Assembly (NCBI GenBank): GCA_030524745.1
Contig: JAUNGC010000003.1
Coordinates: 62,001 to 126,000, forward strand
From: Eubacteriales bacterium
GTDB taxonomy: Bacteria > Bacillota > Clostridia > Lachnospirales > Lachnospiraceae
Reading direction: 5' to 3'
DNA: 64,000 nucleotides
Part shown: piece after piece, positions 1 through 64,000 of the stretch
Numbering within the stretch: the stretch's first letter is position 1
Layout of the letters: each line of letters starts with the position of its first letter
Translations under genes and position numbers: made by a program
Notes under the pieces: model-generated
What the model was told of the DNA's origin: nothing
The model's database searches: none
What the model saw: only the letters and a program-made list of their open reading frames with translations

Positions 1-128
1 TTGGCGGCGTATGGAACCTCATTGTTCGTTGGATTGAGAATAATATGTGTGATGCTGTAACTGATATCAAAAAATCCGTGAATTTTTATTTATCTAACAT
101 AGGAAAAATTGATATTCGTGATATTTAA
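1..128 (+). CDS. 3' end of a probable TetR-family regulator (partial)
   Basis: Reading in the third frame from base 3 gives 41 residues and a TAA at 126-128; the rest lies before the window. The peptide starts GGVWNLIVRWIENN, which resembles the C-terminal effector-domain helix of many Firmicutes TetR/AcrR regulators (a G-G/L-W-x-I-x-x-W-I/L-x-N pattern), but this is a short match. The segment is AT-rich compared with what follows. It converges on the kinase gene, and the two stop codons overlap tail to tail by three bases. Confidence 0.45.
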   Translation, partial: GGVWNLIVRWIENNMCDAVTDIKKSVNFYLSNIGKIDIRDI

Positions 129-1480
129 TTTTCTTTAACCGTTACCGGGCGATACCGCATGCAGTACCTGTATGTTTTTCCGCTTTGCGCCCCAGTGGCG
201 ATCACGCAAAAGTCCAGTTCTTCCTCCGTCTCAAAAAGCGCCGGGCAGATTTCCAGATAAAAGGATTCCTTTCCTTCCAATACCGCTCCGTCCTTCACCA
301 GAATTTTCCGCAGTCCGCAATCCCGCAGAACGACAGGGGAAGCATTCTCCTGTACTTTGTGTTCTTCCTCCACGGCAGCGGCCGTTTTCCCGAAAATTCC
401 CCACAAAACCGTCGCTGCCAGCAGTAAAAAAATCCATTTCCCCGGCCCTTTTTCTGTCCGCACGACGCTCTGCAGCGTCTCATATACCGGCTGCGCCTTT
501 CTCTCCCTCTTTTCCCGGACTGCCTGCCAGACAACCGCAGCCATGGCGGCAGCTATCAAAAAGCCCAATTGCAGGAGGGCCTTTCTTTCATCCGCCGGCT
601 CCCTTTGCGCCGCCCCAAAAAAGAGCGCGGACCGCCAGATCAGTACCCCTGTCAGAAACCATGAAACCGCATCCCGCATCCGTTCCTGCCGCCGCGTGCT
701 CTTTTCCTTTTCTCTCAGATTTTCCAGCGCATGTTCCAGCGCGTCCATCGTCTGAAACCGTTTCTCCGGCCGTCTCTCCATACATCTTTCCACAATCTCC
801 GCCAGTTCTTTTGGCACATCGGGATTACAGTCCGATAGCCGGCACGCGCCGTAAGGCGGCTTGGCCGGATCCAGGCCGCCCAGCAGCGCATATAAGGTTC
901 TTCCCAGCCCGAAAATATCGCTCCGAATGTCCGCACGCCTTTTTTCCTTTTCCCTGCAGAACTGCTCCGGCGCAGCATATCCCGGACTTGCCGAAATCGG
1001 CGCAGCCTGCGTCTCTCCCATCTCCACCGCGCTGCCGAAATCGATCAGCCACAGCTTCCCGCTTTTATCGATCATAATATTGGAAGGCTTACAATCCAGG
1101 TATAAAATTGGCGGCTGCATGCCATGCAGTGTCCGAAAGGCTCTGCACAGCGACAGCGCAATTCCTACCGCCTCTTTTTTGGGAAAGGGACCCGCCTTTT
1201 GAAGCCTCGTCTGCAAGGTTTCTCCCTCAATCCAGTCCATCACCACGTACCGGCAGCCGTTTTCTTCCACCATGTCCACAATTCTGGGAAACAGGTCGCC
1301 ATCCACCTTTCCCAGCAGTTTTTCTTCCGTTCCGGGACATTCCTTTTTCACTTTCTTGGCCGCCCATATCTTGTCCAGCCTCCTGTCGTATACCTTATAG
1401 ACGGTGCCCGCTCCGCCCTTTCCCGATTGTTCCAGAATCTCATATTTTCCGCCGATCCATTCTTTTGTATCTTTATTCAT
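125..1480 (-). CDS. Membrane-anchored Ser/Thr protein kinase (Hanks type, non-RD)
   Basis: A 451-residue kinase. The N-terminal domain shows a glycine-rich loop (GKGGAGTVYKV), the ATP lysine in WAAKKV, a catalytic loop reading YLDCKPSNIM, DFG in IDFGSAVEMG and APE in YAAPEQF. The Arg before the catalytic Asp is Leu, so this is a non-RD kinase. Two hydrophobic segments around residues 275-320 and one around 350-372 precede a roughly 75-residue tail; there are no PASTA repeats. It is translated with the upstream phosphatase: the start ATG overlaps the phosphatase stop by 8 bp and has a GGGAGGGAG ribosome site. Kinase and phosphatase probably act on the same phosphoproteins; the signal sensed is unknown. 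Confidence 0.85.
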   Translation of the reverse strand: MNKDTKEWIGGKYEILEQSGKGGAGTVYKVYDRRLDKIWAAKKVKKECPGTEEKLLGKVDGDLFPRIVDMVEENGCRYVVMDWIEGETLQTRLQKAGPFPKKEAVGIALSLCRAFRTLHGMQPPILYLDCKPSNIMIDKSGKLWLIDFGSAVEMGETQAAPISASPGYAAPEQFCREKEKRRADIRSDIFGLGRTLYALLGGLDPAKPPYGACRLSDCNPDVPKELAEIVERCMERRPEKRFQTMDALEHALENLREKEKSTRRQERMRDAVSWFLTGVLIWRSALFFGAAQREPADERKALLQLGFLIAAAMAAVVWQAVREKRERKAQPVYETLQSVVRTEKGPGKWIFLLLAATVLWGIFGKTAAAVEEEHKVQENASPVVLRDCGLRKILVKDGAVLEGKESFYLEICPALFETEEELDFCVIATGAQSGKTYRYCMRYRPVTVKEN

Positions 1481-2240
1481 TTTCCTGCTCCCTCCCGCTG
1501 CGCATATAGCAAACCGCCGTCATATTATCCTTTTCTCCCTGCGCCTTCAAAAAATTTCCCATCCCTTTCAGCCTCTTATAGTATCCGGATTTTTCCGCAG
1601 CCGTTTCCCTGCTTATCAGGCAGCCCTTGAAAAACCCTTCCGGCGCCAGACGGCAGAAGCCGTCCGTACACAGCAGCAGCATTTCCTTTCTTTTCAAAGT
1701 GCCGTATACCGCGTCGGGCTCCTGAAATCCGAACGCGCCCAGGCAGCGCCGCAGGGCTCTGCCGTCATGATGGTCCTGCGTCAGCCGCTTTTCCTTTTTT
1801 CCGATCAGATATGCTCTGCTGTCCCCTGTGTGCAGCAGCAAATATTGTCGCCCTTTCACGATCGCCATGGTACATGTGGTGCCGCAGCAGATTTCTTCTT
1901 CCCTTTCCATCCGTTCTATCTGCTCCTGCAGGCTAAAAAGGGCATGCAGCGCACCCGCTTTGACTTGCCTTCTCCATTTTCTTTTTCCCAGCAGGCCGAT
2001 ACCTTCCCGGTAAAACCATTCTGTCAGTTTCTCCGCCGCAAACCCGCTGACCGTCTCTCCCTCCGGCAGTCCGCCGATTCCGTCGCACACCAACAAAAGA
2101 GCCGCTTCCCTTTTCCTTTTGGAAATGCCGCATTTTTCCGCCGCGCCGCCCTTGAGCAGCACTCTCTGCAGGGAAAAAGAATCCTCGTTTTTTTCCCTGA
2201 AATTGCCTTTGTCCCAATACCAGGACGCAAAACATGTCAT
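1473..2240 (-). CDS. PP2C-family Ser/Thr protein phosphatase
   Basis: A 255-residue metal-dependent phosphatase. PP2C motifs are in order: KGNFREKNEDS near the N-terminus, VCDGIGGLPEGE (metal-binding Asp and Gly) and HTGDSRAYLI. The ATG at 2240 is preferred over one 36 bases upstream because a GGGAGG site precedes it by four bases and the protein then begins like other PP2C enzymes. It opens a two-gene operon with the kinase and should reverse its phosphorylations. A sigma-A promoter lies about 160 bases upstream, inside the terminator of the ABC operon. Confidence 0.87.
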   Translation of the reverse strand: MTCFASWYWDKGNFREKNEDSFSLQRVLLKGGAAEKCGISKRKREAALLLVCDGIGGLPEGETVSGFAAEKLTEWFYREGIGLLGKRKWRRQVKAGALHALFSLQEQIERMEREEEICCGTTCTMAIVKGRQYLLLHTGDSRAYLIGKKEKRLTQDHHDGRALRRCLGAFGFQEPDAVYGTLKRKEMLLLCTDGFCRLAPEGFFKGCLISRETAAEKSGYYKRLKGMGNFLKAQGEKDNMTAVCYMRSGREQENE

Positions 2241-2408
2241 ATTTCCTCCCGTCCCTCTCCATGGACAAGCGGTCAATACTCCCTGCAGCTTTCAGCCATG
2301 TCATCCCACAGCCGTCTGAAATTTGTTTGAAACTCTCATGCAGGCAGAACGCCTGCACTGTTCAGAAGGAACTCTGAATCAGATTCGCCGGATGATCTCC
2401 GTGTAAGT

Positions 2409-2437
2409 ATTATAATGCCCCGGCCGATTTCGGTCAA
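2409..2437 (-). promoter_or_regulatory. Sigma-A promoter of the phosphatase-kinase operon
   Basis: On the minus strand TTGACC (2432-2437) is followed after exactly 17 bases by TATAAT (2409-2414). The -35 box lies in the loop of the terminator hairpin at 2418-2454, and the downstream arm of that hairpin is the spacer. The leader to the start codon is about 160 bases and holds only a small hairpin at 2340-2356. Confidence 0.75.
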
Positions 2438-2454
2438 GTCAAAATCGGCCGGGG
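2418..2454 (-). terminator. Terminator of the trpXYZ-like operon
   Basis: Two 13-base perfectly complementary arms (2418-2430 and 2442-2454) enclose an 11-base loop, 67 bases past the stop of the ATPase gene. The T tract is poor on the minus strand and better on the plus strand, so it may work in both directions. Confidence 0.65.
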
Positions 2455-2521
2455 TGTCGTTTTCGTAACCGTTTCGTTCAGACAGGTTCCGGCCGTAAAT
2501 GCCCGGACCGGACGGCTCCGT

Positions 2522-3295
2522 TTAATTGCCGCATTCCACGCTGATGCGGTTAAAAATCGCCATGACCTCATCCGTATGAATCCGCTTCTTTTCGTCGCCG
2601 CTCTTATCCAGCACGATTTTCCCCTGGTGCATCATGACCAGCCGGTCCCCGTATTCCACCGCATAGCGCAGATTATGGGTCACCATAATTGTCGTCATCT
2701 TCTTTTCCCGGACAATTTTTTCCGTCAGGTGCATGACGATTTCCGCGGTTCTGGGATCCAGCGCCGCCGTATGCTCATCCAGGATCAGAAAATCGATGGG
2801 CGTCATGGTCGCCATCAGAAGCGCCAGCACCTGGCGCTGGCCTCCCGACAGGGAACCGACCTTTGTTTCCAGCTTATCTTCCAGTCCCAGATCCAGCCCG
2901 CGCAGCATTTCCTTATAATCGTTCATGCGGCTTTTTCTCACGCACCGTCCCAGCCCGTAGCCCAGATTTTTGCGGTCTGCGATGGAAAGATTTTCCAGAA
3001 CCGTCATGCCCGGGCAGGTGCCCGCCGCCGGATCCTGATAAACGCGGCCGATATTCCTATGCCGCAGATACTCCTTTTTCCCGGTAATATCCGCGCCGTT
3101 TACCACAATCTTTCCCGCGTCCGCATCGATGCTGCCGCAGATCAGATTGAGCATGGAAGTTTTGCCGGAACCGTTGCTCCCCACGACGGAAACAAATTCG
3201 CCCTCTTCAATCGTCATGTTAAAATCCTGAAACAGGCACATTTCGTTCACAGAGCCGGGATTATAATATTTATGAATATGAGACAGTTCAAGCAT
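2522..3295 (-). CDS. trpZ: ABC transporter ATP-binding protein (TrpZ-like)
   Basis: A 257-residue ABC ATPase with a Walker A motif (GSNGSGKTS), signature LSGGQRQ, Walker B (DFLILDEH) and the switch histidine in VTHNLRYA. It powers the importer made with the permease and binding protein upstream. The start overlaps the permease stop by 8 bp, so translation is probably coupled. The trp name is inferred from the Trp T-box leading the operon and from trpXYZ systems of other Firmicutes; the protein alone shows only a family of small-molecule importers. Confidence 0.85.
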   Translation of the reverse strand: MLELSHIHKYYNPGSVNEMCLFQDFNMTIEEGEFVSVVGSNGSGKTSMLNLICGSIDADAGKIVVNGADITGKKEYLRHRNIGRVYQDPAAGTCPGMTVLENLSIADRKNLGYGLGRCVRKSRMNDYKEMLRGLDLGLEDKLETKVGSLSGGQRQVLALLMATMTPIDFLILDEHTAALDPRTAEIVMHLTEKIVREKKMTTIMVTHNLRYAVEYGDRLVMMHQGKIVLDKSGDEKKRIHTDEVMAIFNRISVECGN

Positions 3296-4214
3296 CCTTC
3301 TTCACCTTCTTCCGCTCCATACTGAATACCAGAATGACCAATAGCAACACCGCCGTAATCAGTTTCAGATCCGTGGACTTTAATCCCATTTGAATTGCCA
3401 GCGCCACGCAGCCTTTATAGAGAACGGATCCGAGGATGACGCTGGTGGTAATGACGCCAAAGCGCACCTTATACAGCGCTTTCGGCATTTTTCCGGAATG
3501 ATCCATTTTTTCGTAAATGCTGGTGCCGATAATCACGCTGGCAAGCCCGATGACCACGGTTCCGGTTCCGGAAGAAATTTCAAAGTAACGGGATTGCTGT
3601 GCAAACAGACAGCCGCTCAAAGAAACAAGACCGTTGGCAATGGAAAGTCCGAGGATTTTAATTTTGCCGCGGTCCTGGCCCATTGCCGTCACGATCGACG
3701 CGTTATCGCCGACCGCACGCAGCAGAAATCCGGCACCGGTCTGCATAAAACCGTCCAGCAGAATTTTTACGATGACCGTAATCAAAAGCATCACGATCAC
3801 GGTTTTCCATCCGGACAGATTTCCCTGAAAAATACGCTGTGTCAGGCTGTTATCGAACACCGTCTCTTCCTTATAAAAAGGAAGGTTCGCCCGCCCGGCG
3901 ATGCGCAGGTTTACGGTATAGAGCGCCGTCATCATAATGATTCCGGAAAGCAGATCCCGCACCTTCAGCTTCACATGAATCAGTCCGGTCAGCATGCCGA
4001 CGACTGCGCCGATTAAAAAACTCACCGGGAGCGTCAGTACCGCCGAAAAGCCTTTGGTAATCATGATCGCGGTGACCGCCGCTCCCAACGGGAAGCTGCC
4101 ATCCACCGTCAGATCCGGGAAATCCAGTATTTTATAAGTGATATATACGCCCAGCGCCATGATCCCATAGATCATGCCCTGCTCCAAAACGGTGATGAGA
4201 AGTCCCATTGTCAA
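3288..4214 (-). CDS. trpY: ABC transporter permease (TrpY-like)
   Basis: A 308-residue, strongly hydrophobic protein with about eight membrane segments and the layout of branched-chain-type permeases, including LGVYITYKILDFPDLTVDG near the N-terminus. It forms the membrane channel of the importer. An ATG preceded by TTGGAGG sits 15 bases downstream of the binding-protein gene. Ligand assignment depends on the T-box. Confidence 0.83.
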   Translation of the reverse strand: MTMGLLITVLEQGMIYGIMALGVYITYKILDFPDLTVDGSFPLGAAVTAIMITKGFSAVLTLPVSFLIGAVVGMLTGLIHVKLKVRDLLSGIIMMTALYTVNLRIAGRANLPFYKEETVFDNSLTQRIFQGNLSGWKTVIVMLLITVIVKILLDGFMQTGAGFLLRAVGDNASIVTAMGQDRGKIKILGLSIANGLVSLSGCLFAQQSRYFEISSGTGTVVIGLASVIIGTSIYEKMDHSGKMPKALYKVRFGVITTSVILGSVLYKGCVALAIQMGLKSTDLKLITAVLLLVILVFSMERKKVKKDA

Positions 4215-4229
4215 ACGCCTCCAAAAATC

Positions 4230-5336
4230 TTACTCCACTGTAATTTCGTCAAAAACTTCCATTGCATCCTCTGCATAGCCTTCCGGGAAAGTGATGTTAA
4301 GTTCTTCGGCCACCTGTGTATTAATATACAGGTTTGCGCCTTCGCACTTTTCGAAATTCAGATCAGATGCCTTCGCTTCGCCCTTCAAAACCTTCGCCGC
4401 CATCGCGCCGGTCTGTCTGCCGAGCGCCACATAGTCGATGCCTTCGGACGCCAGACAGCCGTTTTTAACCTGCTCCACTTCAGAGCCGAAAACCGGAATG
4501 CCCGCTTCATTCGCTTTCGCCAATACCGTCTGCAGGCCCTGCACCACCGTATTGTCCGTCAGATTGGAAATGCAGTCGACCTTTGTCACAATATCCGCCG
4601 CTGCCAGTTCCACATCCGCCAGCGTATTGATGCCGGTGTCCACAATTTCAAAGCCATACTCGCCTGCCAGTTCCTTATAAGTCTCTATGGTGCTGATGGA
4701 ATTGGCTTCGCTGGTGGTATAAAGAATACCGATCGTCTTCGCATCAGGCAGCACCTCCCGGATCATCTCAAGCTGCGCCGCTACCGGAAGGGTATCCGCC
4801 GTACCGGTAATATTGCCTTCGGGCGTGCCGTCTTCCGCAGCCAATCCTGCGCCGACGGGATCGGAAACGGCCGTAAAAATAACCGGAATATCCGTATCCA
4901 GACAGGAATTATAAGCGCTCATCGCGGAGGGCGTTGCGATCGCGCAGATCATGTCCACGCCCTGCGACACGTAATTGTCGGAAATGATGCCTGCCGTAGA
5001 AGTATCCGCCTGCGCATTGTCAAATAAAACCGTCAGGTTTACACCCTCTTCGATTCCCGCTTCCTTCAGCCCTTCCAGAAATCCTTCTTTACAGTTGTCC
5101 AGAGAGCCATGCTCCGCAAACTGGGAAATGCCGATCGTGTAGGTCTGTCCGTCTGCTGCCGCCTGTTGTGTTTCTCCGTTTGCTTCTGACGCGGCGTTCT
5201 CCGTTTCATTCACGCTTTCTTCCGCCGCCTGCGTCTGTGCCGTCGTTTCCTCGCCTGCGGTCTGTCCGCACCCTGCCATCAGGGACGCCGCCGCTAAAAT
5301 CGCCGCCATTGTCAATGCCATTGCTTTCTTTTTCAT
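4230..5336 (-). CDS. trpX: ABC transporter substrate-binding lipoprotein (TrpX-like)
   Basis: A 368-residue lipoprotein. MKKKAMALTMAAILAAASLM is a signal peptide ending in a lipobox (LMAGC), followed by a Glu/Ala/Thr-rich linker and an ABC_sub_bind-type fold (YTIGISQFAEHGSLDN, then IFTAVSDPVGAGL and IGILYTTSE). An open frame continues 31 codons further upstream, but the ATG at 5336 has AGGAGG eight bases before it and gives an intact signal peptide. It is the first gene after the T-box terminator, so its expression should depend on uncharged tRNA. Confidence 0.85.
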   Translation of the reverse strand: MKKKAMALTMAAILAAASLMAGCGQTAGEETTAQTQAAEESVNETENAASEANGETQQAAADGQTYTIGISQFAEHGSLDNCKEGFLEGLKEAGIEEGVNLTVLFDNAQADTSTAGIISDNYVSQGVDMICAIATPSAMSAYNSCLDTDIPVIFTAVSDPVGAGLAAEDGTPEGNITGTADTLPVAAQLEMIREVLPDAKTIGILYTTSEANSISTIETYKELAGEYGFEIVDTGINTLADVELAAADIVTKVDCISNLTDNTVVQGLQTVLAKANEAGIPVFGSEVEQVKNGCLASEGIDYVALGRQTGAMAAKVLKGEAKASDLNFEKCEGANLYINTQVAEELNITFPEGYAEDAMEVFDEITVE

Positions 5337-5414
5337 CCTTTTTTCCTCCTGCTTTTCATTTAGTGCAAAACTGACAGGAACCGCTTTCTGTATCTGCCGC
5401 TGCCTGACCGCACT

Positions 5415-5446
5415 AAAAAACCGCCTCAAGCTATTGCCTGAGACGG
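5415..5446 (-). terminator. Regulated terminator of the T-box leader
   Basis: On the minus strand CCGTCTCA pairs with TGAGGCGG across a 10-base loop and is followed by TTTTTT. It lies 14 bases downstream of the T-box sequence, as expected for a terminator competing with the antiterminator. Confidence 0.85.
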
Positions 5447-5680
5447 TAATTTACATTATCGCGGTGCCACTCAAATTGACCAAAGGTCCTCTCGCTTCAT
5501 GTACAGTCATACATGCCGGCTGGATAACGGGTCCGGGTTCCCGCCGACGCCTACTGTTAGTTCGGGCCGGCCTCGGAAGTCCATTCATCAGTCATTCCCA
5601 TACCGCAATCCCACCGCCTGCGGCTCTCTGTGCTGTTCGTGAGTGACTACTCCTCTTCCTCATCGGTTTTTCCTGTTGTT
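5415..5680 (-). ncRNA. T-box riboswitch, tryptophan specifier predicted
   Basis: Minus-strand landmarks in order: the Stem I GATGAGGAAGAGGAGTAG element (5647-5664), an AGAGAG distal element, a specifier loop reading GAATGGAC with TGG at 5581-5583, the T-box core AGTGGCACCGCG (5460-5471) and the terminator. Uncharged tRNA pairing with specifier and T-box should stabilise the antiterminator and switch on the transporter. TGG followed by A in the GAA context points to tRNA-Trp. The specifier is read by eye and is the least certain part. Confidence 0.85.
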
Positions 5681-5684
5681 CTTA

Positions 5685-5713
5685 ACTCTACTACCACAAT
5701 TTGCAAAAGTCAA
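5685..5713 (-). promoter_or_regulatory. Promoter of the T-box operon
   Basis: On the minus strand TTGACT (5708-5713), 17 bases, then TAGAGT (5685-5690), just upstream of the T-box Stem I. Between this and the next gene (5714-5798) there are only GC-rich hairpins without a minus-strand T tract. Confidence 0.6.
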
Positions 5714-5798
5714 GCACTTTTTTTGCAGTAACTTCGGAGTAGCTGAACTGTTACTACGGCCTGCGCAGTAAATGCGCAGACCTGCCTGAGCTGTCGCC

Positions 5799-6461
5799 TT
5801 ACGCCAGAATTTCCAGATATCCCTTGATCTTCGTCATATCATAATCTTCGATCACGCCCAGATTGGAATCATAGCCTTTGCCGTCAAAATAGACCAGATA
5901 ATGGCTGAATCTTCCCATTTTTTCCATGATGATGCAGCATTTCGGCAGCGTCACATCCGGTTTACCGTTCGTATAAATAATTTCCTCCGTGTGATCGATG
6001 CCAAAATAGTTCAGCGCCGTAACGATCTTATCCATGGTCGCCTGCCATTCCCCGCACTGCATCGCTTCGATCGCCTCATCCAGCGTAATTCCGGCCAGCA
6101 TCGCCACGCAGGACTGGCCGCACAGACCGTCGTAAGGCTGTCTTACCACCGCCATGCTGTCGATGACCCGGATCGGGTTGGCAGTGCTGTAGGGACTGTC
6201 CTGCGTTGTGGATTTGGTAATCCGGAACGTAACCTGATAATTCTTTCCTGTCGTAAAATTCTTCAGAATATTTTCATGCACGGGAATATTATAATAGCCT
6301 TTTCCCAGATGTTCCAGATTGCATACGAATACCGCGTTTTCAATCCGGACCTTAACCGGCACGGCCCCCTCCTTTTTGCAGATCTCCCATACGTTGAAGG
6401 GGATTTTTATGGTGCCATGATCTTCCGTCCGTTCGATTGCCGCCTCAAAAGTGTATTTCAT
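5799..6461 (-). CDS. DUF1905-like domain fused to a C39-like cysteine peptidase
   Basis: A 220-residue protein with no signal peptide or membrane segment. Residues 1-82 resemble DUF1905 (MKYTFEAAIE, TIKIPFNVWEI, then a strand-rich region). Residues 105-220 look like a papain-like C39 domain: Gln116 and Cys118 in GLCGQSCVA, His187 in FSHYLVYF and Asp198 in GKGYDSN would be the active-site set. The substrate is unknown, and a cytoplasmic location is inferred from the lack of export signals. A GGAAAGGAGAG site precedes the start. It follows rseP by 52 bp and may be the last gene of the pyrH-rseP block. Confidence 0.6.
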   Translation of the reverse strand: MKYTFEAAIERTEDHGTIKIPFNVWEICKKEGAVPVKVRIENAVFVCNLEHLGKGYYNIPVHENILKNFTTGKNYQVTFRITKSTTQDSPYSTANPIRVIDSMAVVRQPYDGLCGQSCVAMLAGITLDEAIEAMQCGEWQATMDKIVTALNYFGIDHTEEIIYTNGKPDVTLPKCCIIMEKMGRFSHYLVYFDGKGYDSNLGVIEDYDMTKIKGYLEILA

Positions 6462-6513
6462 CGTTTTCTCTCCTTTCCTGCCCGGACTGTCTTATCCGGC
6501 TTCTGTGTTTTCG

Positions 6514-7569
6514 TTACCGTAAAATCCTCTGTATATCGTTAAACATAACAAATACCATCAGCACCATCAAGACGACAAAGCCGGCAAAATGTATGATGCC
6601 CTCCTTATCCGGCGGAATCGGTTTGCCCCGGATGACTTCCACCAGAAGAAATATCAGTCTTCCGCCGTCCAGCGCCGGCAGCGGCAAAAGATTCATCACG
6701 CCCAGGCTGACGGATAACAGCATGGCGATATTCACCATGTTCATGAATACGAGAAGCGGACCGCCCGGCGCCGTCTCCTCCTTCACTTCATTCACCATCT
6801 GCGCCATCCCCACCGGGCCTGCCACATCGTCTTTGGTCAGCTTTCCCTGCACGAGCGCCTGAACGCTCATGACCGAATTTTTGATGCAGAAACGGAGCTG
6901 ATACCAGCCATAACGAAACAGATTGAAGCCGTCCGCTTCCACGTAATAAGCATAATTGGAAAATCCGACCAGATAGCGGCCTTCCGCCTCATCATACTGC
7001 GGCGTCAGCACCGTCTGACAGGTTTGCCCGTCCCGGATATACTCCACCTCAATCGGATCATTGTCCCGGTTGAGCGCCATTTCCAGCTGGATTTCCCGCG
7101 CCAGCCGGATCTTTCCGTTGAAGGAAGTAATCTGATCGCCGGCCTGCATGCCGGCCGCTTCCGCTGCGGAACCTTCCAGAACGCCGCCCAGCACCGGCAG
7201 ATCCGCGCCCGCATATCCCGCCACCATAACCGCGAAGATAAATGCCAGCAGGAAGTTAAAAAGCGGACCTGCCACCACGGTGGAAATCCGCGCCCAGACA
7301 GACGCATTCTGGAAATTTCCTTCCGCCGCCTGCCCGCCTGCGCTCTCCAGCCCGTCTTCTCCCTCAAAGATACAGGCTCCGCCGATGGGCAGAAGGCGAA
7401 GCACATAATCCGTTTCTCCCTTCCTAAAATGGGCGATCTGAGGGCCCATGCCGACGGCAAACTCGTTCACGCGGATTCCGTTCACCTTCGCCAGCAGAAA
7501 ATGCCCGAACTCATGCCCCATAACGATTACAAAAAATATTAACAGAAAAATAATGATTGTTGAAATCAA
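6514..7569 (-). CDS. rseP: Site-2 protease, RseP/RasP family
   Basis: An intramembrane zinc metalloprotease that cuts membrane-bound anti-sigma factors and signal-peptide remnants. The first membrane helix carries HEFGH (residues 19-23 from this start), a PDZ domain sits mid-protein (GSAAEAAGMQAGDQITSFNG), and a later helix has NLLPLPALDGGR with the third zinc ligand. The frame opens with GTG at 7578, but the TTG at 7569 is preferred: AGGAG lies eight bases before it and it overlaps the dxr stop as TTGA. Membrane segments occur at both ends and around the PDZ region. Its place after dxr is conserved in Firmicutes. Confidence 0.92.
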   Translation of the reverse strand: MISTIIIFLLIFFVIVMGHEFGHFLLAKVNGIRVNEFAVGMGPQIAHFRKGETDYVLRLLPIGGACIFEGEDGLESAGGQAAEGNFQNASVWARISTVVAGPLFNFLLAFIFAVMVAGYAGADLPVLGGVLEGSAAEAAGMQAGDQITSFNGKIRLAREIQLEMALNRDNDPIEVEYIRDGQTCQTVLTPQYDEAEGRYLVGFSNYAYYVEADGFNLFRYGWYQLRFCIKNSVMSVQALVQGKLTKDDVAGPVGMAQMVNEVKEETAPGGPLLVFMNMVNIAMLLSVSLGVMNLLPLPALDGGRLIFLLVEVIRGKPIPPDKEGIIHFAGFVVLMVLMVFVMFNDIQRILR

Positions 7570-8714
7570 GCCTTCCACTCCTGCTCTATAAATTCATACG
7601 TCTCCGCTTCCGTCTTAAGGATCTCTTCCACATTAGGATTCTCCGCCGCATGATGGTTATTCATGGCGGCCTCTATGATTTCGGGAATCTGCACAAAGCG
7701 AATCTTTTTCTGAAGCAAAAGCTTTACCGCTATTTCGTTTGCCGCATTGAAAACCGTGGGCATGCTGCCTCCCTGCCTTGCCGCGCGGTATGCCAGCTTC
7801 AGGCCCGGAAACGTCTCCGTATCCGGCGCTTCAAAAGTCAGATTTGCGATCTGAAACAGATCCATCCCCGGCGCCGGCATCGGCCTTCTCTCCGGATAAA
7901 GAAGCGCATATTGAATGGGCAGCTTCATATCCGGCAGTCCCAGCTGCGCGATCACCGCGCCGTCCTCGTATTCCACCGCGGAATGCACGATGCTCTGGGG
8001 ATGCACCACAACCTGAATCTGTTCCAGTCCGGTTCCGAACAGCCATTTCGCCTCCATCACTTCCAGTCCTTTGTTGACAAGAGATGCGGAATCAATGGTC
8101 ACTTTTTTCCCCATGGACCAGTTGGGATGCTTTAATGCATCTTCCAGCGTCATATTTTCCAGTTCCGCCTTTGTTTTCCCCCGGAACGGGCCTCCGGAAG
8201 CGGTCAGCAAAATTTTATGAACGTCATTGCCCGCCCGTCCCTGCAAACACTGAAAAATAGCGGAATGCTCGCTGTCCACCGGAAGAATGGACACCCCCAT
8301 TTTTTTTGCCAGCGGCATAATGATGTGCCCGGCCGTCACCAGCGTTTCCTTATTGGCAAGCGCGATGGTTTTGCCGCTCTCAATCGCCGCGATCGTAGGA
8401 CGGATCCCGATCATTCCCACCACGGCCGTCACCACAATATCGCACTCCGCCATGGAACAGATTTCCAGCAGGCCGTCCATGCCGCAGACCACCTTTACGG
8501 GCAGATCCGCCACTCTTGTTTTCAATTCCTTTGCAGCCTCTTCGCTCCACATGCCTGCGATCCGGGGCTGAAATTCCCTGATCTGTTTCTCCATCAGATC
8601 CACATTCTGTCCCGCCGCCAGCGCCGTCGCCGCCAAATCGCCGTTATTTCTGATAATTTCCAGCGTCTGCGTTCCGATGGAACCGGTGGACCCCAAAATT
8701 GCAACTTTCTTCAT
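7566..8714 (-). CDS. dxr: 1-deoxy-D-xylulose 5-phosphate reductoisomerase
   Basis: A 382-residue enzyme making 2-C-methylerythritol 4-phosphate from DXP with NADPH, the second step of the MEP isoprenoid pathway. The start MKKVAILGSTGSIG is the NADPH-binding loop. Later come ALANKETLV, PVDSEHSAIFQ (metal ligands) and the LTASGGPF loop. The frame is open 39 codons further upstream, but the Rossmann start fixes the ATG at 8714. Its stop overlaps the rseP start, and it sits 25 bp after cdsA. Isoprenoids made here feed UppS in the same cluster. Confidence 0.95.
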   Translation of the reverse strand: MKKVAILGSTGSIGTQTLEIIRNNGDLAATALAAGQNVDLMEKQIREFQPRIAGMWSEEAAKELKTRVADLPVKVVCGMDGLLEICSMAECDIVVTAVVGMIGIRPTIAAIESGKTIALANKETLVTAGHIIMPLAKKMGVSILPVDSEHSAIFQCLQGRAGNDVHKILLTASGGPFRGKTKAELENMTLEDALKHPNWSMGKKVTIDSASLVNKGLEVMEAKWLFGTGLEQIQVVVHPQSIVHSAVEYEDGAVIAQLGLPDMKLPIQYALLYPERRPMPAPGMDLFQIANLTFEAPDTETFPGLKLAYRAARQGGSMPTVFNAANEIAVKLLLQKKIRFVQIPEIIEAAMNNHHAAENPNVEEILKTEAETYEFIEQEWKA

Positions 8715-8739
8715 GAGACTCTTCCACTCCCCTGTCCGT

Positions 8740-9570
8740 TCAATGTCCGACCTGTAAAAGCAAAACGGACAGATAATAAATGACCGGCGCCGTAAAGAGC
8801 ACGCTGTCAAACCGGTCCATGATGCCGCCATGTCCCGGAATCAGTTTCCCGTAATCTTTGATTTCATGATTTCTTTTGATGGCAGAGGCCGCCAGATCGC
8901 CCACCTGGGAAATGACCGCTCCCGCCGCGCTGATGATCGCCACAAACAGAATCACCGCCGCCTCTTCTTCCACCGCCGGCACAAGGAATATCCGCGCAAA
9001 CAAAGCCCCCACCAGGGCGGAGCCAACCACGCCGCCGACGGCCCCTTCGACGGATTTCTTCGGACTTAAAACAGGCGCCAGCTTATGCCTTCCCAGAAGC
9101 ATTCCCGTAACATAGGCGCAGGTATCGCAAATCCAGGAACTGATAAAAATCAGCCACACCAGATAGACGCCGTAGGTCAGTTCCCGCGTCAGATAAACAA
9201 AAGAAAACAGCACGGCCGGGTAAAAAGCACAGAAAAATGCCGTCATTACCTGACTGGCATGATAATGCGGGAACCGGAAAACATAAAGGAACATCTCCGC
9301 CAGAAATAAAAGCACCAGACAGCCCATTCCCCAGGCGAAATTTTTGGTAAGGACCATCGCCAGATAATACAGAACAATTCCTCCGTACCCTGCATATTCC
9401 AGCATGCCCCGTTTCCCTTCCTCTTCCACGCGACAGGCGTGCATCAGTTCCCGAAACGCGACCAGCGACAAAAGCGCCGTCACAAGGCCCAGCAAATTTC
9501 CTCCGGTAATCAAAAACAGAAGCGCCAGCACCACCAGCACGGCGCTGCTCATCAATCTCACCCAGAACAT
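8740..9570 (-). CDS. cdsA: Phosphatidate cytidylyltransferase
   Basis: A 276-residue integral membrane enzyme that makes CDP-diacylglycerol from phosphatidate and CTP. It has about eight hydrophobic segments, SWICDTCAYVTGMLLGRHKL, and a C-terminal signature including SQVGDLAASAIKRNHEIKDYG and PGHGGIMDRFDS with conserved Asp residues. The start lies one base after the uppS stop, using a ribosome site inside the uppS end. Confidence 0.94.
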   Translation of the reverse strand: MFWVRLMSSAVLVVLALLFLITGGNLLGLVTALLSLVAFRELMHACRVEEEGKRGMLEYAGYGGIVLYYLAMVLTKNFAWGMGCLVLLFLAEMFLYVFRFPHYHASQVMTAFFCAFYPAVLFSFVYLTRELTYGVYLVWLIFISSWICDTCAYVTGMLLGRHKLAPVLSPKKSVEGAVGGVVGSALVGALFARIFLVPAVEEEAAVILFVAIISAAGAVISQVGDLAASAIKRNHEIKDYGKLIPGHGGIMDRFDSVLFTAPVIYYLSVLLLQVGH

Positions 9571-9571
9571 G

Positions 9572-10279
9572 TCACTCCTCCTTCAAAAGGCCATATCTTC
9601 TGTCCCTATGATTATATGCTTCCACAGCCTTGACCAATTCTTCCTTTGAAAAATCCGGCCATGCCACCGGCGTAAAATAAAATTCCGTATAGGCAAGCTG
9701 CCAGAGCAGGAAATTGGAAATCCGCTGTTCGTTGCAGGTGCGGATCAGAAGATCCGGCTCCGGAATTCCCGCCGTATCCAGCGACTCGCTTATCATATCT
9801 TCCGTAATCTGATCCGCCCTTATCTCTCCTGCCGCCGCTTTTTGGGCAATTCTCTGAACGGCTCTGCGGATCTCGTCTCTTCCGCCATAGTTGATGGCGA
9901 TCTGAAAATGCAGCCCCGTATTGTCCGCAGTCGCCCGCTCCAGTTCGTCGATCCGTTTTCGGATATCCTCATCCAATCTGCTCTTTTCTCCGATCACGCG
10001 GACGCACATATTGTTTTTCGCCGCCGTTTTCAAACAGGTTTTCATATAGTTGCGCAAAAGACTCATGAGCGCGTCCACTTCGTCCTGCGGCCGGTTCCAG
10101 TTCTCCGTGGAAAAAGCATATACCGTCAGATACTGAATTCCCATTCTGTAAGCTTCCTCACAGATCTTTTCCACAGTCTTGGCGCCCTGTACATGTCCGT
10201 AATTGCGGGGCATTCCTTTTGCCTTTGCCCACCGGCCGTTGCCGTCCAGAATGATCGCAACATGATTCGGAATATTCAT
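9572..10279 (-). CDS. uppS: Undecaprenyl diphosphate synthase
   Basis: A 235-residue cis-prenyltransferase that extends farnesyl diphosphate with isopentenyl diphosphate to C55-PP, the lipid carrier for wall synthesis. The N-terminus has the signature HVAIILDGNGRWAKAKGMPR (catalytic Asp, Asn and Arg). STENWNRP and, near the end, PDLLIRTCNEQRISNFLLWQ are also typical. GGAGG precedes the ATG. It lies between the frr terminator and cdsA. Confidence 0.95.
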   Translation of the reverse strand: MNIPNHVAIILDGNGRWAKAKGMPRNYGHVQGAKTVEKICEEAYRMGIQYLTVYAFSTENWNRPQDEVDALMSLLRNYMKTCLKTAAKNNMCVRVIGEKSRLDEDIRKRIDELERATADNTGLHFQIAINYGGRDEIRRAVQRIAQKAAAGEIRADQITEDMISESLDTAGIPEPDLLIRTCNEQRISNFLLWQLAYTEFYFTPVAWPDFSKEELVKAVEAYNHRDRRYGLLKEE

Positions 10280-10323
10280 ATTTCGTGAATTCCTCCAATC
10301 TGATTCACAGTCTGATTCAATGG

Positions 10324-10348
10324 AAAAAAGGACAAGCTTCGCCTGTCC
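10324..10348 (-). terminator. Hairpin with T6 after frr
   Basis: On the minus strand GGACAGGC and GCTTGTCC form an 8-bp stem with one mismatch and a 3-base loop, followed by TTTTTT. It lies between the frr stop and the uppS start, so pyrH-frr transcripts may partly end here while the rest continue into uppS. Confidence 0.65.
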
Positions 10349-10363
10349 CTTCTCCGCCTGTTG

Positions 10364-10915
10364 TTATACCGTCATAATTTCTTTGGACTTTGTCTCCACA
10401 AGCTTATCAATATCTTTGCCGAATTTGTCGGTCAGCTTCTGCAACTGTCCCTCCATCTCCTTGATCGCATCTTCGGAAACATCTTCTTTTCCCAGCTTCT
10501 TTAAGAAGTCATTGCCGTCGCGGCGGATATTGCGGATTGCAACTTTCGCATCCTCGCCTTTCTTCTTCACATCCTTTACCAGCGCTTTACGGCGTTCCTC
10601 CGTCACTTCGGGAAATACCAGACGGATCACGGAACCGTCGTCAGAAGGCGTGATACCCACATCGGAAGCCATGATCGCTTTCTCAATCGCTTTAATCATG
10701 GACTTTTCCCAGGGTGCAATCTGAATCATTCTCGGTTCGGGAACCGTAATATTGCCGATCTGCTGCAAAGGAGTGGGCGTTCCGTAATAATCCACTCTGA
10801 TCTTGTCCAGCACATGAGGATTTGCTCGGCCTGCGCGGATCGTCTGATAATCCGCCTCCAGATAATCAATCGCCTTTTTCATCTTCGTTTCAAACTGTTG
10901 TAATCTCTCGTCCAT
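10364..10915 (-). CDS. frr: Ribosome recycling factor
   Basis: A 183-residue protein that, with EF-G, splits the post-termination ribosome. It has the standard start (EDYLEADYQTIRAGRANPHVLD-like region at residues 14-38), the PEPRMIQIAPWEKSMIKAIEKA segment, and the long helical C-terminus with RRKALVKDVKKKGEDAKVAI. The length is normal for the family. The start has GGGAGGG seven bases upstream and is 18 bp after pyrH. Confidence 0.96.
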   Translation of the reverse strand: MDERLQQFETKMKKAIDYLEADYQTIRAGRANPHVLDKIRVDYYGTPTPLQQIGNITVPEPRMIQIAPWEKSMIKAIEKAIMASDVGITPSDDGSVIRLVFPEVTEERRKALVKDVKKKGEDAKVAIRNIRRDGNDFLKKLGKEDVSEDAIKEMEGQLQKLTDKFGKDIDKLVETKSKEIMTV

Positions 10916-10933
10916 TATGAACCCTCCCTTTTC

Positions 10934-11629
10934 CTATACGGTCACTTTCGTCCCGTTAAATTTACCATTCACGGTATTGACGATGCTGTTCTCTTCATTC
11001 AGTCCGAATACCCACATGGGCATCTTATTGTCCCGCGCCAGAATGGAAGCCGTCATATCCACCACCTGCAGGTTTTTATCAATGACCTCCTGAATGGAAA
11101 CTTCGTCATATTTCTTCGCGTCCGGATTGCTCCTGGGATCGTCGTCATAAACGCCGTCCACCGCCTTGGCCAGAAGAATCACGTCGGCCTCAACCTCAAT
11201 CGCTCTGAGCACAACGCCCGTATCCGTGGAAAAATACGGATGTCCCGTTCCGCCTGCAAAAAACACGACCATTCCCTTTGCGAAATATTTGTTGGCGCGG
11301 TCTTTGGAAAACAGCTTCGTAAAGGAGCCGCATTCAAAGGGCGTCAGAATATTCGTCATCATACCCACCGAGCGGAAAATCTCGGATACATAAATGCAGT
11401 TCATCACAGTAGCCAGCATTCCGATCTGATCCGCCTTCGTCCGGTCAATGTTCTCGCTGGTCCGTCCCCTCCAGAAATTGCCGCCGCCGATCACGATACC
11501 GACCTGCGTACCGGCATCCACCAACTGCTTCACCTGCAGCGCCACCGCCCTGACAGTGGGCTCGTCAAACCCCTGCTTCTTGTCGCCGGCAAGCGCCTCG
11601 CCGCTTAACTTCAATAATATTCTCTGCAT
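10934..11629 (-). CDS. pyrH: UMP kinase
   Basis: A 231-residue amino-acid-kinase-fold enzyme making UDP from UMP. Motifs: MQRILLKLSGEALAG at the N-terminus, IVIGGGNFWRGR, GTGHPYFSTDTGVVLRA and KAVDGVYDDDPR. The ATG at 11629 matches family starts and has AGGTGG just upstream. An in-frame ATG ten codons earlier (11659) also has a fair ribosome site and cannot be excluded. In many Firmicutes pyrH directly follows tsf; here tsf is more than 10 kb away. Confidence 0.94.
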   Translation of the reverse strand: MQRILLKLSGEALAGDKKQGFDEPTVRAVALQVKQLVDAGTQVGIVIGGGNFWRGRTSENIDRTKADQIGMLATVMNCIYVSEIFRSVGMMTNILTPFECGSFTKLFSKDRANKYFAKGMVVFFAGGTGHPYFSTDTGVVLRAIEVEADVILLAKAVDGVYDDDPRSNPDAKKYDEVSIQEVIDKNLQVVDMTASILARDNKMPMWVFGLNEENSIVNTVNGKFNGTKVTV

Positions 11630-11709
11630 CGTGCCACCTCTGAAACTATTCTTCGCCATACCGCAGCCTTCTTTCCATACATATGACCGCCGCACAGCCT
11701 CTTAGCGAC

Positions 11710-11715
11710 AGTATA
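11710..11715 (-). promoter_or_regulatory. Extended -10 promoter of pyrH-frr
   Basis: The minus strand reads TGCTATACT, an extended -10 element with TATACT at 11710-11715. No good -35 box is seen at 17 bases. It replaces the read-through from tsf expected in the usual gene order. Confidence 0.45.
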
Positions 11716-11788
11716 GCATAGATTTTGTCCAACGAAAAGTGAAAATTGTCTAAAGCATATGCACGGCATTCTATTGCTTCATCATTGC

Positions 11789-12499
11789 TTAATCAAGGCG
11801 ATCTGCGCCTTCCTCATTCACCGCATTCAAAACCGGAAGAAGCGTATCAAAGCAATAATCCGCCGCCTCATGCTCCGGCTTATGTACAAGAATGGTCGTC
11901 ATTCCCGCACGATTTCCGCCCAATATATCCGCCTTCACGCTGTCTCCGATCATGAAATACCGGTCCGTATCCGGGAACAGACTCTGCGCATATTCAAAGA
12001 TTTCCTGCCTGGGCTTATCATAACCGATCTGACCGGAAATAACAAAGCCATCGAAATACTGTTTTAGCTTCAGTTTTTCCAATACCTCACACAAATCCGG
12101 ATAATTGTTGGACAATATGATATTCCGGCATCCCGTCTGACGCACTTTTTCAAGAACCGGGACCGTATCATCATATAAGTGATAATTCTCCTTCTTCTTG
12201 ATGAAGTCTCTCACCTTTTTGCTTGCCGCTTCTGCCGTCTCCTCCTCTACCCCCAGCGAAAGATACGCCTGTCTGAAATTCTCATTCATATAATCCCACC
12301 AACGTTCTCCCGTCAGCGCCGTATAATCTTTTTCCGGCGTATACCAGGGAAAGCCGGTGGATGTATACGGTTCTATATCGTCCAACGTAATATTCGTATC
12401 CGGTATCGTTTCCTTCAGAGCCCTCCAGATCGAACCGCTCCACAGGGAATGGGAATGAACCAATGTGCCGTCAAAGTCCCAGCATAACACTTTTTTCAT
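11789..12499 (-). CDS. HAD-superfamily hydrolase
   Basis: A 236-residue soluble phosphatase-like protein. HAD motifs: DFDGTLV at residues 8-14 (nucleophile and acid Asp), NIILSNNYPDL (motif II Ser/Asn), the motif III lysine in YDKPRQEIF and IGDSVKADILGG (motif IV). The long insert after motif I suggests a helical cap (subfamily I). The substrate is unknown. It has a GGAGG site, and its own promoter at 12536-12564 makes it monocistronic, upstream of pyrH. Confidence 0.82.
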   Translation of the reverse strand: MKKVLCWDFDGTLVHSHSLWSGSIWRALKETIPDTNITLDDIEPYTSTGFPWYTPEKDYTALTGERWWDYMNENFRQAYLSLGVEEETAEAASKKVRDFIKKKENYHLYDDTVPVLEKVRQTGCRNIILSNNYPDLCEVLEKLKLKQYFDGFVISGQIGYDKPRQEIFEYAQSLFPDTDRYFMIGDSVKADILGGNRAGMTTILVHKPEHEAADYCFDTLLPVLNAVNEEGADRLD

Positions 12500-12535
12500 C
12501 CACGACCTCCTTGAATCCGAAATTCCGTCAATCGA

Positions 12536-12564
12536 AGCATAGCATAGGAATCCGAAAACGTCAA
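12536..12564 (-). promoter_or_regulatory. Promoter of the HAD gene
   Basis: On the minus strand TTGACG (12559-12564), 17 bases, then TATGCT (12536-12541), with a TGC extension before the -10 box. Confidence 0.6.
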
Positions 12565-12632
12565 TTACAGTCCTCTGATGTTACAGTCCGCTGATGCGGC
12601 GGTTTACGTCCTGTAAGACGCGCCGTTAAGCC

Positions 12633-12674
12633 AAAAAAAGGAAGCGGAATATCTGCCCCCGCAGATATTCCGCT
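12633..12674 (-). terminator. Terminator of the GH3/HAD operon
   Basis: A perfect 14-bp stem (12643-12656 with 12661-12674) and a 4-base loop; on the minus strand it is followed shortly by seven Ts. It lies 28 bases past the glycosidase stop. Confidence 0.9.
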
Positions 12675-12702
12675 CACCATTTTCTCATTTATGCCGTGCA
12701 AA

Positions 12703-14469
12703 CTACAGGCGTGTATCAAACAATCCGCAGAAACTATCGATCGGATCGCTTCCCCTGAACGCTTCCGGTCCTTCCATCAGATCTGCGACGAGCGCGTCAA
12801 TGGTGCTCTCTTTTGCATCATAGGTATTGATATAAGTGCGCGCCTGGGGAATATCGGCCAGCATCGTCGGCTGTCCGCATCCTACCACAACGACCGGCAC
12901 TTCAAAAACATACCAGGGAATTTCTCCGCCGCCTTTTGACATGCCGAAAGCTGGTCTGCCGTTTGGCACATCGCAAAGGGTGATGACCAGATCCATGTCC
13001 TTCACGAAATCGGCGATGGCGTTTTTGCCGGCGAAATAAATATTCAGATCCGGTTTCTTTCCTTCTGCCAGCTGCTGTTTCATCTTATCCAGAGGGCTCT
13101 CGTAAATAAACGCCTCAAAGCCTTTTTCGCACAGCTTTTCTTTCAGAAGCGCTGCCGGATTATTTCCCTGCATCCCCATCAGCTTCATCAATTCTCCCAT
13201 AGGGCCGCCGGAACCCTTTACATGGACGATCATAATTCTTTTATAGCGGTCAGGAGTGACCGGCAATACATCCTTATCCTTATACTTGACAAGAGTGATG
13301 CAGTCATTGCTGATTTCCTTAGCCGTTCTCTTATATTCTTCCTTTCCCAGCGCCTGCGCCAGCACCTCGGGTCCGGGCACCAGTTCTTCCTTCGCCTTTT
13401 TATGAAGCCCCAGATGCGCCTTCAGTCCCAGGATACGGCTCAGCGCCTCTTCCATTCGTTCTTCGCTGATCGTTCCGTCCTGATAAGCCTTCAACATCGT
13501 ATGGAAGTCCTCTTCCGGGTCATTGAAGAACAGGAACATATCGCACCCCGCATTGATGGATGCCGGAAGCATCTCGCAGCGTTTCATCCGGTCCGTCATA
13601 GCGACCATATGGGAAGCGTCTGTCACCACCATTCCGTTGAATCCCAGCCGGTCTCTCAAAAGTCCTGTCATAATTTCCGGGCTTAACGTAGCAGGCATCA
13701 TATCTTCATCCTGCAGTTTCGGATTGATCGCCTTAGCATATTCCGGCAGCATAATGTGTCCGCCCATAATCGCATCCAGCCCGTTCTCGATCAGCGTTCT
13801 GTATACCAAACCATAGGTTTTATCCCACTCGTCCACGTCAAAATAATTCACATTGTTGGCAATATGCGCATCCCGAAAATCCTGTCCGTTTCCCGGAAAA
13901 TGCTTCGCCGCACAGGCAAATCCCGGTATCGTATGCGCGCCTTTTAAATAGGCTGCGCTCATCTGCGCCACGCGCTCCGGATCATTGCCGAAGGAACGGG
14001 TAACAATCTCTGTGTTCTCCCAGTTATAATGGATGTCGCACACCGGCGCAAACGCCATGTTACAGCCAATCGCGGAGGCTTCTTCATTGGCCATCTTCCC
14101 CAGCGCAAACGCATACTCCGTTTTACCGGTGGCGCCGATCTTAACTCCTGATCCGATCGCAGTTCCGTCCGCGCAGGCGCCGTCTCCTCCTGCCTCCGTG
14201 TTGCAGGCAATAAAAACAGGCACCTTCGCATATTTCTGCAGCATTCTGTTCTGCTCCTGAATAGCCGCGCCGGGCGCCGGGTTGTAACGGCAGCCGCCCA
14301 GATGATATTTCTCCATCAATTCCTTCAAATAAGCTTCATCCCTGGACTGCGTCAGTTGGAAAAACAACTGCCCCACCTTTTCTTCGTCGCTCATCCCTGC
14401 GATCGTGTCCTTCACCCATTGACAGTCCTCCTCCGTCAAAAAGTAAGGATTTGCTCTTAAGTCAACCAT
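12703..14469 (-). CDS. Glycoside hydrolase family 3 protein (NagZ-like)
   Basis: A 588-residue GH3 enzyme without a signal peptide, so probably cytoplasmic. Residues 1-330 form the barrel domain, with a KHFPGNGQDFRDAH loop at 189-202 and the nucleophile Asp284 in VVTDASHM. The loop resembles the Asp-His acid/base motif of beta-N-acetylglucosaminidases, which favours N-acetylhexosamine substrates. The rest resembles the second GH3 domain. It follows a HAD phosphatase gene by 15 bp, and the two probably work on the same phosphorylated or amino sugar. The exact substrate cannot be read from sequence. Confidence 0.8.
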   Translation of the reverse strand: MVDLRANPYFLTEEDCQWVKDTIAGMSDEEKVGQLFFQLTQSRDEAYLKELMEKYHLGGCRYNPAPGAAIQEQNRMLQKYAKVPVFIACNTEAGGDGACADGTAIGSGVKIGATGKTEYAFALGKMANEEASAIGCNMAFAPVCDIHYNWENTEIVTRSFGNDPERVAQMSAAYLKGAHTIPGFACAAKHFPGNGQDFRDAHIANNVNYFDVDEWDKTYGLVYRTLIENGLDAIMGGHIMLPEYAKAINPKLQDEDMMPATLSPEIMTGLLRDRLGFNGMVVTDASHMVAMTDRMKRCEMLPASINAGCDMFLFFNDPEEDFHTMLKAYQDGTISEERMEEALSRILGLKAHLGLHKKAKEELVPGPEVLAQALGKEEYKRTAKEISNDCITLVKYKDKDVLPVTPDRYKRIMIVHVKGSGGPMGELMKLMGMQGNNPAALLKEKLCEKGFEAFIYESPLDKMKQQLAEGKKPDLNIYFAGKNAIADFVKDMDLVITLCDVPNGRPAFGMSKGGGEIPWYVFEVPVVVVGCGQPTMLADIPQARTYINTYDAKESTIDALVADLMEGPEAFRGSDPIDSFCGLFDTRL

Positions 14470-14484
14470 ACCCGTTTCCTCCTT

Positions 14485-15327
14485 TTATTTTAAATTTTCA
14501 AGAAATGCTTCCGCCTTTTTCTGCTGATAATCGCCGCCATAGCTTCCGTTAACCAGCCGCGATACTGCTTCCTTCTGAAACTCGTTCCAGGACTGCGCCT
14601 CATGCCGGACCAGAATCGGATAATAAAATACGCCGTTTATCTGCGCCGCTTTATAATCCCCCGGCGCATCTCCGGTCATCAACACCTTGTCTTTCTCATA
14701 TCCCTTTTTTAATAATTCTGAAATGCAGTGCGCCTTGCTTCCCGCATCCTGCGCCAGCACAATATCCGTGTGCTCAAGCAGTCCGTGCATTTCCCATTCC
14801 TCCAAAACCGCCTGCCGGTTAGCGGAGGAAACAATGGCAATATCCGCAACGCGATGGGCATAGGCAAGCGCCTCTTTCACTCCTGCAAACGGCTGCTTAT
14901 CCTCTTCCTGAAGCGTCCGGATTCTTGCGTTGACCGAAACGGACCACTGCAGCGCCTTTTTCAGAACAGGACTTTGCGTGGCTTCGATTTCTTTTTCCAA
15001 AGCATCGTTGGAGAGTTCCGGCGCATGCTCCGCCCAGTCTTTGAGTTCCTTCACCCCTTCAATGGAATGATATTTCGCATCGATTTCCTCAAGCGCCATG
15101 CTCAGACCCAGAAAACGGTTGATTCCTCTGGTCATGGTATAAAGATTGATCTCATTCCACCGTTTCAGAATGGCGTCTTCCCATTCTTCCAGCCCCCACT
15201 CTTCCACCATACACGGTCCGAAGCATTTGATGTGTTTGCTGTTCATCGTGTCCATCGCACATCCGTCCGAATCCACGCAGATTAAATAATCCCTGCTCTT
15301 TTGAAATTCATCCAATATCGCCGCCAT
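14485..15327 (-). CDS. HAD-superfamily hydrolase, GH3-linked
   Basis: A 280-residue protein with motif I as DSDGCAMDTM (residues 19-28), AIVSSANRQAVLEEW as motif II and VLMTGDAPGDYKAA as motif IV. A large helical cap lies between motifs I and II. Its operon with the GH3 gene suggests it dephosphorylates a sugar phosphate upstream or downstream of the glycosidase; this is inference from position. The start has GGGAGG five bases upstream. Confidence 0.75.
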   Translation of the reverse strand: MAAILDEFQKSRDYLICVDSDGCAMDTMNSKHIKCFGPCMVEEWGLEEWEDAILKRWNEINLYTMTRGINRFLGLSMALEEIDAKYHSIEGVKELKDWAEHAPELSNDALEKEIEATQSPVLKKALQWSVSVNARIRTLQEEDKQPFAGVKEALAYAHRVADIAIVSSANRQAVLEEWEMHGLLEHTDIVLAQDAGSKAHCISELLKKGYEKDKVLMTGDAPGDYKAAQINGVFYYPILVRHEAQSWNEFQKEAVSRLVNGSYGGDYQQKKAEAFLENLK

Positions 15328-15477
15328 GATACCTCCCTGCCGCCGGTGTCCGGCTTATTTTTGATTCCTGCCAGCCGTCTTAGCGGCCACCTTAAGTCTA
15401 TCACCCTTTTACGCAATTCCGTGACGACGATTTTTATTTTTTTCTGCATAATTTTCATCTTTTCTCAAAAAAGCGCC

Positions 15478-16818
15478 CTATTCGCACATTTCCAGCCGAC
15501 GGTGAATCCTGACTGCAAAATAAACGGTAACAAAGGAAGTCAATATGTCCGCTGCCGCCTGCGACCATATCACGCCATTCATTCCCCATAATGCGGGAAA
15601 TATCAGAATGACGGGAATGAACATGACTCCCTGACGGCAAATATTTAAAGCGCCTCCTACCAGCGCTTTTCCGATCGCCAGATACAGAGTTGAATAAGTA
15701 AATTGTAAGCCGAACGTAAAAAACATGATCGTATTTGCCCTAAGCGCCGGAACCGCAATGGCAAGCACCTGCGCGTCATCGCTGAACAGTGAAAGAACCG
15801 GCGTGGCAAACAGGAAAATAAAAATCGTAAAAACAATGCAAAAGCCCGTTGTCCACTGCAAACAACTCTTTATGGCCGCCTTCAATCGCACATAATTTTT
15901 TGCGCCATAATTAAATCCCGCCATAGGCTGGAAGCCTTTCATATATCCAAACACCACATTTGTACCCAAAGTAACGATTCTGAGCACGATCCCCATCGCC
16001 GCAATCGCATCTTCCCCATAGAGTCCTGCCGCAGCGGATATACGGCTCATGGACAGGCCGGACAACAGCTGAAGAAGAAGCATAGAAACGCCAACCTTTA
16101 AAATCTCTTTATAAATTCCAACGGACGGTTTGAAGCCGGAAAGCGTTATTTTCACATAGCTTTTTCCGCTCATAAAAAACCATATATAAATCCCGCTTGT
16201 GACGATCTGAGAGATCAGTGTGGCCGCCGCTGCTCCCCGGACCCCCATTCCCAAAAAGCGGATGCAGACCGGATCCAAAATCATATTGAGAACGGCCCCG
16301 CTTATCATAGCCTTCAGCGAGATATCGGAAGCGCCCTGCGCTACCGCCAGATTGCCGGCCGCCACATTGGCCGTACTGAAAATTGTGCTGATGATAAAAA
16401 TAACGGCATATTCTTTAGCCAGATCAAGAATCGAAGAAATCCCGCCCATAAACTGCAGAACCGGCGCCAAAAACAGCAATCCCAGAGCAGCAACCACGAT
16501 TCCGACGCCTATGCTGCTGAATAATGCAACGCAAGCCACTCTGTCCGCCATCTCCTTCTCCTTTTTTCCCAGCAACCGTGAAATATAAGACCCCGCTCCT
16601 GCTCCAAAGGTCAAACCAATCCCGGAAAAAACAAGCGAAATGGGAAATGCTACCGATACTGCGGCAACTGCCTGCTTTCCCAGACCGGATACAAAATAGG
16701 TATCCACCACATTGTAAAGCGCCGTTATCAGCATGCTGACGACCATCGGCATCCCCAGTTGAAACAGAGATCTTGACACATTCCCTTCACTCATAAGCTG
16801 TAAACGATTCGATTTCAT
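15478..16818 (-). CDS. MATE-family efflux transporter
   Basis: A 446-residue membrane protein with twelve hydrophobic segments in two similar halves. It has typical MATE features: LGMPMVVSMLITALYNVVDTYF near the start, AAVSVAFP and, later, GFMKGFQPMAGFNYGA-like sequence. It exports drugs or metabolites by Na+ or H+ antiport. A GGTTAG/CTAACC palindrome lies in its leader and a divergent AraC-type gene lies upstream, so local regulation is plausible. Confidence 0.88.
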   Translation of the reverse strand: MKSNRLQLMSEGNVSRSLFQLGMPMVVSMLITALYNVVDTYFVSGLGKQAVAAVSVAFPISLVFSGIGLTFGAGAGSYISRLLGKKEKEMADRVACVALFSSIGVGIVVAALGLLFLAPVLQFMGGISSILDLAKEYAVIFIISTIFSTANVAAGNLAVAQGASDISLKAMISGAVLNMILDPVCIRFLGMGVRGAAAATLISQIVTSGIYIWFFMSGKSYVKITLSGFKPSVGIYKEILKVGVSMLLLQLLSGLSMSRISAAAGLYGEDAIAAMGIVLRIVTLGTNVVFGYMKGFQPMAGFNYGAKNYVRLKAAIKSCLQWTTGFCIVFTIFIFLFATPVLSLFSDDAQVLAIAVPALRANTIMFFTFGLQFTYSTLYLAIGKALVGGALNICRQGVMFIPVILIFPALWGMNGVIWSQAAADILTSFVTVYFAVRIHRRLEMCE

Positions 16819-16836
16819 TTTGTTCTCCCTTCTTTC

Positions 16837-16854
16837 GGTTAGATCTTCCTAACC
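16837..16854. promoter_or_regulatory. Palindromic operator candidate before the MATE gene
   Basis: GGTTAG, six bases, CTAACC: a perfect 6-bp dyad 18 bases upstream of the MATE start and just downstream of a TATGAT -10-like element (16860-16865, minus). TTAG/CTAA dyads bind several repressor families. The protein that binds is unknown. Confidence 0.4.
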
Positions 16855-17048
16855 TTTGTATCATACTCTACTTCCGGTTTCAGCAAAAAGCAACCGTTCC
16901 GCTTCTTCCGCGCTGACATTTTGAAAATCGTCAAAAACCCTTTGCTTCTCCTGGCTTTTTCACCTGTTTTATATTCTTTTTTATAAAATCGTGATTAAAA
17001 AATATAGTATTACATCCTTTCTATGCGCTGGTGTGCCGCAAAGAGCTG

Positions 17049-17057
17049 TGATATACT
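17049..17057 (+). promoter_or_regulatory. Extended -10 promoter of the AraC-type gene
   Basis: TGATATACT on the plus strand is an extended -10 element. It lies downstream of the first open-frame ATG (16991) and 27 bases before the ATG at 17084, which supports the later start. Confidence 0.45.
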
Positions 17058-17083
17058 TACAACAGGAAAGGCGGTCGGCTAAT

Positions 17084-18058
17084 ATGGGAATATGCGTCAT
17101 TGATTATCTGTTGGAATTGCCCGAAGCAATGCATTTTGCAAAGGCGCCGGAATTGTCCGGGGAAGGAATCTCCGTATATCGTATGCTGTCCGCTTATGGA
17201 AATGGCTTTCTCCGCATCATCCGCTTTGGAAACAATCCTTTTTTGATATTGATTGCTGATTATACGCCTCTGGATACTTTTGAAAAAATTACAGAAATTG
17301 CAGACGACTATATTGAAATCAGTCAGTTTGAAACGGAGAGCAGTTCTTTTAAGACAGGCCGCAGAAAAATCCATTCCGTGAGAAAAGGAATCTTTTGTTA
17401 TGTGAATACACAGAAAAGGACCTATGTATACTGTGAAAAAGGGAAGCCCGTCCGCTTCACCAAAATCATACTGACTCCCCGGTATTTTGACGCTTTTTTC
17501 GGCCAAAGCTGCGTAAAGGATTACGGACAGGCAAAAGCGTTAAAAGACTATATCTCCAAAAATCCGAGCCAGCCGGAACTCAATTTTGTCTTCCGGCAAA
17601 TCCGGAACTGCCAGGCGCAGGGACAGGCATTGAGAATGTATCTGGAAAGTAAAGTGCTGGAACTTATCTCGCTTATTGTGAAAGGAATGGAACAGGAGCA
17701 AAAACATCTTCCTGTAAAACTGGACCGCAGAGATATCCGCAGTTTGAAAAAGACGGTTACCTTTATGAAAAACGATCTGGCGGCTTATCCGTCAGGCGAA
17801 CAGCTTGCCAGACTTGCCGGCATGAGCCCCGCCCGGTATCAGCTTGCCTTTCGCAAGTATTACAGAACCACGCCCTACGAATATCTGAAAGAAATGCGCC
17901 TCAACCAGGCTCTCTTTCTCCTGGGAAACTCTGACTACAAAATTGCAGTGATTGCGGCCAAAGTCGGTTATCATAATTCAGGACATTTCGCCAGACTATT
18001 TAAAAGCGCCTATGGGATGGGACCGAGAGAATATCGAAATATGCACGGAATAAAATAA
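17084..18058 (+). CDS. AraC-family transcriptional regulator
   Basis: A 324-residue regulator. The N-terminal 200 residues are an uncharacterised sensing domain. The C-terminal 100 residues hold two helix-turn-helix motifs: LARLAGMSPARYQLAFRKYY and IAAKVGYHNSGHFARLFKSAYG, followed by GPREYR, as in AraC/XylS proteins. A longer frame begins at 16991, but a promoter element between the two ATGs argues for 17084; the ribosome site there (AGGAAAGG, 12 bases away) is weak. It is divergent from the MATE gene, its most likely target. Confidence 0.83.
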   Translation: MGICVIDYLLELPEAMHFAKAPELSGEGISVYRMLSAYGNGFLRIIRFGNNPFLILIADYTPLDTFEKITEIADDYIEISQFETESSSFKTGRRKIHSVRKGIFCYVNTQKRTYVYCEKGKPVRFTKIILTPRYFDAFFGQSCVKDYGQAKALKDYISKNPSQPELNFVFRQIRNCQAQGQALRMYLESKVLELISLIVKGMEQEQKHLPVKLDRRDIRSLKKTVTFMKNDLAAYPSGEQLARLAGMSPARYQLAFRKYYRTTPYEYLKEMRLNQALFLLGNSDYKIAVIAAKVGYHNSGHFARLFKSAYGMGPREYRNMHGIK

Positions 18059-18092
18059 TCTTATTACTGGAAAAATTACAAAAACTGCAAAA

Positions 18093-18150
18093 AGCCCTGA
18101 AAACCTCATAATCACCAGAAAACGCGTGATTACAAGGCTTTCAGAGCCTC
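18093..18150. repeat. 58-bp hairpin repeat, copy A
   Basis: Identical base for base to 22064-22121 and in the same orientation. Each copy is itself an imperfect hairpin: 22-base arms with 18 matching positions around a 10-base loop. Flanking T-rich sequence on both strands suggests it serves as a bidirectional terminator between the convergent AraC and SnoaL-like genes. The two copies bracket the AT-rich island. Confidence 0.85.
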
Positions 18151-18254
18151 ATATTTTATAGCTGCCCTGTCATATCTTACTTACGTTTTATGCCCATTTT
18201 TCCAGTGTTTTCCGGCATTATAAATTTAATCTTTACTGAAAAAGTTATTCGATT

Positions 18255-18644
18255 CTATTTCAATAAATCTTCAATCTCCTTATCTGGCCAATATCCCCAC
18301 GATTCTACTATTTTTCCGTCCATTACTTTAAAATTTTCAAGCGCCTCAAAAGAGATATTTCTACCAGTTGCAGCAATTCCCATACATTCTCCGATATGAG
18401 TAACATTATATCGTATCCTTGTTGCCACCATCCCATTCTCCGAGAAAATATCTTCAACATTGATCTGCACATTTCCAAACATATTTGCAACATCAATCAG
18501 TATATTGACTGCATCCTGATTGCTTCTTGCTCCTGCAGGACTATGGTCAATATAATCATCAGACAAATATTTCAGAACAAAGTCATAATTTTTATTTATA
18601 TACCCTTCTACAAAAAAGTGAATTACTAACTCTTTATCGCTCAT
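18255..18644 (-). CDS. SnoaL-like (NTF2-fold) protein
   Basis: A 129-residue cytoplasmic protein resembling the SnoaL-like ester cyclase family. It begins with a helical stretch (VIHFFVEGYINKNYDFVLKYL), continues with DDYIDHSPAG and ends with strands including FEALENFKVMDGKIVESWGYWPD. Such proteins are small alpha+beta barrels with varied enzymatic or binding roles, so no substrate is proposed. It is AT-rich like the rest of the island. GAGG precedes the ATG. It lies 64 bp after the lipoprotein gene on the same strand. Confidence 0.7.
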   Translation of the reverse strand: MSDKELVIHFFVEGYINKNYDFVLKYLSDDYIDHSPAGARSNQDAVNILIDVANMFGNVQINVEDIFSENGMVATRIRYNVTHIGECMGIAATGRNISFEALENFKVMDGKIVESWGYWPDKEIEDLLK

Positions 18645-18708
18645 TTAACAGCCTCTTTCTTCAGTAAATTTATCTAAGGAAAAATCATTTCATAATTACT
18701 CTACAAAT

Positions 18709-19491
18709 CTACTTTACAAACTCCGTATTCTTTGACTGAACAACAAAGCCATTTTCATTATCTTCCAGGGAAATAGTAAAGGTTACTGTACCGACATTAC
18801 TCTCTCCCATAAAATCAATGGTATATTTTATAATCATATTTGCATTGTTTTTGTTGTCCGGTAAACTCTCAGAATATGTATATTGATAGTCAGGCAAACT
18901 GGAAACTCCAATATAATAACTCCCATCTTTATAATAAAAAGCGGTCTGACCTTTTTCCATATCTTCAAATGCGGGCTTTAAATCCGGCAGTTCCGTGCCA
19001 AAAACCAGTTTTACATATGATTCCGCCTCCTGAAGACTCACTTTTACAACTGTTTCCTCGAATCCCAAATCCTCACGATATACCTGCTCTGTTTCTACAT
19101 CCTCTGACAGAGCACCCGTATAAGAATTAAACAGGAAATCACGCCAAAACTTTTCATCCAGTGTTGAATCGGCATTGAAGTCATCCATTTCATTACACAG
19201 CTTTGCCAAAAATGCTTTTCCTTTTTCTGTAAGTGTAAACGTTGTTCCTGATTCTACAGCTTCCTTGCTCTCCTCTTCGGTCATAGCCGCTGTTTCTGTA
19301 TCATTGGATACATCATCTGTAATGGCTGCTTCCGTATACTCTGCTTCCTGATTATCAGATTGACTTTCTTCATAATCGGTTTCACTTATGCCATCTTGTC
19401 TCTCCAGACTGTTTCCACATCCTGCCAGCAACATCATTGCAACCAAAGCAGCTAATAAAGCACCTTTTTTACGAATTGTCTTTTTTAACAT
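18709..19491 (-). CDS. Lipoprotein of unknown function
   Basis: A 260-residue secreted lipoprotein. A charged start and hydrophobic stretch end in LLAGC (lipobox Cys at about residue 25). A Glu/Asp/Thr-rich linker to about residue 85 follows, then a folded domain (FTLTEKGKAFLAKLCNEMDDF onward) with Tyr-rich strands. I do not recognise the family with certainty. It is transcribed divergently from the response regulator gene, and in such layouts the lipoprotein is often either a target or a sensor partner of the two-component system. GTGAGGAG precedes the start. Confidence 0.7.
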   Translation of the reverse strand: MLKKTIRKKGALLAALVAMMLLAGCGNSLERQDGISETDYEESQSDNQEAEYTEAAITDDVSNDTETAAMTEEESKEAVESGTTFTLTEKGKAFLAKLCNEMDDFNADSTLDEKFWRDFLFNSYTGALSEDVETEQVYREDLGFEETVVKVSLQEAESYVKLVFGTELPDLKPAFEDMEKGQTAFYYKDGSYYIGVSSLPDYQYTYSESLPDNKNNANMIIKYTIDFMGESNVGTVTFTISLEDNENGFVVQSKNTEFVK

Positions 19492-19536
19492 ATCTTCTCC
19501 TCACTTTCAAGTTTTTATCGCGCAACGACAAGTCCT

Positions 19537-19564
19537 ATTATCCTTTTATTCTCTGTAAATTCAA
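19537..19564 (-). promoter_or_regulatory. Candidate promoter of the lipoprotein gene
   Basis: On the minus strand TTGAAT (19559-19564), 16 bases, then GATAAT (19537-19542). Confidence 0.4.
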
Positions 19565-19597
19565 CCCGTTTTGAATGAAACGACATTTTCAATCCTT

Positions 19598-19620
19598 TTT
19601 TGGGAATTTCTTTCCCAAAA
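19598..19620. promoter_or_regulatory. Inverted repeat between lipoprotein and response regulator genes
   Basis: TTTTGGGAA and TTCCCAAAA, 9-bp perfect arms with a 5-base spacer, in the middle of the divergent intergenic region. It could be a regulator binding site or an RNA hairpin; there is no direct evidence for either. Confidence 0.4.
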
Positions 19621-19708
19621 TACACAAAAATATGTCTTTCCGTACAATTTCTTTATACATCTCCAATTTTTGAGTTATACTATAGAAAAAATATACGAGG
19701 TACGCGAT

Positions 19709-20416
19709 ATGCGCATAGCCATTTGCGATGATGATATTCTGGTAGTTGAACAACTGAAATATTATATGAAAGCATATTTTGATAAAAAGGGCATAAAATG
19801 CCCAGAAATTAGTTGCTTTTCAAATGGAGAGTCTCTGCTGTCTGATAAAGAAGAAAAAGATATTCTTTTCCTTGATATAGAAATGCCTGGTATCAATGGA
19901 ATTTATGTAGGAAACGAAATAAAAAGGACAAATGACAAGATCATTATTTTCATTGTAACCTCTTATTCCGAATATTTAGATGATGCAATGCGTTTTCATG
20001 TATTCCGCTATCTTTCCAAACCTTTGGATAAACAACGCTTTTTCCGCAACATGAATGATGCGATTGATTTGTATAATACCATGACAGTCAAAGTTCCCAT
20101 TGAAACAAAGTCGGGCGTACATACACTTCCCGCCTCCTCCATTATTATGATCGAAGCACAGGGAAGAAAAGTAATCGTGCATACCATCCAAAGCGATTTT
20201 GAATCTGTCCATAATATGCAGTATTGGCTGGAACTGCTTCCTAAAAATTGTTTTTTTCAAACACATCGCAGTTTTATTGTGAATTTGGAACATATATCGG
20301 ATTTTGACCATTCCCTTGTATATATGGCAGATAATCAATTTCAAGCATACTTAACGAAAAGAAAATATACTACATTTAAGGACACTTATCTTCTTTATCT
20401 GGAAAGCACAAGATAA
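19709..20416 (+). CDS. LytTR-family response regulator
   Basis: A 235-residue regulator. The receiver domain begins MRIAICDDDILVVEQL with the acidic pair, has the phosphoacceptor Asp in ILFLDIEMPGING and the lysine in RYLSKPLDKQRF. The C-terminal LytTR DNA-binding domain spans about residues 130-235 (IIMIEAQGRKVIVHT, FFQTHRSFIVNLEHI). The frame opens 46 codons earlier, but the ATG at 19709 starts a normal receiver domain and has GAGG eight bases before it. It is followed after 41 bp by its sensor kinase. Relatives include AgrA and VirR, which control peptide-sensing responses. Confidence 0.87.
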   Translation: MRIAICDDDILVVEQLKYYMKAYFDKKGIKCPEISCFSNGESLLSDKEEKDILFLDIEMPGINGIYVGNEIKRTNDKIIIFIVTSYSEYLDDAMRFHVFRYLSKPLDKQRFFRNMNDAIDLYNTMTVKVPIETKSGVHTLPASSIIMIEAQGRKVIVHTIQSDFESVHNMQYWLELLPKNCFFQTHRSFIVNLEHISDFDHSLVYMADNQFQAYLTKRKYTTFKDTYLLYLESTR

Positions 20417-20457
20417 AACTGCTCCACACATATATCTATAATACCCGGAGATTTCAT

Positions 20458-21762
20458 ATGGAAAAAATAATTTATTACTTTTTTATCTTCCTTGCAGAAG
20501 CCGTCATACTTTGGCAATATACCTTGACACTTTTCACCGCTAAATATACCTCTAAAATGAGATTCGCTGTACTCTGCGGACTTTACTTGATATTATTTAT
20601 CGTTTCATTATTTGATTCAAAATGGATCAATATCACTTTCTACTTTATGTTCAATTTTGTTTTTTTCGTCGCTCAATACCAATTAAATATCTATTCTGCA
20701 TTTTTTCATTCTTCCATATTAACATCTGTTATGATGAGCTGTGAAGTAATGGTGTACTATATTATCCTGTATTTTTTACCTGACTTTTTTGCAAAATCAG
20801 ATATTTTTTATCATCTCACTATATTTGCCATTCTTTCCAAGCTGATATTTTTTACCGTTATTTATATCCTTTTACATTTTCTGAAAGGGCGGCAAGACTA
20901 TAACGAACCCTATGGCAAATCTATCTTTTTATTGACCTCAGTTCCCTTAACTTCGGTTTTTGTTATAGTCACTTTTATTAAAATCAGTGATTCCTGTACG
21001 CTCCCTCCTTCACTTAATGGAATGCTGACTTTAAGTGCTGCTTTTTTATTGATAATTAACCTGCTTGTATTCGGAATTGACCAATATAATCGGAAAAAGA
21101 ATATGGAATTTACAGAAATGCAATTATTACTTCAAAAAGAAACGGATTCCGCACAGTATTACGAAATGCTACTTTCCCAACATGAGAATCAAAGTATTCT
21201 AATACACGACATAAAAAAGCATCTGCAATCCATACATACGTTGAACACGAAAAAGGAGCATGATAAGATCGGCCTCTATATTCAGGAACTAATGCAATCT
21301 TCTGATTTAAAGGAATCATCACGATTATGTGACCATGAAATGTTGAATACAATCCTTGCCAGATATGGACATCAATGCCTTAACAAACACATTTCTTTTC
21401 ATGTGGACATAAGAAGCGGAATTATCGATTTTATTTCAGATGCGGATATTACTTCTTTATTTTGTAATCTGCTGGACAATGCAGTAGAAGCTGCCGAACG
21501 TACTCCAGATTCTTTTATAGAAGTTAGTGCCTGCAAGCGCGAAAAAACGCCTTTTGTTGTGATAACGGTTGTAAATTCCAGCCGAAAAAACCCTTTTGAA
21601 AAGCAAAGCGGACAACTAATCACTATAAAAACCCATAAAAACAAACATGGTTTCGGCATAAAAAGCATACGAAAAATAGTTACTAAATATCATGGAGATA
21701 TTCAGATGTACTATGATGCTAATACTCTGACTTTCCATACAATCATTACATTAAAGCAGTAG
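20458..21762 (+). CDS. Sensor histidine kinase, AgrC-like (GHKL, HPK10)
   Basis: A 434-residue protein with six to seven membrane segments in the first 215 residues and a cytoplasmic kinase region. The probable phosphoacceptor His lies in LIHDIKKHLQSI, the N box in FCNLLDNAVEAAE and the G box in KHGFGIKSI. This is the layout of peptide-pheromone receptors paired with LytTR regulators. No agrB or agrD gene is visible nearby, so the ligand is open. A GGAG site precedes the start. It forms an operon with the response regulator. Confidence 0.85.
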   Translation: MEKIIYYFFIFLAEAVILWQYTLTLFTAKYTSKMRFAVLCGLYLILFIVSLFDSKWINITFYFMFNFVFFVAQYQLNIYSAFFHSSILTSVMMSCEVMVYYIILYFLPDFFAKSDIFYHLTIFAILSKLIFFTVIYILLHFLKGRQDYNEPYGKSIFLLTSVPLTSVFVIVTFIKISDSCTLPPSLNGMLTLSAAFLLIINLLVFGIDQYNRKKNMEFTEMQLLLQKETDSAQYYEMLLSQHENQSILIHDIKKHLQSIHTLNTKKEHDKIGLYIQELMQSSDLKESSRLCDHEMLNTILARYGHQCLNKHISFHVDIRSGIIDFISDADITSLFCNLLDNAVEAAERTPDSFIEVSACKREKTPFVVITVVNSSRKNPFEKQSGQLITIKTHKNKHGFGIKSIRKIVTKYHGDIQMYYDANTLTFHTIITLKQ

Positions 21763-22063
21763 AAAAAGCAGAAAAAAGAACTGACTGCTACATACAAAAA
21801 TTGTGAAAAAAGAAATCAGATCACCAAATCGGAAGTTGAAGAATCGCTTACATTCCCATAAAGGAAATTGAAAATCATGGAAACGTGCCAAGCATTGAAA
21901 TCCGGTAAACAATTCTTCTGGTATCATCACTGTAAAAATGATATTCTCTTTCTTTGCTTGCCCTAATTTCCGTGTTGAGTAATACTCAATTCGAAGTGAT
22001 TTTAAACGATTTTCATCGGCAAAAGACGGTATTTTCCGTCTTTTCCATTTTAGAATACAAAAG
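21763..22063. other. AT-rich intergenic stretch after the kinase gene
   Basis: About 300 bases between the end of the kinase gene and repeat copy B. It holds a short TTGAGT/ACTCAA dyad (21975-21989) and the hairpin at 22021-22044. A minus-strand frame of 111 codons crosses it but lacks a convincing start site and family resemblance. It may be remnant sequence. Confidence 0.4.
22021..22044 (+). terminator. Terminator-like hairpin after the two-component operon
   Basis: AAAAGACGG and CCGTCTTTT, perfect 9-bp arms with a 6-base loop, and T-rich sequence following on the plus strand. Repeat copy B follows 20 bases later. Confidence 0.6.
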
Positions 22064-22121
22064 AGCCCTGAAAACCTCATAATCACCAGAAAACGCGTGA
22101 TTACAAGGCTTTCAGAGCCTC
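22064..22121. repeat. 58-bp hairpin repeat, copy B
   Basis: Identical to 18093-18150. It lies between the convergent kinase and tsf genes, 37 bases past the tsf stop, and is followed by CTCTTTT on the minus strand, so it probably terminates tsf transcripts. Confidence 0.85.
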
Positions 22122-22157
22122 CTGTTTTTACAACGCTATTTGGGGAGCAAGCTTCGC

Positions 22158-23093
22158 TTACATTCCCATCTGTGCAGCAACCTCAGCCGCGAAATCCTCG
22201 TTCTTCTTCTCAAGGCCTTCGCCGGTCTCGAAACGTACGAACTTCTTCACGGAAAGGTTTGCGCCGTTCTCCTTTGCAACCTGCGCAAGGTACTGTGCAA
22301 CGGTCTGCTTGCCGTCCTCAGCCTTTACATATACCTGCTCAAGCAGACATACTTCCTTTAATTCTTTGTTCAGACGGCCCATAACCGCGCCCTCGATCAC
22401 CTTTTCAGGCTTGCCTGCCATCTTAGGATCGTTTGCGATCTGCGCCATCAGAATCTCTTTCTCATGAGCCTTGTATTCTTCGGATACATCCGCTGTGGAA
22501 ACGTACTTCGGATACAGAGCTGCAACCTGCATTGCAACGTTCACCAGCGCTTCTTTAACAGCATCGTTCACAACATCGGTATCAGCCTCAACCAAAACGC
22601 CGATACGTCCGCCGCCGTGTGTATAGGAAACAACGCAACCGTGGTCAGCAACCACTTTCTCAAATCTTCTGATCTTTAAGTTCTCGCCGATCACGGCAAC
22701 CTTCTCAACCAGAACATCTTTTACGGTCTTTGTTGCATCTTCATGCCATGCTTCCGCCATGAACGCGTCCATGTCTGCCGCATCGGAATTCACCGCCTGA
22801 ACGGCAACCGCTTCTACGAAAGTCTGGAACTTCTCGTTCTTTGCAACGAAGTCTGTCTCGGAGTTCACTTCTACAACTGCTGCTGTCGTCTCATCTTTGG
22901 AAGCGATACGGCAGATACCTTCTGCTGCGATTCTGCTCGCCTTCTTCTCCGCCTTAGCCTGTCCGTTCTTTCTCAGGAATTCAACCGCTTCGTCCATATT
23001 GCCATTGGTCTCTGTCAGAGCCTTCTTGCAGTCCATCATGCCTGCGCCGGTCATCTCTCTTAACTCTTTTACCATTGCTGCTGTAATAGCCAT
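22158..23093 (-). CDS. tsf: Translation elongation factor Ts
   Basis: A 311-residue nucleotide exchange factor for EF-Tu. The N-terminal UBA-like domain reads MAITAAMVKELREMTGAGMM with the DCKKAL signature. VNSETDFVAKNEKF (the core Thr-Asp-Phe) contacts EF-Tu. The ATG at 23093 has GGAGG eight bases upstream and matches family starts. It follows rpsB. The expected downstream neighbour pyrH is absent; the AT-rich island lies there instead. Confidence 0.96.
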   Translation of the reverse strand: MAITAAMVKELREMTGAGMMDCKKALTETNGNMDEAVEFLRKNGQAKAEKKASRIAAEGICRIASKDETTAAVVEVNSETDFVAKNEKFQTFVEAVAVQAVNSDAADMDAFMAEAWHEDATKTVKDVLVEKVAVIGENLKIRRFEKVVADHGCVVSYTHGGGRIGVLVEADTDVVNDAVKEALVNVAMQVAALYPKYVSTADVSEEYKAHEKEILMAQIANDPKMAGKPEKVIEGAVMGRLNKELKEVCLLEQVYVKAEDGKQTVAQYLAQVAKENGANLSVKKFVRFETGEGLEKKNEDFAAEVAAQMGM

Positions 23094-23120
23094 TTGATTT
23101 TCCTCCATCCATAATACTAA

Positions 23121-23150
23121 TGTAACTGTCCGGACAACCAGGCAGTTACA
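23121..23150 (-). other. Hairpin between rpsB and tsf
   Basis: TGTAACTG and CAGTTACA form a perfect 8-bp stem in the 83-base spacer between the two genes. It has no T tract; it may adjust message stability or tsf translation. Confidence 0.4.
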
Positions 23151-23176
23151 TCAAAGTCTGTAAATTCTCTTAACGA

Positions 23177-23941
23177 TTAAGCTTCCTGCTCCGCTACTTC
23201 TTCGATATCAGTAGCTTCGCCCGCTGCTTCTGCAACAGCTTCTTCGGTGTATACTTCTTCACCCTGGTTTGCTTCGATCACAGCATCAGCCATTTTGGAA
23301 GTGATCAGCTTCACGGCTCTGATCGCATCGTCGTTACCGGGAATGATGTAATCCAGTTCTTCCGGATCGCAGTTCGTATCGCCGATACCGATCAGCGTAA
23401 TGCCCAGCGCATGCGCTTCCTGTACGCAGATGTGTTCTTTCTTGGGATCTACTACAAAGATCGCGTCGGGAATTCTGGTCATTTCCTTGATACCGCCCAG
23501 GTTCTTCTCCAGCTTCTCCCATTCCTTCTTGATCTGAATTACTTCTTTCTTGGGAAGTACGTCAAAAGTGCCATCCTCAGCCATGGTCTCGATCGCTTTG
23601 AGTCTCTCGATTCTGCTTCTGATGGTCTTAAAGTTGGTGAGCATGCCGCCCAGCCATCTCTCATTTACATAGTACATGCCGCAGCGCTCTGCTTCTGTCT
23701 TCACCGCATCCTGCGCCTGCTTCTTCGTGCCGACAAAAAGGATGGTGCCGCCCTGTGCTGCGATCTCAAATACCGCTTTGTAAGCTTCGTCCACTTTACC
23801 TACGGATTTCTGCAGGTCGATGATGTGGATACCATTTCTCTCTGTGAAGATATAGGGAGCCATCTTAGGGTTCCATCTTCTTGTCTGATGTCCGAAATGA
23901 ACACCTGCTTCCAGTAACTGCTTCATAGAAATAACGCTCAT
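23177..23941 (-). CDS. rpsB: 30S ribosomal protein S2
   Basis: A 254-residue ribosomal protein. It starts [20 protein letters not shown], then [24 protein letters not shown], and later [17 protein letters not shown] and [22 protein letters not shown], all typical of S2. An acidic tail of about 25 residues ends the protein. GGAGG lies seven bases before the chosen ATG; an upstream in-frame extension lacks such a site. It has its own promoter inside the codY terminator. Confidence 0.97.
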
Positions 23942-24056
23942 TTTCTTACCTCCATTTGGTTTCATCGTCCGCATACTTCATACCCGTCCGCCATCCAAAG
24001 CGTTAAGGGACACCGGCGGCGGTTCCATATGCGTGTTTTTTAGTCACAACGCAGAG

Positions 24057-24085
24057 ATTATAACATAAAGAAACCCCTTATGCAA
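24057..24085 (-). promoter_or_regulatory. rpsB-tsf promoter inside the codY terminator
   Basis: On the minus strand TTGCAT (24080-24085), 17 bases, TATAAT (24057-24062). The -35 box covers the terminator loop; the downstream arm forms part of the spacer. Confidence 0.65.
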
Positions 24086-24092
24086 GGGGTTT
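24071..24092 (-). terminator. codY terminator, overlapping its stop codon
   Basis: Perfect 9-bp arms AAACCCCTT and AAGGGGTTT around a 4-base loop. The last codons of codY (Lys-Pro-Leu-Ala-stop) form the first arm and loop. The T tract is short (TTTCTTTATG). Confidence 0.65.
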
Positions 24093-24857
24093 CGCCAACT
24101 TTTTGACCTCATCAAAAACAAATTCATTCTGTACTCTGATATAGGTTCCCTTCATTCCGGAAGAACGGGATTCGATGATGCCCGCGCTTTCAAATTTGCG
24201 CAGCGCATTGACGATGACGGAACGGGTAATCCCTGCCTGATCCGCAATTTTACTCGCCACCAGAATGCCTTCCATGCCTTTTAACTCCTGAAAAATCAGC
24301 GTAATCGCTTCCTGCTCCGAAAAGGAAAGCGTTCCCAGCGCAGACCGCACCACCGATATCTTTCTATCCTCCTCGGCGCTCTCCTCGCTCACGGCCCGCA
24401 GCATCTCCAGTCCGATGACGGTCGTTCCGTACTCGCACAAAATAATATCGTCGATGCTGTATGTACTGCCGTGACGATATAAAAACAGCGTTCCCAGCCG
24501 TTCACCCGCAATTTCAATCGGCGTGACAATCGCAGAAAACTCTCTGTCATCGGATATATCAAATCCCAGCGTCGTGAGATTCACGTTTTCTTTCGTGGAA
24601 AGAACCGCCAACAGCCGTTCGTTGAGCAGAGAGTCTATGAAGCTGCCGACATTGCTTTTTAAAAGGTCCTCTATGACCTCCCCTTCTTTTCCGGATACGC
24701 CCAGAATTTTTCCTTTCCGGCTGATAACCAGCACATTGGAGCGCAGCGCCTCCTGCATTACGATACAGATGTCATTAAAGACGACCTTGCTGGAATTATT
24801 ATTATGCAGCAATTTTCCTATTTTTCTCGTCTTATCCAGCAACTGCACACCACTCAT
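24078..24857 (-). CDS. codY: GTP- and branched-chain-amino-acid-sensing repressor CodY
   Basis: A 259-residue global regulator. The N-terminal GAF domain starts MSGVQLLDKTRKIGKLL and binds Ile/Val/Leu in the homologues. The C-terminal winged helix contains IADQAGITRSVIVNALRKFE and SAGIIESRSSGMKGTYIRV, close to the CodY consensus. The ATG at 24857 has GGAG eight bases upstream. It sits between topA and rpsB, a common Clostridia order. No palindromic CodY box is evident in its own promoter. Confidence 0.95.
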   Translation of the reverse strand: MSGVQLLDKTRKIGKLLHNNNSSKVVFNDICIVMQEALRSNVLVISRKGKILGVSGKEGEVIEDLLKSNVGSFIDSLLNERLLAVLSTKENVNLTTLGFDISDDREFSAIVTPIEIAGERLGTLFLYRHGSTYSIDDIILCEYGTTVIGLEMLRAVSEESAEEDRKISVVRSALGTLSFSEQEAITLIFQELKGMEGILVASKIADQAGITRSVIVNALRKFESAGIIESRSSGMKGTYIRVQNEFVFDEVKKLAKPLA

Positions 24858-24933
24858 GAAAACAACTCCTCCCAGACGCAATATCAAACAAACTGCTAAT
24901 ACCCGGCCTTCTCAATCGACTCTTCCACATTTT

Positions 24934-24962
24934 ATTTTAACACGAGCCGATAATGCCTGCAA
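24934..24962 (-). promoter_or_regulatory. codY promoter
   Basis: On the minus strand TTGCAG (24957-24962), 17 bases, TAAAAT (24934-24939). Just upstream lies a GC-rich inverted repeat (GGCGCCTG with CAGGCGCGCC, 24964-25013) that probably ends topA transcription. Confidence 0.5.
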
Positions 24963-25051
24963 CGCGGCGCGCCTGTTTTTTTACATTATTTCTTCCATTC
25001 AGGCGCCGCCAAACCGTAAGATTTCTTTTCAGCGTTGCCAAACTGCGGCCT

Positions 25052-27118
25052 TTATTTCTTCTCCGTCATAACATAGCCGCAGCCCTCTTTGGAGCATACA
25101 AGCTTATTCCCCTTTTCCAGCATAATGGAACCGCATTCGGGGCACTTCTCTTTGGAAGGCTTCTGCCATACCATAAAATCACATTCCGGATTATTGATAC
25201 AGCCAAAATAGCGCCGTCCCTTCTGCGTCTTTTTCATCACAATATCTTTTCCGCATTTCGGACAGGCCACGCCTATTTTTTCATAATAGGGTTTGGTATT
25301 GCGGCATTCCGGGAAACCGGGGCATGCCAGAAATCTTCCGTGGGGACCGTATTTGATGACCATTCTCCGGCCGCAGAGTTCACAGATCTCGTCGGACTCC
25401 TCATCTCCGATTTTCACTTCCGCCAATTCCTTCTCCGCCTTTTTCACCGCTTCATCCAGATCCGGATAGAAGTTTGAAACAATGGTCTTCCACTCCACGC
25501 TTCCTTCCGAAACGCCGTCCAGCAGCATCTCCATATTTGCCGTAAAATTCACATCCACAATAGAAGGGAACGCTTCCTTCATCATATGATTCACGACTTC
25601 TCCCAGTTCTGTGACATAGAGGTTTTTATTCTCTTTTGCCACATAGCGGCGCGCCAGAATCGTGGTAATTGTCGGCGCATAGGTGCTGGGACGTCCGATG
25701 CCGAGTTCTTCCAGCGTGCGCACCAGCGAAGCCTCCGTATAGTGCGCGGGCGGCTGCGTAAAGTGCTGTACGCCGTCGAAGCTTTCGAACGTAAGGCTTG
25801 TATTTTCATCAATGGACTTCGCCAGCGTATTGTTTTCCGCTTTCTCCTCCTCGTCCATCGTATAGACGTTCATAAAACCGTCAAAAACAATTTTGCTGGC
25901 AGCGACAGTGAAGCGGTGGCCGCCGCCGTCAATCTTCACCGACGTCGTTTCGTATTTGGCCGGCGCCATGCGGCTGGCCATGAATCTTTTCCAGATCAAC
26001 TGATACAGGCGGAACTGGTCTCTGGATAAAGATTCCTTCAATTCCAGAGGCGTGCGCTTCAAATCGGTGGGACGGATTGCTTCATGGGCGTCCTGAATCT
26101 TCTGGCTGCCCTTTTTCACCGTGCCTTCTCCGGCATATTCTTCTCCATACTGGCTGACAATATAGTCCCGCGCCGCCGTCTCCGCTTCCTCCGAAACACG
26201 GGTGGAATCGGTACGCAGATAGGTGATGACGCCGACCGTGCCGTTGCCCTTGATATCAATGCCTTCATATAGTTGCTGCGCCAGGCGCATCGTTTTCTGC
26301 GTGGAAAAGTTCAGCACCTTGCTGGCTTCCTGCTGTAACGTGGAAGTCGTAAAAGGAAGCGGCGCTTTCTTCGTGCGTTCTCCCCTTTTCACATCCGTCA
26401 CCGAAAAAGACGCCCCCTCGCAGTCCTTTTCCACGGCTTTCACTTCTTCTTCGCTCTTTAACGCTCTTTTCTGATCGCCTTCCCCGTAATATTTGGCTTT
26501 GAGCAGCTTTTTCTCGCCGGGAATCGAAAAAGAAGCGTCCAGCGTCCAGTATTCTTCCGGAATGAAAGCGTTGATTTCATCCTCTCTGTCGCAGATGATC
26601 CGCAGCGCCACCGACTGTACGCGCCCTGCGGAAAGTCCGCGCTTTACCTTCGCCCACAAAAGCGGTGAAATCCGGTATCCCACCATCCGGTCCAGCATGC
26701 GGCGCGCCTGCTGGGCGTTCACCAGATTCATATCAATCTCACGGGCATGCTTTAAAGATTCCTTGACCGCGCTTTTGGTTATTTCGTTAAAAGTAATTCG
26801 ATAGACTTTTTTGCCGGAAAGCTTCAGCGCTTCCATCAAATGCCAGGAAATCGCTTCTCCTTCCCGGTCCGGGTCCGTCGCCAGATAGATTTTTTCCGCT
26901 TTCTTCACTTCCTTGCGAAGATTAGCCAGAATATCTCCCTTTCCCCGGATCGTTATATATTTCGGTTCATAATCTCCATCCACATCAATGCCGAGCTGAC
27001 TCTTGGGCAGGTCCCTCACATGACCGTTACTCGCCGCCACTTCATAATTTGCGCCGAGAAACTTTTTAATGGTTTTCACTTTAGCAGGTGACTCCACAAT
27101 CACAAGATATTTTGCCAT
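25052..27118 (-). CDS. topA: DNA topoisomerase I
   Basis: A 688-residue type IA topoisomerase that relaxes negative supercoils. The TOPRIM domain begins MAKYLVIVESPAKVKTI and contains LATDPDREGEAI (DxDxE metal site). The catalytic Tyr lies in VITYLRTDSTRVS. Three C-terminal Cys4 zinc motifs follow (CELCGRRM, CPKCGKDI and CPECGSIM). The ATG at 27118 fits the family; the 20-codon upstream extension does not. It lies downstream of dprA with its own promoter. Confidence 0.96.
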   Translation of the reverse strand: MAKYLVIVESPAKVKTIKKFLGANYEVAASNGHVRDLPKSQLGIDVDGDYEPKYITIRGKGDILANLRKEVKKAEKIYLATDPDREGEAISWHLMEALKLSGKKVYRITFNEITKSAVKESLKHAREIDMNLVNAQQARRMLDRMVGYRISPLLWAKVKRGLSAGRVQSVALRIICDREDEINAFIPEEYWTLDASFSIPGEKKLLKAKYYGEGDQKRALKSEEEVKAVEKDCEGASFSVTDVKRGERTKKAPLPFTTSTLQQEASKVLNFSTQKTMRLAQQLYEGIDIKGNGTVGVITYLRTDSTRVSEEAETAARDYIVSQYGEEYAGEGTVKKGSQKIQDAHEAIRPTDLKRTPLELKESLSRDQFRLYQLIWKRFMASRMAPAKYETTSVKIDGGGHRFTVAASKIVFDGFMNVYTMDEEEKAENNTLAKSIDENTSLTFESFDGVQHFTQPPAHYTEASLVRTLEELGIGRPSTYAPTITTILARRYVAKENKNLYVTELGEVVNHMMKEAFPSIVDVNFTANMEMLLDGVSEGSVEWKTIVSNFYPDLDEAVKKAEKELAEVKIGDEESDEICELCGRRMVIKYGPHGRFLACPGFPECRNTKPYYEKIGVACPKCGKDIVMKKTQKGRRYFGCINNPECDFMVWQKPSKEKCPECGSIMLEKGNKLVCSKEGCGYVMTEKK

Positions 27119-27190
27119 AATCAGTCTTCCCCAATTTCCTTTACTGCAATTTCGCACATTTGTGTGCCCAAAACGCAATTATCGTGAAAC

Positions 27191-27219
27191 ACTATACACC
27201 ATATCTTGAAGCAATGCAA
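27191..27219 (-). promoter_or_regulatory. topA promoter
   Basis: On the minus strand TTGCAT (27214-27219), 17 bases, TATAGT (27191-27196), right after the dprA stop. Confidence 0.6.
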
Positions 27220-27229
27220 GAAAAATAAT

Positions 27230-28399
27230 TCACTTTTGCTCCATTTTTCCGGCAAAATATTGTCCCGCAATCTGATCCGCCCTTCCTTGCGCGCACAGTA
27301 AAATCAATTCCTGTATCAGTTCCTTAAGCGGAGGCGTTTCTCCCCTGCCGTCTGCGGCGATTGTATTGCCAATCTCATCCAGGCTCTTCGGCGTACAATC
27401 CAAAGCGTCAAGGATTCTCTGTGTAACCGTCCCCGAAACGGCCGCTTCCCGGCCGCAAGCTGTCTTTTGTCCGCAGGCTGTCTTTTGTCCGCAATCCGTC
27501 TTTCCCCGGCTTTCTCTTTTTCCGATCTCCAGTTCCTGCAAAATCGTCCCGATTCCTGTTGCCGTTCCGGCGCCGTTTCGGATCAGTTCGTTACAGCCTC
27601 TGCTGCACCGGTCCGTAATTCTGCCCGGCACCGCAAACACATCTCTTCCCTGTTCCAGCGCCATATCAACCGTAATCAGCGTGCCGCTCTTTTCTCCCGC
27701 CTCCACTACCAGAATCAGATCGGAAAGCCCGCTGATAATCCGGTTCCTGGGCGGAAACAGCCTTGCCTGCGGCTCCGTTCCGGGCGGGTACTCGGAAAGC
27801 AGGCATCCCTCCTTATGAAGCCTTTCATATAAAAGCCTGTTTTCCGGCGGATAACAGATATCCACGCCGCAACCCAACACTGCAACAGAATTGCCTCCTG
27901 CGTCCAGCGCCGCCAACTGTGCGATCCCGTCAACGCCCCTGGCCATGCCGCTGACAATCACAATTCCTTCTCCGGCAAGCCCCGACGCAAAATACCGCGC
28001 CGTTTCCTGTCCATATGCAGAGCAGCTTCTGGCTCCTACAATTGCCACCGTCCTTTTTTCATCGTCAGGCAATTGCCCTTTTCCATATAAAGCCAGCGGC
28101 GCATCCCCGATCTTTTTCAGCCGGTCGGGATATTCTTCATCCCAGAAAGGAAGGAAAAAAATTCCCTGTTCTTTCATATAATAATAGCGCCGTTTTGCCG
28201 CCCTTCTGCGGCCCTCCTCCATCCCCTTTTTCAAACACTCCGCCCTTTTTTCGCCCAGCGCCTTTCGCAGTCTCTCATCCGGCAGATCCCGGATTTTTTC
28301 CACCGTTCCCGCTTCCTGTAGCAGTTTTTTCATGCCGGCCCTTCCAATTCCCTTTATGCTGCAAAGCAAATAGCCCTCCAGCCTTTCCTTTTCCTGCAT
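27230..28399 (-). CDS. dprA: DNA-processing protein DprA
   Basis: A 389-residue protein that loads RecA on incoming single-stranded DNA. An N-terminal helix-hairpin-helix region (SIKGIGRAGMKKLL) is followed by the Rossmann-like core: VAIVGARSCSAYG, VSGMARGVDGIAQ, AVLGCGVDICYPPENR, LSEYPPGT and FPPRNRIISGLSD. A C-terminal winged-helix region follows (TQRILDALDCTPKSLDEI). The linker carries two perfect 18-bp tandem repeats (27459-27494) coding for CGQKTA units. It follows yifB by 20 bp in the same operon. Confidence 0.93.
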   Translation of the reverse strand: MQEKERLEGYLLCSIKGIGRAGMKKLLQEAGTVEKIRDLPDERLRKALGEKRAECLKKGMEEGRRRAAKRRYYYMKEQGIFFLPFWDEEYPDRLKKIGDAPLALYGKGQLPDDEKRTVAIVGARSCSAYGQETARYFASGLAGEGIVIVSGMARGVDGIAQLAALDAGGNSVAVLGCGVDICYPPENRLLYERLHKEGCLLSEYPPGTEPQARLFPPRNRIISGLSDLILVVEAGEKSGTLITVDMALEQGRDVFAVPGRITDRCSRGCNELIRNGAGTATGIGTILQELEIGKRESRGKTDCGQKTACGQKTACGREAAVSGTVTQRILDALDCTPKSLDEIGNTIAADGRGETPPLKELIQELILLCAQGRADQIAGQYFAGKMEQK

Positions 28400-28419
28400 A
28401 TAATTTTGTTCCTTCCCCC

Positions 28420-29982
28420 TTAACCGGGCAGGATTTCGTTCTGCCGGTAATAAAGCGCCTGGCTCAAATGGCTACACCCGATTTCTTCCGCTTCCTCCAG
28501 ATCGGCAAAGGTTCTGGCCACACGCAGAATTTTGTGGCACGCTCTGGTGGAAAATTGCGCCGTTTCCATCACCTTTTCCAGAAACTGTTGCTCTTTCATT
28601 CCCAACCTGCAATATTTCATCACCTCTCCGGCCCTGATTCTGCCGTTTAAATCCACGTCTTCCCCCGCATACCGACGCCTTTGTCTCTCTCTTGCCGCCA
28701 GCACCCTCTCCCGCATGGCGGCGCTTTCCCATTTGGCGTCTTTTTGCTCCGTTTCCCACAGAGCGGCCATCGGAACGGGCCGCGCCACGCAGTTGATATC
28801 GATTCTGTCCAGAAGGGGGCCGGAAATTCTGGATAAATACCGGTGAATCTCTCCCGTAGAACACCGGCAGCGGTTCCGGTCCGGGTAATGACCGCAGGGG
28901 CAGGGATTGGTTGCTCCCACCAGCATAAAATCGGCCGGGTAAACGAAATTGCCGCCGCTCTTTGCCAGAAAAATCTTTCCTTCCTCCACCGGCTGGCGCA
29001 AAATGTCCAGCGTGGAGCGCTTAAACTCCGCCATTTCATCCAGAAACAGCACTCCTTTATGGGCCAGCGTCACCATGCCCGGGCGCGGCACCTGTCCGCC
29101 TCCGGCCAGCGCATACGGGGAGACCGTATGATGCGGGGCCACAAAGGGACGCTTTTGGAGAAGCTTTTCCTGTTCCAGCTTTCCCGCCGCGCTGTAAATG
29201 GCGGAGATCTCCCGCTGTTCTTCTGCCGTCAGCGGCGGAAGAATGGTGGGAATACATTTGGCCAGCATCGTCTTGCCAGCCCCCGGGGGACCGATCAGCA
29301 GCATATTGTGAAAACCGGCGGCCGCCGCCATCGCCGCATACTTCGCCTCCTCCATGCCGCGCACCATGGAAAAATCCGCTTCCTGTTCCTGCTTTTGTTC
29401 CTTTTTTTCATGAGCGGACAGCCGCTCTGCTGCTTCGGCCGCCCTGTTGCGCTGTTCTCTGCGGCTTTTTTCATCGCTGCACAGATATTGCATGGCCTCC
29501 GCCAGATCCGCCACTCCCATGACGGCGATCTCCCCCGCCAGCAGACCTTCCTGCATATTTTCCAAAGGAAGCAGGCATTCCTTCATACCTGCCCTGACTG
29601 CTCCCATCACGATGGGAAGCGTCCCCCGGATCGGTTTGACCCGGGCGTCCAGTCCCAGTTCTCCCGCTACCAGCACCGACGCCAGCCTTTCCTGCGGAAT
29701 CATGCCCAGCGCCGCCATGATCCCCAACGCGACCGGCAGATCAAACGCAGTCCCCGCCTTATGGATCCCCGCCGGGGAAATATTCACCGTTATTTTTTCC
29801 GCAGGCACGGTGATGCCCGCATTTCTCAGCGCAACGCGGATGCGCTCCCTGGCTTCCTTCACTTCGCTCGCCAGAAGTCCCACCATGTCAAAACATGGCA
29901 GCCCCCGGGACACATCCACTTCCACCTGCGCCGGATAGCTTTCCAGTCCGCGCAGGCCGCCCGTGTGAATATGACAATACAT
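28420..29982 (-). CDS. YifB/ComM-family Mg-chelatase-like AAA+ ATPase
   Basis: A 520-residue AAA+ protein linked in some bacteria to branch migration during natural transformation. The N-terminal domain has VEVDVSRGLPCFDMVGL and VNISPAGIHKAGTAFDLP; Walker A is GPPGAGKTML, Walker B is GVLFLDEMAEF, and a Cys-rich insert reads NPCPCGHYPDRNRCRC. The ATG at 29982 restores the usual start MYCHIHTGGLRGLE; the longer frame adds 14 unsupported codons. Its operon with dprA fits a DNA-uptake or recombination role. Confidence 0.92.
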   Translation of the reverse strand: MYCHIHTGGLRGLESYPAQVEVDVSRGLPCFDMVGLLASEVKEARERIRVALRNAGITVPAEKITVNISPAGIHKAGTAFDLPVALGIMAALGMIPQERLASVLVAGELGLDARVKPIRGTLPIVMGAVRAGMKECLLPLENMQEGLLAGEIAVMGVADLAEAMQYLCSDEKSRREQRNRAAEAAERLSAHEKKEQKQEQEADFSMVRGMEEAKYAAMAAAAGFHNMLLIGPPGAGKTMLAKCIPTILPPLTAEEQREISAIYSAAGKLEQEKLLQKRPFVAPHHTVSPYALAGGGQVPRPGMVTLAHKGVLFLDEMAEFKRSTLDILRQPVEEGKIFLAKSGGNFVYPADFMLVGATNPCPCGHYPDRNRCRCSTGEIHRYLSRISGPLLDRIDINCVARPVPMAALWETEQKDAKWESAAMRERVLAARERQRRRYAGEDVDLNGRIRAGEVMKYCRLGMKEQQFLEKVMETAQFSTRACHKILRVARTFADLEEAEEIGCSHLSQALYYRQNEILPG

Positions 29983-30156
29983 ATATGCCTTTCCGGTAAC
30001 CGTTTCGCCATGCGAAACCGCCACCCATTCCTTTTTTCCCTGTTTTCAGATATTTTCCGGAAAAATCCGGGCGAACGCCCATGAAAACCGATCGGTTTCC
30101 TTCACCGCCGGTTACTTGATTTTCTCATCAGATTCCAAAACCTTCATTCTTTTTTC

Positions 30157-30185
30157 AGAATAAACTGCCGGGAACAGTCTGTCAA
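30157..30185 (-). promoter_or_regulatory. yifB-dprA promoter inside the sigK terminator
   Basis: On the minus strand a perfect TTGACA (30180-30185), 17 bases, then TATTCT (30157-30162). The -35 box is in the hairpin loop region. The leader to yifB is about 170 bases. Confidence 0.6.
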
Positions 30186-30198
30186 GACCATTCCCGGC
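30167..30198 (-). terminator. sigK terminator
   Basis: GCCGGGAA and TTCCCGGC form an 8-bp stem extended by an inner GTCT/AGAC helix. TTTATT follows on the minus strand and TATTTTTATT on the plus strand. It lies 31 bases past the sigK stop. Confidence 0.75.
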
Positions 30199-30228
30199 TA
30201 TTTTTATTCCGCATTGATCCCTTCCCCT

Positions 30229-30897
30229 TCAGACAGGTCCGGACAAGCCCTTCTTCTTCTCCAGCTTTTCAAAGCCGTTCTGCATTCTCCCCAGCGCCTT
30301 TTTCTCAATCCGGCTCACATAGCTGCGGGAAATCCCCAGCTTTTCTCCGATTTCCTTCTGCGTGACTTCTCTGCCGTCCAAAAGGCCGTAACGCAGCGTC
30401 AGCACTTCCTTTTCCCGTTCGGACAGTTCCGTGTCCATCAGGCCGTACAGTTCGCTCAAATGCCGCGCCTTTTCCATCTCCTCCACGATATCCGGCTGTT
30501 CCTGTTCCATGATATCCAGCAGATTGATTTCATTGCCTTCCCGGTCCGTTCCGATCGGTTCATATAAAGAAACTTCCCGTGACGTCTTCTTTTTGCTGCG
30601 CAGCATCATCAGAAGTTCGTTGTCAATGCACCGCGCCGCATAAGCCGCGAGGCGGCTGTTTTTTGCCGGATCGAATGTATCCACAGCTTTGATGAGCCCG
30701 ATCGTTCCTATGGAAATCAGATCCTCCATCGTATCTTCTGCGCTCGCGTATTTTTTGGCGATATGCGCCACCAGCCTTAAGTTCCGTTCGATCAGGAGCT
30801 GTTTTGCCTCTTTGCTTCTTCCTGCGTCCTCGTCCTGCAACGCCTGTATGCAGAGGCTCTCCTCCTCTTTTGACAGGGGTTTTAAAAAGGTTTTCAA
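30229..30897 (-). CDS. sigK: Sporulation sigma factor SigK
   Basis: A 222-residue sigma-70 factor. Region 2 reads ERNLRLVAHIAKKY, DLISIGTIGLIKAVDTFD and AAYAARCIDNELLMMLR; it then shows the sporulation-type SLYEPIGTDREGNEINLLDI, and region 4 has QKEIGEKLGISRSYVSRIEKKAL. These match SigK best; SigE is the alternative. It directs late mother-cell genes such as coat genes. The start is a TTG with GGGGAG six bases upstream. The N-terminus begins directly at the mature-type sequence, with no pro-peptide, and the gene is not interrupted by a skin element. Confidence 0.88.
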   Translation of the reverse strand: MKTFLKPLSKEEESLCIQALQDEDAGRSKEAKQLLIERNLRLVAHIAKKYASAEDTMEDLISIGTIGLIKAVDTFDPAKNSRLAAYAARCIDNELLMMLRSKKKTSREVSLYEPIGTDREGNEINLLDIMEQEQPDIVEEMEKARHLSELYGLMDTELSEREKEVLTLRYGLLDGREVTQKEIGEKLGISRSYVSRIEKKALGRMQNGFEKLEKKKGLSGPV

Positions 30898-30919
30898 ACA
30901 TAGCTCCCCGGTTCCGTTT

Positions 30920-30949
30920 ACTATATTCTATGTAACGGCGAAAGCGCAA
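30920..30949 (-). promoter_or_regulatory. Candidate sigK promoter
   Basis: On the minus strand TTGCGC (30944-30949), 18 bases, TATAGT (30920-30925). It could also be read by a sporulation sigma factor. The rest of the spacer to dus (30950-31080) is GC-rich with no clear feature. Confidence 0.35.
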
Positions 30950-31080
30950 GTGCCTTTCCATCTGTCCTCTTTTGCGCGGGTGGTTTTGGAAGGAGGACGG
31001 CGGGGGAGGGGCGGCAGGCGTTTGCTCCGCCTATCTCTCTCTTCCAAAGCCTCCATGTAAAAGAGGGCGGATGGAAAAGA

Positions 31081-32025
31081 TCAAAAGGAAATGTGATCCG
31101 GTAGTTGCATGGGGCAATTGTTTAACAACGTATTTACGATGCTTTGGTATTCGGAAAGTTTTTGGGATTTCCGGATTTTTTTCAGGTGTTTTTCGCCGTC
31201 GGGGAAGAGTTTTCCCAGGTAGAACCACAGTTCTTTCATTTTAAAGAGGACGTCCCGCTCGCCGGAAAGGATTTCGCTGTAGTCCGTCAGGAGTTTGTCC
31301 AGGAAAGCGCGAAGCCGGGCTGCATCAGGGACGGAACCGGTCAGGAGCGCGGGATTTACTAAAAGGCCGCGGCCCAGCATGACGCTGTCAACATCCGGAT
31401 ATTGTCGGGTAAACGCTTTTATTTTTTCTGCAGAAAAGAGGTCTCCGTTGTAACAGACCGGGTTTTTGCTGTTTTTCAGCGTTTGGGAAAACACCTCCAG
31501 ATTCGGCTCATTTTTATAAAAATCCGTCTGCACGCGGGGATGGACGATCAGCTTTTCCAGCGGATATTGATTGAAAATTTCCAGCAGAGGGCCGAATTCT
31601 TCCGGGTCCTCTTTTCCGATTCTCGTCTTGACGGAAATTTTTATGTCCGCCCCTTCAAAGATCTGTTCCAGAAACGCATCCAATTCCTGCGGAAACGCCA
31701 GAAATCCGGCCCCTTTTTTCTTCGCCACGACCGTACCGGACGGACAGCCCAGATTCAGATTCACTTCCGTATAGCCAAATTCTTTCAGATATCCGGCCAT
31801 CTTCAAAAATCCCTCCGCCTGGTTCGTCAGAATCTGCGGGATGACGCAAATCCCTTCATTGTGCTGCGGCAGCACGTCATTCCACTCCCGCGAGGTAAAG
31901 CTTTTTCCCTGCTTGGGAGTAAGAAAGGGCGTGTAATACCGGTCCATTCCTCCAAAGCAGGCATGATGCGCGTTGCGGAAAATATATCCGGTAATCCCTT
32001 CCATCGGTGCAAAGTAGTATTCCAT
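31081..32025 (-). CDS. tRNA-dihydrouridine synthase family protein
   Basis: A 314-residue FMN-dependent enzyme reducing uridines in tRNA. It starts MEYYFAPMEGITG and contains VNLNLGCPSGTVVAKKKGAG, with the catalytic Cys in GCPS, followed by ISVKTRIG, LIVHPR, CYNGDLFS and SVMLGRGLLVNP. It is close to DusB/DusC types, but the subfamily is not certain. The ATG at 32025 has GAGAGG four bases upstream. It lies 69 bp after hemW. Confidence 0.9.
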   Translation of the reverse strand: MEYYFAPMEGITGYIFRNAHHACFGGMDRYYTPFLTPKQGKSFTSREWNDVLPQHNEGICVIPQILTNQAEGFLKMAGYLKEFGYTEVNLNLGCPSGTVVAKKKGAGFLAFPQELDAFLEQIFEGADIKISVKTRIGKEDPEEFGPLLEIFNQYPLEKLIVHPRVQTDFYKNEPNLEVFSQTLKNSKNPVCYNGDLFSAEKIKAFTRQYPDVDSVMLGRGLLVNPALLTGSVPDAARLRAFLDKLLTDYSEILSGERDVLFKMKELWFYLGKLFPDGEKHLKKIRKSQKLSEYQSIVNTLLNNCPMQLPDHISF

Positions 32026-32094
32026 CTTTCCTCTCATTCCGCCGCATCAGCGGCATTTTCATCTTATGCCAAAGCCGTCTGAACCGGCGCTTTT

Positions 32095-33300
32095 TCATTC
32101 TTCCTCCAGCAAAAACTGCGCCAGCACATAGTTGCTCACATCGATTCCTCTGGGCGTCAGTTTCAGCCGTTTTTCGTCGTCATAAAAAAGAATCAGTTCT
32201 TCCTCTTCCAGGCGGTCCAGAACGTTTCCGTATATCTCCCGGATTCCTGCGCCGAACTGTTCCCGGAATGCGCCGGCAGAGACGCCCGCCGTCATTCGAA
32301 GTCCCAGAAACATAAATTCTTCCATCCGTTCCGGCACCGACAAGGGTTGTACTTCCCGCTTTCCCGTTTCCGTCTCCGCCTCCGACGGGTCGAAGATGCG
32401 CAGGTATTCCGTCAGGCTGTCCGTGATTTTCCACCGCACATTGTTGACCATGGAGGCCGCTCCCAGCCCGAAGCCCACATAATCCGTCCGGTCCCAGTAG
32501 CCGATATTGTGCAGGCATTCCTTTCCGGCTTTGGCATAGTTGGAAATTTCGTAGCGGTGATAGCCATATTGTTTTAACACGGCCTGGGTTTGCTCATACA
32601 TCGTCCGTTCTTCCTCTTCGGAAGGGAGTTCCTCGGTTTTCTTTCCATAATATTCGAAAAAGGGGGTTCCCTCTTCAATAATCAGGCTGTAGGCCGAAAT
32701 ATGCTCCGGAGACAGGGCCGCCGTTTTGCAAAGCGTATCCAGCCAGCCTTCCACCGTCTGTCCCGGCAGGGCCGACATCAGATCCACATTGATATTGGTA
32801 AATCCGGCTTTTCGCGCCGCTTTGTAGTTTTTTAAAAACGTGTCATAATCATGGATTCGCCCCAGTGCCTTCAGTTCTTTCTCCTGCGCCGACTGCAGGC
32901 CGATGCTGAGCCGGTTGATTCCGGCCGCCCGGCAGCCTGCCAGTTTTTCTTCATCCAGCGTGCCCGGATTGCTCTCCATCGTCACTTCCGCATCTTTTCC
33001 CAATTCAAAATCCGTTTTGATCTGCGCCATGATTTTCCGAATCTGTCCGGCGGACAGCAAAGAAGGCGTACCGCCTCCGAAAAAGACAGTACGCACGTAG
33101 AAATCACGGTATTCTTTCGCTTCCCGCCCGATCTGGCAACACAGCGCGTCCACATAGCGCGCGATCACGCCGTCCGCCGCGGGCGCGGATAAAAAATCGC
33201 AGTACAGGCACTTCTGCCTGCAGAACGGAATATGCAAATAAATACCCAGCGGCCGCTTTTCGCCTGCCGCCGGGTCTGCTTTGTAGTCAAACATCATCAT
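32095..33300 (-). CDS. hemW: HemW-type radical SAM protein
   Basis: A 401-residue radical SAM protein related to coproporphyrinogen dehydrogenases, now viewed as a heme chaperone. The cluster motif is CRQKCLYC in [17 protein letters not shown], followed by [11 protein letters not shown] and [10 protein letters not shown], with a C-terminal HemN domain. The fourth Cys of true HemN enzymes (CxxxCxxCxC) is Phe here, as in HemW. Its start overlaps the lepA stop (ATGA), so the pair is translationally coupled. Confidence 0.92.
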
Positions 33301-35114
33301 TTCCCATCGTCGAGTTTCAAAACGCTCATGAAGGCCTTCTGCGGGATCTCCACATTGCCGATCTGGCGCATGCGCTTCTTGCCTTCCTTCTGCTTCTCCA
33401 AAAGCTTCTTCTTACGGGTGATATCGCCGCCGTAACATTTCGCCAGCACATCCTTGCGCATCGCCTTCACCGTTTCCCGGGCAATAATCTTGCCGCCCAC
33501 GGCCGCCTGAATCGGAATCTCAAACAGATGGCGCGGAATCTCGTCCTTTAACTTCTCGCACATCTTCCGGCCCCGCTCATAAGCGTTATCCTTATGCACG
33601 ATGAAGGAAAGCGCGTCCACCTCTTCCCGGTTGATCAAAATATCCAGCTTCACCAGTTCCGACCGCTCATATCCCTTCATTTCATAATCGAAGGACGCAT
33701 ATCCTCTGGATCTGGATTTCAGGGCGTCGAAAAAGTCATAAATAATTTCATTCAACGGCAGTTCATACCGCAAAAGCGCACGGGTTTCTTCCATATATTC
33801 CATGCCCAGATAGCGGCCGCGGCGTTCCTGGCACAGTTCCATGATGGAACCGATGAATTCCGTCGTCACCATGATTTCGGCGCTCACTATCGGCTCCTCC
33901 ATGTATTCGATCACGGACGGGTCCGGCAGATTGGAAGGGTTGGTCAGTTCAATCATTTCACCGTTCGTCTTATGCACCCGGTATACAACGCCGGGAGCCG
34001 TCGTCACCAGATCCAGATTGTACTCCCGCTCCAGTCTCTCCTGAATGATTTCCAGATGCAAAAGCCCCAAAAATCCGCAGCGGAATCCGAATCCCAATGC
34101 GACGGAAGTCTCCGGCTCGTAAAACAACGAAGCATCGTTAAGCTGCAGCTTCTCCAGCGCGTCCCGCAGATCCGGATATTTCGCGCCGTCCGCCGGATAC
34201 ATGCCGCAGTAAACCATGGGGTTTACCTTTTTGTAGCCCGGCAACGGCTTTTCGCAAGGCCTGTCCCCATCGGTGATCGTATCGCCCACCCGCGTATCCT
34301 TCACATTTTTGATGGAAGCGGTCAGATATCCCACCATTCCGGCGGAAAGTTCTTCACAGGGAATGAACTGTCCCGCGCCGAAATAGCCGACCTCCACCGT
34401 GTCAAAAGACGCGCCCGTCGCCATCATTCTCACCCGCGTTCCCTTGCGCACCTTTCCTTCCATCACGCGGAAGAAGACGATAACGCCTTTATAGGGATCA
34501 TACAAAGAGTCAAAAATCAGCGCCTGCAGCGGGGCGTCGCTGCTGCCGCCCGGCGCAGGAATTTTCGTCACGATCTGTTCCAGCACTTCTTCTATATGAA
34601 TACCGTTCTTTGCGGAAATGAGCGGCGCGTCGTGGGCTTCCAGACCGATCACATCCTCAATCTCTTCTTTCACCCGTTCCGGCTCTGCGCTGGGCAGATC
34701 GATCTTATTGATGACCGGAAAAACCTCCAGATCATGATCCAACGCCAGATACACGTTCGCCAGCGTCTGCGCCTCAATCCCCTGCGCCGCGTCCACAACG
34801 AGCACCGCGCCGTCGCAGGCCGCCAGCGCGCGGCTGACTTCATAGTTAAAGTCCACATGTCCGGGCGTATCGATCAGATTGAAAATGTATTCCTCTCCGT
34901 TTTGCGCCTTATAAATCGTGCGCACCGCCTGGGATTTGATCGTGATGCCCCGTTCCCGTTCCAGGTCCATATTGTCAAGAACCTGTTCCTGCATTTCCCG
35001 GCTCGTCAAAAGCCCTGTTTTCTCTATGATTCTGTCCGCCAGCGTCGATTTTCCATGATCGATGTGGGCGATAATACAAAAATTCCTGATGTTCTTCTGG
35101 TTAATGTCGGCCAT
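33297..35114 (-). CDS. lepA: Elongation factor 4 (LepA)
   Basis: A 605-residue translational GTPase that acts on stalled or back-translocated ribosomes. Its G domain has [14 protein letters not shown], the RGITIKSQ switch, DTPGHVDF and NKIDLPSA. It also has the LepA-specific C-terminal domain ([19 protein letters not shown] and [18 protein letters not shown]). The length is normal. AGGAGG lies before the ATG. Confidence 0.97.
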
Positions 35115-35180
35115 TGTTTCCTCCTGCTTTGCACTGGTTTGCGCTATCGTTCATCATGTGCTTGCCATGCATACAGAATC

Positions 35181-35209
35181 AGTATAACAAAGCCAAACGC
35201 GCCGGTCAA
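35181..35209 (-). promoter_or_regulatory. lepA-hemW promoter
   Basis: On the minus strand TTGACC (35204-35209), 17 bases, TATACT (35181-35186). It starts just past the flavoprotein stop codon. Confidence 0.7.
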
Positions 35210-35215
35210 TCCGTT

Positions 35216-35833
35216 TTATCGCGTAAAATTCGTCAGAACCTTTTCATTGTCCGGATGCACCAGACCGTTTTCTTTTCCAAGGGCAATACATTTGAGCATC
35301 CACGCCATGTTTTTCCCGATGTTATACATCGTCATCAGCCCTTCCTTGTCCTCTTTCACTTCCTCCGGCTGCGCGCCGTAAACATGATTCCAGTAAGTCG
35401 AGGATACCACCGGCATGGAGCAGATCGTAAAGTATTTATTGATCACATCGAAGGACGCCGTCGTTCCCGCACGTCTTGCGGACAGAACCGCCGCCGCGGG
35501 CTTAAAGGCAAACGCTGATCCGCCGGAATAAAAAGCCCGGTCCATGAAGGTTAAAAGCCTGCCGCTGGGATGGGCATAATAAACCGGGGATCCAAATACA
35601 AAACCGTCGGCCGCTCTCGCCTTTTCCACGAATTCATTTACGATATCAGGAAATACGCATCGACCGGTTTCCCTGCATCTGCGGCAGGCAATACAATCCG
35701 GTAGCGCCTCATTTCCGATAAAAAACTGTTCCGTTTCAATTCCTTCTTCGTTCAGCGCGCGTTCCACTTCGCGCAGGGCCTCATTCGTGCATCCGTTTTT
35801 GCGGGAACTCCCATTCACAAGCAATACTTTCAT
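35216..35833 (-). CDS. NAD(P)H-dependent flavodoxin-fold oxidoreductase, iron-sulfur flavoprotein-like
   Basis: A 205-residue flavodoxin-fold protein. It starts MKVLLVNGSSRKNGCTNEAL (phosphate loop for FMN), then CIACRRCRETGRC, a Cys cluster as in iron-sulfur flavoproteins, and DGFVFGSPVYYAHPSG for the FMN ring. It probably reduces quinones, metals or nitro compounds; the substrate is not visible. The ATG at 35833 has AAGGAG upstream, while the frame opens four codons earlier at a GTG. Its promoter has a 19-bp spacer carrying a dyad, suggesting induction by a DNA-twisting or redox-sensing regulator. Confidence 0.82.
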   Translation of the reverse strand: MKVLLVNGSSRKNGCTNEALREVERALNEEGIETEQFFIGNEALPDCIACRRCRETGRCVFPDIVNEFVEKARAADGFVFGSPVYYAHPSGRLLTFMDRAFYSGGSAFAFKPAAAVLSARRAGTTASFDVINKYFTICSMPVVSSTYWNHVYGAQPEEVKEDKEGLMTMYNIGKNMAWMLKCIALGKENGLVHPDNEKVLTNFTR

Positions 35834-35911
35834 TGAAATCACCACTCCTTACTTTTGTAATCCGATTTTCTCATGTTGCAGCGCGTTCCTTTGAACCGCT
35901 TTCTATTATCC

Positions 35912-35942
35912 ATTATAATTTGCGGTAGTTACTACCTGTCAA
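35912..35942 (-). promoter_or_regulatory. Promoter with 19-bp spacer and internal dyad
   Basis: On the minus strand TTGACA (35937-35942), 19 bases, TATAAT (35912-35917), both consensus. The spacer holds the perfect dyad GGTAGT-A-ACTACC (35924-35936), directly against the -35 box. This is the architecture of MerR-family promoters; an HxlR-type repressor site is the alternative. Confidence 0.65.
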
Positions 35943-35966
35943 TAGGTTTGAAAAATTTTCCGCAGC

Positions 35967-37373
35967 TTAATCCCCCAAATCCGCTCCCGACAATTCCAGA
36001 TCCAGTATCCGCGCCAGCGGAACACAGGCATTATAACATTCCTCATATGTATTGGTCTGCGCTCCCATCTCAATCAGAAGATATCTGGGTTTTAAATGCA
36101 TATTATACCGGTATCCCTTCAGATAAATCCGCCGGGTCAGCCCCGGATAATATTCGTTGCACAACGCCTGCATCTGAAAGGAAAACGCCAGATTATCCGC
36201 GATATTCTCATTTGGCAGGTATTCGATGTCCCCGTGCTTTCTGGTGCGGGACAGGCCGTTAAAAAACATGAACATGGCCGTATCCTGGCCCTCGATCTGC
36301 GTCACCAGTTTCCGGTCCGCCGCCACCTCATCGCGGTGCAGATCAATCACCACTTCAATGCTCGGATATTCCTCCAGCAACTGTTCCAGAGCGGGCAGAG
36401 AATTGTTATACGCATAATCCCTGTTTTCCACGTCATATTTTCCCAGATGATGCATGACATTGTAACCGTACTGCTCCCGCAATATCTGTGTCAGCACCTC
36501 GCCCACTCCCATGATCGTCGTGCTGTCGTCCCCCGGCACCGAATCGATAAAATCTTCCTGTGAATGCGTGTGATAAACCAGAATCTGCGGCTGATCGTCC
36601 GTCCTTTTTTCAATGGAGAGATCCCGGCCCAGCAGCGCATCCAGATTCAACTGGCTGCTGTCAATCACCGTGGAAGCATCCACCGCATAAAATTCCTTCA
36701 CCAGCGGGTCAAATTTCCGGTAATAATCCCACTGATATTCCTCCACCTTTTCAGAATTCAACGCGCCCGCCATACCGCTGCTGAAAAGCCAACTGCCGAT
36801 CTCGCCCTGCGCATTGATCCCGCTCTTTGCAAGTTCCTCCTCAGTTTCCGACATATTCCCCGATGCAGCGCCATCCATCTGCGCCCCATCCCGGGAATCA
36901 TCTCCACCATCTTCTTTGCCTTTAAGTGCCTGACTATTCTCCTCTTCCAAAAGCTTCGCCAATTCACCATCCACCTGTATTCTGCCGTCGGAAGTTTCCG
37001 GCGTTCTCATTTCTTCTTCCGTGAGCGCATCCGTATATTCGTCCTGCCCTTCCGCCCGGATGATATCTTCATAGGTATCCCTGCTTTCCAACTGCAGATT
37101 GATGGTCTTTTCTCTTCCATATAAATGTAAAATCGGGAACTGGCTGGTAATGACCTGCCATATTCCCGTCTCCTGTGTTCCGGCGGCAAAAGAAAGAGCC
37201 GGGCACCAGAGAGAAAGCGCCGCATTCTCTACCTGTCCCAGCGCAAGCTGTCCGATGCCCTCTTCCTTCTTGTCTTCCTCCTTTTTAGGGAGCGAAAGTT
37301 CAATCACGCAAACAGCCAGAAGCGCCGCCGTCACTCTATATAAAATTCGTCTGACCCTGTCTTTTTTCTCCAT
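35967..37373 (-). CDS. spoIIP: Stage II sporulation protein P
   Basis: A 468-residue membrane-anchored peptidoglycan amidase and endopeptidase that, with SpoIID and SpoIIM, drives engulfment of the forespore. An N-terminal membrane segment lies at residues 11-29, followed by a long acidic linker (about 115-200). The catalytic domain has ILVYHTHSQEDF (zinc His) and VVIDLHRDEVA, then TQIEGQDTAMFMFF. No clear ribosome site precedes the ATG, so the start is uncertain. In Firmicutes it usually directly follows gpr; here a large palindrome separates them. Confidence 0.92.
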   Translation of the reverse strand: MEKKDRVRRILYRVTAALLAVCVIELSLPKKEEDKKEEGIGQLALGQVENAALSLWCPALSFAAGTQETGIWQVITSQFPILHLYGREKTINLQLESRDTYEDIIRAEGQDEYTDALTEEEMRTPETSDGRIQVDGELAKLLEEENSQALKGKEDGGDDSRDGAQMDGAASGNMSETEEELAKSGINAQGEIGSWLFSSGMAGALNSEKVEEYQWDYYRKFDPLVKEFYAVDASTVIDSSQLNLDALLGRDLSIEKRTDDQPQILVYHTHSQEDFIDSVPGDDSTTIMGVGEVLTQILREQYGYNVMHHLGKYDVENRDYAYNNSLPALEQLLEEYPSIEVVIDLHRDEVAADRKLVTQIEGQDTAMFMFFNGLSRTRKHGDIEYLPNENIADNLAFSFQMQALCNEYYPGLTRRIYLKGYRYNMHLKPRYLLIEMGAQTNTYEECYNACVPLARILDLELSGADLGD

Positions 37374-37467
37374 GAGAAAATATATGCGCCCGTGATCCCG
37401 GTTTATTCATAACCTTTCTTTCGCCGCCACCTATACGGTCTTCGCTATCCTTTCATTATAGCTTGCA

Positions 37468-37810
37468 GTCTGTCTCTGCGTCAGCCGGGCCGCCTTCTTT
37501 CCGAACCGCTGCCTGCCGTTTCTTCCTCCCGCGGCGCGCAGACTTTTGAAGCCATGCCTTATATGCAAAACGGTGAAATCCCCCAAAGCGTCCTGCCGTT
37601 CCTGTCGCCCGGTCCGCACTGTCTGAGCAGGCGAATCTTTGATTCGCTGCGAGTTTGCGGACCGGACGGCAGTCCGGAACGGAAGGACGCTTTGGCGGCG
37701 ATTTCCCGTTTTGCATATCGGAATGGCGAAAAAGCCTGCGCGCCGCGGGGGGGAAGAAACGGCAGGCGGCGATCCGGAAAGAAGGCGGCCCGGCGTCCGC
37801 AAAAACAGAC
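37468..37810. repeat. 343-bp near-perfect palindrome between gpr and spoIIP
   Basis: The two halves are inverted copies centred on 37639. Matching blocks include 37484-37503 with 37775-37794 (20 bp), 37511-37526 with 37752-37767 (16 bp), 37561-37573 with 37706-37718 (13 bp) and 37583-37594 with 37684-37695 (12 bp). The centre is GCGAATC-TTT-GATTCGC. Transcribed either way it would fold into one hairpin about 170 bp long. It begins ten bases past the gpr stop. No convincing protein is coded. The region 37374-37467 between it and spoIIP holds nothing recognisable. Confidence 0.92.
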
Positions 37811-37820
37811 CGCGGATTCT

Positions 37821-38732
37821 TTATTCTTCCAGTTCCAGCGCGATATTGATCCCTTCCGAAATGGTAAAACTCAGCCTCTTAATCATTTCATCGATATCCT
37901 TGCTCGTCACATACATATTGTTCAGTTCCGACAGCGCCTGGGGATGCTCCCGCGTCATAATCATCTGCACGCCGTTTTCCTTTTCCAGCCGTTCCATAGC
38001 GTCCCCCACAATGGTAGCTGCGTCCACCACGGTCGGCACGCCGATCGCCAGAACCGGAACGCCCAGCGATTCTTTTGTCAGCGCATTTCTGTGATTTCCC
38101 ACGCCGGAGCCCGGATAAATGCCGGAAGTAGTCACCTGAATCGTCCGATTCAGGCGGCGCGTGCTGCGCGCCGCCAGCGCATCCACCACAATCAGAAAAT
38201 CCGGCTGCGTTTCGGTCACAACGCCGTGAATGATTTCCGCGCTTTCCATGCCGGTTTTCGCCATCACGCCCGGCACAATACAACTGATCAGATGCATTTT
38301 TTCCTTATTATAAGCGGCTTTTCCAAACTCCATCACCACATGCCGGTTTACAAAAAGATTATCCGCCACATGGGGTCCCAGCGCGTCCGCCGTCACATCC
38401 CGGTTACCCAGCCCCACAATCAATATAGACTGTTCCTTTTCCCGGTCGGGCATCACGCTCCTTAACTGTCTCGCCAGTTCCTTTGACACTTCCCGGTGGT
38501 ACCCTTCATCCTGTTCCGCCATCGCCGGAGCTTCCAGCGTAATATAGGTACCGATCGGCTTTCCCATGATCCTGGCCCCGTTTTTTGTTTCGATCTTCAC
38601 CCGGGTGATGTGTATTCCCGTTTCCTCCTTCTCTTCTTCCTCAAAGATGACTCCGTGAATTTCCCCTCCGGAGTCCCCGATTCTTTCCCGGTCCTCCAGC
38701 GCCAGGTCCGTCCTCACCGTAAAACTGCTCAT
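37821..38732 (-). CDS. gpr: Germination protease (GPR)
   Basis: A 303-residue aspartic-like protease that degrades small acid-soluble spore proteins at germination. The propeptide region has FTVRTDLALEDRE. Core motifs include IVGLGNRDVTADALGPHV, VPGVMAKTGMES, DFLIVVDALAARSTRRLNRTIQ and TSGIYPGSGVGNHR. GAGGGAG precedes the ATG. It is divergent from rpsT and lies upstream of spoIIP, the order seen across spore formers. Confidence 0.95.
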   Translation of the reverse strand: MSSFTVRTDLALEDRERIGDSGGEIHGVIFEEEEKEETGIHITRVKIETKNGARIMGKPIGTYITLEAPAMAEQDEGYHREVSKELARQLRSVMPDREKEQSILIVGLGNRDVTADALGPHVADNLFVNRHVVMEFGKAAYNKEKMHLISCIVPGVMAKTGMESAEIIHGVVTETQPDFLIVVDALAARSTRRLNRTIQVTTSGIYPGSGVGNHRNALTKESLGVPVLAIGVPTVVDAATIVGDAMERLEKENGVQMIMTREHPQALSELNNMYVTSKDIDEMIKRLSFTISEGINIALELEE

Positions 38733-38822
38733 CTTTTTTCTCCCTCCGCCGGCTATTCTCTCTCATAGTATACTATGCTTTGCTTTAAGCCATAGTTTTT
38801 GCAAAAATACGCAAATTATGTA

Positions 38823-38851
38823 TTGACAGAACGGTTTTCATCCCCTAGAAT
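38823..38851 (+). promoter_or_regulatory. rpsT promoter
   Basis: TTGACA (38823-38828), 17 bases, TAGAAT (38846-38851). Confidence 0.75.
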
Positions 38852-38865
38852 ACATTTGTATGTTT

Positions 38866-38896
38866 CCATTCAAACGTCCGTGTCCTGTTTGAATGG
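38866..38896 (+). other. Leader hairpin upstream of rpsT
   Basis: CCATTCAAAC and GTTTGAATGG, perfect 10-bp arms with an 11-base loop and no T tract, in the rpsT leader 48 bases before the start. S20 is autoregulated at translation in some bacteria, so this may be a control element. Confidence 0.5.
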
Positions 38897-38944
38897 ACAT
38901 TTTGAAGAATACGCATCACAGGTTGATTCAATGGAGGTATCATC

Positions 38945-39208
38945 GTGGCAAATATTAAGTCCGCAAAGAAAAGAATTTTAGTAAACCAGACCAAGGCTGA
39001 CAGAAACAAAGCGATCAAGTCTTCTGTTAAGACCGCTGTCAAGAAAGTCCGCGTAGCGATTGACGCGCAGGACAAGGAAGCAGCTAAGGCAGCTTTAATT
39101 GCTGCAACAGCTACCATCGACAAGGCTGCTACCAAGGGTGTTTACCATAAAAACACAGCGTCCAGAAAGGTATCCCGTCTGGCAAAAGCCGTTAACGAAA
39201 TGGCATAA
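38945..39208 (+). CDS. rpsT: 30S ribosomal protein S20
   Basis: An 87-residue, Lys- and Ala-rich helical ribosomal protein: MANIKSAKKRILVNQTKADR at the start and GVYHKNTASRKVSRLAKAVN near the end, as in all S20. The start codon is GTG with GGAGG seven bases upstream. It stands alone with its own promoter and terminator, divergent from gpr. Confidence 0.97.
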   Translation: MANIKSAKKRILVNQTKADRNKAIKSSVKTAVKKVRVAIDAQDKEAAKAALIAATATIDKAATKGVYHKNTASRKVSRLAKAVNEMA

Positions 39209-39220
39209 GTAAAAAATAAG

Positions 39221-39251
39221 ACCTCAGTTCCTGCCGTCACGGGAACTGAGG
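39221..39251. terminator. Bidirectional terminator of rpsT and the DUF1284 gene
   Basis: ACCTCAGTTCC and GGGAACTGAGGT form an 11-bp stem with TTTTTTATTT on the plus strand and CTTATTTTTT on the minus strand. The stem codes for the last residues and stop of the minus-strand gene. Confidence 0.9.
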
Positions 39252-39691
39252 TTTTTTATTTCATATTCTTTCTCCCTGCAAATGGAAATCCATTTGCAGT
39301 CTCCGCAGATTTCTTCCAGCTTTCCGGGCGCCGTCACACGCTCCCGGATTTTTTGCGTCAATTCTGTCCAGGTCAGTTCCTGGCCGGCTGCCAATCCGCA
39401 TGCACGCAGCACGCTGCCGTCGTATTTTTTTGCATTCGGACAGCCGCTGTCCCGATTCGGGCAATTGGCGCAAATATCGTCCAGCCCTTCCGCCAGCCGC
39501 ACGACGGTATCCGCTTTCAAGCTGTTTAAAACCGCCGCCATATTCCGGCAAAATCCGTCGCTGTAGCCATATCCTTCAAAAAAGCCGAGGCACAGTCCAT
39601 GATGCGGGCGCAGATATACGGTTTCCCGGAATCCGGATTTTTCGTCACAGTCCGGCCCGAAGCCGGACTGCATCCGCTTTTCATTTAACAT
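39224..39691 (-). CDS. DUF1284-like Cys-rich protein
   Basis: A 155-residue soluble protein with the DUF1284 pattern: LRPHHGLCLGFFEGYGYSDG, then GLDDICANCPNRDSGC and a final EICGDCKWISIC. The paired Cys-x2-Cys groups suggest a metal or iron-sulfur site; function is unknown. The start overlaps the end of bioY by 11 bp, so it is probably coupled to it and may be co-regulated by biotin. Its ribosome site is weak. The last codons lie inside the shared terminator. Confidence 0.75.
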   Translation of the reverse strand: MLNEKRMQSGFGPDCDEKSGFRETVYLRPHHGLCLGFFEGYGYSDGFCRNMAAVLNSLKADTVVRLAEGLDDICANCPNRDSGCPNAKKYDGSVLRACGLAAGQELTWTELTQKIRERVTAPGKLEEICGDCKWISICREKEYEIKNLSSRDGRN

Positions 39692-40247
39692 GAGGCTTTA
39701 ATACCTTAGTCAGCGCCACTGCCAGCGCGATCTTGCATAAATCGGGAATAATAAAAGGAATCACACACCATCCAAGCGCCGTGCCGATGCCAATCGCTCC
39801 GCTCATTTTTGCGTAAACCACCATGAACCACGCTGTTCCGAACGCATAGCACACGGCCAGTCCCAGCACCATGGAAAGGATCATCACCGGAAGCTTCTCA
39901 CCCAGTGCTTTGGTAAGTCCCCAATAGAGCAGGCCCGTCAGTAAAAATCCCAGAATATAGCCGCCGGTGGTTCCGAATAAAATACTCACGCCGCCGGAAA
40001 ATCCAGCAAATACCGGAATCCCGATGGCTCCCAGCAAAATGTAAACGAGCACCGCCAAAGTGCCGCGCCGTCCTCCCAAAACGCCTACTGCCGCAAATAC
40101 GGCGAATGTCTGCAGCGTGAAAGGAACGACGGTCGGAATGGAAATCCAGGAACAAATTGCGATCAGCACCGCAAAGACCGCAATATATGCCATATCCAGC
40201 GTGCTCCATTTTGATTTGTTAACAGATGTTACAGTAGTCTCAGCCAT
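39681..40247 (-). CDS. bioY: Biotin transporter substrate-binding component BioY
   Basis: A 188-residue S component of an energy-coupling-factor importer. It has six hydrophobic segments and BioY motifs: SWISIPTVVPFTLQTFAVFAA, GGRRGTLAVLVYILLGAIG and GFSGGVSILFGTTGGYILGF. The shared EcfAAT energising module is not in this window. GGAG precedes the ATG. A BirA operator overlaps its promoter, so it should be repressed when biotin is plentiful. Confidence 0.94.
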   Translation of the reverse strand: MAETTVTSVNKSKWSTLDMAYIAVFAVLIAICSWISIPTVVPFTLQTFAVFAAVGVLGGRRGTLAVLVYILLGAIGIPVFAGFSGGVSILFGTTGGYILGFLLTGLLYWGLTKALGEKLPVMILSMVLGLAVCYAFGTAWFMVVYAKMSGAIGIGTALGWCVIPFIIPDLCKIALAVALTKVLKPHVK

Positions 40248-40317
40248 TTTCTCATACTCCTTCGTGTAATACCCGATGAAGGCCGCCTTCTCGCGGTCCT
40301 TTTTTCAGGCTATTGCG

Positions 40318-40346
40318 AGTATAGCATCTGTCATTTTGATTGTCAA
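40318..40346 (-). promoter_or_regulatory. bioY promoter
   Basis: On the minus strand TTGACA (40341-40346), 17 bases, TATACT (40318-40323). The -35 box lies in the proximal half of the BirA operator. Confidence 0.75.
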
Positions 40347-40371
40347 CCTTGCTCCGAAAACAGTTTACAAT
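40339..40371 (-). promoter_or_regulatory. BirA (biotin repressor) operator
   Basis: On the minus strand ATTGTAAAC, 15 bases, GTTGACAAT: an inverted repeat matching the BirA box pattern of Firmicutes, at the bioY promoter. No birA gene is in the window. Confidence 0.75.
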
Positions 40372-40429
40372 TTTCCGCATTCTCTCATTTTACGGCCTTT
40401 TCTTCCGTTTTTTTGCCCGGCACATACGA

Positions 40430-40466
40430 AGCCCGGCTGAACTGGAAAACACAGTTCAGCCGGGCT
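40430..40466. terminator. Terminator after uraA
   Basis: A perfect 15-bp stem (40430-40444 with 40452-40466) and a 7-base loop. The T tract is CTTTTCC on the plus strand and weak on the minus strand. Confidence 0.7.
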
Positions 40467-40509
40467 TTTCCTTCAACTCTTCCGTTGCGCCTGACGGCCC
40501 GGTTATTTT

Positions 40510-41781
40510 TTACTCTGTTATCACGTCTTCTTTTCCTACCGGGAGAACAAGCGCCATAATAATGCCGACTACGGCCGCCAGCGCCAGGCCGGAGATCGTC
40601 ACAGTGTCCGTAACGGGAATGCTGTCGCATCCGATACCGAGCACCAGAATGATCGCTGCGGTCAGAAGGTTTCTGCTGTCGCCGAAGTTCAGTCTCGCAT
40701 TGATCAGAATGCGCACGCCGACTGCGGAAATCATACCGTAAAGTACAATGCTGATCGCGCCCGTCACAGGTGCGGGAATGCTGGTGATAAATCCGCCGAA
40801 TTTTCCGATGATACCAAGAATCATGGCGAATACGGCAGCAATACGGATGACGGAAGGATCGTAAACCTTCGTCACAGCCAGCACGCCGGTGTTCTCGCCG
40901 TACGTCGTATTGGCAGGACCGCCCAGCAGACCGGCAAGAGCGGTTGCAAGACCGTCTCCGAGCAATGTGCGGTGTACGCCGGGATCTTCAAAGAAGTTCT
41001 GACCAACCACCGCTCCGTTTGTGGTGATATCGCCCACATGCTCGATCATCGTAACCACCGCGATCGGCGCTACCGCCATGATCGCATCCAGTTTAAATGC
41101 GGGGGCGCATAAAAGCTGTTTATAAACATTGGGATCCATGAAAGAAATCCAATGCGCTTCCTTCACCGCTGTGAAATCACAGAACCCGATGGGCAGGCAC
41201 ACCAGATATCCTACGATGATCGCGAACAGAATCGGCATCAGATTGAAAATGCCTTTGGCCCAGATGGAGACAACGATTACCGTAGCCAGAATAATCACCG
41301 TCACCAGAATCGATTTCCAACTGAATGCGCCGTTATAATAGAATGCGCTGCTGATTGCCGACGCGGACAGACGCAGGCCGATGACGATAATAACCGGTCC
41401 CGTGACGATGGGCGGCAGCAGCTTGTTCACCTTTTCATATCCGAAAATCTTAATCAGCAGGGCGAATATCACGTATACCAGACCCGCCACGATCAACGCG
41501 CCCTTCAAAGCGGCAAGCCTGTCCAGATAATCCGGATCACCCATTCTGGAATCCCCGATGACCGCCATGATGCCGGCCATGAACGCGAAGCTGGAACCTA
41601 AAAATACAGGCACCTTCTTCTTCGTCACCAGATGGAACAGAAGCGTACCGATCCCTGCGCAAAACAGGGTGATGGAAACGTTCAGTCCCGTCAGCGTGGG
41701 TACCAGCACCGTTGCGCCGAACATCGCCAGCACATGCTGAATGCCCAGAATGATTTTCTGACTCATTGTTTTCTCACTCAT
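40510..41781 (-). CDS. uraA: Uracil permease, NCS2 family
   Basis: A 423-residue nucleobase:proton symporter with about 14 membrane segments. It starts MSEKTMSQKIILGIQHVLAM and has AFMAGIMAVIG and the substrate-site region MIEHVGDITTNG. GPANTTYGENTGVLAVTKV is the form typical of uracil rather than xanthine carriers. The ATG at 41781 has AGGAGG eight bases upstream; the earlier 26 codons overlap the promoter. Monocistronic. Confidence 0.9.
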   Translation of the reverse strand: MSEKTMSQKIILGIQHVLAMFGATVLVPTLTGLNVSITLFCAGIGTLLFHLVTKKKVPVFLGSSFAFMAGIMAVIGDSRMGDPDYLDRLAALKGALIVAGLVYVIFALLIKIFGYEKVNKLLPPIVTGPVIIVIGLRLSASAISSAFYYNGAFSWKSILVTVIILATVIVVSIWAKGIFNLMPILFAIIVGYLVCLPIGFCDFTAVKEAHWISFMDPNVYKQLLCAPAFKLDAIMAVAPIAVVTMIEHVGDITTNGAVVGQNFFEDPGVHRTLLGDGLATALAGLLGGPANTTYGENTGVLAVTKVYDPSVIRIAAVFAMILGIIGKFGGFITSIPAPVTGAISIVLYGMISAVGVRILINARLNFGDSRNLLTAAIILVLGIGCDSIPVTDTVTISGLALAAVVGIIMALVLPVGKEDVITE

Positions 41782-41849
41782 GATCTCTTCCTCCTCAGTG
41801 TATTTGTGAATGCGGATAAAACTCTCCCTGAAAAATCCCCATTTGACCC

Positions 41850-41878
41850 AGAATAGCACAAATCACTTCGGATTCCAA
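41850..41878 (-). promoter_or_regulatory. uraA promoter
   Basis: On the minus strand TTGGAA (41873-41878), 17 bases, TATTCT (41850-41855). Confidence 0.5.
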
Positions 41879-41890
41879 CACAAATTTCAT

Positions 41891-42649
41891 TTATTTTTTC
41901 ATTTTATACACCGGATCGGCAGGATAACCGCCGCGCAGCTTCTGCATGCCCCGCTGTACCGCGTCTTTGGAGTTCTTCCAGTCCGCATCTTTATTGAGAT
42001 AATCAAACTTCTCAATCAGCCAGTCCACATCCGCGGACATGCGTTCCATGTTCCGCTTCATCACTTCAAAAATCATCGGATAAAATTCCGCTTTCTCCTT
42101 ATCGGACAGGCGGCTGTCCGCCCCGCTGCACAATTCGCCGAAATGATGCAGGCAAAATCCTTTACCGTTTCTGATTTTTTCCACGAAAGCAGAATCATTC
42201 TTATATAAATAATAAAAAGTATCCAGATATCTCTCATATTCCTTTTTAAAGCGGTCGCAGATATAACAGGTGCTCTCCCGTCCGGCAACCCACTGGCCGA
42301 TCGCATTGGCAGGAACGGTCTTTTTCAACCGGTCTGTCATGGACACTTTCCCCGGCTTAAACTGTTTAAACTGCCCTTCCATGTCCTTTAACAGCTTCTT
42401 ATAATAAGTCTTCAGAATCCAGCCGTTTCCCAGCGTATTGCCATAATCGAACATCTTCTGCATATGCGCCCGGCAGAATCCTTCCCGGTCCGTATCCTCC
42501 CGGACGTCGCTCTCCATATAGGAAGCGCAGGAACCAAGCGCAAAATCCAGCAGATCCTGCTCCACATTTCGTTCAATGAAGCAGAACGGGCACTCATCAT
42601 TCGCATTTACCGCATCATTCAGCGGTATCGTATACAATTTTTCTTTCAT
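41891..42649 (-). CDS. DUF6062-like protein with two Cys/His knuckles
   Basis: A 252-residue protein without membrane segments. Two similar modules each pair a Cys-x2-Cys with a later Cys/His: ECPFC then GFCRAH, and TCYIC then GFCLHHF. The spacing suggests two zinc sites. It resembles the Clostridia-specific DUF6062; I am not certain of the number. It follows a TetR regulator by 16 bp with a good GGGAGGG site, so it is probably co-expressed. Function is unknown. Confidence 0.65.
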   Translation of the reverse strand: MKEKLYTIPLNDAVNANDECPFCFIERNVEQDLLDFALGSCASYMESDVREDTDREGFCRAHMQKMFDYGNTLGNGWILKTYYKKLLKDMEGQFKQFKPGKVSMTDRLKKTVPANAIGQWVAGRESTCYICDRFKKEYERYLDTFYYLYKNDSAFVEKIRNGKGFCLHHFGELCSGADSRLSDKEKAEFYPMIFEVMKRNMERMSADVDWLIEKFDYLNKDADWKNSKDAVQRGMQKLRGGYPADPVYKMKK

Positions 42650-42665
42650 TTGGACACCCTCCCTC

Positions 42666-43268
42666 TTACCGCCGCATCATGCGCTGCAGCATATCGATAT
42701 ATTCGCAAATCTCCTGATAAAGTTTCTCCGGCGTAAAATCATACCGCGCCGACATTTCCGCCGTAATTCCATCTATCGTATATTGCACCAGCCGGATCAT
42801 TCTCTCCGAATCTCCGATTCCGGCAAACACGCTGTAATCCGCCTGCATGGTATAGGCCCGCATCCGTTCCCGGTAGTCGCTCCGCCGCTCTTCGATCTGC
42901 TCCGCCGCTTCCTGACATTCCTCCTTAAGCCCCACATTCAGAAACTGCTGCATATAAGGATATAACTTCATCACCTGCATTCTGGCTTCTTCCATCTGCT
43001 TGGTCAGCGCAAAAAAATCCGTTTCCGACCGGTCTACCTCTCTGGACAATTCCAGCAACATGAAACGTACGCTATAATCGTACAGAAAAGCGTACAGACC
43101 TGTCTTACTTTCAAAATAATGAAAAAGCAGCCCTTTGCTGATGCCTGCCTCCTTCACGATATCATCCGTGCTCGCATGCTTATAACTGCTTCTGGCAAAC
43201 ACCTTAAGAGCCGCATTCATGATCCGGTCCTGTTTTTCCTGCTTTAAATCAAAAAATTTATCGTTCAT
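42666..43268 (-). CDS. TetR-family transcriptional regulator
   Basis: A 200-residue repressor. The N-terminal helix-turn-helix is RIMNAALKVFARSSYKHAST, then DIVKEAGISKGLLFHYF, the classic TetR sequence; the rest is a helical ligand domain. The ATG at 43268 has GGAG five bases upstream; a TTG one codon earlier opens the frame. It forms an operon with the DUF6062-like gene and is divergent from an acidic membrane protein gene, its other possible target. Confidence 0.87.
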   Translation of the reverse strand: MNDKFFDLKQEKQDRIMNAALKVFARSSYKHASTDDIVKEAGISKGLLFHYFESKTGLYAFLYDYSVRFMLLELSREVDRSETDFFALTKQMEEARMQVMKLYPYMQQFLNVGLKEECQEAAEQIEERRSDYRERMRAYTMQADYSVFAGIGDSERMIRLVQYTIDGITAEMSARYDFTPEKLYQEICEYIDMLQRMMRR

Positions 43269-43312
43269 CAAAAACTCCGCTTTTGTGCCTGTTATATTTC
43301 ACCCTTTTTATC

Positions 43313-43341
43313 ATGATAGCATATCAAAAGTTTCTCTTCAA
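43313..43341 (-). promoter_or_regulatory. Promoter of the TetR operon
   Basis: On the minus strand TTGAAG (43336-43341), 17 bases, TATCAT (43313-43318). A short CTAA/TTAG dyad lies just upstream (43344-43353). Confidence 0.55.
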
Positions 43342-43431
43342 CCGCTAAGTTTAGAGTTTTTTTATACATACTCCTCTTTTCATTTCGGCAAAATAGTATT
43401 AAAATATAAAGAAAACATGTGGAGGGATACT

Positions 43432-44127
43432 ATGTCAAAAAAAATCAGTAAATTACTGACGTTTGCAGTTATTGCGGGAGCCGCGGCTGCCGGCACCTAT
43501 TACTATCTTCAGAATAAAAAAGATTCCGCTAAGGATACGGAAGAAGACGACGATTTCCTGGACGATCTTCTTGACGAGGAAGAAACTTCCGTCTTTGATG
43601 ATACCGATTTCGACGACAGCGAATTCGACGACGACGATTTCGAGGATGAAAGCGAAGACGCTTCCGCAGAAAATGACTCCCCCATTTTCAAAAAAGGCAC
43701 CAACGAGCAGGGCCACAAATATGTAACGCTGGATTTAAAAGCGGCTCAGGACAAAGCGGCCCTCATTCGTGACAATGTTGCCAGCAAATTCGGGGAAGCC
43801 GTTACCAGAATCAAATCCAGCAGCGAGTATGAGACTGTCAGCGAAAAGGTTTCCGAAACCGTAGATAAGATCAGAAACAGCGAAGAATTCCAGAATGCGG
43901 ACGAACATCTGGAAAACGCGTTCAACAAGGTGAAAGAAGCTACCGGAAAGGCGGCTGAGACCGTCAGCGAAAAGTTCGACGCGCAAGGGACACAGGCTGC
44001 CACGGAAGCCGTCAACGATGCGGCGCAGGCTGCGGCAGAAGCCGTCAATACCATGACCCAGGCCGCACAGGATACCGTAAAGGCCGCGGTCGATTCCTTA
44101 AAAGGAACAGACGATACAGCCGAATAA
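43432..44127 (+). CDS. Membrane-anchored acidic, helical protein of unknown function
   Basis: A 231-residue protein. MSKKISKLLTFAVIAGAAAA and the next residues form one membrane or signal anchor. An Asp/Glu-rich stretch (about residues 35-80) follows, then a long amphipathic helical part with repeating heptad-like units (SEYETVSEKVSETVDKI, ATGKAAETVSEKFD) and an Ala/Thr/Gln-rich end. The helical part recalls late-embryogenesis-abundant or apolipoprotein-like repeats, but I do not recognise a family. The frame is open to 43219; the ATG at 43432 has GGAGGG five bases upstream. Confidence 0.7.
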   Translation: MSKKISKLLTFAVIAGAAAAGTYYYLQNKKDSAKDTEEDDDFLDDLLDEEETSVFDDTDFDDSEFDDDDFEDESEDASAENDSPIFKKGTNEQGHKYVTLDLKAAQDKAALIRDNVASKFGEAVTRIKSSSEYETVSEKVSETVDKIRNSEEFQNADEHLENAFNKVKEATGKAAETVSEKFDAQGTQAATEAVNDAAQAAAEAVNTMTQAAQDTVKAAVDSLKGTDDTAE

Positions 44128-44187
44128 ATTACCGTTATACTGCCGGAACGGATACCGGTTCCCTGAAAATGAATAAAAGCATTATGA

Positions 44188-44219
44188 AAGCCGCATAGAT
44201 CACTGCATTTATGCGGCTT
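44188..44219. terminator. Bidirectional terminator between convergent genes
   Basis: AAGCCGCATA and TATGCGGCTT, a perfect 10-bp stem with a 12-base loop, between the acidic protein gene and the MocR-type gene. T tracts are moderate on both strands. Confidence 0.65.
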
Positions 44220-44237
44220 CTTCCTTCAAAATTTGTT

Positions 44238-45650
44238 TTATTTCTTCCAGGCCTCTTTCAAAAGCGCCATGCCGCTTTTGATCTGTTCGGCCGTCAATCC
44301 TCCGAAACCCAAAAGCACCGTGGCGGGGGCTTTGCCGCCATCCCAATCATCCTTCTTTTCCACCAGCGCCTCCGAGATTCCATACACCCGCACGCCGGTC
44401 CGTGCTGCGGCCGCCTTTAATTCCGCTTCACTCCTCCCCCTTTTATCGGTGAGAAGCACATGCAGTCCCGCATTTTCACCGGTCAGAGAAAAGTCCTTCA
44501 AAAAAGGCTTTAATTCCTCCAGCAGAAGTTCGTGTTTTTCCTTATAAACTTTGCGCATCCGGTTCAGGTGCCGCTCAAAAGTTCCCTCTTTGATGAATTC
44601 ATTCAGCACAGTCTGATCGATTCGGGAAACGGTGGAAGAAAAGACCGCGTACTGCTCCTCATACCGCTGCAGCAGTCTGGGCGGCAGCACCATGAAGCTG
44701 ACGCGGATTGCGGGCGCGATGGACTTGGAAAAGGTCCCGATATAGATCACCTTACCGGCCGTGTCGGAAGCCTGCAGAGAGGGGATCGGCTTTCCTCGGT
44801 AACGGAATTCACTGTCGTAATCGTCCTCGATCACATAGCGCTCTTCCGCCTGTGACGCCCACTTCAAAAGTTCCAGCCGCCGCCCGATCGGCATCACCAC
44901 TCCTGTGGGATACTGATGGGAAGGCATCACGTATACCGCATCCGCCCCTTCTCTTTGCAGGGCATCCACACAGATTCCGCTTTCATCGGAAGGAACCGTG
45001 ACCAGCCTGCCCGCAAACAGTTTAAAAATCTTATAGGCCCTGGGATAGGTCGGGTTCTCAAAAGCGATCGTCCGCCCCTCCCCCAGCACATACCGAAGAA
45101 GCATCAGCAGATAATCGTTTCCGGCTCCCACAATGATCTGAGACGCGTCCGCGTTCACTCCCCGGGAGGCATGCAGATAACGCGCTATCGTTTCCCGAAG
45201 CGCCGCGTCCCCTTTCGCCTCGCCTAACGCGAAGGTTTCCTTTTTATCCTGGCTCAGAATATTTTTCGTAATGCGCCGCCAGACGCCGAAGGGGAAATAC
45301 CGCATATCGATGGCGTTCGGCGAAAAGTCGACGACGAATTTTTCTTTCCGGAGACTGCCGTTTTGCTCCCTTTTTTCCGTCCCTTTTCCGATCCGGTACA
45401 ATTCTTCCACCCGGGCCACAAAATAGCCTTTATAGGGAACGGATTCAATATACCCTTCCGATAAAAGCTGCTCATAAGCCAGTTCCACCGTACTTCTGGA
45501 CACCTGCAGATAAGCGGCCAGAGAACGAGTTGAGGGAAGCTTCTCCTGATAGAGAAGCTTCCCTTTCCTGATTTCCTCTTTGATATGATGATAAATCTGT
45601 TCATACAGATGACTGCCGTCATCTTTAAAATTGATTACAAGATCCTGCAT
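44238..45650 (-). CDS. MocR/PdxR-type GntR regulator with aminotransferase domain
   Basis: A 470-residue fusion. Residues 1-75 form a GntR winged helix (LYEQIYHHIKEEIRKGKL, LPSTRSLAAYLQVSRSTVELAY). The rest is a fold-type I aminotransferase-like domain with IVGAGNDYLLMLL, VIEDDYDSEFRY and the PLP lysine in YIGTFSKSIAP. Such proteins usually regulate vitamin B6 or amino acid genes using PLP as a sensor; the target is not evident. It lies 25 bp after glnS and may be transcribed with it. Confidence 0.88.
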   Translation of the reverse strand: MQDLVINFKDDGSHLYEQIYHHIKEEIRKGKLLYQEKLPSTRSLAAYLQVSRSTVELAYEQLLSEGYIESVPYKGYFVARVEELYRIGKGTEKREQNGSLRKEKFVVDFSPNAIDMRYFPFGVWRRITKNILSQDKKETFALGEAKGDAALRETIARYLHASRGVNADASQIIVGAGNDYLLMLLRYVLGEGRTIAFENPTYPRAYKIFKLFAGRLVTVPSDESGICVDALQREGADAVYVMPSHQYPTGVVMPIGRRLELLKWASQAEERYVIEDDYDSEFRYRGKPIPSLQASDTAGKVIYIGTFSKSIAPAIRVSFMVLPPRLLQRYEEQYAVFSSTVSRIDQTVLNEFIKEGTFERHLNRMRKVYKEKHELLLEELKPFLKDFSLTGENAGLHVLLTDKRGRSEAELKAAAARTGVRVYGISEALVEKKDDWDGGKAPATVLLGFGGLTAEQIKSGMALLKEAWKK

Positions 45651-45675
45651 TGCTTTTCCTCATATCACTGCGTTC

Positions 45676-47376
45676 TCAATCCTTTTTCGGCAGTTTAAAA
45701 GAACTCTTCAACGATACAATGCGGTTAAAGACCGGTTCGCCGGGCTTGGAATCCTTATAATCCACGCAGAAATATCCCTGTCTGACAAACTGAAAACTCT
45801 CATAAGGCTCCGCATCCTTTAAGGAAGGCTCCAGATACGCCTCCTTTACGGTCAGGGAATTGGGATTTAAATTCAGAGAACCGTCTTCTTCATTGTAAAC
45901 GCCCTTTTCCTCGTCGATGATATTCTCATACAGACGCACCTGTGCTTTCAGCGCCGTCTCACATGCCACCCAGTGAATCGTGCCCTTCACTTTACGTCCT
46001 TCAAAACCGCTGCCGGATTTCGTTTCCGGATCATAAGTGCAGTGAACCACGGTCACATTGCCGTTTTCATCCTTTTCAAATCCGGTACATTTTACAAAAT
46101 AAGCGTTCATCAGCCGCACTTCATTGCCGGGGAACAGGCGGAAGTATTTCTTCGGAGGCTCTTCCATGAAGTCCTCTCTCTCAATGTAAAGTTCTCTCGC
46201 AAAGGGCACCTGTCTGGAACCCAAAGTCTCATTTTCCAGATTGTTGGGCGCATCCAGATATTCGACCTGCCCTTCGGGATAGTTGTCGATCACCAGCCTG
46301 ATAGGATCGATGACCGCCATCACGCGGGCGCGTTTCAGCTTTAAATCTTCTCTAATACAGTATTCCAGCATCGCATAATCCGCCGAGGACTGGCTCTTGG
46401 AAACGCCGCACAGGTCCACGAACATCTTAATGGATTCCGGCGTAAAACCTCTCCTGCGCAGCGCGGCAATGGAAACCAGTCTGGGATCATCCCAGCCGTC
46501 CACAATACCGTTCTCCACCATCTTCTTGATGTAGCGCTTGCCGGTCACAACATTGGTCAGGTACATCTTCGCAAACTCAATCTGCTTGGGCGGATGAGGA
46601 TATTCCAGTTCCCGTACCACCCAGTCATATAACGGCCTGTGGTCTTCAAACTCCAGCGTGCAGATCGAATGAGTGATCCCTTCGATCGCGTCCTCAATGG
46701 GATGGGCGAAGTCATACATCGGGTAAATGCACCAGGTATCCCCGGTATTGTGATGATGCATATGCGCCACACGGTAAATGACGGGATCGCGCATGTTCAT
46801 ATTGGGACTTGCCATATCGATACGGGCGCGGAGCACTTTCTCGCCGTCTCCATAAACGCCGGCCTTCATCTCCTCAAACAGCTTCAAATTCTCTTCCACG
46901 CTTCTCTTGCTGTAAGGATCTTCCTTCCCGGCTTCCGTCAGCGTGCCGCGGTATTCCCGGATCTGCTCTGCGGTCAGATCGGAAACATAGGCTTTTCCCT
47001 TCCGGATCAGCTTCACCGCAGCCTCATACATCTGCCCGAAATAGTTGGAAGCGAAAAACAGCCTGTCCTCCCAATCGGCGCCCAGCCACTTGATATCCGC
47101 CATGATGGACTCCACGAATTCGCTCTTTTCCTTCGTGGGATTCGTATCGTCAAACCGCATATTGAATTTTCCGCCGTACTCCTGCGCCAGTCCGTAGTTT
47201 AACAGAATGCTCTTGGCATGACCGATATGAAGATATCCGTTTGGCTCGGGCGGAAATCTGGTGTGTACCGTATCATAAACACCCTCTGACAGGTCTTTCT
47301 CAATGATCTGTTCGATAAAATTTCTGGAAACAACTTCCTTATTATTTTCTTCCACTGTGAGATTCTCTTTGCACAT
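45676..47376 (-). CDS. glnS: Glutaminyl-tRNA synthetase
   Basis: A 566-residue class I synthetase. It has [19 protein letters not shown] (HIGH motif), [27 protein letters not shown], a KMSK-like region ([14 protein letters not shown] and DDPRL) and the C-terminal anticodon-binding barrels. Because many Clostridia charge tRNA-Gln indirectly through GatCAB, a dedicated GlnRS is worth noting. The ATG at 47376 has GGAG nine bases upstream; an ATG ten codons earlier lies too far from its AGGAGGG. The leader contains an AACCGG/CCGGTT hairpin. Confidence 0.94.
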
Positions 47377-47495
47377 GCGCTTTTTCTCCGGCCTTCTTCC
47401 TTTCATAACCGGCGGCCGGTTCCCTCCTCTCAGCCTTTTTTATTTTTCTATATTAGCAAACAAAATTGCAAAATACAATAATTATCTAAAAATCT

Positions 47496-47525
47496 GTGAC
47501 AAATCCGTAAATGATGTGATATACT
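47496..47525 (+). promoter_or_regulatory. Promoter of the DUF975 gene
   Basis: GTGACA (47496-47501), 18 bases, TATACT (47520-47525), with TGTGA before the -10 box. Confidence 0.5.
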
Positions 47526-47564
47526 ATAGCGAAGTTATTCACTTTTCAAAGGAGGTTTTTACAT

Positions 47565-48293
47565 ATGAATCGTGCATTATTGAAACAGGATGCGAAGAAC
47601 GCCATGAGTGCGGCCAATCCCCATCCGGTTCTCACTACCCTTGTTTTCATGGTGGTTTCCATCGCCGTCACGCTTGTCGTCAACATCGTCTCCGGAATTT
47701 TCGGATTCACCGGCGCGCTTCTGGATTCCGAAGCCATCAGTGTGTTCGGCGGATTCATCTCGGTGATCGTCTCGCTCCTCATCACCCTGCTGCTGAGCGC
47801 AGTCCAATTCGGCTACGTGGTTTACAGTTTGAAGGTTTTCAAACATGAGGATACCGGCATCAACGAACTGTTCGCCTACTTTCCGATGCTGCTCAAAATC
47901 ATCGGACTCACGCTCTGGATGGAACTGTTCATCATGCTGTGGTCCTGTCTCTGCATCATCCCCGGCATCATCGCCGGCCTGCGTTATTCTCAGGCGTTCT
48001 TCATTCTCGCCGAGAATCCTGACAAAGGCATTCGTGAGTGCGTCAATGAAAGTAAGGAACTGATGTCCGGCAGACTCTGGGAATTTTTCGTGCTGCAGCT
48101 TTCTTTCATTCTCTGGCTCCTTCTGACCATGGTGACCTGCGGGCTTGCGGGACTGTATGTTCAGCCCTATATGCAGATTACTTACGCGGGCTATTACTTA
48201 AGCTTAAAGCCTTACGACGTCAACGACGGTTACAATTCCGGCTATCAGGACGGCTATGCCGACGGATTTAACGCCAATAACGGCTTATCATAA
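47565..48293 (+). CDS. DUF975 family membrane protein
   Basis: A 242-residue integral membrane protein with six hydrophobic segments and the DUF975 pattern: an N-terminal MNRALLKQDAKNAM, a central IIPGIIAGLRYSQAFFILAENP and CVNESKELMSGRLWEFF. It has a soluble Tyr/Gly/Asp-rich tail. AAAGGAGG precedes the ATG. It is divergent from glnS and ends in a strong terminator. The role is unknown; relatives may influence membrane or secretion processes. Confidence 0.85.
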   Translation: MNRALLKQDAKNAMSAANPHPVLTTLVFMVVSIAVTLVVNIVSGIFGFTGALLDSEAISVFGGFISVIVSLLITLLLSAVQFGYVVYSLKVFKHEDTGINELFAYFPMLLKIIGLTLWMELFIMLWSCLCIIPGIIAGLRYSQAFFILAENPDKGIRECVNESKELMSGRLWEFFVLQLSFILWLLLTMVTCGLAGLYVQPYMQITYAGYYLSLKPYDVNDGYNSGYQDGYADGFNANNGLS

Positions 48294-48307
48294 CGGACAA
48301 TTCTGAA

Positions 48308-48343
48308 AACAGGAGCGCCGAACACGGCGCTCCTGTTTTTTTT
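48308..48343. terminator. Bidirectional terminator, DUF975 gene and AICAR transformylase gene
   Basis: A perfect 13-bp stem (48308-48320 with 48325-48337), 4-base loop and eight Ts on the plus strand. The minus-strand gene ends at its edge, where a run of A's precedes the stem. Confidence 0.9.
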
Positions 48344-49520
48344 AATGATGGAACAGGCGGATTCCTGTAAACACCATCGCCATATCATATTTGTCGCAGC
48401 ACTCGATCACCGCGTCGTCCCGCACAGACCCGCCGGGCTGCGCGATATATTTCACGCCGCTCTTGTGCGCTCTTTCAATGTTGTCCGAGAACGGAAAGAA
48501 TGCGTCGGAGCCGAGGGTAACGCCGGTCATCTGATCCAGCCACGCCCTCTTTTCCTCTCTGGTAAAGACGGGCGGCTTCACCTTAAACCGGGTCTGCCAT
48601 ACGCCTTCCGCCAGCACGTCCTCGTACTCGTCTCCCATGTAAACGTCGATCGCATTGTCTCTGTCCGCACGTCCCAGACCGTCCACAAATTCAAGCCCCA
48701 ATACCTGCGGGGACTGGCGCAGCCACCAGTTATCCGCCTTCTGTCCGGCCAGCCTCGTGCAGTGAATTCTGGACTGCTGTCCCGCGCCGATGCCGATCGC
48801 CTGTCCGTCCTTCACATAACATACGGAATTGGACTGGGTATATTTTAAGGTAATCAGCGCGATCTTCATATCGATCAGCGCTTCTTCGGGCACTTCCTGA
48901 TTCTTCGTCACAAAATGGGAAAGCAGTTCCTGATCGATGTTCAGTTCATTGCGTCCCTGTTCGAAGGTGATGCCGAACACCTGCTTTCTCTCAATCTCTG
49001 CAGGCTGGTAAGCAGGATCAATCTGAATGACATTGTAGTTTCCTTTTTTCTTTTCCTTTAAAATTGCAAGCGCTTCGTCCGTATAGCCGGGCGCGATCAC
49101 GCCGTCGGAAACTTCGCGCTTAATCAGCTTCGCCGTATCCGCATCGCAGATATCCGAAAGCGCGATAAAATCGCCGAAGGAGGACATGCGGTCCGCGCCT
49201 CTGGCTCTCGCATATGCGCATGCCAGAGGGGAAAGTTCTCCCAGATCGTCCACCCAGTAAATCTTCGCCAGCGTATCCGTCAGGGGAAGTCCTACCGCCG
49301 CGCCCGCGGGCGAAACATGCTTAAAAGAAGTCGCCGCCGGAAGCCCGGTCGCCTTCTTCAATTCGGAAACGAGCTGCCAGCCGTTAAAGGCGTCGAGGAA
49401 ATTGATATAGCCGGGTTTGCCGTTTAATACAGTGACGGGAAGTTCGCTGCCGTCCTCCATAAAAATGCGGGAAGGCTTCTGGTTCGGGTTGCATCCGTAC
49501 TTTAACTGAATCTCATTCAT
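48342..49520 (-). CDS. Stand-alone AICAR transformylase (PurH C-terminal domain only)
   Basis: A 392-residue enzyme that formylates AICAR to FAICAR with 10-formyl-THF. It starts MNEIQLKYGCNPNQKPSRIF and has ATSFKHVSPAGAAVG (catalytic Lys-His), SNSVCYVKDGQAIGIGAGQQ and SDAFFPFSDNIERA. The IMP cyclohydrolase half of normal PurH is missing; that step is coded by the gene just upstream. AAAGGA precedes the ATG; an upstream in-frame ATG (49562) overlaps the previous stop and lacks a site. Confidence 0.92.
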   Translation of the reverse strand: MNEIQLKYGCNPNQKPSRIFMEDGSELPVTVLNGKPGYINFLDAFNGWQLVSELKKATGLPAATSFKHVSPAGAAVGLPLTDTLAKIYWVDDLGELSPLACAYARARGADRMSSFGDFIALSDICDADTAKLIKREVSDGVIAPGYTDEALAILKEKKKGNYNVIQIDPAYQPAEIERKQVFGITFEQGRNELNIDQELLSHFVTKNQEVPEEALIDMKIALITLKYTQSNSVCYVKDGQAIGIGAGQQSRIHCTRLAGQKADNWWLRQSPQVLGLEFVDGLGRADRDNAIDVYMGDEYEDVLAEGVWQTRFKVKPPVFTREEKRAWLDQMTGVTLGSDAFFPFSDNIERAHKSGVKYIAQPGGSVRDDAVIECCDKYDMAMVFTGIRLFHH

Positions 49521-49561
49521 ATGGAATATCCTTTCTGCGGACTTTTGACCGCCATGCTTCA

Positions 49562-50275
49562 TTACTGATTCTTGTTTACAATGCGGGTCTCATACGCGCC
49601 GCTTTCAATATCGATAAAACGAACGAACAGGGATACTTTATTCTCTTCGTTCAGGTTCTCCCACAAAAGCTTCGTAAAGCTGTCGATATCCCCGTCGATT
49701 CCGACCAGCTTCGGCTCTCCTTCAAAACTGGGAAGGGGATTGCCGTCGTGCATATAGGTATGGATAAAACGTCCCTCGCCCGCCGCCGGATTTTCATAAG
49801 CGAACGTATAACGGTTACAGGAAGCCGGATCCCCGTTGTTGCTCTTTAAAATGGACATCGCATAGTTGTAGGTTCCGTTTTCAATGTGCATGATGCCGGA
49901 AATGCGGGGCGTATAGTTAGGACCGTCCGGTTCAAACTCACGGCTCCTTAAACTCTGCTCAAAGGTGAGTTGCTTGTCCATACCTTCATAAATCGTATCC
50001 GTCTGATCCCCGTTTGTGACGATCGTCTTATTTCCCAGCACGCGCACGGGCGCATAAATAATCAGGCTGGGATCTTCCAGCTTGGAAGGATCAAAGGCCT
50101 GGGTACGGATTCCCTGTCCTTCTTCCACAAATATCCGGTTTCTGGAATTGCCGCTTCTGCCCATGATGAAATAGGCGGTCACCGCTTTTTTGCCGTCGGG
50201 CGTTTTACCGATGACGATTCCCCGGCCGGGGTAAGCGTTGCCTGCAAGTTCTTCTGCAAGATTTCGTTTCTGCAT
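49562..50275 (-). CDS. purO: IMP cyclohydrolase, PurO-like
   Basis: A 237-residue enzyme closing FAICAR to IMP, resembling the archaeal-type PurO family rather than the MGS-like half of PurH. Recognisable parts are YPGRGIVIGKTPDGKKAVTA, AYFIMGRSGNSRNRIF, SNGDP-like NNGDPASCNRYTF and TYMHDGNPLPSFEGEP. The ATG at 50275 has GGAGAGG six bases upstream. It sits directly behind a ZTP riboswitch and 41 bp before the transformylase gene, completing the last two steps of purine synthesis. Confidence 0.88.
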   Translation of the reverse strand: MQKRNLAEELAGNAYPGRGIVIGKTPDGKKAVTAYFIMGRSGNSRNRIFVEEGQGIRTQAFDPSKLEDPSLIIYAPVRVLGNKTIVTNGDQTDTIYEGMDKQLTFEQSLRSREFEPDGPNYTPRISGIMHIENGTYNYAMSILKSNNGDPASCNRYTFAYENPAAGEGRFIHTYMHDGNPLPSFEGEPKLVGIDGDIDSFTKLLWENLNEENKVSLFVRFIDIESGAYETRIVNKNQ

Positions 50276-50381
50276 CTTTTTCCTCTCCTTTTTCCGCGCT
50301 CGCGCAAAGTTAGTTTCAGTTCCTCTCTCAAAGCCGGCCAGCCCACGCTTCCCGGTCAAAGCCTGTATCGCCCGGCAGAAC

Positions 50382-50497
50382 AAAAAAATCCGCCTGAATA
50401 CTTCCTCATCCTCTCAGTCAGTACCCAGGCGGTCGATCTTTCCCGGACATGTTCCCCGTGGTGAACTCCACTGATCCGCCAGTCACACGTTCCGTCC
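50382..50497 (-). ncRNA. ZTP (pfl) riboswitch with terminator
   Basis: The minus strand reads GTGTGACTGGCGGATCAGTGG (split here as GTGTGACTGG and CGGATCAGTGG), then CACCACGGGGAACAT and the pseudoknot segment CCGCCTGGGTA, all hallmarks of the pfl motif. CCGCCTG (50426-50432) is shared with a terminator hairpin whose other arm, CAGGCGG (50390-50396), is followed by seven Ts (50382-50388). ZTP or ZMP binding, which signals folate shortage, should prevent termination and raise purO and transformylase expression. Confidence 0.9.
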
Positions 50498-50504
50498 TAT
50501 TCTT

Positions 50505-52063
<1,559 letters not shown>

Positions 52064-52078
52064 CTGGTTGTTTATGAA

Positions 52079-52107
52079 AGTTTATCAGACTTAACGCTTC
52101 CTGTCAA
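52079..52107 (-). promoter_or_regulatory. guaB promoter
   Basis: On the minus strand TTGACA (52102-52107), 17 bases, TAAACT (52079-52084). The stop codon of the preceding gene lies inside the -35 box. Confidence 0.55.
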
Positions 52108-52598
52108 TCTAAAAATACTTTTCTTGGAGCGACAAATTGAACGGCTTTCACAAATTCAATATTGGGTTCTAAAAGGATCTTTCTTCCGCCGTCATAGATC
52201 ATCGCATAGCGCTTGTCGGGCTGGGATGCCACGCCGCTGGAATAATCGGTCACTTTAAATTCACGGTTTTTAAAATTATCCAGGTGCCAGGAATTGACCG
52301 GAGCCAGAATTTCAATCCTGTTCACGTCGAACTTCTCCGCCTTTTTCCGTTTGGTTTTATTCATGATCTTGTCCACGGAAATTTCCTTGTCCAGATACAG
52401 GTACTCGAATTCCATGCTCGCATACATGGACGCGAAATATGCTCCCACGCCCGCAGCCAGCGCTATGATCAGAAACGGGAAAAATACCATCCCCATAATC
52501 ACCCCCAGCGCTGTAATCACAATCAGCACAACCTTCAGCGCCCCCATCCCACCGGACTTTTTGCGCGCGACGAGACATTCCACATAACTTTCATTCAT
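52104..52598 (-). CDS. Small membrane protein, DUF6106-like
   Basis: A 164-residue protein: MNESYVECLVARK at the start, two adjacent membrane segments (about 18-58) and a cytoplasmic domain with KTKRKKAEKFDVNRIEILAPV and YAMIYDGGRKILLEP. I believe this is the Clostridia family DUF6106, but the name is from memory. GGTGG precedes the ATG at 52598. It is divergent from another membrane protein gene and upstream of guaB. Function is unknown. Confidence 0.6.
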   Translation of the reverse strand: MNESYVECLVARKKSGGMGALKVVLIVITALGVIMGMVFFPFLIIALAAGVGAYFASMYASMEFEYLYLDKEISVDKIMNKTKRKKAEKFDVNRIEILAPVNSWHLDNFKNREFKVTDYSSGVASQPDKRYAMIYDGGRKILLEPNIEFVKAVQFVAPRKVFLD

Positions 52599-52749
52599 GA
52601 TGCCTACCACCTTTTCGTATTTGTATAAAAAAACAGTAAATCAAAACAACGTTCTGATCTTTTCTTATCATATTACATATCGGTTTCTTTTTCAAGGCAG
52701 GAAAACCCTATGTTCATAAAAATTTCACTTTTCACCAAAACCGCTTTGA

Positions 52750-52778
52750 TTGACTTTATCGATCCATGCGTTTATCAT
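52750..52778 (+). promoter_or_regulatory. Promoter of the 52851 gene
   Basis: TTGACT (52750-52755), 17 bases, TATCAT (52773-52778). It lies downstream of an earlier in-frame ATG (52710), so the later start at 52851 is preferred. Confidence 0.6.
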
Positions 52779-52850
52779 AATAACAATGGAAGCCGCAATT
52801 ATCCGGTTTTCCAGACTATAACGCAAAGCCGCAAAGGAGGATTACAGTTT

Positions 52851-53525
52851 ATGGCTGCAGGCAATTCCGTAAACGACGAAATACGCGAACAGCAAAGCAA
52901 ATTAAAGGGCAAACCCCCGAAAGAAAAGTTAAAATACTTCTGGGATTATTACAAAATCCACACGCTGGCGGCAATCGTGCTGGTCATTATCGCCGCCAAT
53001 CTCATTTACACGATCGCCACGCAAAAAGATTCCGTTCTGGATGTGGCTTTGGTCAATACCTTCCTGAAGGAAGAATATGATTCGGAAGAACTGGCCGCCG
53101 ATTTTGCTCTTTACGCCGGGATAGATACCAATAAATACGAGATCACCATCGACCCGGATCTGTTTGTGGATTATGAGGGCACAGACCAGTATTCCTATGC
53201 AAACCTGCAGAAACTCACCGCCATGGCGGCGGCCGGAACGCTGGACATCATGCTGGTCAACGACGACTATATCGACCATAATCTGAACGCCGGAATTTTT
53301 ACCGACCTTCATGATTTTTTCACGGATGAGGAACTGGCCCGGTACGAAGACCGGCTCATCTACAGGGAAATCCAGGAATACGAAGAGGCGATTCCCATCG
53401 GCATCGACGTCAGAGATTCCAAATATCTGATCTCCGACCTGATCCCCGCCTGGTTTTGTCCCGCATCCACCTGCCAGAATCCGGAAAATGCCAAGCTGTT
53501 TTTGGAATACCTGCTGGAACCTTAA
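52851..53525 (+). CDS. Single-span membrane protein of unknown function
   Basis: A 224-residue protein. A charged N-terminus (KEKLKYFWDYYKIHTLAAIV) leads into one membrane helix at about 38-55. The rest is probably extracytoplasmic, acidic and Tyr-rich, with segments such as LDIMLVNDDYIDHN and GIFTDLHDFFTDEEL that recall extracellular solute-binding folds only vaguely. AAAGGAGG lies ten bases before the ATG. Its end overlaps the convergent dapF stop by four bases. No function is proposed. Confidence 0.65.
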   Translation: MAAGNSVNDEIREQQSKLKGKPPKEKLKYFWDYYKIHTLAAIVLVIIAANLIYTIATQKDSVLDVALVNTFLKEEYDSEELAADFALYAGIDTNKYEITIDPDLFVDYEGTDQYSYANLQKLTAMAAAGTLDIMLVNDDYIDHNLNAGIFTDLHDFFTDEELARYEDRLIYREIQEYEEAIPIGIDVRDSKYLISDLIPAWFCPASTCQNPENAKLFLEYLLEP

Positions 53526-54409
53526 TCCTTCAGGAACATACGGTTTGGTTCATATGCAATTTCTCCCTCGAATACAAATTCGGCCGGACCGGTCATGAAG
53601 ACGCGGTTGCTCTCTTCATCCCAGTCGATGACAAGCTTTCCGCCCAGCACCTCTACCGTCACATGCCGGTCCGTCAAACCGTTTAATACACAGGCAACCG
53701 CCGTCGCGCAGCAGCCGGTGCCGCAGGCCAGCGTTTCGCCGGTCCCCCGTTCCCAGACACGCATGCGCACATGATTTTGGTCCAGCACCTGCACAAATTC
53801 CGTATTGGTACGTCTGGGAAAACGCTCATGGTTTTCAAAATGAGGTCCCAGCTTTTCGATTTCCATATCTTTCACATCATTCATGAATATGACCGCATGG
53901 GGATTTCCCATGGAAACACAGGTCATCCGGTATTCTTTTCCCAAAACCGTAATCGGCTCATCCACGGCGCATTCACCCGGCGCCACAACCGGAACGCGTT
54001 CTGCAACCAACTGGGGTTCTCCCATATCCACCCGCACAGCCTTTGTTTCGCCGTTTTCCAGCGTCAGATCCATATATTTGATCTGCCCTCCGCTGATAAT
54101 GGAAAACTGCTTTTTCTGCGTCATCCCTTTGTCGTGCACATATTTCGCCACACAGCGGATCCCGTTTCCGCACATTTCCGAACGGCTTCCGTCCGCATTG
54201 AACATTTCCATTTCAAAGTCGGCTTCGTGGGAAGGATTGATAAAAATCACGCCGTCGCTGCCGACCCCGAAGTGTCTGTCGCTGATTTGCCGCACGAACT
54301 TTGGCTTTTCTTCCTGCGTCAGTTTTTCCGTAAAACCGTTTATGTAAACATAGTCATTTCCGCAGCCATGCATCTTTGTAAATCTGATTTTCCTTGAATT
54401 TGTTGTCAT
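53522..54409 (-). CDS. dapF: Diaminopimelate epimerase
   Basis: A 295-residue cofactor-free racemase converting LL- to meso-diaminopimelate for lysine and peptidoglycan. Its two catalytic Cys are in EMCGNGIRCVAKY and LACGTGCCATAVA; MHGCGNDYVYIN marks the N-terminus. The ATG at 54409 has GGGAGG five bases upstream; the 38-codon extension beyond it runs into the divergent gene. Normal length, monocistronic. Confidence 0.96.
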   Translation of the reverse strand: MTTNSRKIRFTKMHGCGNDYVYINGFTEKLTQEEKPKFVRQISDRHFGVGSDGVIFINPSHEADFEMEMFNADGSRSEMCGNGIRCVAKYVHDKGMTQKKQFSIISGGQIKYMDLTLENGETKAVRVDMGEPQLVAERVPVVAPGECAVDEPITVLGKEYRMTCVSMGNPHAVIFMNDVKDMEIEKLGPHFENHERFPRRTNTEFVQVLDQNHVRMRVWERGTGETLACGTGCCATAVACVLNGLTDRHVTVEVLGGKLVIDWDEESNRVFMTGPAEFVFEGEIAYEPNRMFLKD

Positions 54410-54507
54410 TTTTACCTCCCATACCGAAGCATTTTGGCAACTTCCTGTCATATTCCGCCCCCGCTTTGCGTACATTGGAATAACAAACGAATCGGGGGAA
54501 GATCGCA

Positions 54508-54972
54508 ATGAGTTCCAAAACAAAAATCTTCGTACTTCATTTAAAAGAGTTGATATATACCGGCATTTTCGTGGTGCTTGCCATTCTGTTTCTCGTGCTG
54601 ATGATCATCATGTTCCTGCCTGCGAAGGACGGCGGCAAGCCCTCGTCGTCAGGCGACAGCGCCCGCTACGTGCCGGGCAAATATACAACCTCTTTGCAGA
54701 TCGGCTCCGGCAACGTGGACGTGGAAGTGGTGGTGGACGACGCCGCCATCAACAGCATCCGTCTCGTCAATTTAAACGAAGTCATCACTACGATGTACCC
54801 GCTGATGGAGCCGTGCATGGAAACCATCGCCCAACAGATCTGCGAGAAACAGTCTCTGGAAGAAATTACCTATCCCGAAGAAAACAAGTATACTTCCCAG
54901 ATCTTACTCAACGCCATCGCATCGGCTCTTGAAAAAGCGGCTCTGCCCGGCACGGACGCAGCGGCGGAGTAA
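54508..54972 (+). CDS. Membrane-anchored FMN-binding-domain-like protein
   Basis: A 154-residue protein: one membrane helix at about 15-38, a Ser/Gly/Lys linker, then a domain reading YVPGKYTTSLQIGSGNVDVEV, INSIRLVNLNEV and KYTSQILLNAIASALEKA. This resembles FMN_bind domains, yet the SGAT(x)TS flavin-attachment motif is reduced to NKYTS, so covalent FMN is unlikely. GGGGGAAG precedes the ATG. Its stop is seven bases from the convergent nadE stop. Confidence 0.6.
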   Translation: MSSKTKIFVLHLKELIYTGIFVVLAILFLVLMIIMFLPAKDGGKPSSSGDSARYVPGKYTTSLQIGSGNVDVEVVVDDAAINSIRLVNLNEVITTMYPLMEPCMETIAQQICEKQSLEEITYPEENKYTSQILLNAIASALEKAALPGTDAAAE

Positions 54973-54979
54973 AAGCCGC

Positions 54980-56890
54980 TTACAGTTCATCCAGTTCCGC
55001 CTGCCATGCGGCCAGACTTGCATCGGAAGGCATCCGCAGATCCCCCCGGGGCGAAACCGCCACGCTGCCCACCTTCGGGCCGTCGGGCAGGCAGGAACGT
55101 TTGAACTGTTGGGCGAAAAATCTGCGGAAAAAGGTTTTGAGCCATTTTAAGATGACCGCGTCTTCATAGACGCCGTCAAAAGATTCCTTCGCAATCCGGT
55201 AAATCTTCGCCGGAGAAAAACCGCATCTGAGCATGTAGTACAAAAAGAAATCATGCAGTTCATAAGGCCCCACCAGGTCTTCCGTCTTCTGGCTGATATT
55301 GCCGTCCACAGGCGGAAGCAGTTCAGGGCTCACCGGCGTATCCAGCACATCCTCAAGTACGGCTTCCAGTTCCGGATTGTTGCAGGTATCCGCATAATAC
55401 CTCACCAGATGGCGCACCAGAGTCTTGGGTACGCCGGCATTCACGCCGTACATGGACATGTGGTCGCCGTTATAGGTCGCCCAGCCCAGCGCCAGTTCGG
55501 ACATGTCCCCGGTGCCGATCACCATTCCGCCGCTTTTGTTTGCCAGGTCCATCAACACCTGAGTGCGCTCTCTGGCCTGACAGTTTTCATAGGTCACGTC
55601 ATGGTTTTCACTGTCCTGTCCGATATCCCGGAAATGAACATTCACCGCATCCTTAATATTCACCTCCCGCAAGGTTGTTCCCAGCGTTTCCGCCAGCTTG
55701 CAGGCGTTTTCATAGGTTCTGTCCGTCGTTCCGAAGCAGGGCATCGTCACGGACAAAATTCCCTTCCGGTCCAGCCCCAGCATATCATAAGCCCGCACCG
55801 TCACGAGCAGCGCCAGCGTGGAATCCAGCCCGCCGGATACGCCGATCACCGCCGATTTAGAGCCGGTGTGCTCACAACGCTTTTTCAGTCCATAGGCCTG
55901 AATGGAGAGAATTTCCTCACACCGTTCGCTTCTCTGTTTTTCATCGGCAGGCACAAAGGGGGTTGGCGCAAAACTCCTGGTCAGTTTTGTCTCCTCTTCC
56001 TTCAGGAAAAAGGGAACGCGCACATAGCCGTCTTCATTTTCCGCAGGACAGGTGCTCATCCGCCTTCTCTCATGGCGCAGACGGTTCATATCCAGTTCCG
56101 TCACAATCGTTTCATTGGCAAAACGTTTTGCCTCCGCCAGAAGACTTCCGTTTTCAAAAATCATATTATGGCCGGAAAAGACCAGATCCTGCGTGGACTC
56201 TCCCTCTCCGGCGCTGGCATAAATATATCCGGCAATCAGCCGGGCGCTTGTGACCGCCAGCAGACTTTTTCGGTACGCTTCCTTCCCCACCGTCTCATTG
56301 GAAGCGGAAAGGTTTACGATCACGGTCGCGCCCGCTTCCCGGTGCTTCGTGGAAGGGGGATCGGCCGTCCAGACGTCCTCGCAGATTTCACAGGCCGCGA
56401 CGAGTCCCTTCATATTTCCGCACTGCAGCAGGATACTTCCGCCGAAAGGAACGCTTTCCCCGTCAAATTCCACATAGGTTACTTCCCTTCGTCCCGCCGC
56501 GAAATGGCGCGCTTCATAAAATTCTGCATAATTGGGAATATTCTGTTTCGGAATCAGCGCGAGCAGCCTGCCGTCCTGTATGGCCGCCGCCACATTGTAC
56601 AGCCGCCCGCCCTTTTCAAAGGGAAGCCCTACAAATACCAGAGAATCGTGTCCCTTCGTAAAGGCGATCACCGTTCGCAGCGCTTCCAGCGCGCTCTCCA
56701 GCAGTCTCTCCTGCAGGAAAAGATCGCCGCAGGTATAGCCGGTCAGACACAACTCCGGCAAAACAATCATTTTCGCTTTCTGTAAAAAACAGCCGTCCAG
56801 GCACTGACAGACAGCCTGTGCGTTAAAGGCCGGGTCCGCCGCCTTAATTTTGGGCGTCGCCGCCGCCACTTTGAGAAATCCCTGTTTCAT
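54980..56890 (-). CDS. nadE: Glutamine-dependent NAD+ synthetase
   Basis: A 636-residue two-domain enzyme. The N-terminal nitrilase-type glutaminase has the Glu of LPELCLTGYTCGD, the Lys of LIPKQNIPNY and the Cys of AACEICEDVW. The C-terminal synthetase domain has the P-loop VIGVSGGLDSTLAL. It makes NAD from deamido-NAD, ATP and ammonia channelled from glutamine. GAGAGG precedes the ATG. Confidence 0.95.
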   Translation of the reverse strand: MKQGFLKVAAATPKIKAADPAFNAQAVCQCLDGCFLQKAKMIVLPELCLTGYTCGDLFLQERLLESALEALRTVIAFTKGHDSLVFVGLPFEKGGRLYNVAAAIQDGRLLALIPKQNIPNYAEFYEARHFAAGRREVTYVEFDGESVPFGGSILLQCGNMKGLVAACEICEDVWTADPPSTKHREAGATVIVNLSASNETVGKEAYRKSLLAVTSARLIAGYIYASAGEGESTQDLVFSGHNMIFENGSLLAEAKRFANETIVTELDMNRLRHERRRMSTCPAENEDGYVRVPFFLKEEETKLTRSFAPTPFVPADEKQRSERCEEILSIQAYGLKKRCEHTGSKSAVIGVSGGLDSTLALLVTVRAYDMLGLDRKGILSVTMPCFGTTDRTYENACKLAETLGTTLREVNIKDAVNVHFRDIGQDSENHDVTYENCQARERTQVLMDLANKSGGMVIGTGDMSELALGWATYNGDHMSMYGVNAGVPKTLVRHLVRYYADTCNNPELEAVLEDVLDTPVSPELLPPVDGNISQKTEDLVGPYELHDFFLYYMLRCGFSPAKIYRIAKESFDGVYEDAVILKWLKTFFRRFFAQQFKRSCLPDGPKVGSVAVSPRGDLRMPSDASLAAWQAELDEL

Positions 56891-56899
56891 ATGCGCCTC

Positions 56900-57778
56900 T
56901 CATCTCGATCTCTTTGCTATCCTTTTGAGTTCCTCCACGTCAAAAACATAGTTTTTGTTGCAGAAATGACAATTTACCTCAATCGGCTTACCGTCCCGTA
57001 TCATTCCGCCGATTTCCTCTTTTCCAATGGAAATCAGCGCCTTCTCCACGCGCTCCCTGCTGCAGTTGCAGGTAAAGCTGCAGGGCATTTTCTCCGTAAA
57101 TTCCACCTCAAAGCCATCCAGCACGCGTCTGAGCATCTCTTCCGGCGTCATCCCCTGATCCAGAAGCGACGTCACGGAAGTGAGATTGGACAGATTTCTT
57201 TCCAGCCCGGAGACGACTTCTTCCTCCGCGAAAGGCATGAACTGGATGATAAAACCGCCCGCGCAGCGCACCGTATTCGTCTTTTCCATCAGGACGCCCA
57301 GTCCCACCGAAGAAGGCACCTGTTCGGAAGTGGCAAAATAATACGTCAGATCGTCTCCGATTTCACCTGTCTGTAAAACAGTCTGCCCCACGTAAGGATC
57401 TTTTAACCCCAGATCCTTGATGACGGAAAGCATGCCGTTGCCGACGCTTCCTCCCACATCCAGTTTTCCCTTCGCATTGGCCGGAAGGATCACCTGAGGC
57501 ACGTCCGCATATCCCTTCACATGCCCGCATCTGTCCGCCGTCACCGTCAGCCCCCGCACCGGGCCGTCCCCTTTGATCTGCAAGGTCAGAAGGTCGGAAT
57601 CCGATTTAAGCATTGTTCCCATCATAACGCCCGCCGTCAGAAGCCTTCCCAGCCCCGCCGTCACCACCGGGCTTGTGTCGTGCGCCGCCCTTGCGGCCTC
57701 TACCAGTTCCTTTGTCGTTGCCCCAAAGGCCCTTATCTGTGCGTTTGCGGCGGTTGCCCGCACCATATAATCCGTCAT
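56900..57778 (-). CDS. hslO: Redox-regulated chaperone Hsp33
   Basis: A 292-residue chaperone activated by oxidation. It starts MTDYMVRATAANAQIRAFGA and has TAGLGRLLTAGVMMGTM. The C-terminal zinc switch has Cys pairs CNCSRERVE and CHFCNKNYVF, which release zinc when oxidised. GGAGG lies eight bases before the ATG at 57778; the 37-codon extension is not supported. It lies 9 bp upstream of nadE and is likely co-transcribed. Confidence 0.96.
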   Translation of the reverse strand: MTDYMVRATAANAQIRAFGATTKELVEAARAAHDTSPVVTAGLGRLLTAGVMMGTMLKSDSDLLTLQIKGDGPVRGLTVTADRCGHVKGYADVPQVILPANAKGKLDVGGSVGNGMLSVIKDLGLKDPYVGQTVLQTGEIGDDLTYYFATSEQVPSSVGLGVLMEKTNTVRCAGGFIIQFMPFAEEEVVSGLERNLSNLTSVTSLLDQGMTPEEMLRRVLDGFEVEFTEKMPCSFTCNCSRERVEKALISIGKEEIGGMIRDGKPIEVNCHFCNKNYVFDVEELKRIAKRSR

Positions 57779-57892
57779 GTGTATCTCCTCCAATCTGTGC
57801 CGGGTGTATGTTTTCTGCCGTGGGTTTTGATGCCTGCCCGGAAGGGACGCCCGCCCTCTTCGGACACGCTCCCGCTCGGATAACAGCACAAT

Positions 57893-58645
57893 TTACTTTC
57901 CGTTTTCGGCGGCGAAAACGTAGATCCGTTCGCTTTTTGCAGTAACTTCGCCGTGGGTGTCGGCGTCGATTGCTCTTTGAAAGATCATGCCCGATTTTTC
58001 TACAAGATCTTTAATCACGGGGAGCGTGTAGCCGCGCTGCAGGTGGGTTTCCGTGAATTTGCGGAACAGATCGTTTTTTTCCCGTACAAAAATTGTCAGA
58101 TCGTATTCATTGAGTTTCTCCGCCGCATCATAGTAGTTTTCCCATATAAAACTGCAGTCATCCCTGTTTTCCGCAATGACCGTATCGCCGATCACCGTCT
58201 CATATTTATAGACAGTATTGAAATCGAACAGGAACAGGCCGCCGGGATCCAGATAATTATTCACCAGCCGGAAGGTTTGCAGAAGGTCTTCTTCCTCCAG
58301 CAGGTAATTCAGGGAATCGCACAGGCAGATCACGGCTCCCACGGTGCCGTAAAGTTCAAATTCCCGCATGTCCTGCTCAAGATACAAAATATCCTGTCCG
58401 GATTTCTCCCGTTTTCTCATTGCGATATTGAGCATTCGGTCAGATAGATCCACGCCGATCATATCATATCCGGCTTTTGCCAGAAGTTCGGTCATGGTAC
58501 CTGTTCCGCAGCCCAGATCCAGCACCAATCCGTCGGATATTCCTGCATTCTTTAACGCTGTCGTTACAAAGTCCGCCCACTCTTCATAGGGAGTTTCATC
58601 CATAAAGGTGTCGTATACTTCCGCAAAATCTTCATAAGCATCCAT
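57893..58645 (-). CDS. Class I SAM-dependent methyltransferase
   Basis: A 250-residue methyltransferase: YEDFAEVYDTFMDETPYEEW at the N-terminus, motif I LVLDLGCGTGTMTELL, the acidic end of strand 2 in MIGVDLSDRML, and DMREFEL. It is close to the YqeM-like small-molecule methyltransferases of Firmicutes. The substrate is unknown. GGGAGG precedes the ATG. It is followed after 114 bp by hslO. Confidence 0.85.
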   Translation of the reverse strand: MDAYEDFAEVYDTFMDETPYEEWADFVTTALKNAGISDGLVLDLGCGTGTMTELLAKAGYDMIGVDLSDRMLNIAMRKREKSGQDILYLEQDMREFELYGTVGAVICLCDSLNYLLEEEDLLQTFRLVNNYLDPGGLFLFDFNTVYKYETVIGDTVIAENRDDCSFIWENYYDAAEKLNEYDLTIFVREKNDLFRKFTETHLQRGYTLPVIKDLVEKSGMIFQRAIDADTHGEVTAKSERIYVFAAENGK

Positions 58646-58727
58646 CGTCCGTTTCCTCCCTGTCCCATGTGTTTTCCCATAGCTGCCCGCCGTGTGTTTT
58701 CACATAATTGTCCGCCGTTTTTTTCGT

Positions 58728-59858
58728 TCATTCCGGCCGCGTCCCAGCCAGGCGAAGGCTTCCGGCTCTGCCGCGCACCGCGTCCAGCCCTTTCTGCAAA
58801 AGCAGAGGCAGGCAGATTCCCGCAATCACATACAGCATTTTAAATTGTGTCAGGCCGCCCGGCAGATACATGTAATATACATCCGTCAAATACGCGTTTA
58901 TATCAAAGTCTGTAAAACAGCCCGCCGCCGTATGAAGCAGGAAAAAGACGCTTTTCACGGCCAGAAAAGCCATCACCTGATGCATCATCACCGCAAAGGT
59001 ATGGGCTCCGAAGTCATTCCAGAACCTGCTTTTGGAAAGAGCGGGCGTCAGAATCCGGGAAACGCGAAGCCAGAATGCGATTCCCGTCACCGCCGTCACA
59101 TAGGGAATCAGTGGTCCGTTTAAAAAGCCGTTACACCAGGCGGCGCTGACCGCCAGTCCGTTGCAGAAGGATACCAGAATCAACTGTATAATGAACAGTA
59201 TACCGAAATAAAGCCAGTTCGGCAGCACGTCGCGCTTCTCCAGCCTCTGCCGGTAAAGCTGTCCCATCTGATAGCAGGGAAGCATATACATCAGCCTGCC
59301 CGGAATCCGGTACCAGTCGTATACATAACCATGGGCGGAAAGCCATACCACCAGAAAGCCAAGGCAAAGATACAGCCCCATCAAAAACCAGTCGTTTTGC
59401 ATATGTATAAAGCGCAGCAGCCTGCGGATCACCGCATTGGCCGCTTCCGTCAAAAACAGGGCCGGCACAAACCAGGCGGGCGCATTATATAAAAACTGGT
59501 GGCCCGACAAGAACGGCTCCGCAAAAAGCGTCCAAAGCGACGGTTCATTGCCGATATAAAATCCCGCTCTGCGCAGCGCCAAAACAAGCAGACCGTAAAC
59601 AAGATTCCAGACAAAATAAGGAAGGAGCAGGCTCCGCGCTTTTCCCACAAGATACGCACCGATCCGCTCCTCTTTCTCCGGCTGATAAAAATACCCCGAT
59701 ATAAACAGAAACAGTGCGATGTGAAAGGAATAATAGGGAAAAAGTCCCCCGATCGTGAGCATTCCTTCGTCCACGTGTCCCATGACCACCAGAATCATGA
59801 CCAGCGCGGAAAGAATGCGGAATTGCATATTCACCTGCCGCTGTACTGTTTTTTTCAT
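58728..59858 (-). CDS. Membrane acyltransferase, acyltransferase-3 family
   Basis: A 376-residue protein with about ten membrane segments. MVILVVMGHVDEG contains the family's essential His, and FISGYFYQ follows. Such enzymes O-acetylate or succinylate surface polysaccharides or lipids. The ATG at 59858 has GGAGAGGAG ten bases upstream; the frame opens with a TTG seven codons earlier. There is no polysaccharide cluster nearby to suggest the acceptor. Confidence 0.82.
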   Translation of the reverse strand: MKKTVQRQVNMQFRILSALVMILVVMGHVDEGMLTIGGLFPYYSFHIALFLFISGYFYQPEKEERIGAYLVGKARSLLLPYFVWNLVYGLLVLALRRAGFYIGNEPSLWTLFAEPFLSGHQFLYNAPAWFVPALFLTEAANAVIRRLLRFIHMQNDWFLMGLYLCLGFLVVWLSAHGYVYDWYRIPGRLMYMLPCYQMGQLYRQRLEKRDVLPNWLYFGILFIIQLILVSFCNGLAVSAAWCNGFLNGPLIPYVTAVTGIAFWLRVSRILTPALSKSRFWNDFGAHTFAVMMHQVMAFLAVKSVFFLLHTAAGCFTDFDINAYLTDVYYMYLPGGLTQFKMLYVIAGICLPLLLQKGLDAVRGRAGSLRLAGTRPE

Positions 59859-59928
59859 AGAATGCGCGCTCCTCTCCAAAAAACCCGAACCGGCAAAAGC
59901 ATTCCGCCCCGCCGGTCATACGGCTTCC

Positions 59929-60426
59929 TTAAAAAAGAAGTCCCAGAAGTCCATAGCTGACGATGGACATGATGACAGTCGCCAACGCTATGCCCACCAG
60001 TTCCGCAATGATCGCCTTTTTGAAATCAATATCCAAAAGCGCCGCAATCAAAGATCCGGTCCATGCCCCCGTGCCCGGAAGCGGAATGCCCACAAACAAC
60101 GCTAGACCCCAGAATTCATAGCGTTTGATGGAATCGCTCTTTCCCATGGCGCGGTTTTCCAGCTTCACAATGATTTTCTCAAAGAACGGCACCTTTTTGA
60201 GCCACTTGAAAATCTGTTTGATGAATAAAAGAATGAACGGGATCGGAATGATATTTCCCACAATGCACAGCGGAATCGCCGTCAGGAGCGGTACGCCGAT
60301 CACCTTGGCAACTAAAAGCCCTCCCCGCAGTTCCAGAATCGGAATCATCGAAATCACAAAAACAACCGCTTCTTTAGAGATATACTGCCCCAGCGTAGAG
60401 GCAAACCATACTGCAATCTGATCCAT
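59929..60426 (-). CDS. COG2426 small membrane protein
   Basis: A 165-residue membrane protein with four to five hydrophobic segments. SMIPILELRGGLLVAKVIGV, GNIIPIPFILLF and LPGTGAWTGSLIAALLDID match the COG2426 family, annotated as small multidrug export proteins and distantly related to DedA-type proteins. Function is unproven. The start shares one base with the hisC stop (TAATG), so translation is coupled. Confidence 0.83.
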   Translation of the reverse strand: MDQIAVWFASTLGQYISKEAVVFVISMIPILELRGGLLVAKVIGVPLLTAIPLCIVGNIIPIPFILLFIKQIFKWLKKVPFFEKIIVKLENRAMGKSDSIKRYEFWGLALFVGIPLPGTGAWTGSLIAALLDIDFKKAIIAELVGIALATVIMSIVSYGLLGLLF

Positions 60427-61511
60427 TATGCTCTCCTGCTCTCCATATAATTTTCCAACCAGGCAATCAGCCGGTCCATTTCTTCATCCGTTCCTATTGT
60501 AATGCGCAGATATTCGCTGATCCTGGGCTTGTTCCAGTGACGGACAAAAATACCGTCCGCCTTGAGCGCTTCAAACAATTCTGCCGCGCTTATGGTTTCG
60601 TGCCGGGCAAAAATGAAATTCGCCCTGGAATCCTGAAACAAAAATCCCAGCCGTTTCAGTTCCGGCTTGATCCGTTCCCTGGTTGCGATGATTTTCTGCG
60701 TGATCTCCCGAAAATAATCCTCGTCTTCCACACACGCCCTGCCGCACGCCAGAGTCAGACGGTTCATCGTATAGGAATTGAAGGAAAACTTCACATCATT
60801 CAGATAACCGATCAGCTTCGGGGAACCGATCGCATAGCCGATCCGCATGCCCGCCATCGCCCTTGACTTGGAAAAAGTCTGCACTACCAGCAGATTTTCA
60901 TACTTTTCCACAAGAGGAATGACGCTCGTGCACCCGAAATCCACATAAGCCTCATCCACAATCACAACCGAATCGGGATTCGCCGCAATAATCTCTTCCA
61001 CAACCTCGATATCTTCCATCAGGCCGGTAGGAGCGTTGGGATTCGGAAAAATGATCCCGCCGTTTTCCACCATATAGTCTTCCTTTTTCAGACGGAAATT
61101 ATCATCCAGAGGCTGACATTGATAAGGAATGCGGTACAAATCCGCCCACACATCGTAAAAAGAATAGGTGATATCCGGGAAAAGCACCGGTTTATCGCTG
61201 TTGAAAAAGGTAAGGAAGGATAATGCCAGCACATCGTCCGAGCCGACGCCTACAAACACCTGGTCCTTTCCTACATGATAGTAGTCCGCAAGCGCTTCCA
61301 CCAGATCCAGCGACTGCGGGTCCGGATACAGGCGCAAAGATTCTTCGCCAAAATGCTCCAACGCCTGCTTCACCTTCGGCGAAGGCGGATAGGGACATTC
61401 GTTTGTATTCAATTTGATTACATCTTTTCGCTTCGGCTGCTCGCCCGGCGTGTAGGGCACCACTCTTCTGACCTTGTTCTCCCAGCCGGCTGTCTTCATT
61501 TCCGTCTTCAT
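60426..61511 (-). CDS. hisC: Histidinol-phosphate aminotransferase
   Basis: A 361-residue fold-type I PLP enzyme making histidinol phosphate from imidazole-acetol phosphate. It has LNTNECPYPPSP, PDITYSFYDVWADLY, NPNAPTG, DEAYVDFG and the PLP lysine in QTFSKSRAMAGMRIGYA. No other his gene is near, so a wider aromatic aminotransferase role is possible. It lies 24 bp after the carboxypeptidase gene. Confidence 0.88.
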   Translation of the reverse strand: MKTEMKTAGWENKVRRVVPYTPGEQPKRKDVIKLNTNECPYPPSPKVKQALEHFGEESLRLYPDPQSLDLVEALADYYHVGKDQVFVGVGSDDVLALSFLTFFNSDKPVLFPDITYSFYDVWADLYRIPYQCQPLDDNFRLKKEDYMVENGGIIFPNPNAPTGLMEDIEVVEEIIAANPDSVVIVDEAYVDFGCTSVIPLVEKYENLLVVQTFSKSRAMAGMRIGYAIGSPKLIGYLNDVKFSFNSYTMNRLTLACGRACVEDEDYFREITQKIIATRERIKPELKRLGFLFQDSRANFIFARHETISAAELFEALKADGIFVRHWNKPRISEYLRITIGTDEEMDRLIAWLENYMESRRA

Positions 61512-61535
61512 TCCGCTTTCCCTGCCCCGCTTCCG

Positions 61536-62465
61536 CTACTCTGCCCTTGCCTGCTGGTCTTCTTCGCTGCGTTCCTGCTGCTTCTGCGCCAGTTCCACGA
61601 ATTCCTCCAGGCAAAGATTGTTCTCTTTCATAAATGCCGCCGCTTTTTCTCCCACGTAACGATAATGCCAGGACTCAAAGGAAATCATCGTCAGTTCTTC
61701 CTTATCCGCAGGATAGCGCAAAATAAAACCGTATTCGTGCGCATGCTCGCTGAGCCACTTCGCTTCCTCCGTATCGGCCTGCGCTCTGTCAAGGCTCTGA
61801 TGGCTTCTTCCCACAATGTCCACCGCCAGCCCGGTATGATGCTCGCTTGCGCCGGTCAGCGCGATCTGCTCCTTCGTTTTAAAAAAGGCCTCCGTATAGG
61901 TCATACCGCTCCGCACATATTTCGCAATGGATTTATCCATCAGAGAATCCTGCTTTTTATAATCCCGGTAAGAGGAACATACCATCAACTGCAATCCCTC
62001 TTCTTTTGCATCCGCAATCATCGTTTCCAGCGCCGTCTTAATTCTTTTATCGACATTCTGTCCGTCCACAGTCGCCACGATCTGCGGTTCAAAATCCTTA
62101 GAAAGCGGATGCAGTTCGTTCACCAGAAGATACTTCCAGTCATCCAGATCTACCGTGAAAGGAATCTCCGGCATTTCCGCCTCTTCCTGCTCAATCTGCG
62201 CCATAACTGCCGCAAGTTCTTCCTCTTCTTCCCGCAATTCTTCATTCTCTGTTTCCATCTCGTCAAGCTGCGCCATGACTGCATCCAGGTTTGCCTGCAG
62301 CGACGCCTTTTTGCTCTCCGCATCCTGATAATAGAAAAAGAAACAACTGCCCAACATCCCAAACAGCACAACGAAACAGCCAAGCATGACCGCGGTGCGC
62401 CTTCTGTAATTATGTACCTGTACTTCTGTATTTTCCACTTTTTTCACTGCTTTCTCTTCTGTCAT
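61536..62465 (-). CDS. VanY-type D-alanyl-D-alanine carboxypeptidase (M15B)
   Basis: A 309-residue protein with a single membrane anchor at about residues 24-44, an acidic coiled coil (about 50-95) and a C-terminal zinc carboxypeptidase domain: SSYRDYKKQ, the metal ligands in ASEHHTGLAVDIVG and SWHYRYVG. It trims the terminal D-Ala from peptidoglycan. An open frame continues upstream through a palindromic repeat as far as 62579, but a strong promoter overlaps that part, so the ATG at 62465, at the inner edge of the repeat, is preferred. Its ribosome site (GTGAGG, 11 bases) is weak. Confidence 0.83.
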   Translation of the reverse strand: MTEEKAVKKVENTEVQVHNYRRRTAVMLGCFVVLFGMLGSCFFFYYQDAESKKASLQANLDAVMAQLDEMETENEELREEEEELAAVMAQIEQEEAEMPEIPFTVDLDDWKYLLVNELHPLSKDFEPQIVATVDGQNVDKRIKTALETMIADAKEEGLQLMVCSSYRDYKKQDSLMDKSIAKYVRSGMTYTEAFFKTKEQIALTGASEHHTGLAVDIVGRSHQSLDRAQADTEEAKWLSEHAHEYGFILRYPADKEELTMISFESWHYRYVGEKAAAFMKENNLCLEEFVELAQKQQERSEEDQQARAE

Positions 62466-62570
62466 GAAGCGTATGACCTCACTTCGTTCGGTCTTGGGGA
62501 ACCTTCTCAACCGCTTCGCTTGTTGAGAAGTAGCGCGTATGACCTCACTTCGTTCGGTCATACGCTTCAT
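62464..62570. repeat. 107-bp nested palindromic repeat forming the leader of the VanY-type gene
   Basis: Perfect 15-bp terminal inverted repeats (62464-62478 and 62556-62570), a 25-bp direct repeat (62469-62493 and 62535-62559) and a central 9-bp hairpin (CTTCTCAAC 62503-62511 with GTTGAGAAG 62522-62530), all with a common centre near 62517. It looks like a REP-type or miniature mobile sequence. The minus-strand -10 box abuts one end and the start codon lies in the other. Confidence 0.8.
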
Positions 62571-62597
62571 TATATCCACAAAGAGGCCCGGTTACAA
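62569..62597 (-). promoter_or_regulatory. Promoter of the VanY-type gene
   Basis: On the minus strand TTGTAA (62592-62597), 17 bases, TATAAT (62569-62574). The last bases of the -10 box are the first bases of the palindromic repeat. Confidence 0.65.
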
Positions 62598-62651
62598 GAG
62601 TTAAATATTTTTTTCATAATAATCATTTGAGTTGTTTTAAAATCTCACGGT

Positions 62652-64000
62652 TCATTTTCTTTCCCGGAAGTATAACAGGATACTTGTCGTAATAAATATC
62701 ATGAGCGCTGCCAGTAAGAGAAGCAACGGCATAAAGTGTATCAGCATTTTTCTGCGGCTGATGGAATGATCCCAGCCAGAGTATAGATAAATATCCTGCG
62801 TGACCGGTTCGGACAGATTTTTTACCAAAACCGTACATTCCGGATCCATATACCAGCCGGTGAAACTCTCGTCATCTCTTTCAAGCATCTCAGTATCCGC
62901 ATAACTTCCTTCCCGGTAATAATGAACCGCATACTCTTCCTCACCGTCCATCAAATGTATTTCATACCACGGCGTCTCTTCCTCTGTCGGAATTCCCAGC
63001 CATTCCTGATTCAGCCAGTCCAGGCGGTCCGAAATAAAATTTTTCAGATTATCCAGCTTGCGTCCAAATCTCTCCTGCGCTTTTCCCCATCGTACCGCAT
63101 CCATTTTCATGGAAAGCGCGATCTGCTCCGCCTGCTCATCCAGTGCGCTTTCCGCCTGTTTTCTCAGATACGGTTCAAAAAACTCCCGATATTGCGTCTT
63201 GACATCATCCAGAAATTCTTCTTCCTGATATAAAGCCTTATACCATTTGGTTTCATTGGCATGGTAAAATCCCCGCGGGCGCTGAAGCCCCGAAAACCAT
63301 GGTAACTGGTTGCCAAAGGCAAATTCATAATCCCATGGCGGGCCAAAGTAAAGTTTTCCTTCCCGGAAAAAGCAGTAATTACTTCCGTTCCAGCCATCGG
63401 GACACATGGCAAGTTCATCTAAAACCACCTTCTTTACCAGACTGTCCTCGTCCGCCAGATCTCTCCAGGAAAGTTCCATTTGCCCGTCCGTTTGCCCGTC
63501 CGTTTCACCGCCCAGAATCGCATTTTCCACACTTTGAACGAAATCTGCAATCTCCTTGTATTTTTCCTCCGACGCGCCTTCGTTCGCATTTTCCGGATAT
63601 CTGATGGCAATCGCCTCTCCCGCTTCGGTGTAAAAACCGGGCTTCCCTTCTTCTGCCCAATAACCGTCAAATTCTATCATCCAGCCGCCATTCAGGTCCT
63701 TTTCCTGCGGCCCTATCTTTTGAGACAGCAAATAGTTTCCTGCGTATTCCCCGTTCAGGTACAGATCGATCCATGTGCTGTTTGGCACATCCTCTATTCC
63801 GGCTTCCCGCATCATTTCAGACACCATGCGGTTAATCAAATGGGTCTCTTCCGAAGCGGACGCCATCAGCACCCACTGGGAATCTTCGGCCAGCGAAAGC
63901 AGTTCCACCGGCTGATTAAAATTCAGAGAGTAGGACTTTTTATCCAACAGCCAGGTATAATTTCCCCGTCCTTTTATCTCTTCAAAGCTTCCGGAATAAT
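62652..64000 (-). CDS. CotH-family spore-coat protein kinase homologue (5' end outside window)
   Basis: At least 449 residues; the frame stays open to the window edge, where KGRGNYTW, a CotH hallmark, precedes the first in-window start-like codon (TTG, 63947). Further CotH features are WIDLYLNGEYAGNYLLSQKI and GPPWDYEFAFGN with the metal-binding Asp. CotH proteins are atypical kinases that phosphorylate coat or surface proteins. After the kinase-like domain come a short extracellular repeat region (ETPWYEIHLMDGEEEYAV) and a C-terminal membrane helix (MLIHFMPLLLLLAALMIFIT), so the protein is membrane anchored. Confidence 0.82.
   Translation of the reverse strand, partial: YSGSFEEIKGRGNYTWLLDKKSYSLNFNQPVELLSLAEDSQWVLMASASEETHLINRMVSEMMREAGIEDVPNSTWIDLYLNGEYAGNYLLSQKIGPQEKDLNGGWMIEFDGYWAEEGKPGFYTEAGEAIAIRYPENANEGASEEKYKEIADFVQSVENAILGGETDGQTDGQMELSWRDLADEDSLVKKVVLDELAMCPDGWNGSNYCFFREGKLYFGPPWDYEFAFGNQLPWFSGLQRPRGFYHANETKWYKALYQEEEFLDDVKTQYREFFEPYLRKQAESALDEQAEQIALSMKMDAVRWGKAQERFGRKLDNLKNFISDRLDWLNQEWLGIPTEEETPWYEIHLMDGEEEYAVHYYREGSYADTEMLERDDESFTGWYMDPECTVLVKNLSEPVTQDIYLYSGWDHSISRRKMLIHFMPLLLLLAALMIFITTSILLYFRERK

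Follow-up and report, generated by a model that had tools for sequence, protein, structure and literature searches.

REP, BIME and REPIN elements, which are moved by RAYT (TnpA-REP), are dispersed intergenic palindromes that often lie at gene ends, and one of their strands is recognised in folded form. Integron attC sites are conserved in structure over sequence, are located behind stop codons and have one strand that is active as a folded single strand. The skipping-rope motif (RF02924) is a hairpin motif of several phyla. In PMC3733652, REPs are given a length of 20-40 bp and GTAG REPs are said to often provide the stop codon of the flanking ORFs, and PMC2229807 describes ERIC/RU-1, YPAL/RU-2, Correia/NEMIS, RUP and the Rickettsia palindromic elements as non-autonomous, 100-200 bp long and giving rise to transcripts that form long stem-loops. 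It has been argued that template switching creates and maintains hairpin stems (PMC8794818).

The window analysed here (the whole stretch of 64,000 nucleotides, from a genome of the Lachnospiraceae) contains a GC-rich palindrome of 349 bp (37465..37813) situated between gpr, its upstream neighbour (encoding germination protease; 37821..38732, minus strand; Pfam PF03418, Peptidase_A25, E 1.7e-74), and spoIIP, its downstream neighbour (35967..37373, minus strand; Pfam PF07454, E 2.7e-56). The element is described below in the orientation of its motif, the plus strand, which is antisense to both genes. Compared with its own reverse complement it matched at 79%, and an inverted-repeat search listed six pairs, most of them sharing one axis (e.g. 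37465-37530/37748-37813, 37525-37547/37730-37752 and 37561-37573/37706-37718, which are 85%, 91% and 100% complementary, respectively). The RNA fold of 37460-37820 reached -266.6 kcal/mol, whereas 100 dinucleotide-preserving shuffles averaged -145.0 (sd 5.7) and none of them folded as well. The palindrome that was reported in the initial annotation is therefore real, but its length is 349 and not 343 bp, and "near-perfect" does not describe arms that match at 79-85% around conserved unpaired core positions. Its start ten bases past the gpr stop was confirmed (stop codon 37821-37823, minus strand), as were its high GC content and the lack of a convincing protein; the ORF list held no convincing frame, for which reason a protein-coding gene in the palindrome was rejected.

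The hairpin can be divided into a left outer arm (37465..37550, plus strand), defined by the inverted repeats and by copy comparison and with a sequence mostly specific to this copy, a conserved core (37551..37727, plus strand) of 70 consensus pairs with conserved internal loops, defined by an alignment of 26 copies, a consensus fold and pair counts with controls, and a right outer arm (37728..37813, plus strand) that ends 7-10 nt from the gpr stop codon. The core carries an apical motif with a 5' half (CTGTCTGAGC, 37619..37628, plus strand) and a 3' half (GCGAGTTT, 37649..37656, plus strand), both recurring in relatives, and between these halves a variable apical stem-loop (37629..37648, plus strand) of which the length and sequence vary in the alignment and the pairing is kept.

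A BLASTN search with the palindrome returned 47 matches in the same genome (G000), so that the multiple copies which the initial annotation had proposed to look for were indeed there. A covariance model built from the 26 copies recognised 30 separate places, of which the weakest scored 90.9 bits and the other 29 at least 155 bits (further rows of the model output repeated these 30 places on the opposite strand), and the core in the window matched at 180.7 bits (G000:C33:99551-99727). The copies, about 30 in number, lie intergenically and form hairpins of 207-530 nt as measured by an arm-extension script. As these are 30 related, non-identical copies at different places, an assembly chimera is very unlikely, and as in the 26 aligned copies the two arms come together with the asymmetric loops that separate them, the idea of two separate repeats in head-to-head position found no support. 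In half of the copies (15/30) the 3' neighbour in motif orientation is on the opposite strand and its stop codon is no more than 30 bp away from the hairpin (genes were predicted from the longest ORFs and not taken from an annotation); in the opposite orientation none of the predicted genes ended 30 bp or less before the hairpin, save for one overlapping ORF of 94 aa. The palindrome overlapped the end of the neighbouring gene in three copies (by 12, 6 and 19 nt), and in two copies an apparent terminator was seen by eye between the gene stop and the element.

Several other structures were observed near the copies. At G000:C39:32498-32569 there is a left half-element that runs from arm to tip and then straight into the stop codon of a histidine-kinase-like gene, which looks as if the right half was deleted, and a right half-element adjoins the copy on C44. 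At the smpB locus (L048/L363) the palindrome reaches into the conserved last codons of smpB, and by eye the reverse complement of these codons was found beyond the far arm, so that host sequence is present there in inverted form. Beside two copies (in the flanks of L061 and L045) a short hairpin repeat (GTAACAGTTCRGC...GCYGAACTGTTAC) was seen by eye. Another type of long hairpin, whose apex differs (GGACCGTTAAAAA...TTTTTCGAGCGNAAGCGTGTCC), was found twice in the G000 stretches examined (L340 around 10390, minus strand, and L361 around 8085, plus strand) and also in the genus relative G007, downstream of smpB (L368).

Direct adjacency of gpr and spoIIP, which the initial annotation had taken to be the normal state, was found in all 12 other genomes of the genus, where the spacer measured 21-112 nt and the element is absent; in the window genome the distance from the gpr stop to the start of the spoIIP match is 448 nt. 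A GCATATATTTTC block just before spoIIP is common to the window genome and its relatives. Since all 12 relatives are empty at this place, the comparison shows a recent insertion, with entry of the element between gpr and spoIIP after the lineage split from its relatives in the genus. Spacers of relatives lacking any similarity to the arms had been named beforehand as grounds for refutation; such spacers were found, but they point to recent insertion and not to an artefact. On the minus strand a 7-bp direct repeat, GAATAAA, brackets the inserted stretch of 418 bp: its upstream member (37820..37826) includes the present gpr stop codon, and its downstream member (37402..37408) is followed, 15 nt after its TAA, by the GCATATATTTTC block. 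The second GAATAAA could be the former gpr stop codon just as well as a target duplication, an ambiguity that arises because the gpr frames of the relatives end elsewhere (those of the closest relatives stop at varying places, up to 18 codons later). Across the copies the longest flanking repeat had a mean of 6.6 nt versus 6.1 nt in a control region, a test that gave no clear excess of target duplications in general. The smpB site was without the element in the nine relatives with a fully readable downstream spacer (two genomes had no smpB match and one locus was read in the wrong frame). Dispersed multiple copies together with empty sites in relatives, as in a classical MITE, were thus found (30 copies; 12/12 empty).

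The covariance model matched in 7 of the 13 genomes of the genus, the window genome included, and the copies in the genus have the tip in common and not the stems. With one genome per genus, the exact tip pattern was found in 21 of the family's 250 genera and the reversed control pattern in none; in one of the 21 (G112) the site formed no hairpin, and in two others the arms were weak. In a scan of named genomes the matches listed placed the pattern in contigs of at least Pseudomonadota, Bacteroidota, Nitrospirota, Desulfobacterota-like organisms and Bacillota. Nine of ten stem pairs beside the motif could be formed in 72 of the 124 genome-contig matches listed versus 41 of 4000 random places, and a looser test (8/10 pairs) was passed by 115 of the 144 matches listed and by 225 of 4000 random places. 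Where, among the matches listed, an opposite-strand gene had its end 20-150 nt ahead of the motif, the distance was 82-123 nt in 30 of 46 cases (p 5e-6 versus a flat spread), and many of these neighbours resemble housekeeping genes, as judged by eye from their sequence. In the wide set a gene stop was present within 150 nt in motif-antisense orientation for 38 elements and in the other orientation for 12. A scan of viral contigs gave 53 stretches with the motif pattern; 9/10 stem pairs were present in 10 of 54 matches, and a stricter 16-pair test was passed by 2 of 54, which is about chance.

Near-identical copies were found in two other genomes: G063 has eight places with copies 90-98% identical over ~90-395 bp in different surroundings, and G166 has two places with near-identical copies and different flanks, a pattern that shows them to have spread recently. 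The recently spread G063 set also shares its ends, whereas the ends differ among the G000 copies. The reading of the palindrome as a miniature or otherwise dispersed mobile element, one of those offered in the initial annotation, is supported by the 30 copies, the empty sites in relatives and these recently multiplied relatives in another genome.

Another finding was that the core changes its sequence in a concerted manner. In the 26-copy alignment it spans ~176 nt with 46 invariant columns, mostly at the internal loops and at the tip (CTGTYTGAGC, a variable stem-loop and GCGAGTTT). Of all core cells 97.0% were paired, versus at most 44.7% when the partners were slid by 1-3 columns, and all pairing measures collapsed upon such a slide. 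Two-sided compensation was observed in 44 of the 70 core pairs versus a mean of 20.0 in shuffles, so that the test for compensating changes suggested in the initial annotation turned out strongly positive. The alignment shows a core that alters its letters yet retains its pairs. The outer arms are unlike in most copies, yet mutually paired, and a subset of copies was seen by eye to have a CCTGCCGCCCTGTCCTGCC-like outer-arm stretch in common.

Compensatory base changes, a criterion for structured non-coding RNAs, were thus present (44/70 pairs), and two-sided compensation is the usual mark of RNA. However, selection on the fold might not be what preserves the complementarity, that of the outer arms above all: template switching, or copying of one arm from the other, in the course of replication or transposition could do so, in line with the argument in PMC8794818. 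The outer arms, mostly copy-specific, well paired and free of strand bias (see below), fit such copying, as do the three palindromes that overlap gene ends and the mirrored last codons of smpB. Two-sided changes numbered 15 between look-alike copies and 3 between orthologues, although the look-alikes are also more diverged. Nevertheless, under copying from arm to arm the asymmetric internal loops would be expected to disappear, but they are conserved throughout the core, and such copying should not prefer GU to AC; we consider it an improbable explanation.

The strand on which the fold matters can be judged from the mismatches, a G.U and an A.C mismatch being one event viewed from opposite strands. 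On the motif strand the core contained 71 GU versus 20 AC (p 7e-8; 72 core pairs, picked without favouring GU or AC), the core pairs from RNAalifold gave 70 versus 19, and in two orthologous copy pairs in relatives there were 26 WC-GU versus 9 WC-AC changes (p 0.006). The outer arms in G000 had no clear bias (GU 90 versus AC 70, p 0.13), those of the window copy had 5 AC versus 1 GU, and three pairs of look-alike copies at different loci had 17 GU versus 16 AC changes. These counts show a constraint on the core that acts on the motif strand, antisense to gpr-spoIIP; the fold of that opposite strand looks selected, and the outer arms may lack a strand constraint. The difference between G.T and A.C could partly be due to mutation instead of selection, and the wobble bias is compatible with RNA as much as with DNA.

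The core GU excess on the antisense strand makes an mRNA structure of gpr-spoIIP unlikely. A terminator, stabiliser or attenuator in the gpr-spoIIP transcript that uncouples both genes would be suggested by the location of the palindrome, downstream of gpr and upstream of spoIIP as these are transcribed, where it would fold in the mRNA, and by the promoter-like site that follows it (CTGACG-18-TATAAT, 10/12; 37455..37484, minus strand), a weak sigma-70-like match at the downstream foot of the hairpin, directed towards spoIIP, which could serve that gene (the consensus scan found 1 versus 0.5 (sd 0.7) expected). The wobble pairs of the core, however, belong to the other strand, a scan of 37300-37900 found no terminator-like site, on which ground we rejected the terminator reading, and the element is lineage-specific and repeated at unrelated genes. 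Such a cis-acting role is highly improbable in our view, and the suggestion in the initial annotation of a structured RNA that uncouples spoIIP from gpr did not withstand the strand counts (71 GU versus 20 AC).

The motif strand might itself act as RNA, either as a structured non-coding RNA that has promoters of its own or as an RNA that is reverse-transcribed into the genome, as would agree with the compensatory changes, the GU preference on this strand and the conserved internal loops. Yet a consensus scan found no excess of promoters in motif direction (14 of 29 copies versus 11.4 expected), a T-tract stood behind the hairpin in one of 29 copies, and most of the copies are situated antisense directly behind genes, a position for which no dedicated promoter would be anticipated. 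None of the Rfam families attained its gathering score on the hairpins tested (in the window, at 12 loci with E<=1 and at 10 loci with E<=0.1); the hairpin at L108 gave a sub-threshold match to MIR7994, a microRNA precursor (41.3 bits, gathering score 100). Elsewhere in the window a T-box leader (5436-5672, minus strand) and a ZMP/ZTP riboswitch (50416-50496, minus strand) scored above the Rfam gathering score. The skipping-rope RNA was rejected, since among four motif-bearing genomes there was one match (in G227), off every listed motif site. In searches of the open-access literature (PMC) the motif was not encountered, and none of the papers listed for its letters dealt with the subject by title. 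With the reverse transcriptase counts given below, we regard an RNA role of the motif strand as rather unlikely.

In 28 of the 30 G000 copies the motif strand is the C-rich strand (GC skew, p 9e-7). Such uniformity with respect to GC skew does not hold in general, because the same orientation was found for only 15 of 24 copies in genus relatives and 65 of 115 in the wider set. Because there is no shared promoter in motif direction, no terminator behind the hairpin and a near-uniform replication orientation in G000, we favour single-stranded DNA over RNA as the active form.

We also searched for a protein that could move the element. None of Y1 transposase, reverse transcriptase and integron integrase follows the motif in its distribution, in samples that are small and consist of draft genomes and that argue against a need for these enzymes without proving their absence. 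Y1_Tnp (PF01797) occurred in 13 of 20 motif-positive and 12 of 20 motif-negative genomes, and G000 has just a broken scrap of 53 aa (28 bits, two stops). For RVT_1 the counts were 17 of 20 genomes with the motif and 14 of 20 without it, and the three motif-positive genomes in which it was not found are G096, G133 and G240, two of which are called 92-100% complete; on this ground reverse transcriptase was rejected as a necessary mover, and the same counts speak against an RNA that is reverse-transcribed into the genome. The integron integrase was above the curated TIGR02249 cut-off in none of 20 motif-positive genomes, and weaker tyrosine-recombinase matches were present in all 20. The R boxes of attC (RYYYAAC/GTTRRRY) were found at none of 30 hairpin feet, where the random expectation is 0.00 and solely their presence would be informative. 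Membership of a known class of mobile palindromes, i.e. REP/BIME mobilised by a Y1 (RAYT) transposase or integron attC, would account for the many copies, the strand-specific fold and the hairpins behind stop codons; nevertheless, with Y1_Tnp equally common with and without the motif and neither R-box pairs nor integron integrase present, both were rejected and we give this explanation hardly any credence.

On balance, the palindrome in the window is probably, though by no means certainly, one copy of a non-autonomous dispersed mobile element that acts via a folded single strand. The unit would be a hairpin of 300-500 nt with a conserved tip and conserved internal loops, of which the motif strand would be exposed single-stranded and then fold, and the folded tip and loops would be recognised by an enzyme responsible for moving or copying the element, with a preference for sites just behind stop codons or terminators. 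For the host, the hairpin would stand between gpr and spoIIP and might contribute part of a promoter for the latter; no dedicated host function would be required. Counting against this mobile single-strand reading, none of the three mobilising enzymes that were looked for (Y1, reverse transcriptase and integron integrase) was found to go with it, target duplications show no general excess, the orientation bias of G000 is missing elsewhere, the outer arms (90:70) and look-alike pairs (17:16) show no clear bias, and the arms of the window copy have more AC than GU.

More tentatively, and as a possibility that we would rate below an even chance, the tip (ACTGTYTGAGC, a stem-loop and GCGAGTTT) might define a cross-phylum class of mobile hairpins that is recognised in single-stranded form and has spread behind stop codons without RAYT, integron integrase or reverse transcriptase, its stems being free to vary as long as they are paired. 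A conserved sequence is the feature by which most of the known palindromic repeats of bacteria are recognised, whereas here the tip and internal loops are conserved and the letters of the stems turn over, and the same tip is found behind what look like housekeeping genes of several phyla. Should the element move as a folded single strand, this provides a new place to seek the mobilising enzyme, and the recently multiplied G063 and G166 sets make the idea of a mobile strand testable. It also follows that strong covariation in intergenic hairpins need not imply a functional RNA.

In comparison with the described systems, the family is like REP/BIME/REPIN elements in its many copies, its hairpins behind stop codons and its strand-specific fold, but it is 300-500 nt long (copies 207-530 nt) where the REP unit is 20-40 bp (PMC3733652), and it does not co-occur with Y1_Tnp. 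With the MITE-like repeats, as described in PMC2229807, it shares a non-autonomous nature and a long stem-loop. MITE-like repeats are conserved in sequence including their ends and often have terminal repeats and target duplications, whereas in the family of the window conservation falls on the tip and inner loops, the outer arms mostly differ between copies, and target duplications show no general excess. Its conservation of structure over sequence resembles that of attC and of attC-like structured DNA (e.g. the OTH-22-1 motif, PMC8632094), but foot boxes are absent (0/30) and the conserved part is the apex. Mobile palindromic repeats are thus a known kind of element, and what is unusual about this one is how long it is, its conserved tip, a core that is strand-specific and how widely it is distributed.
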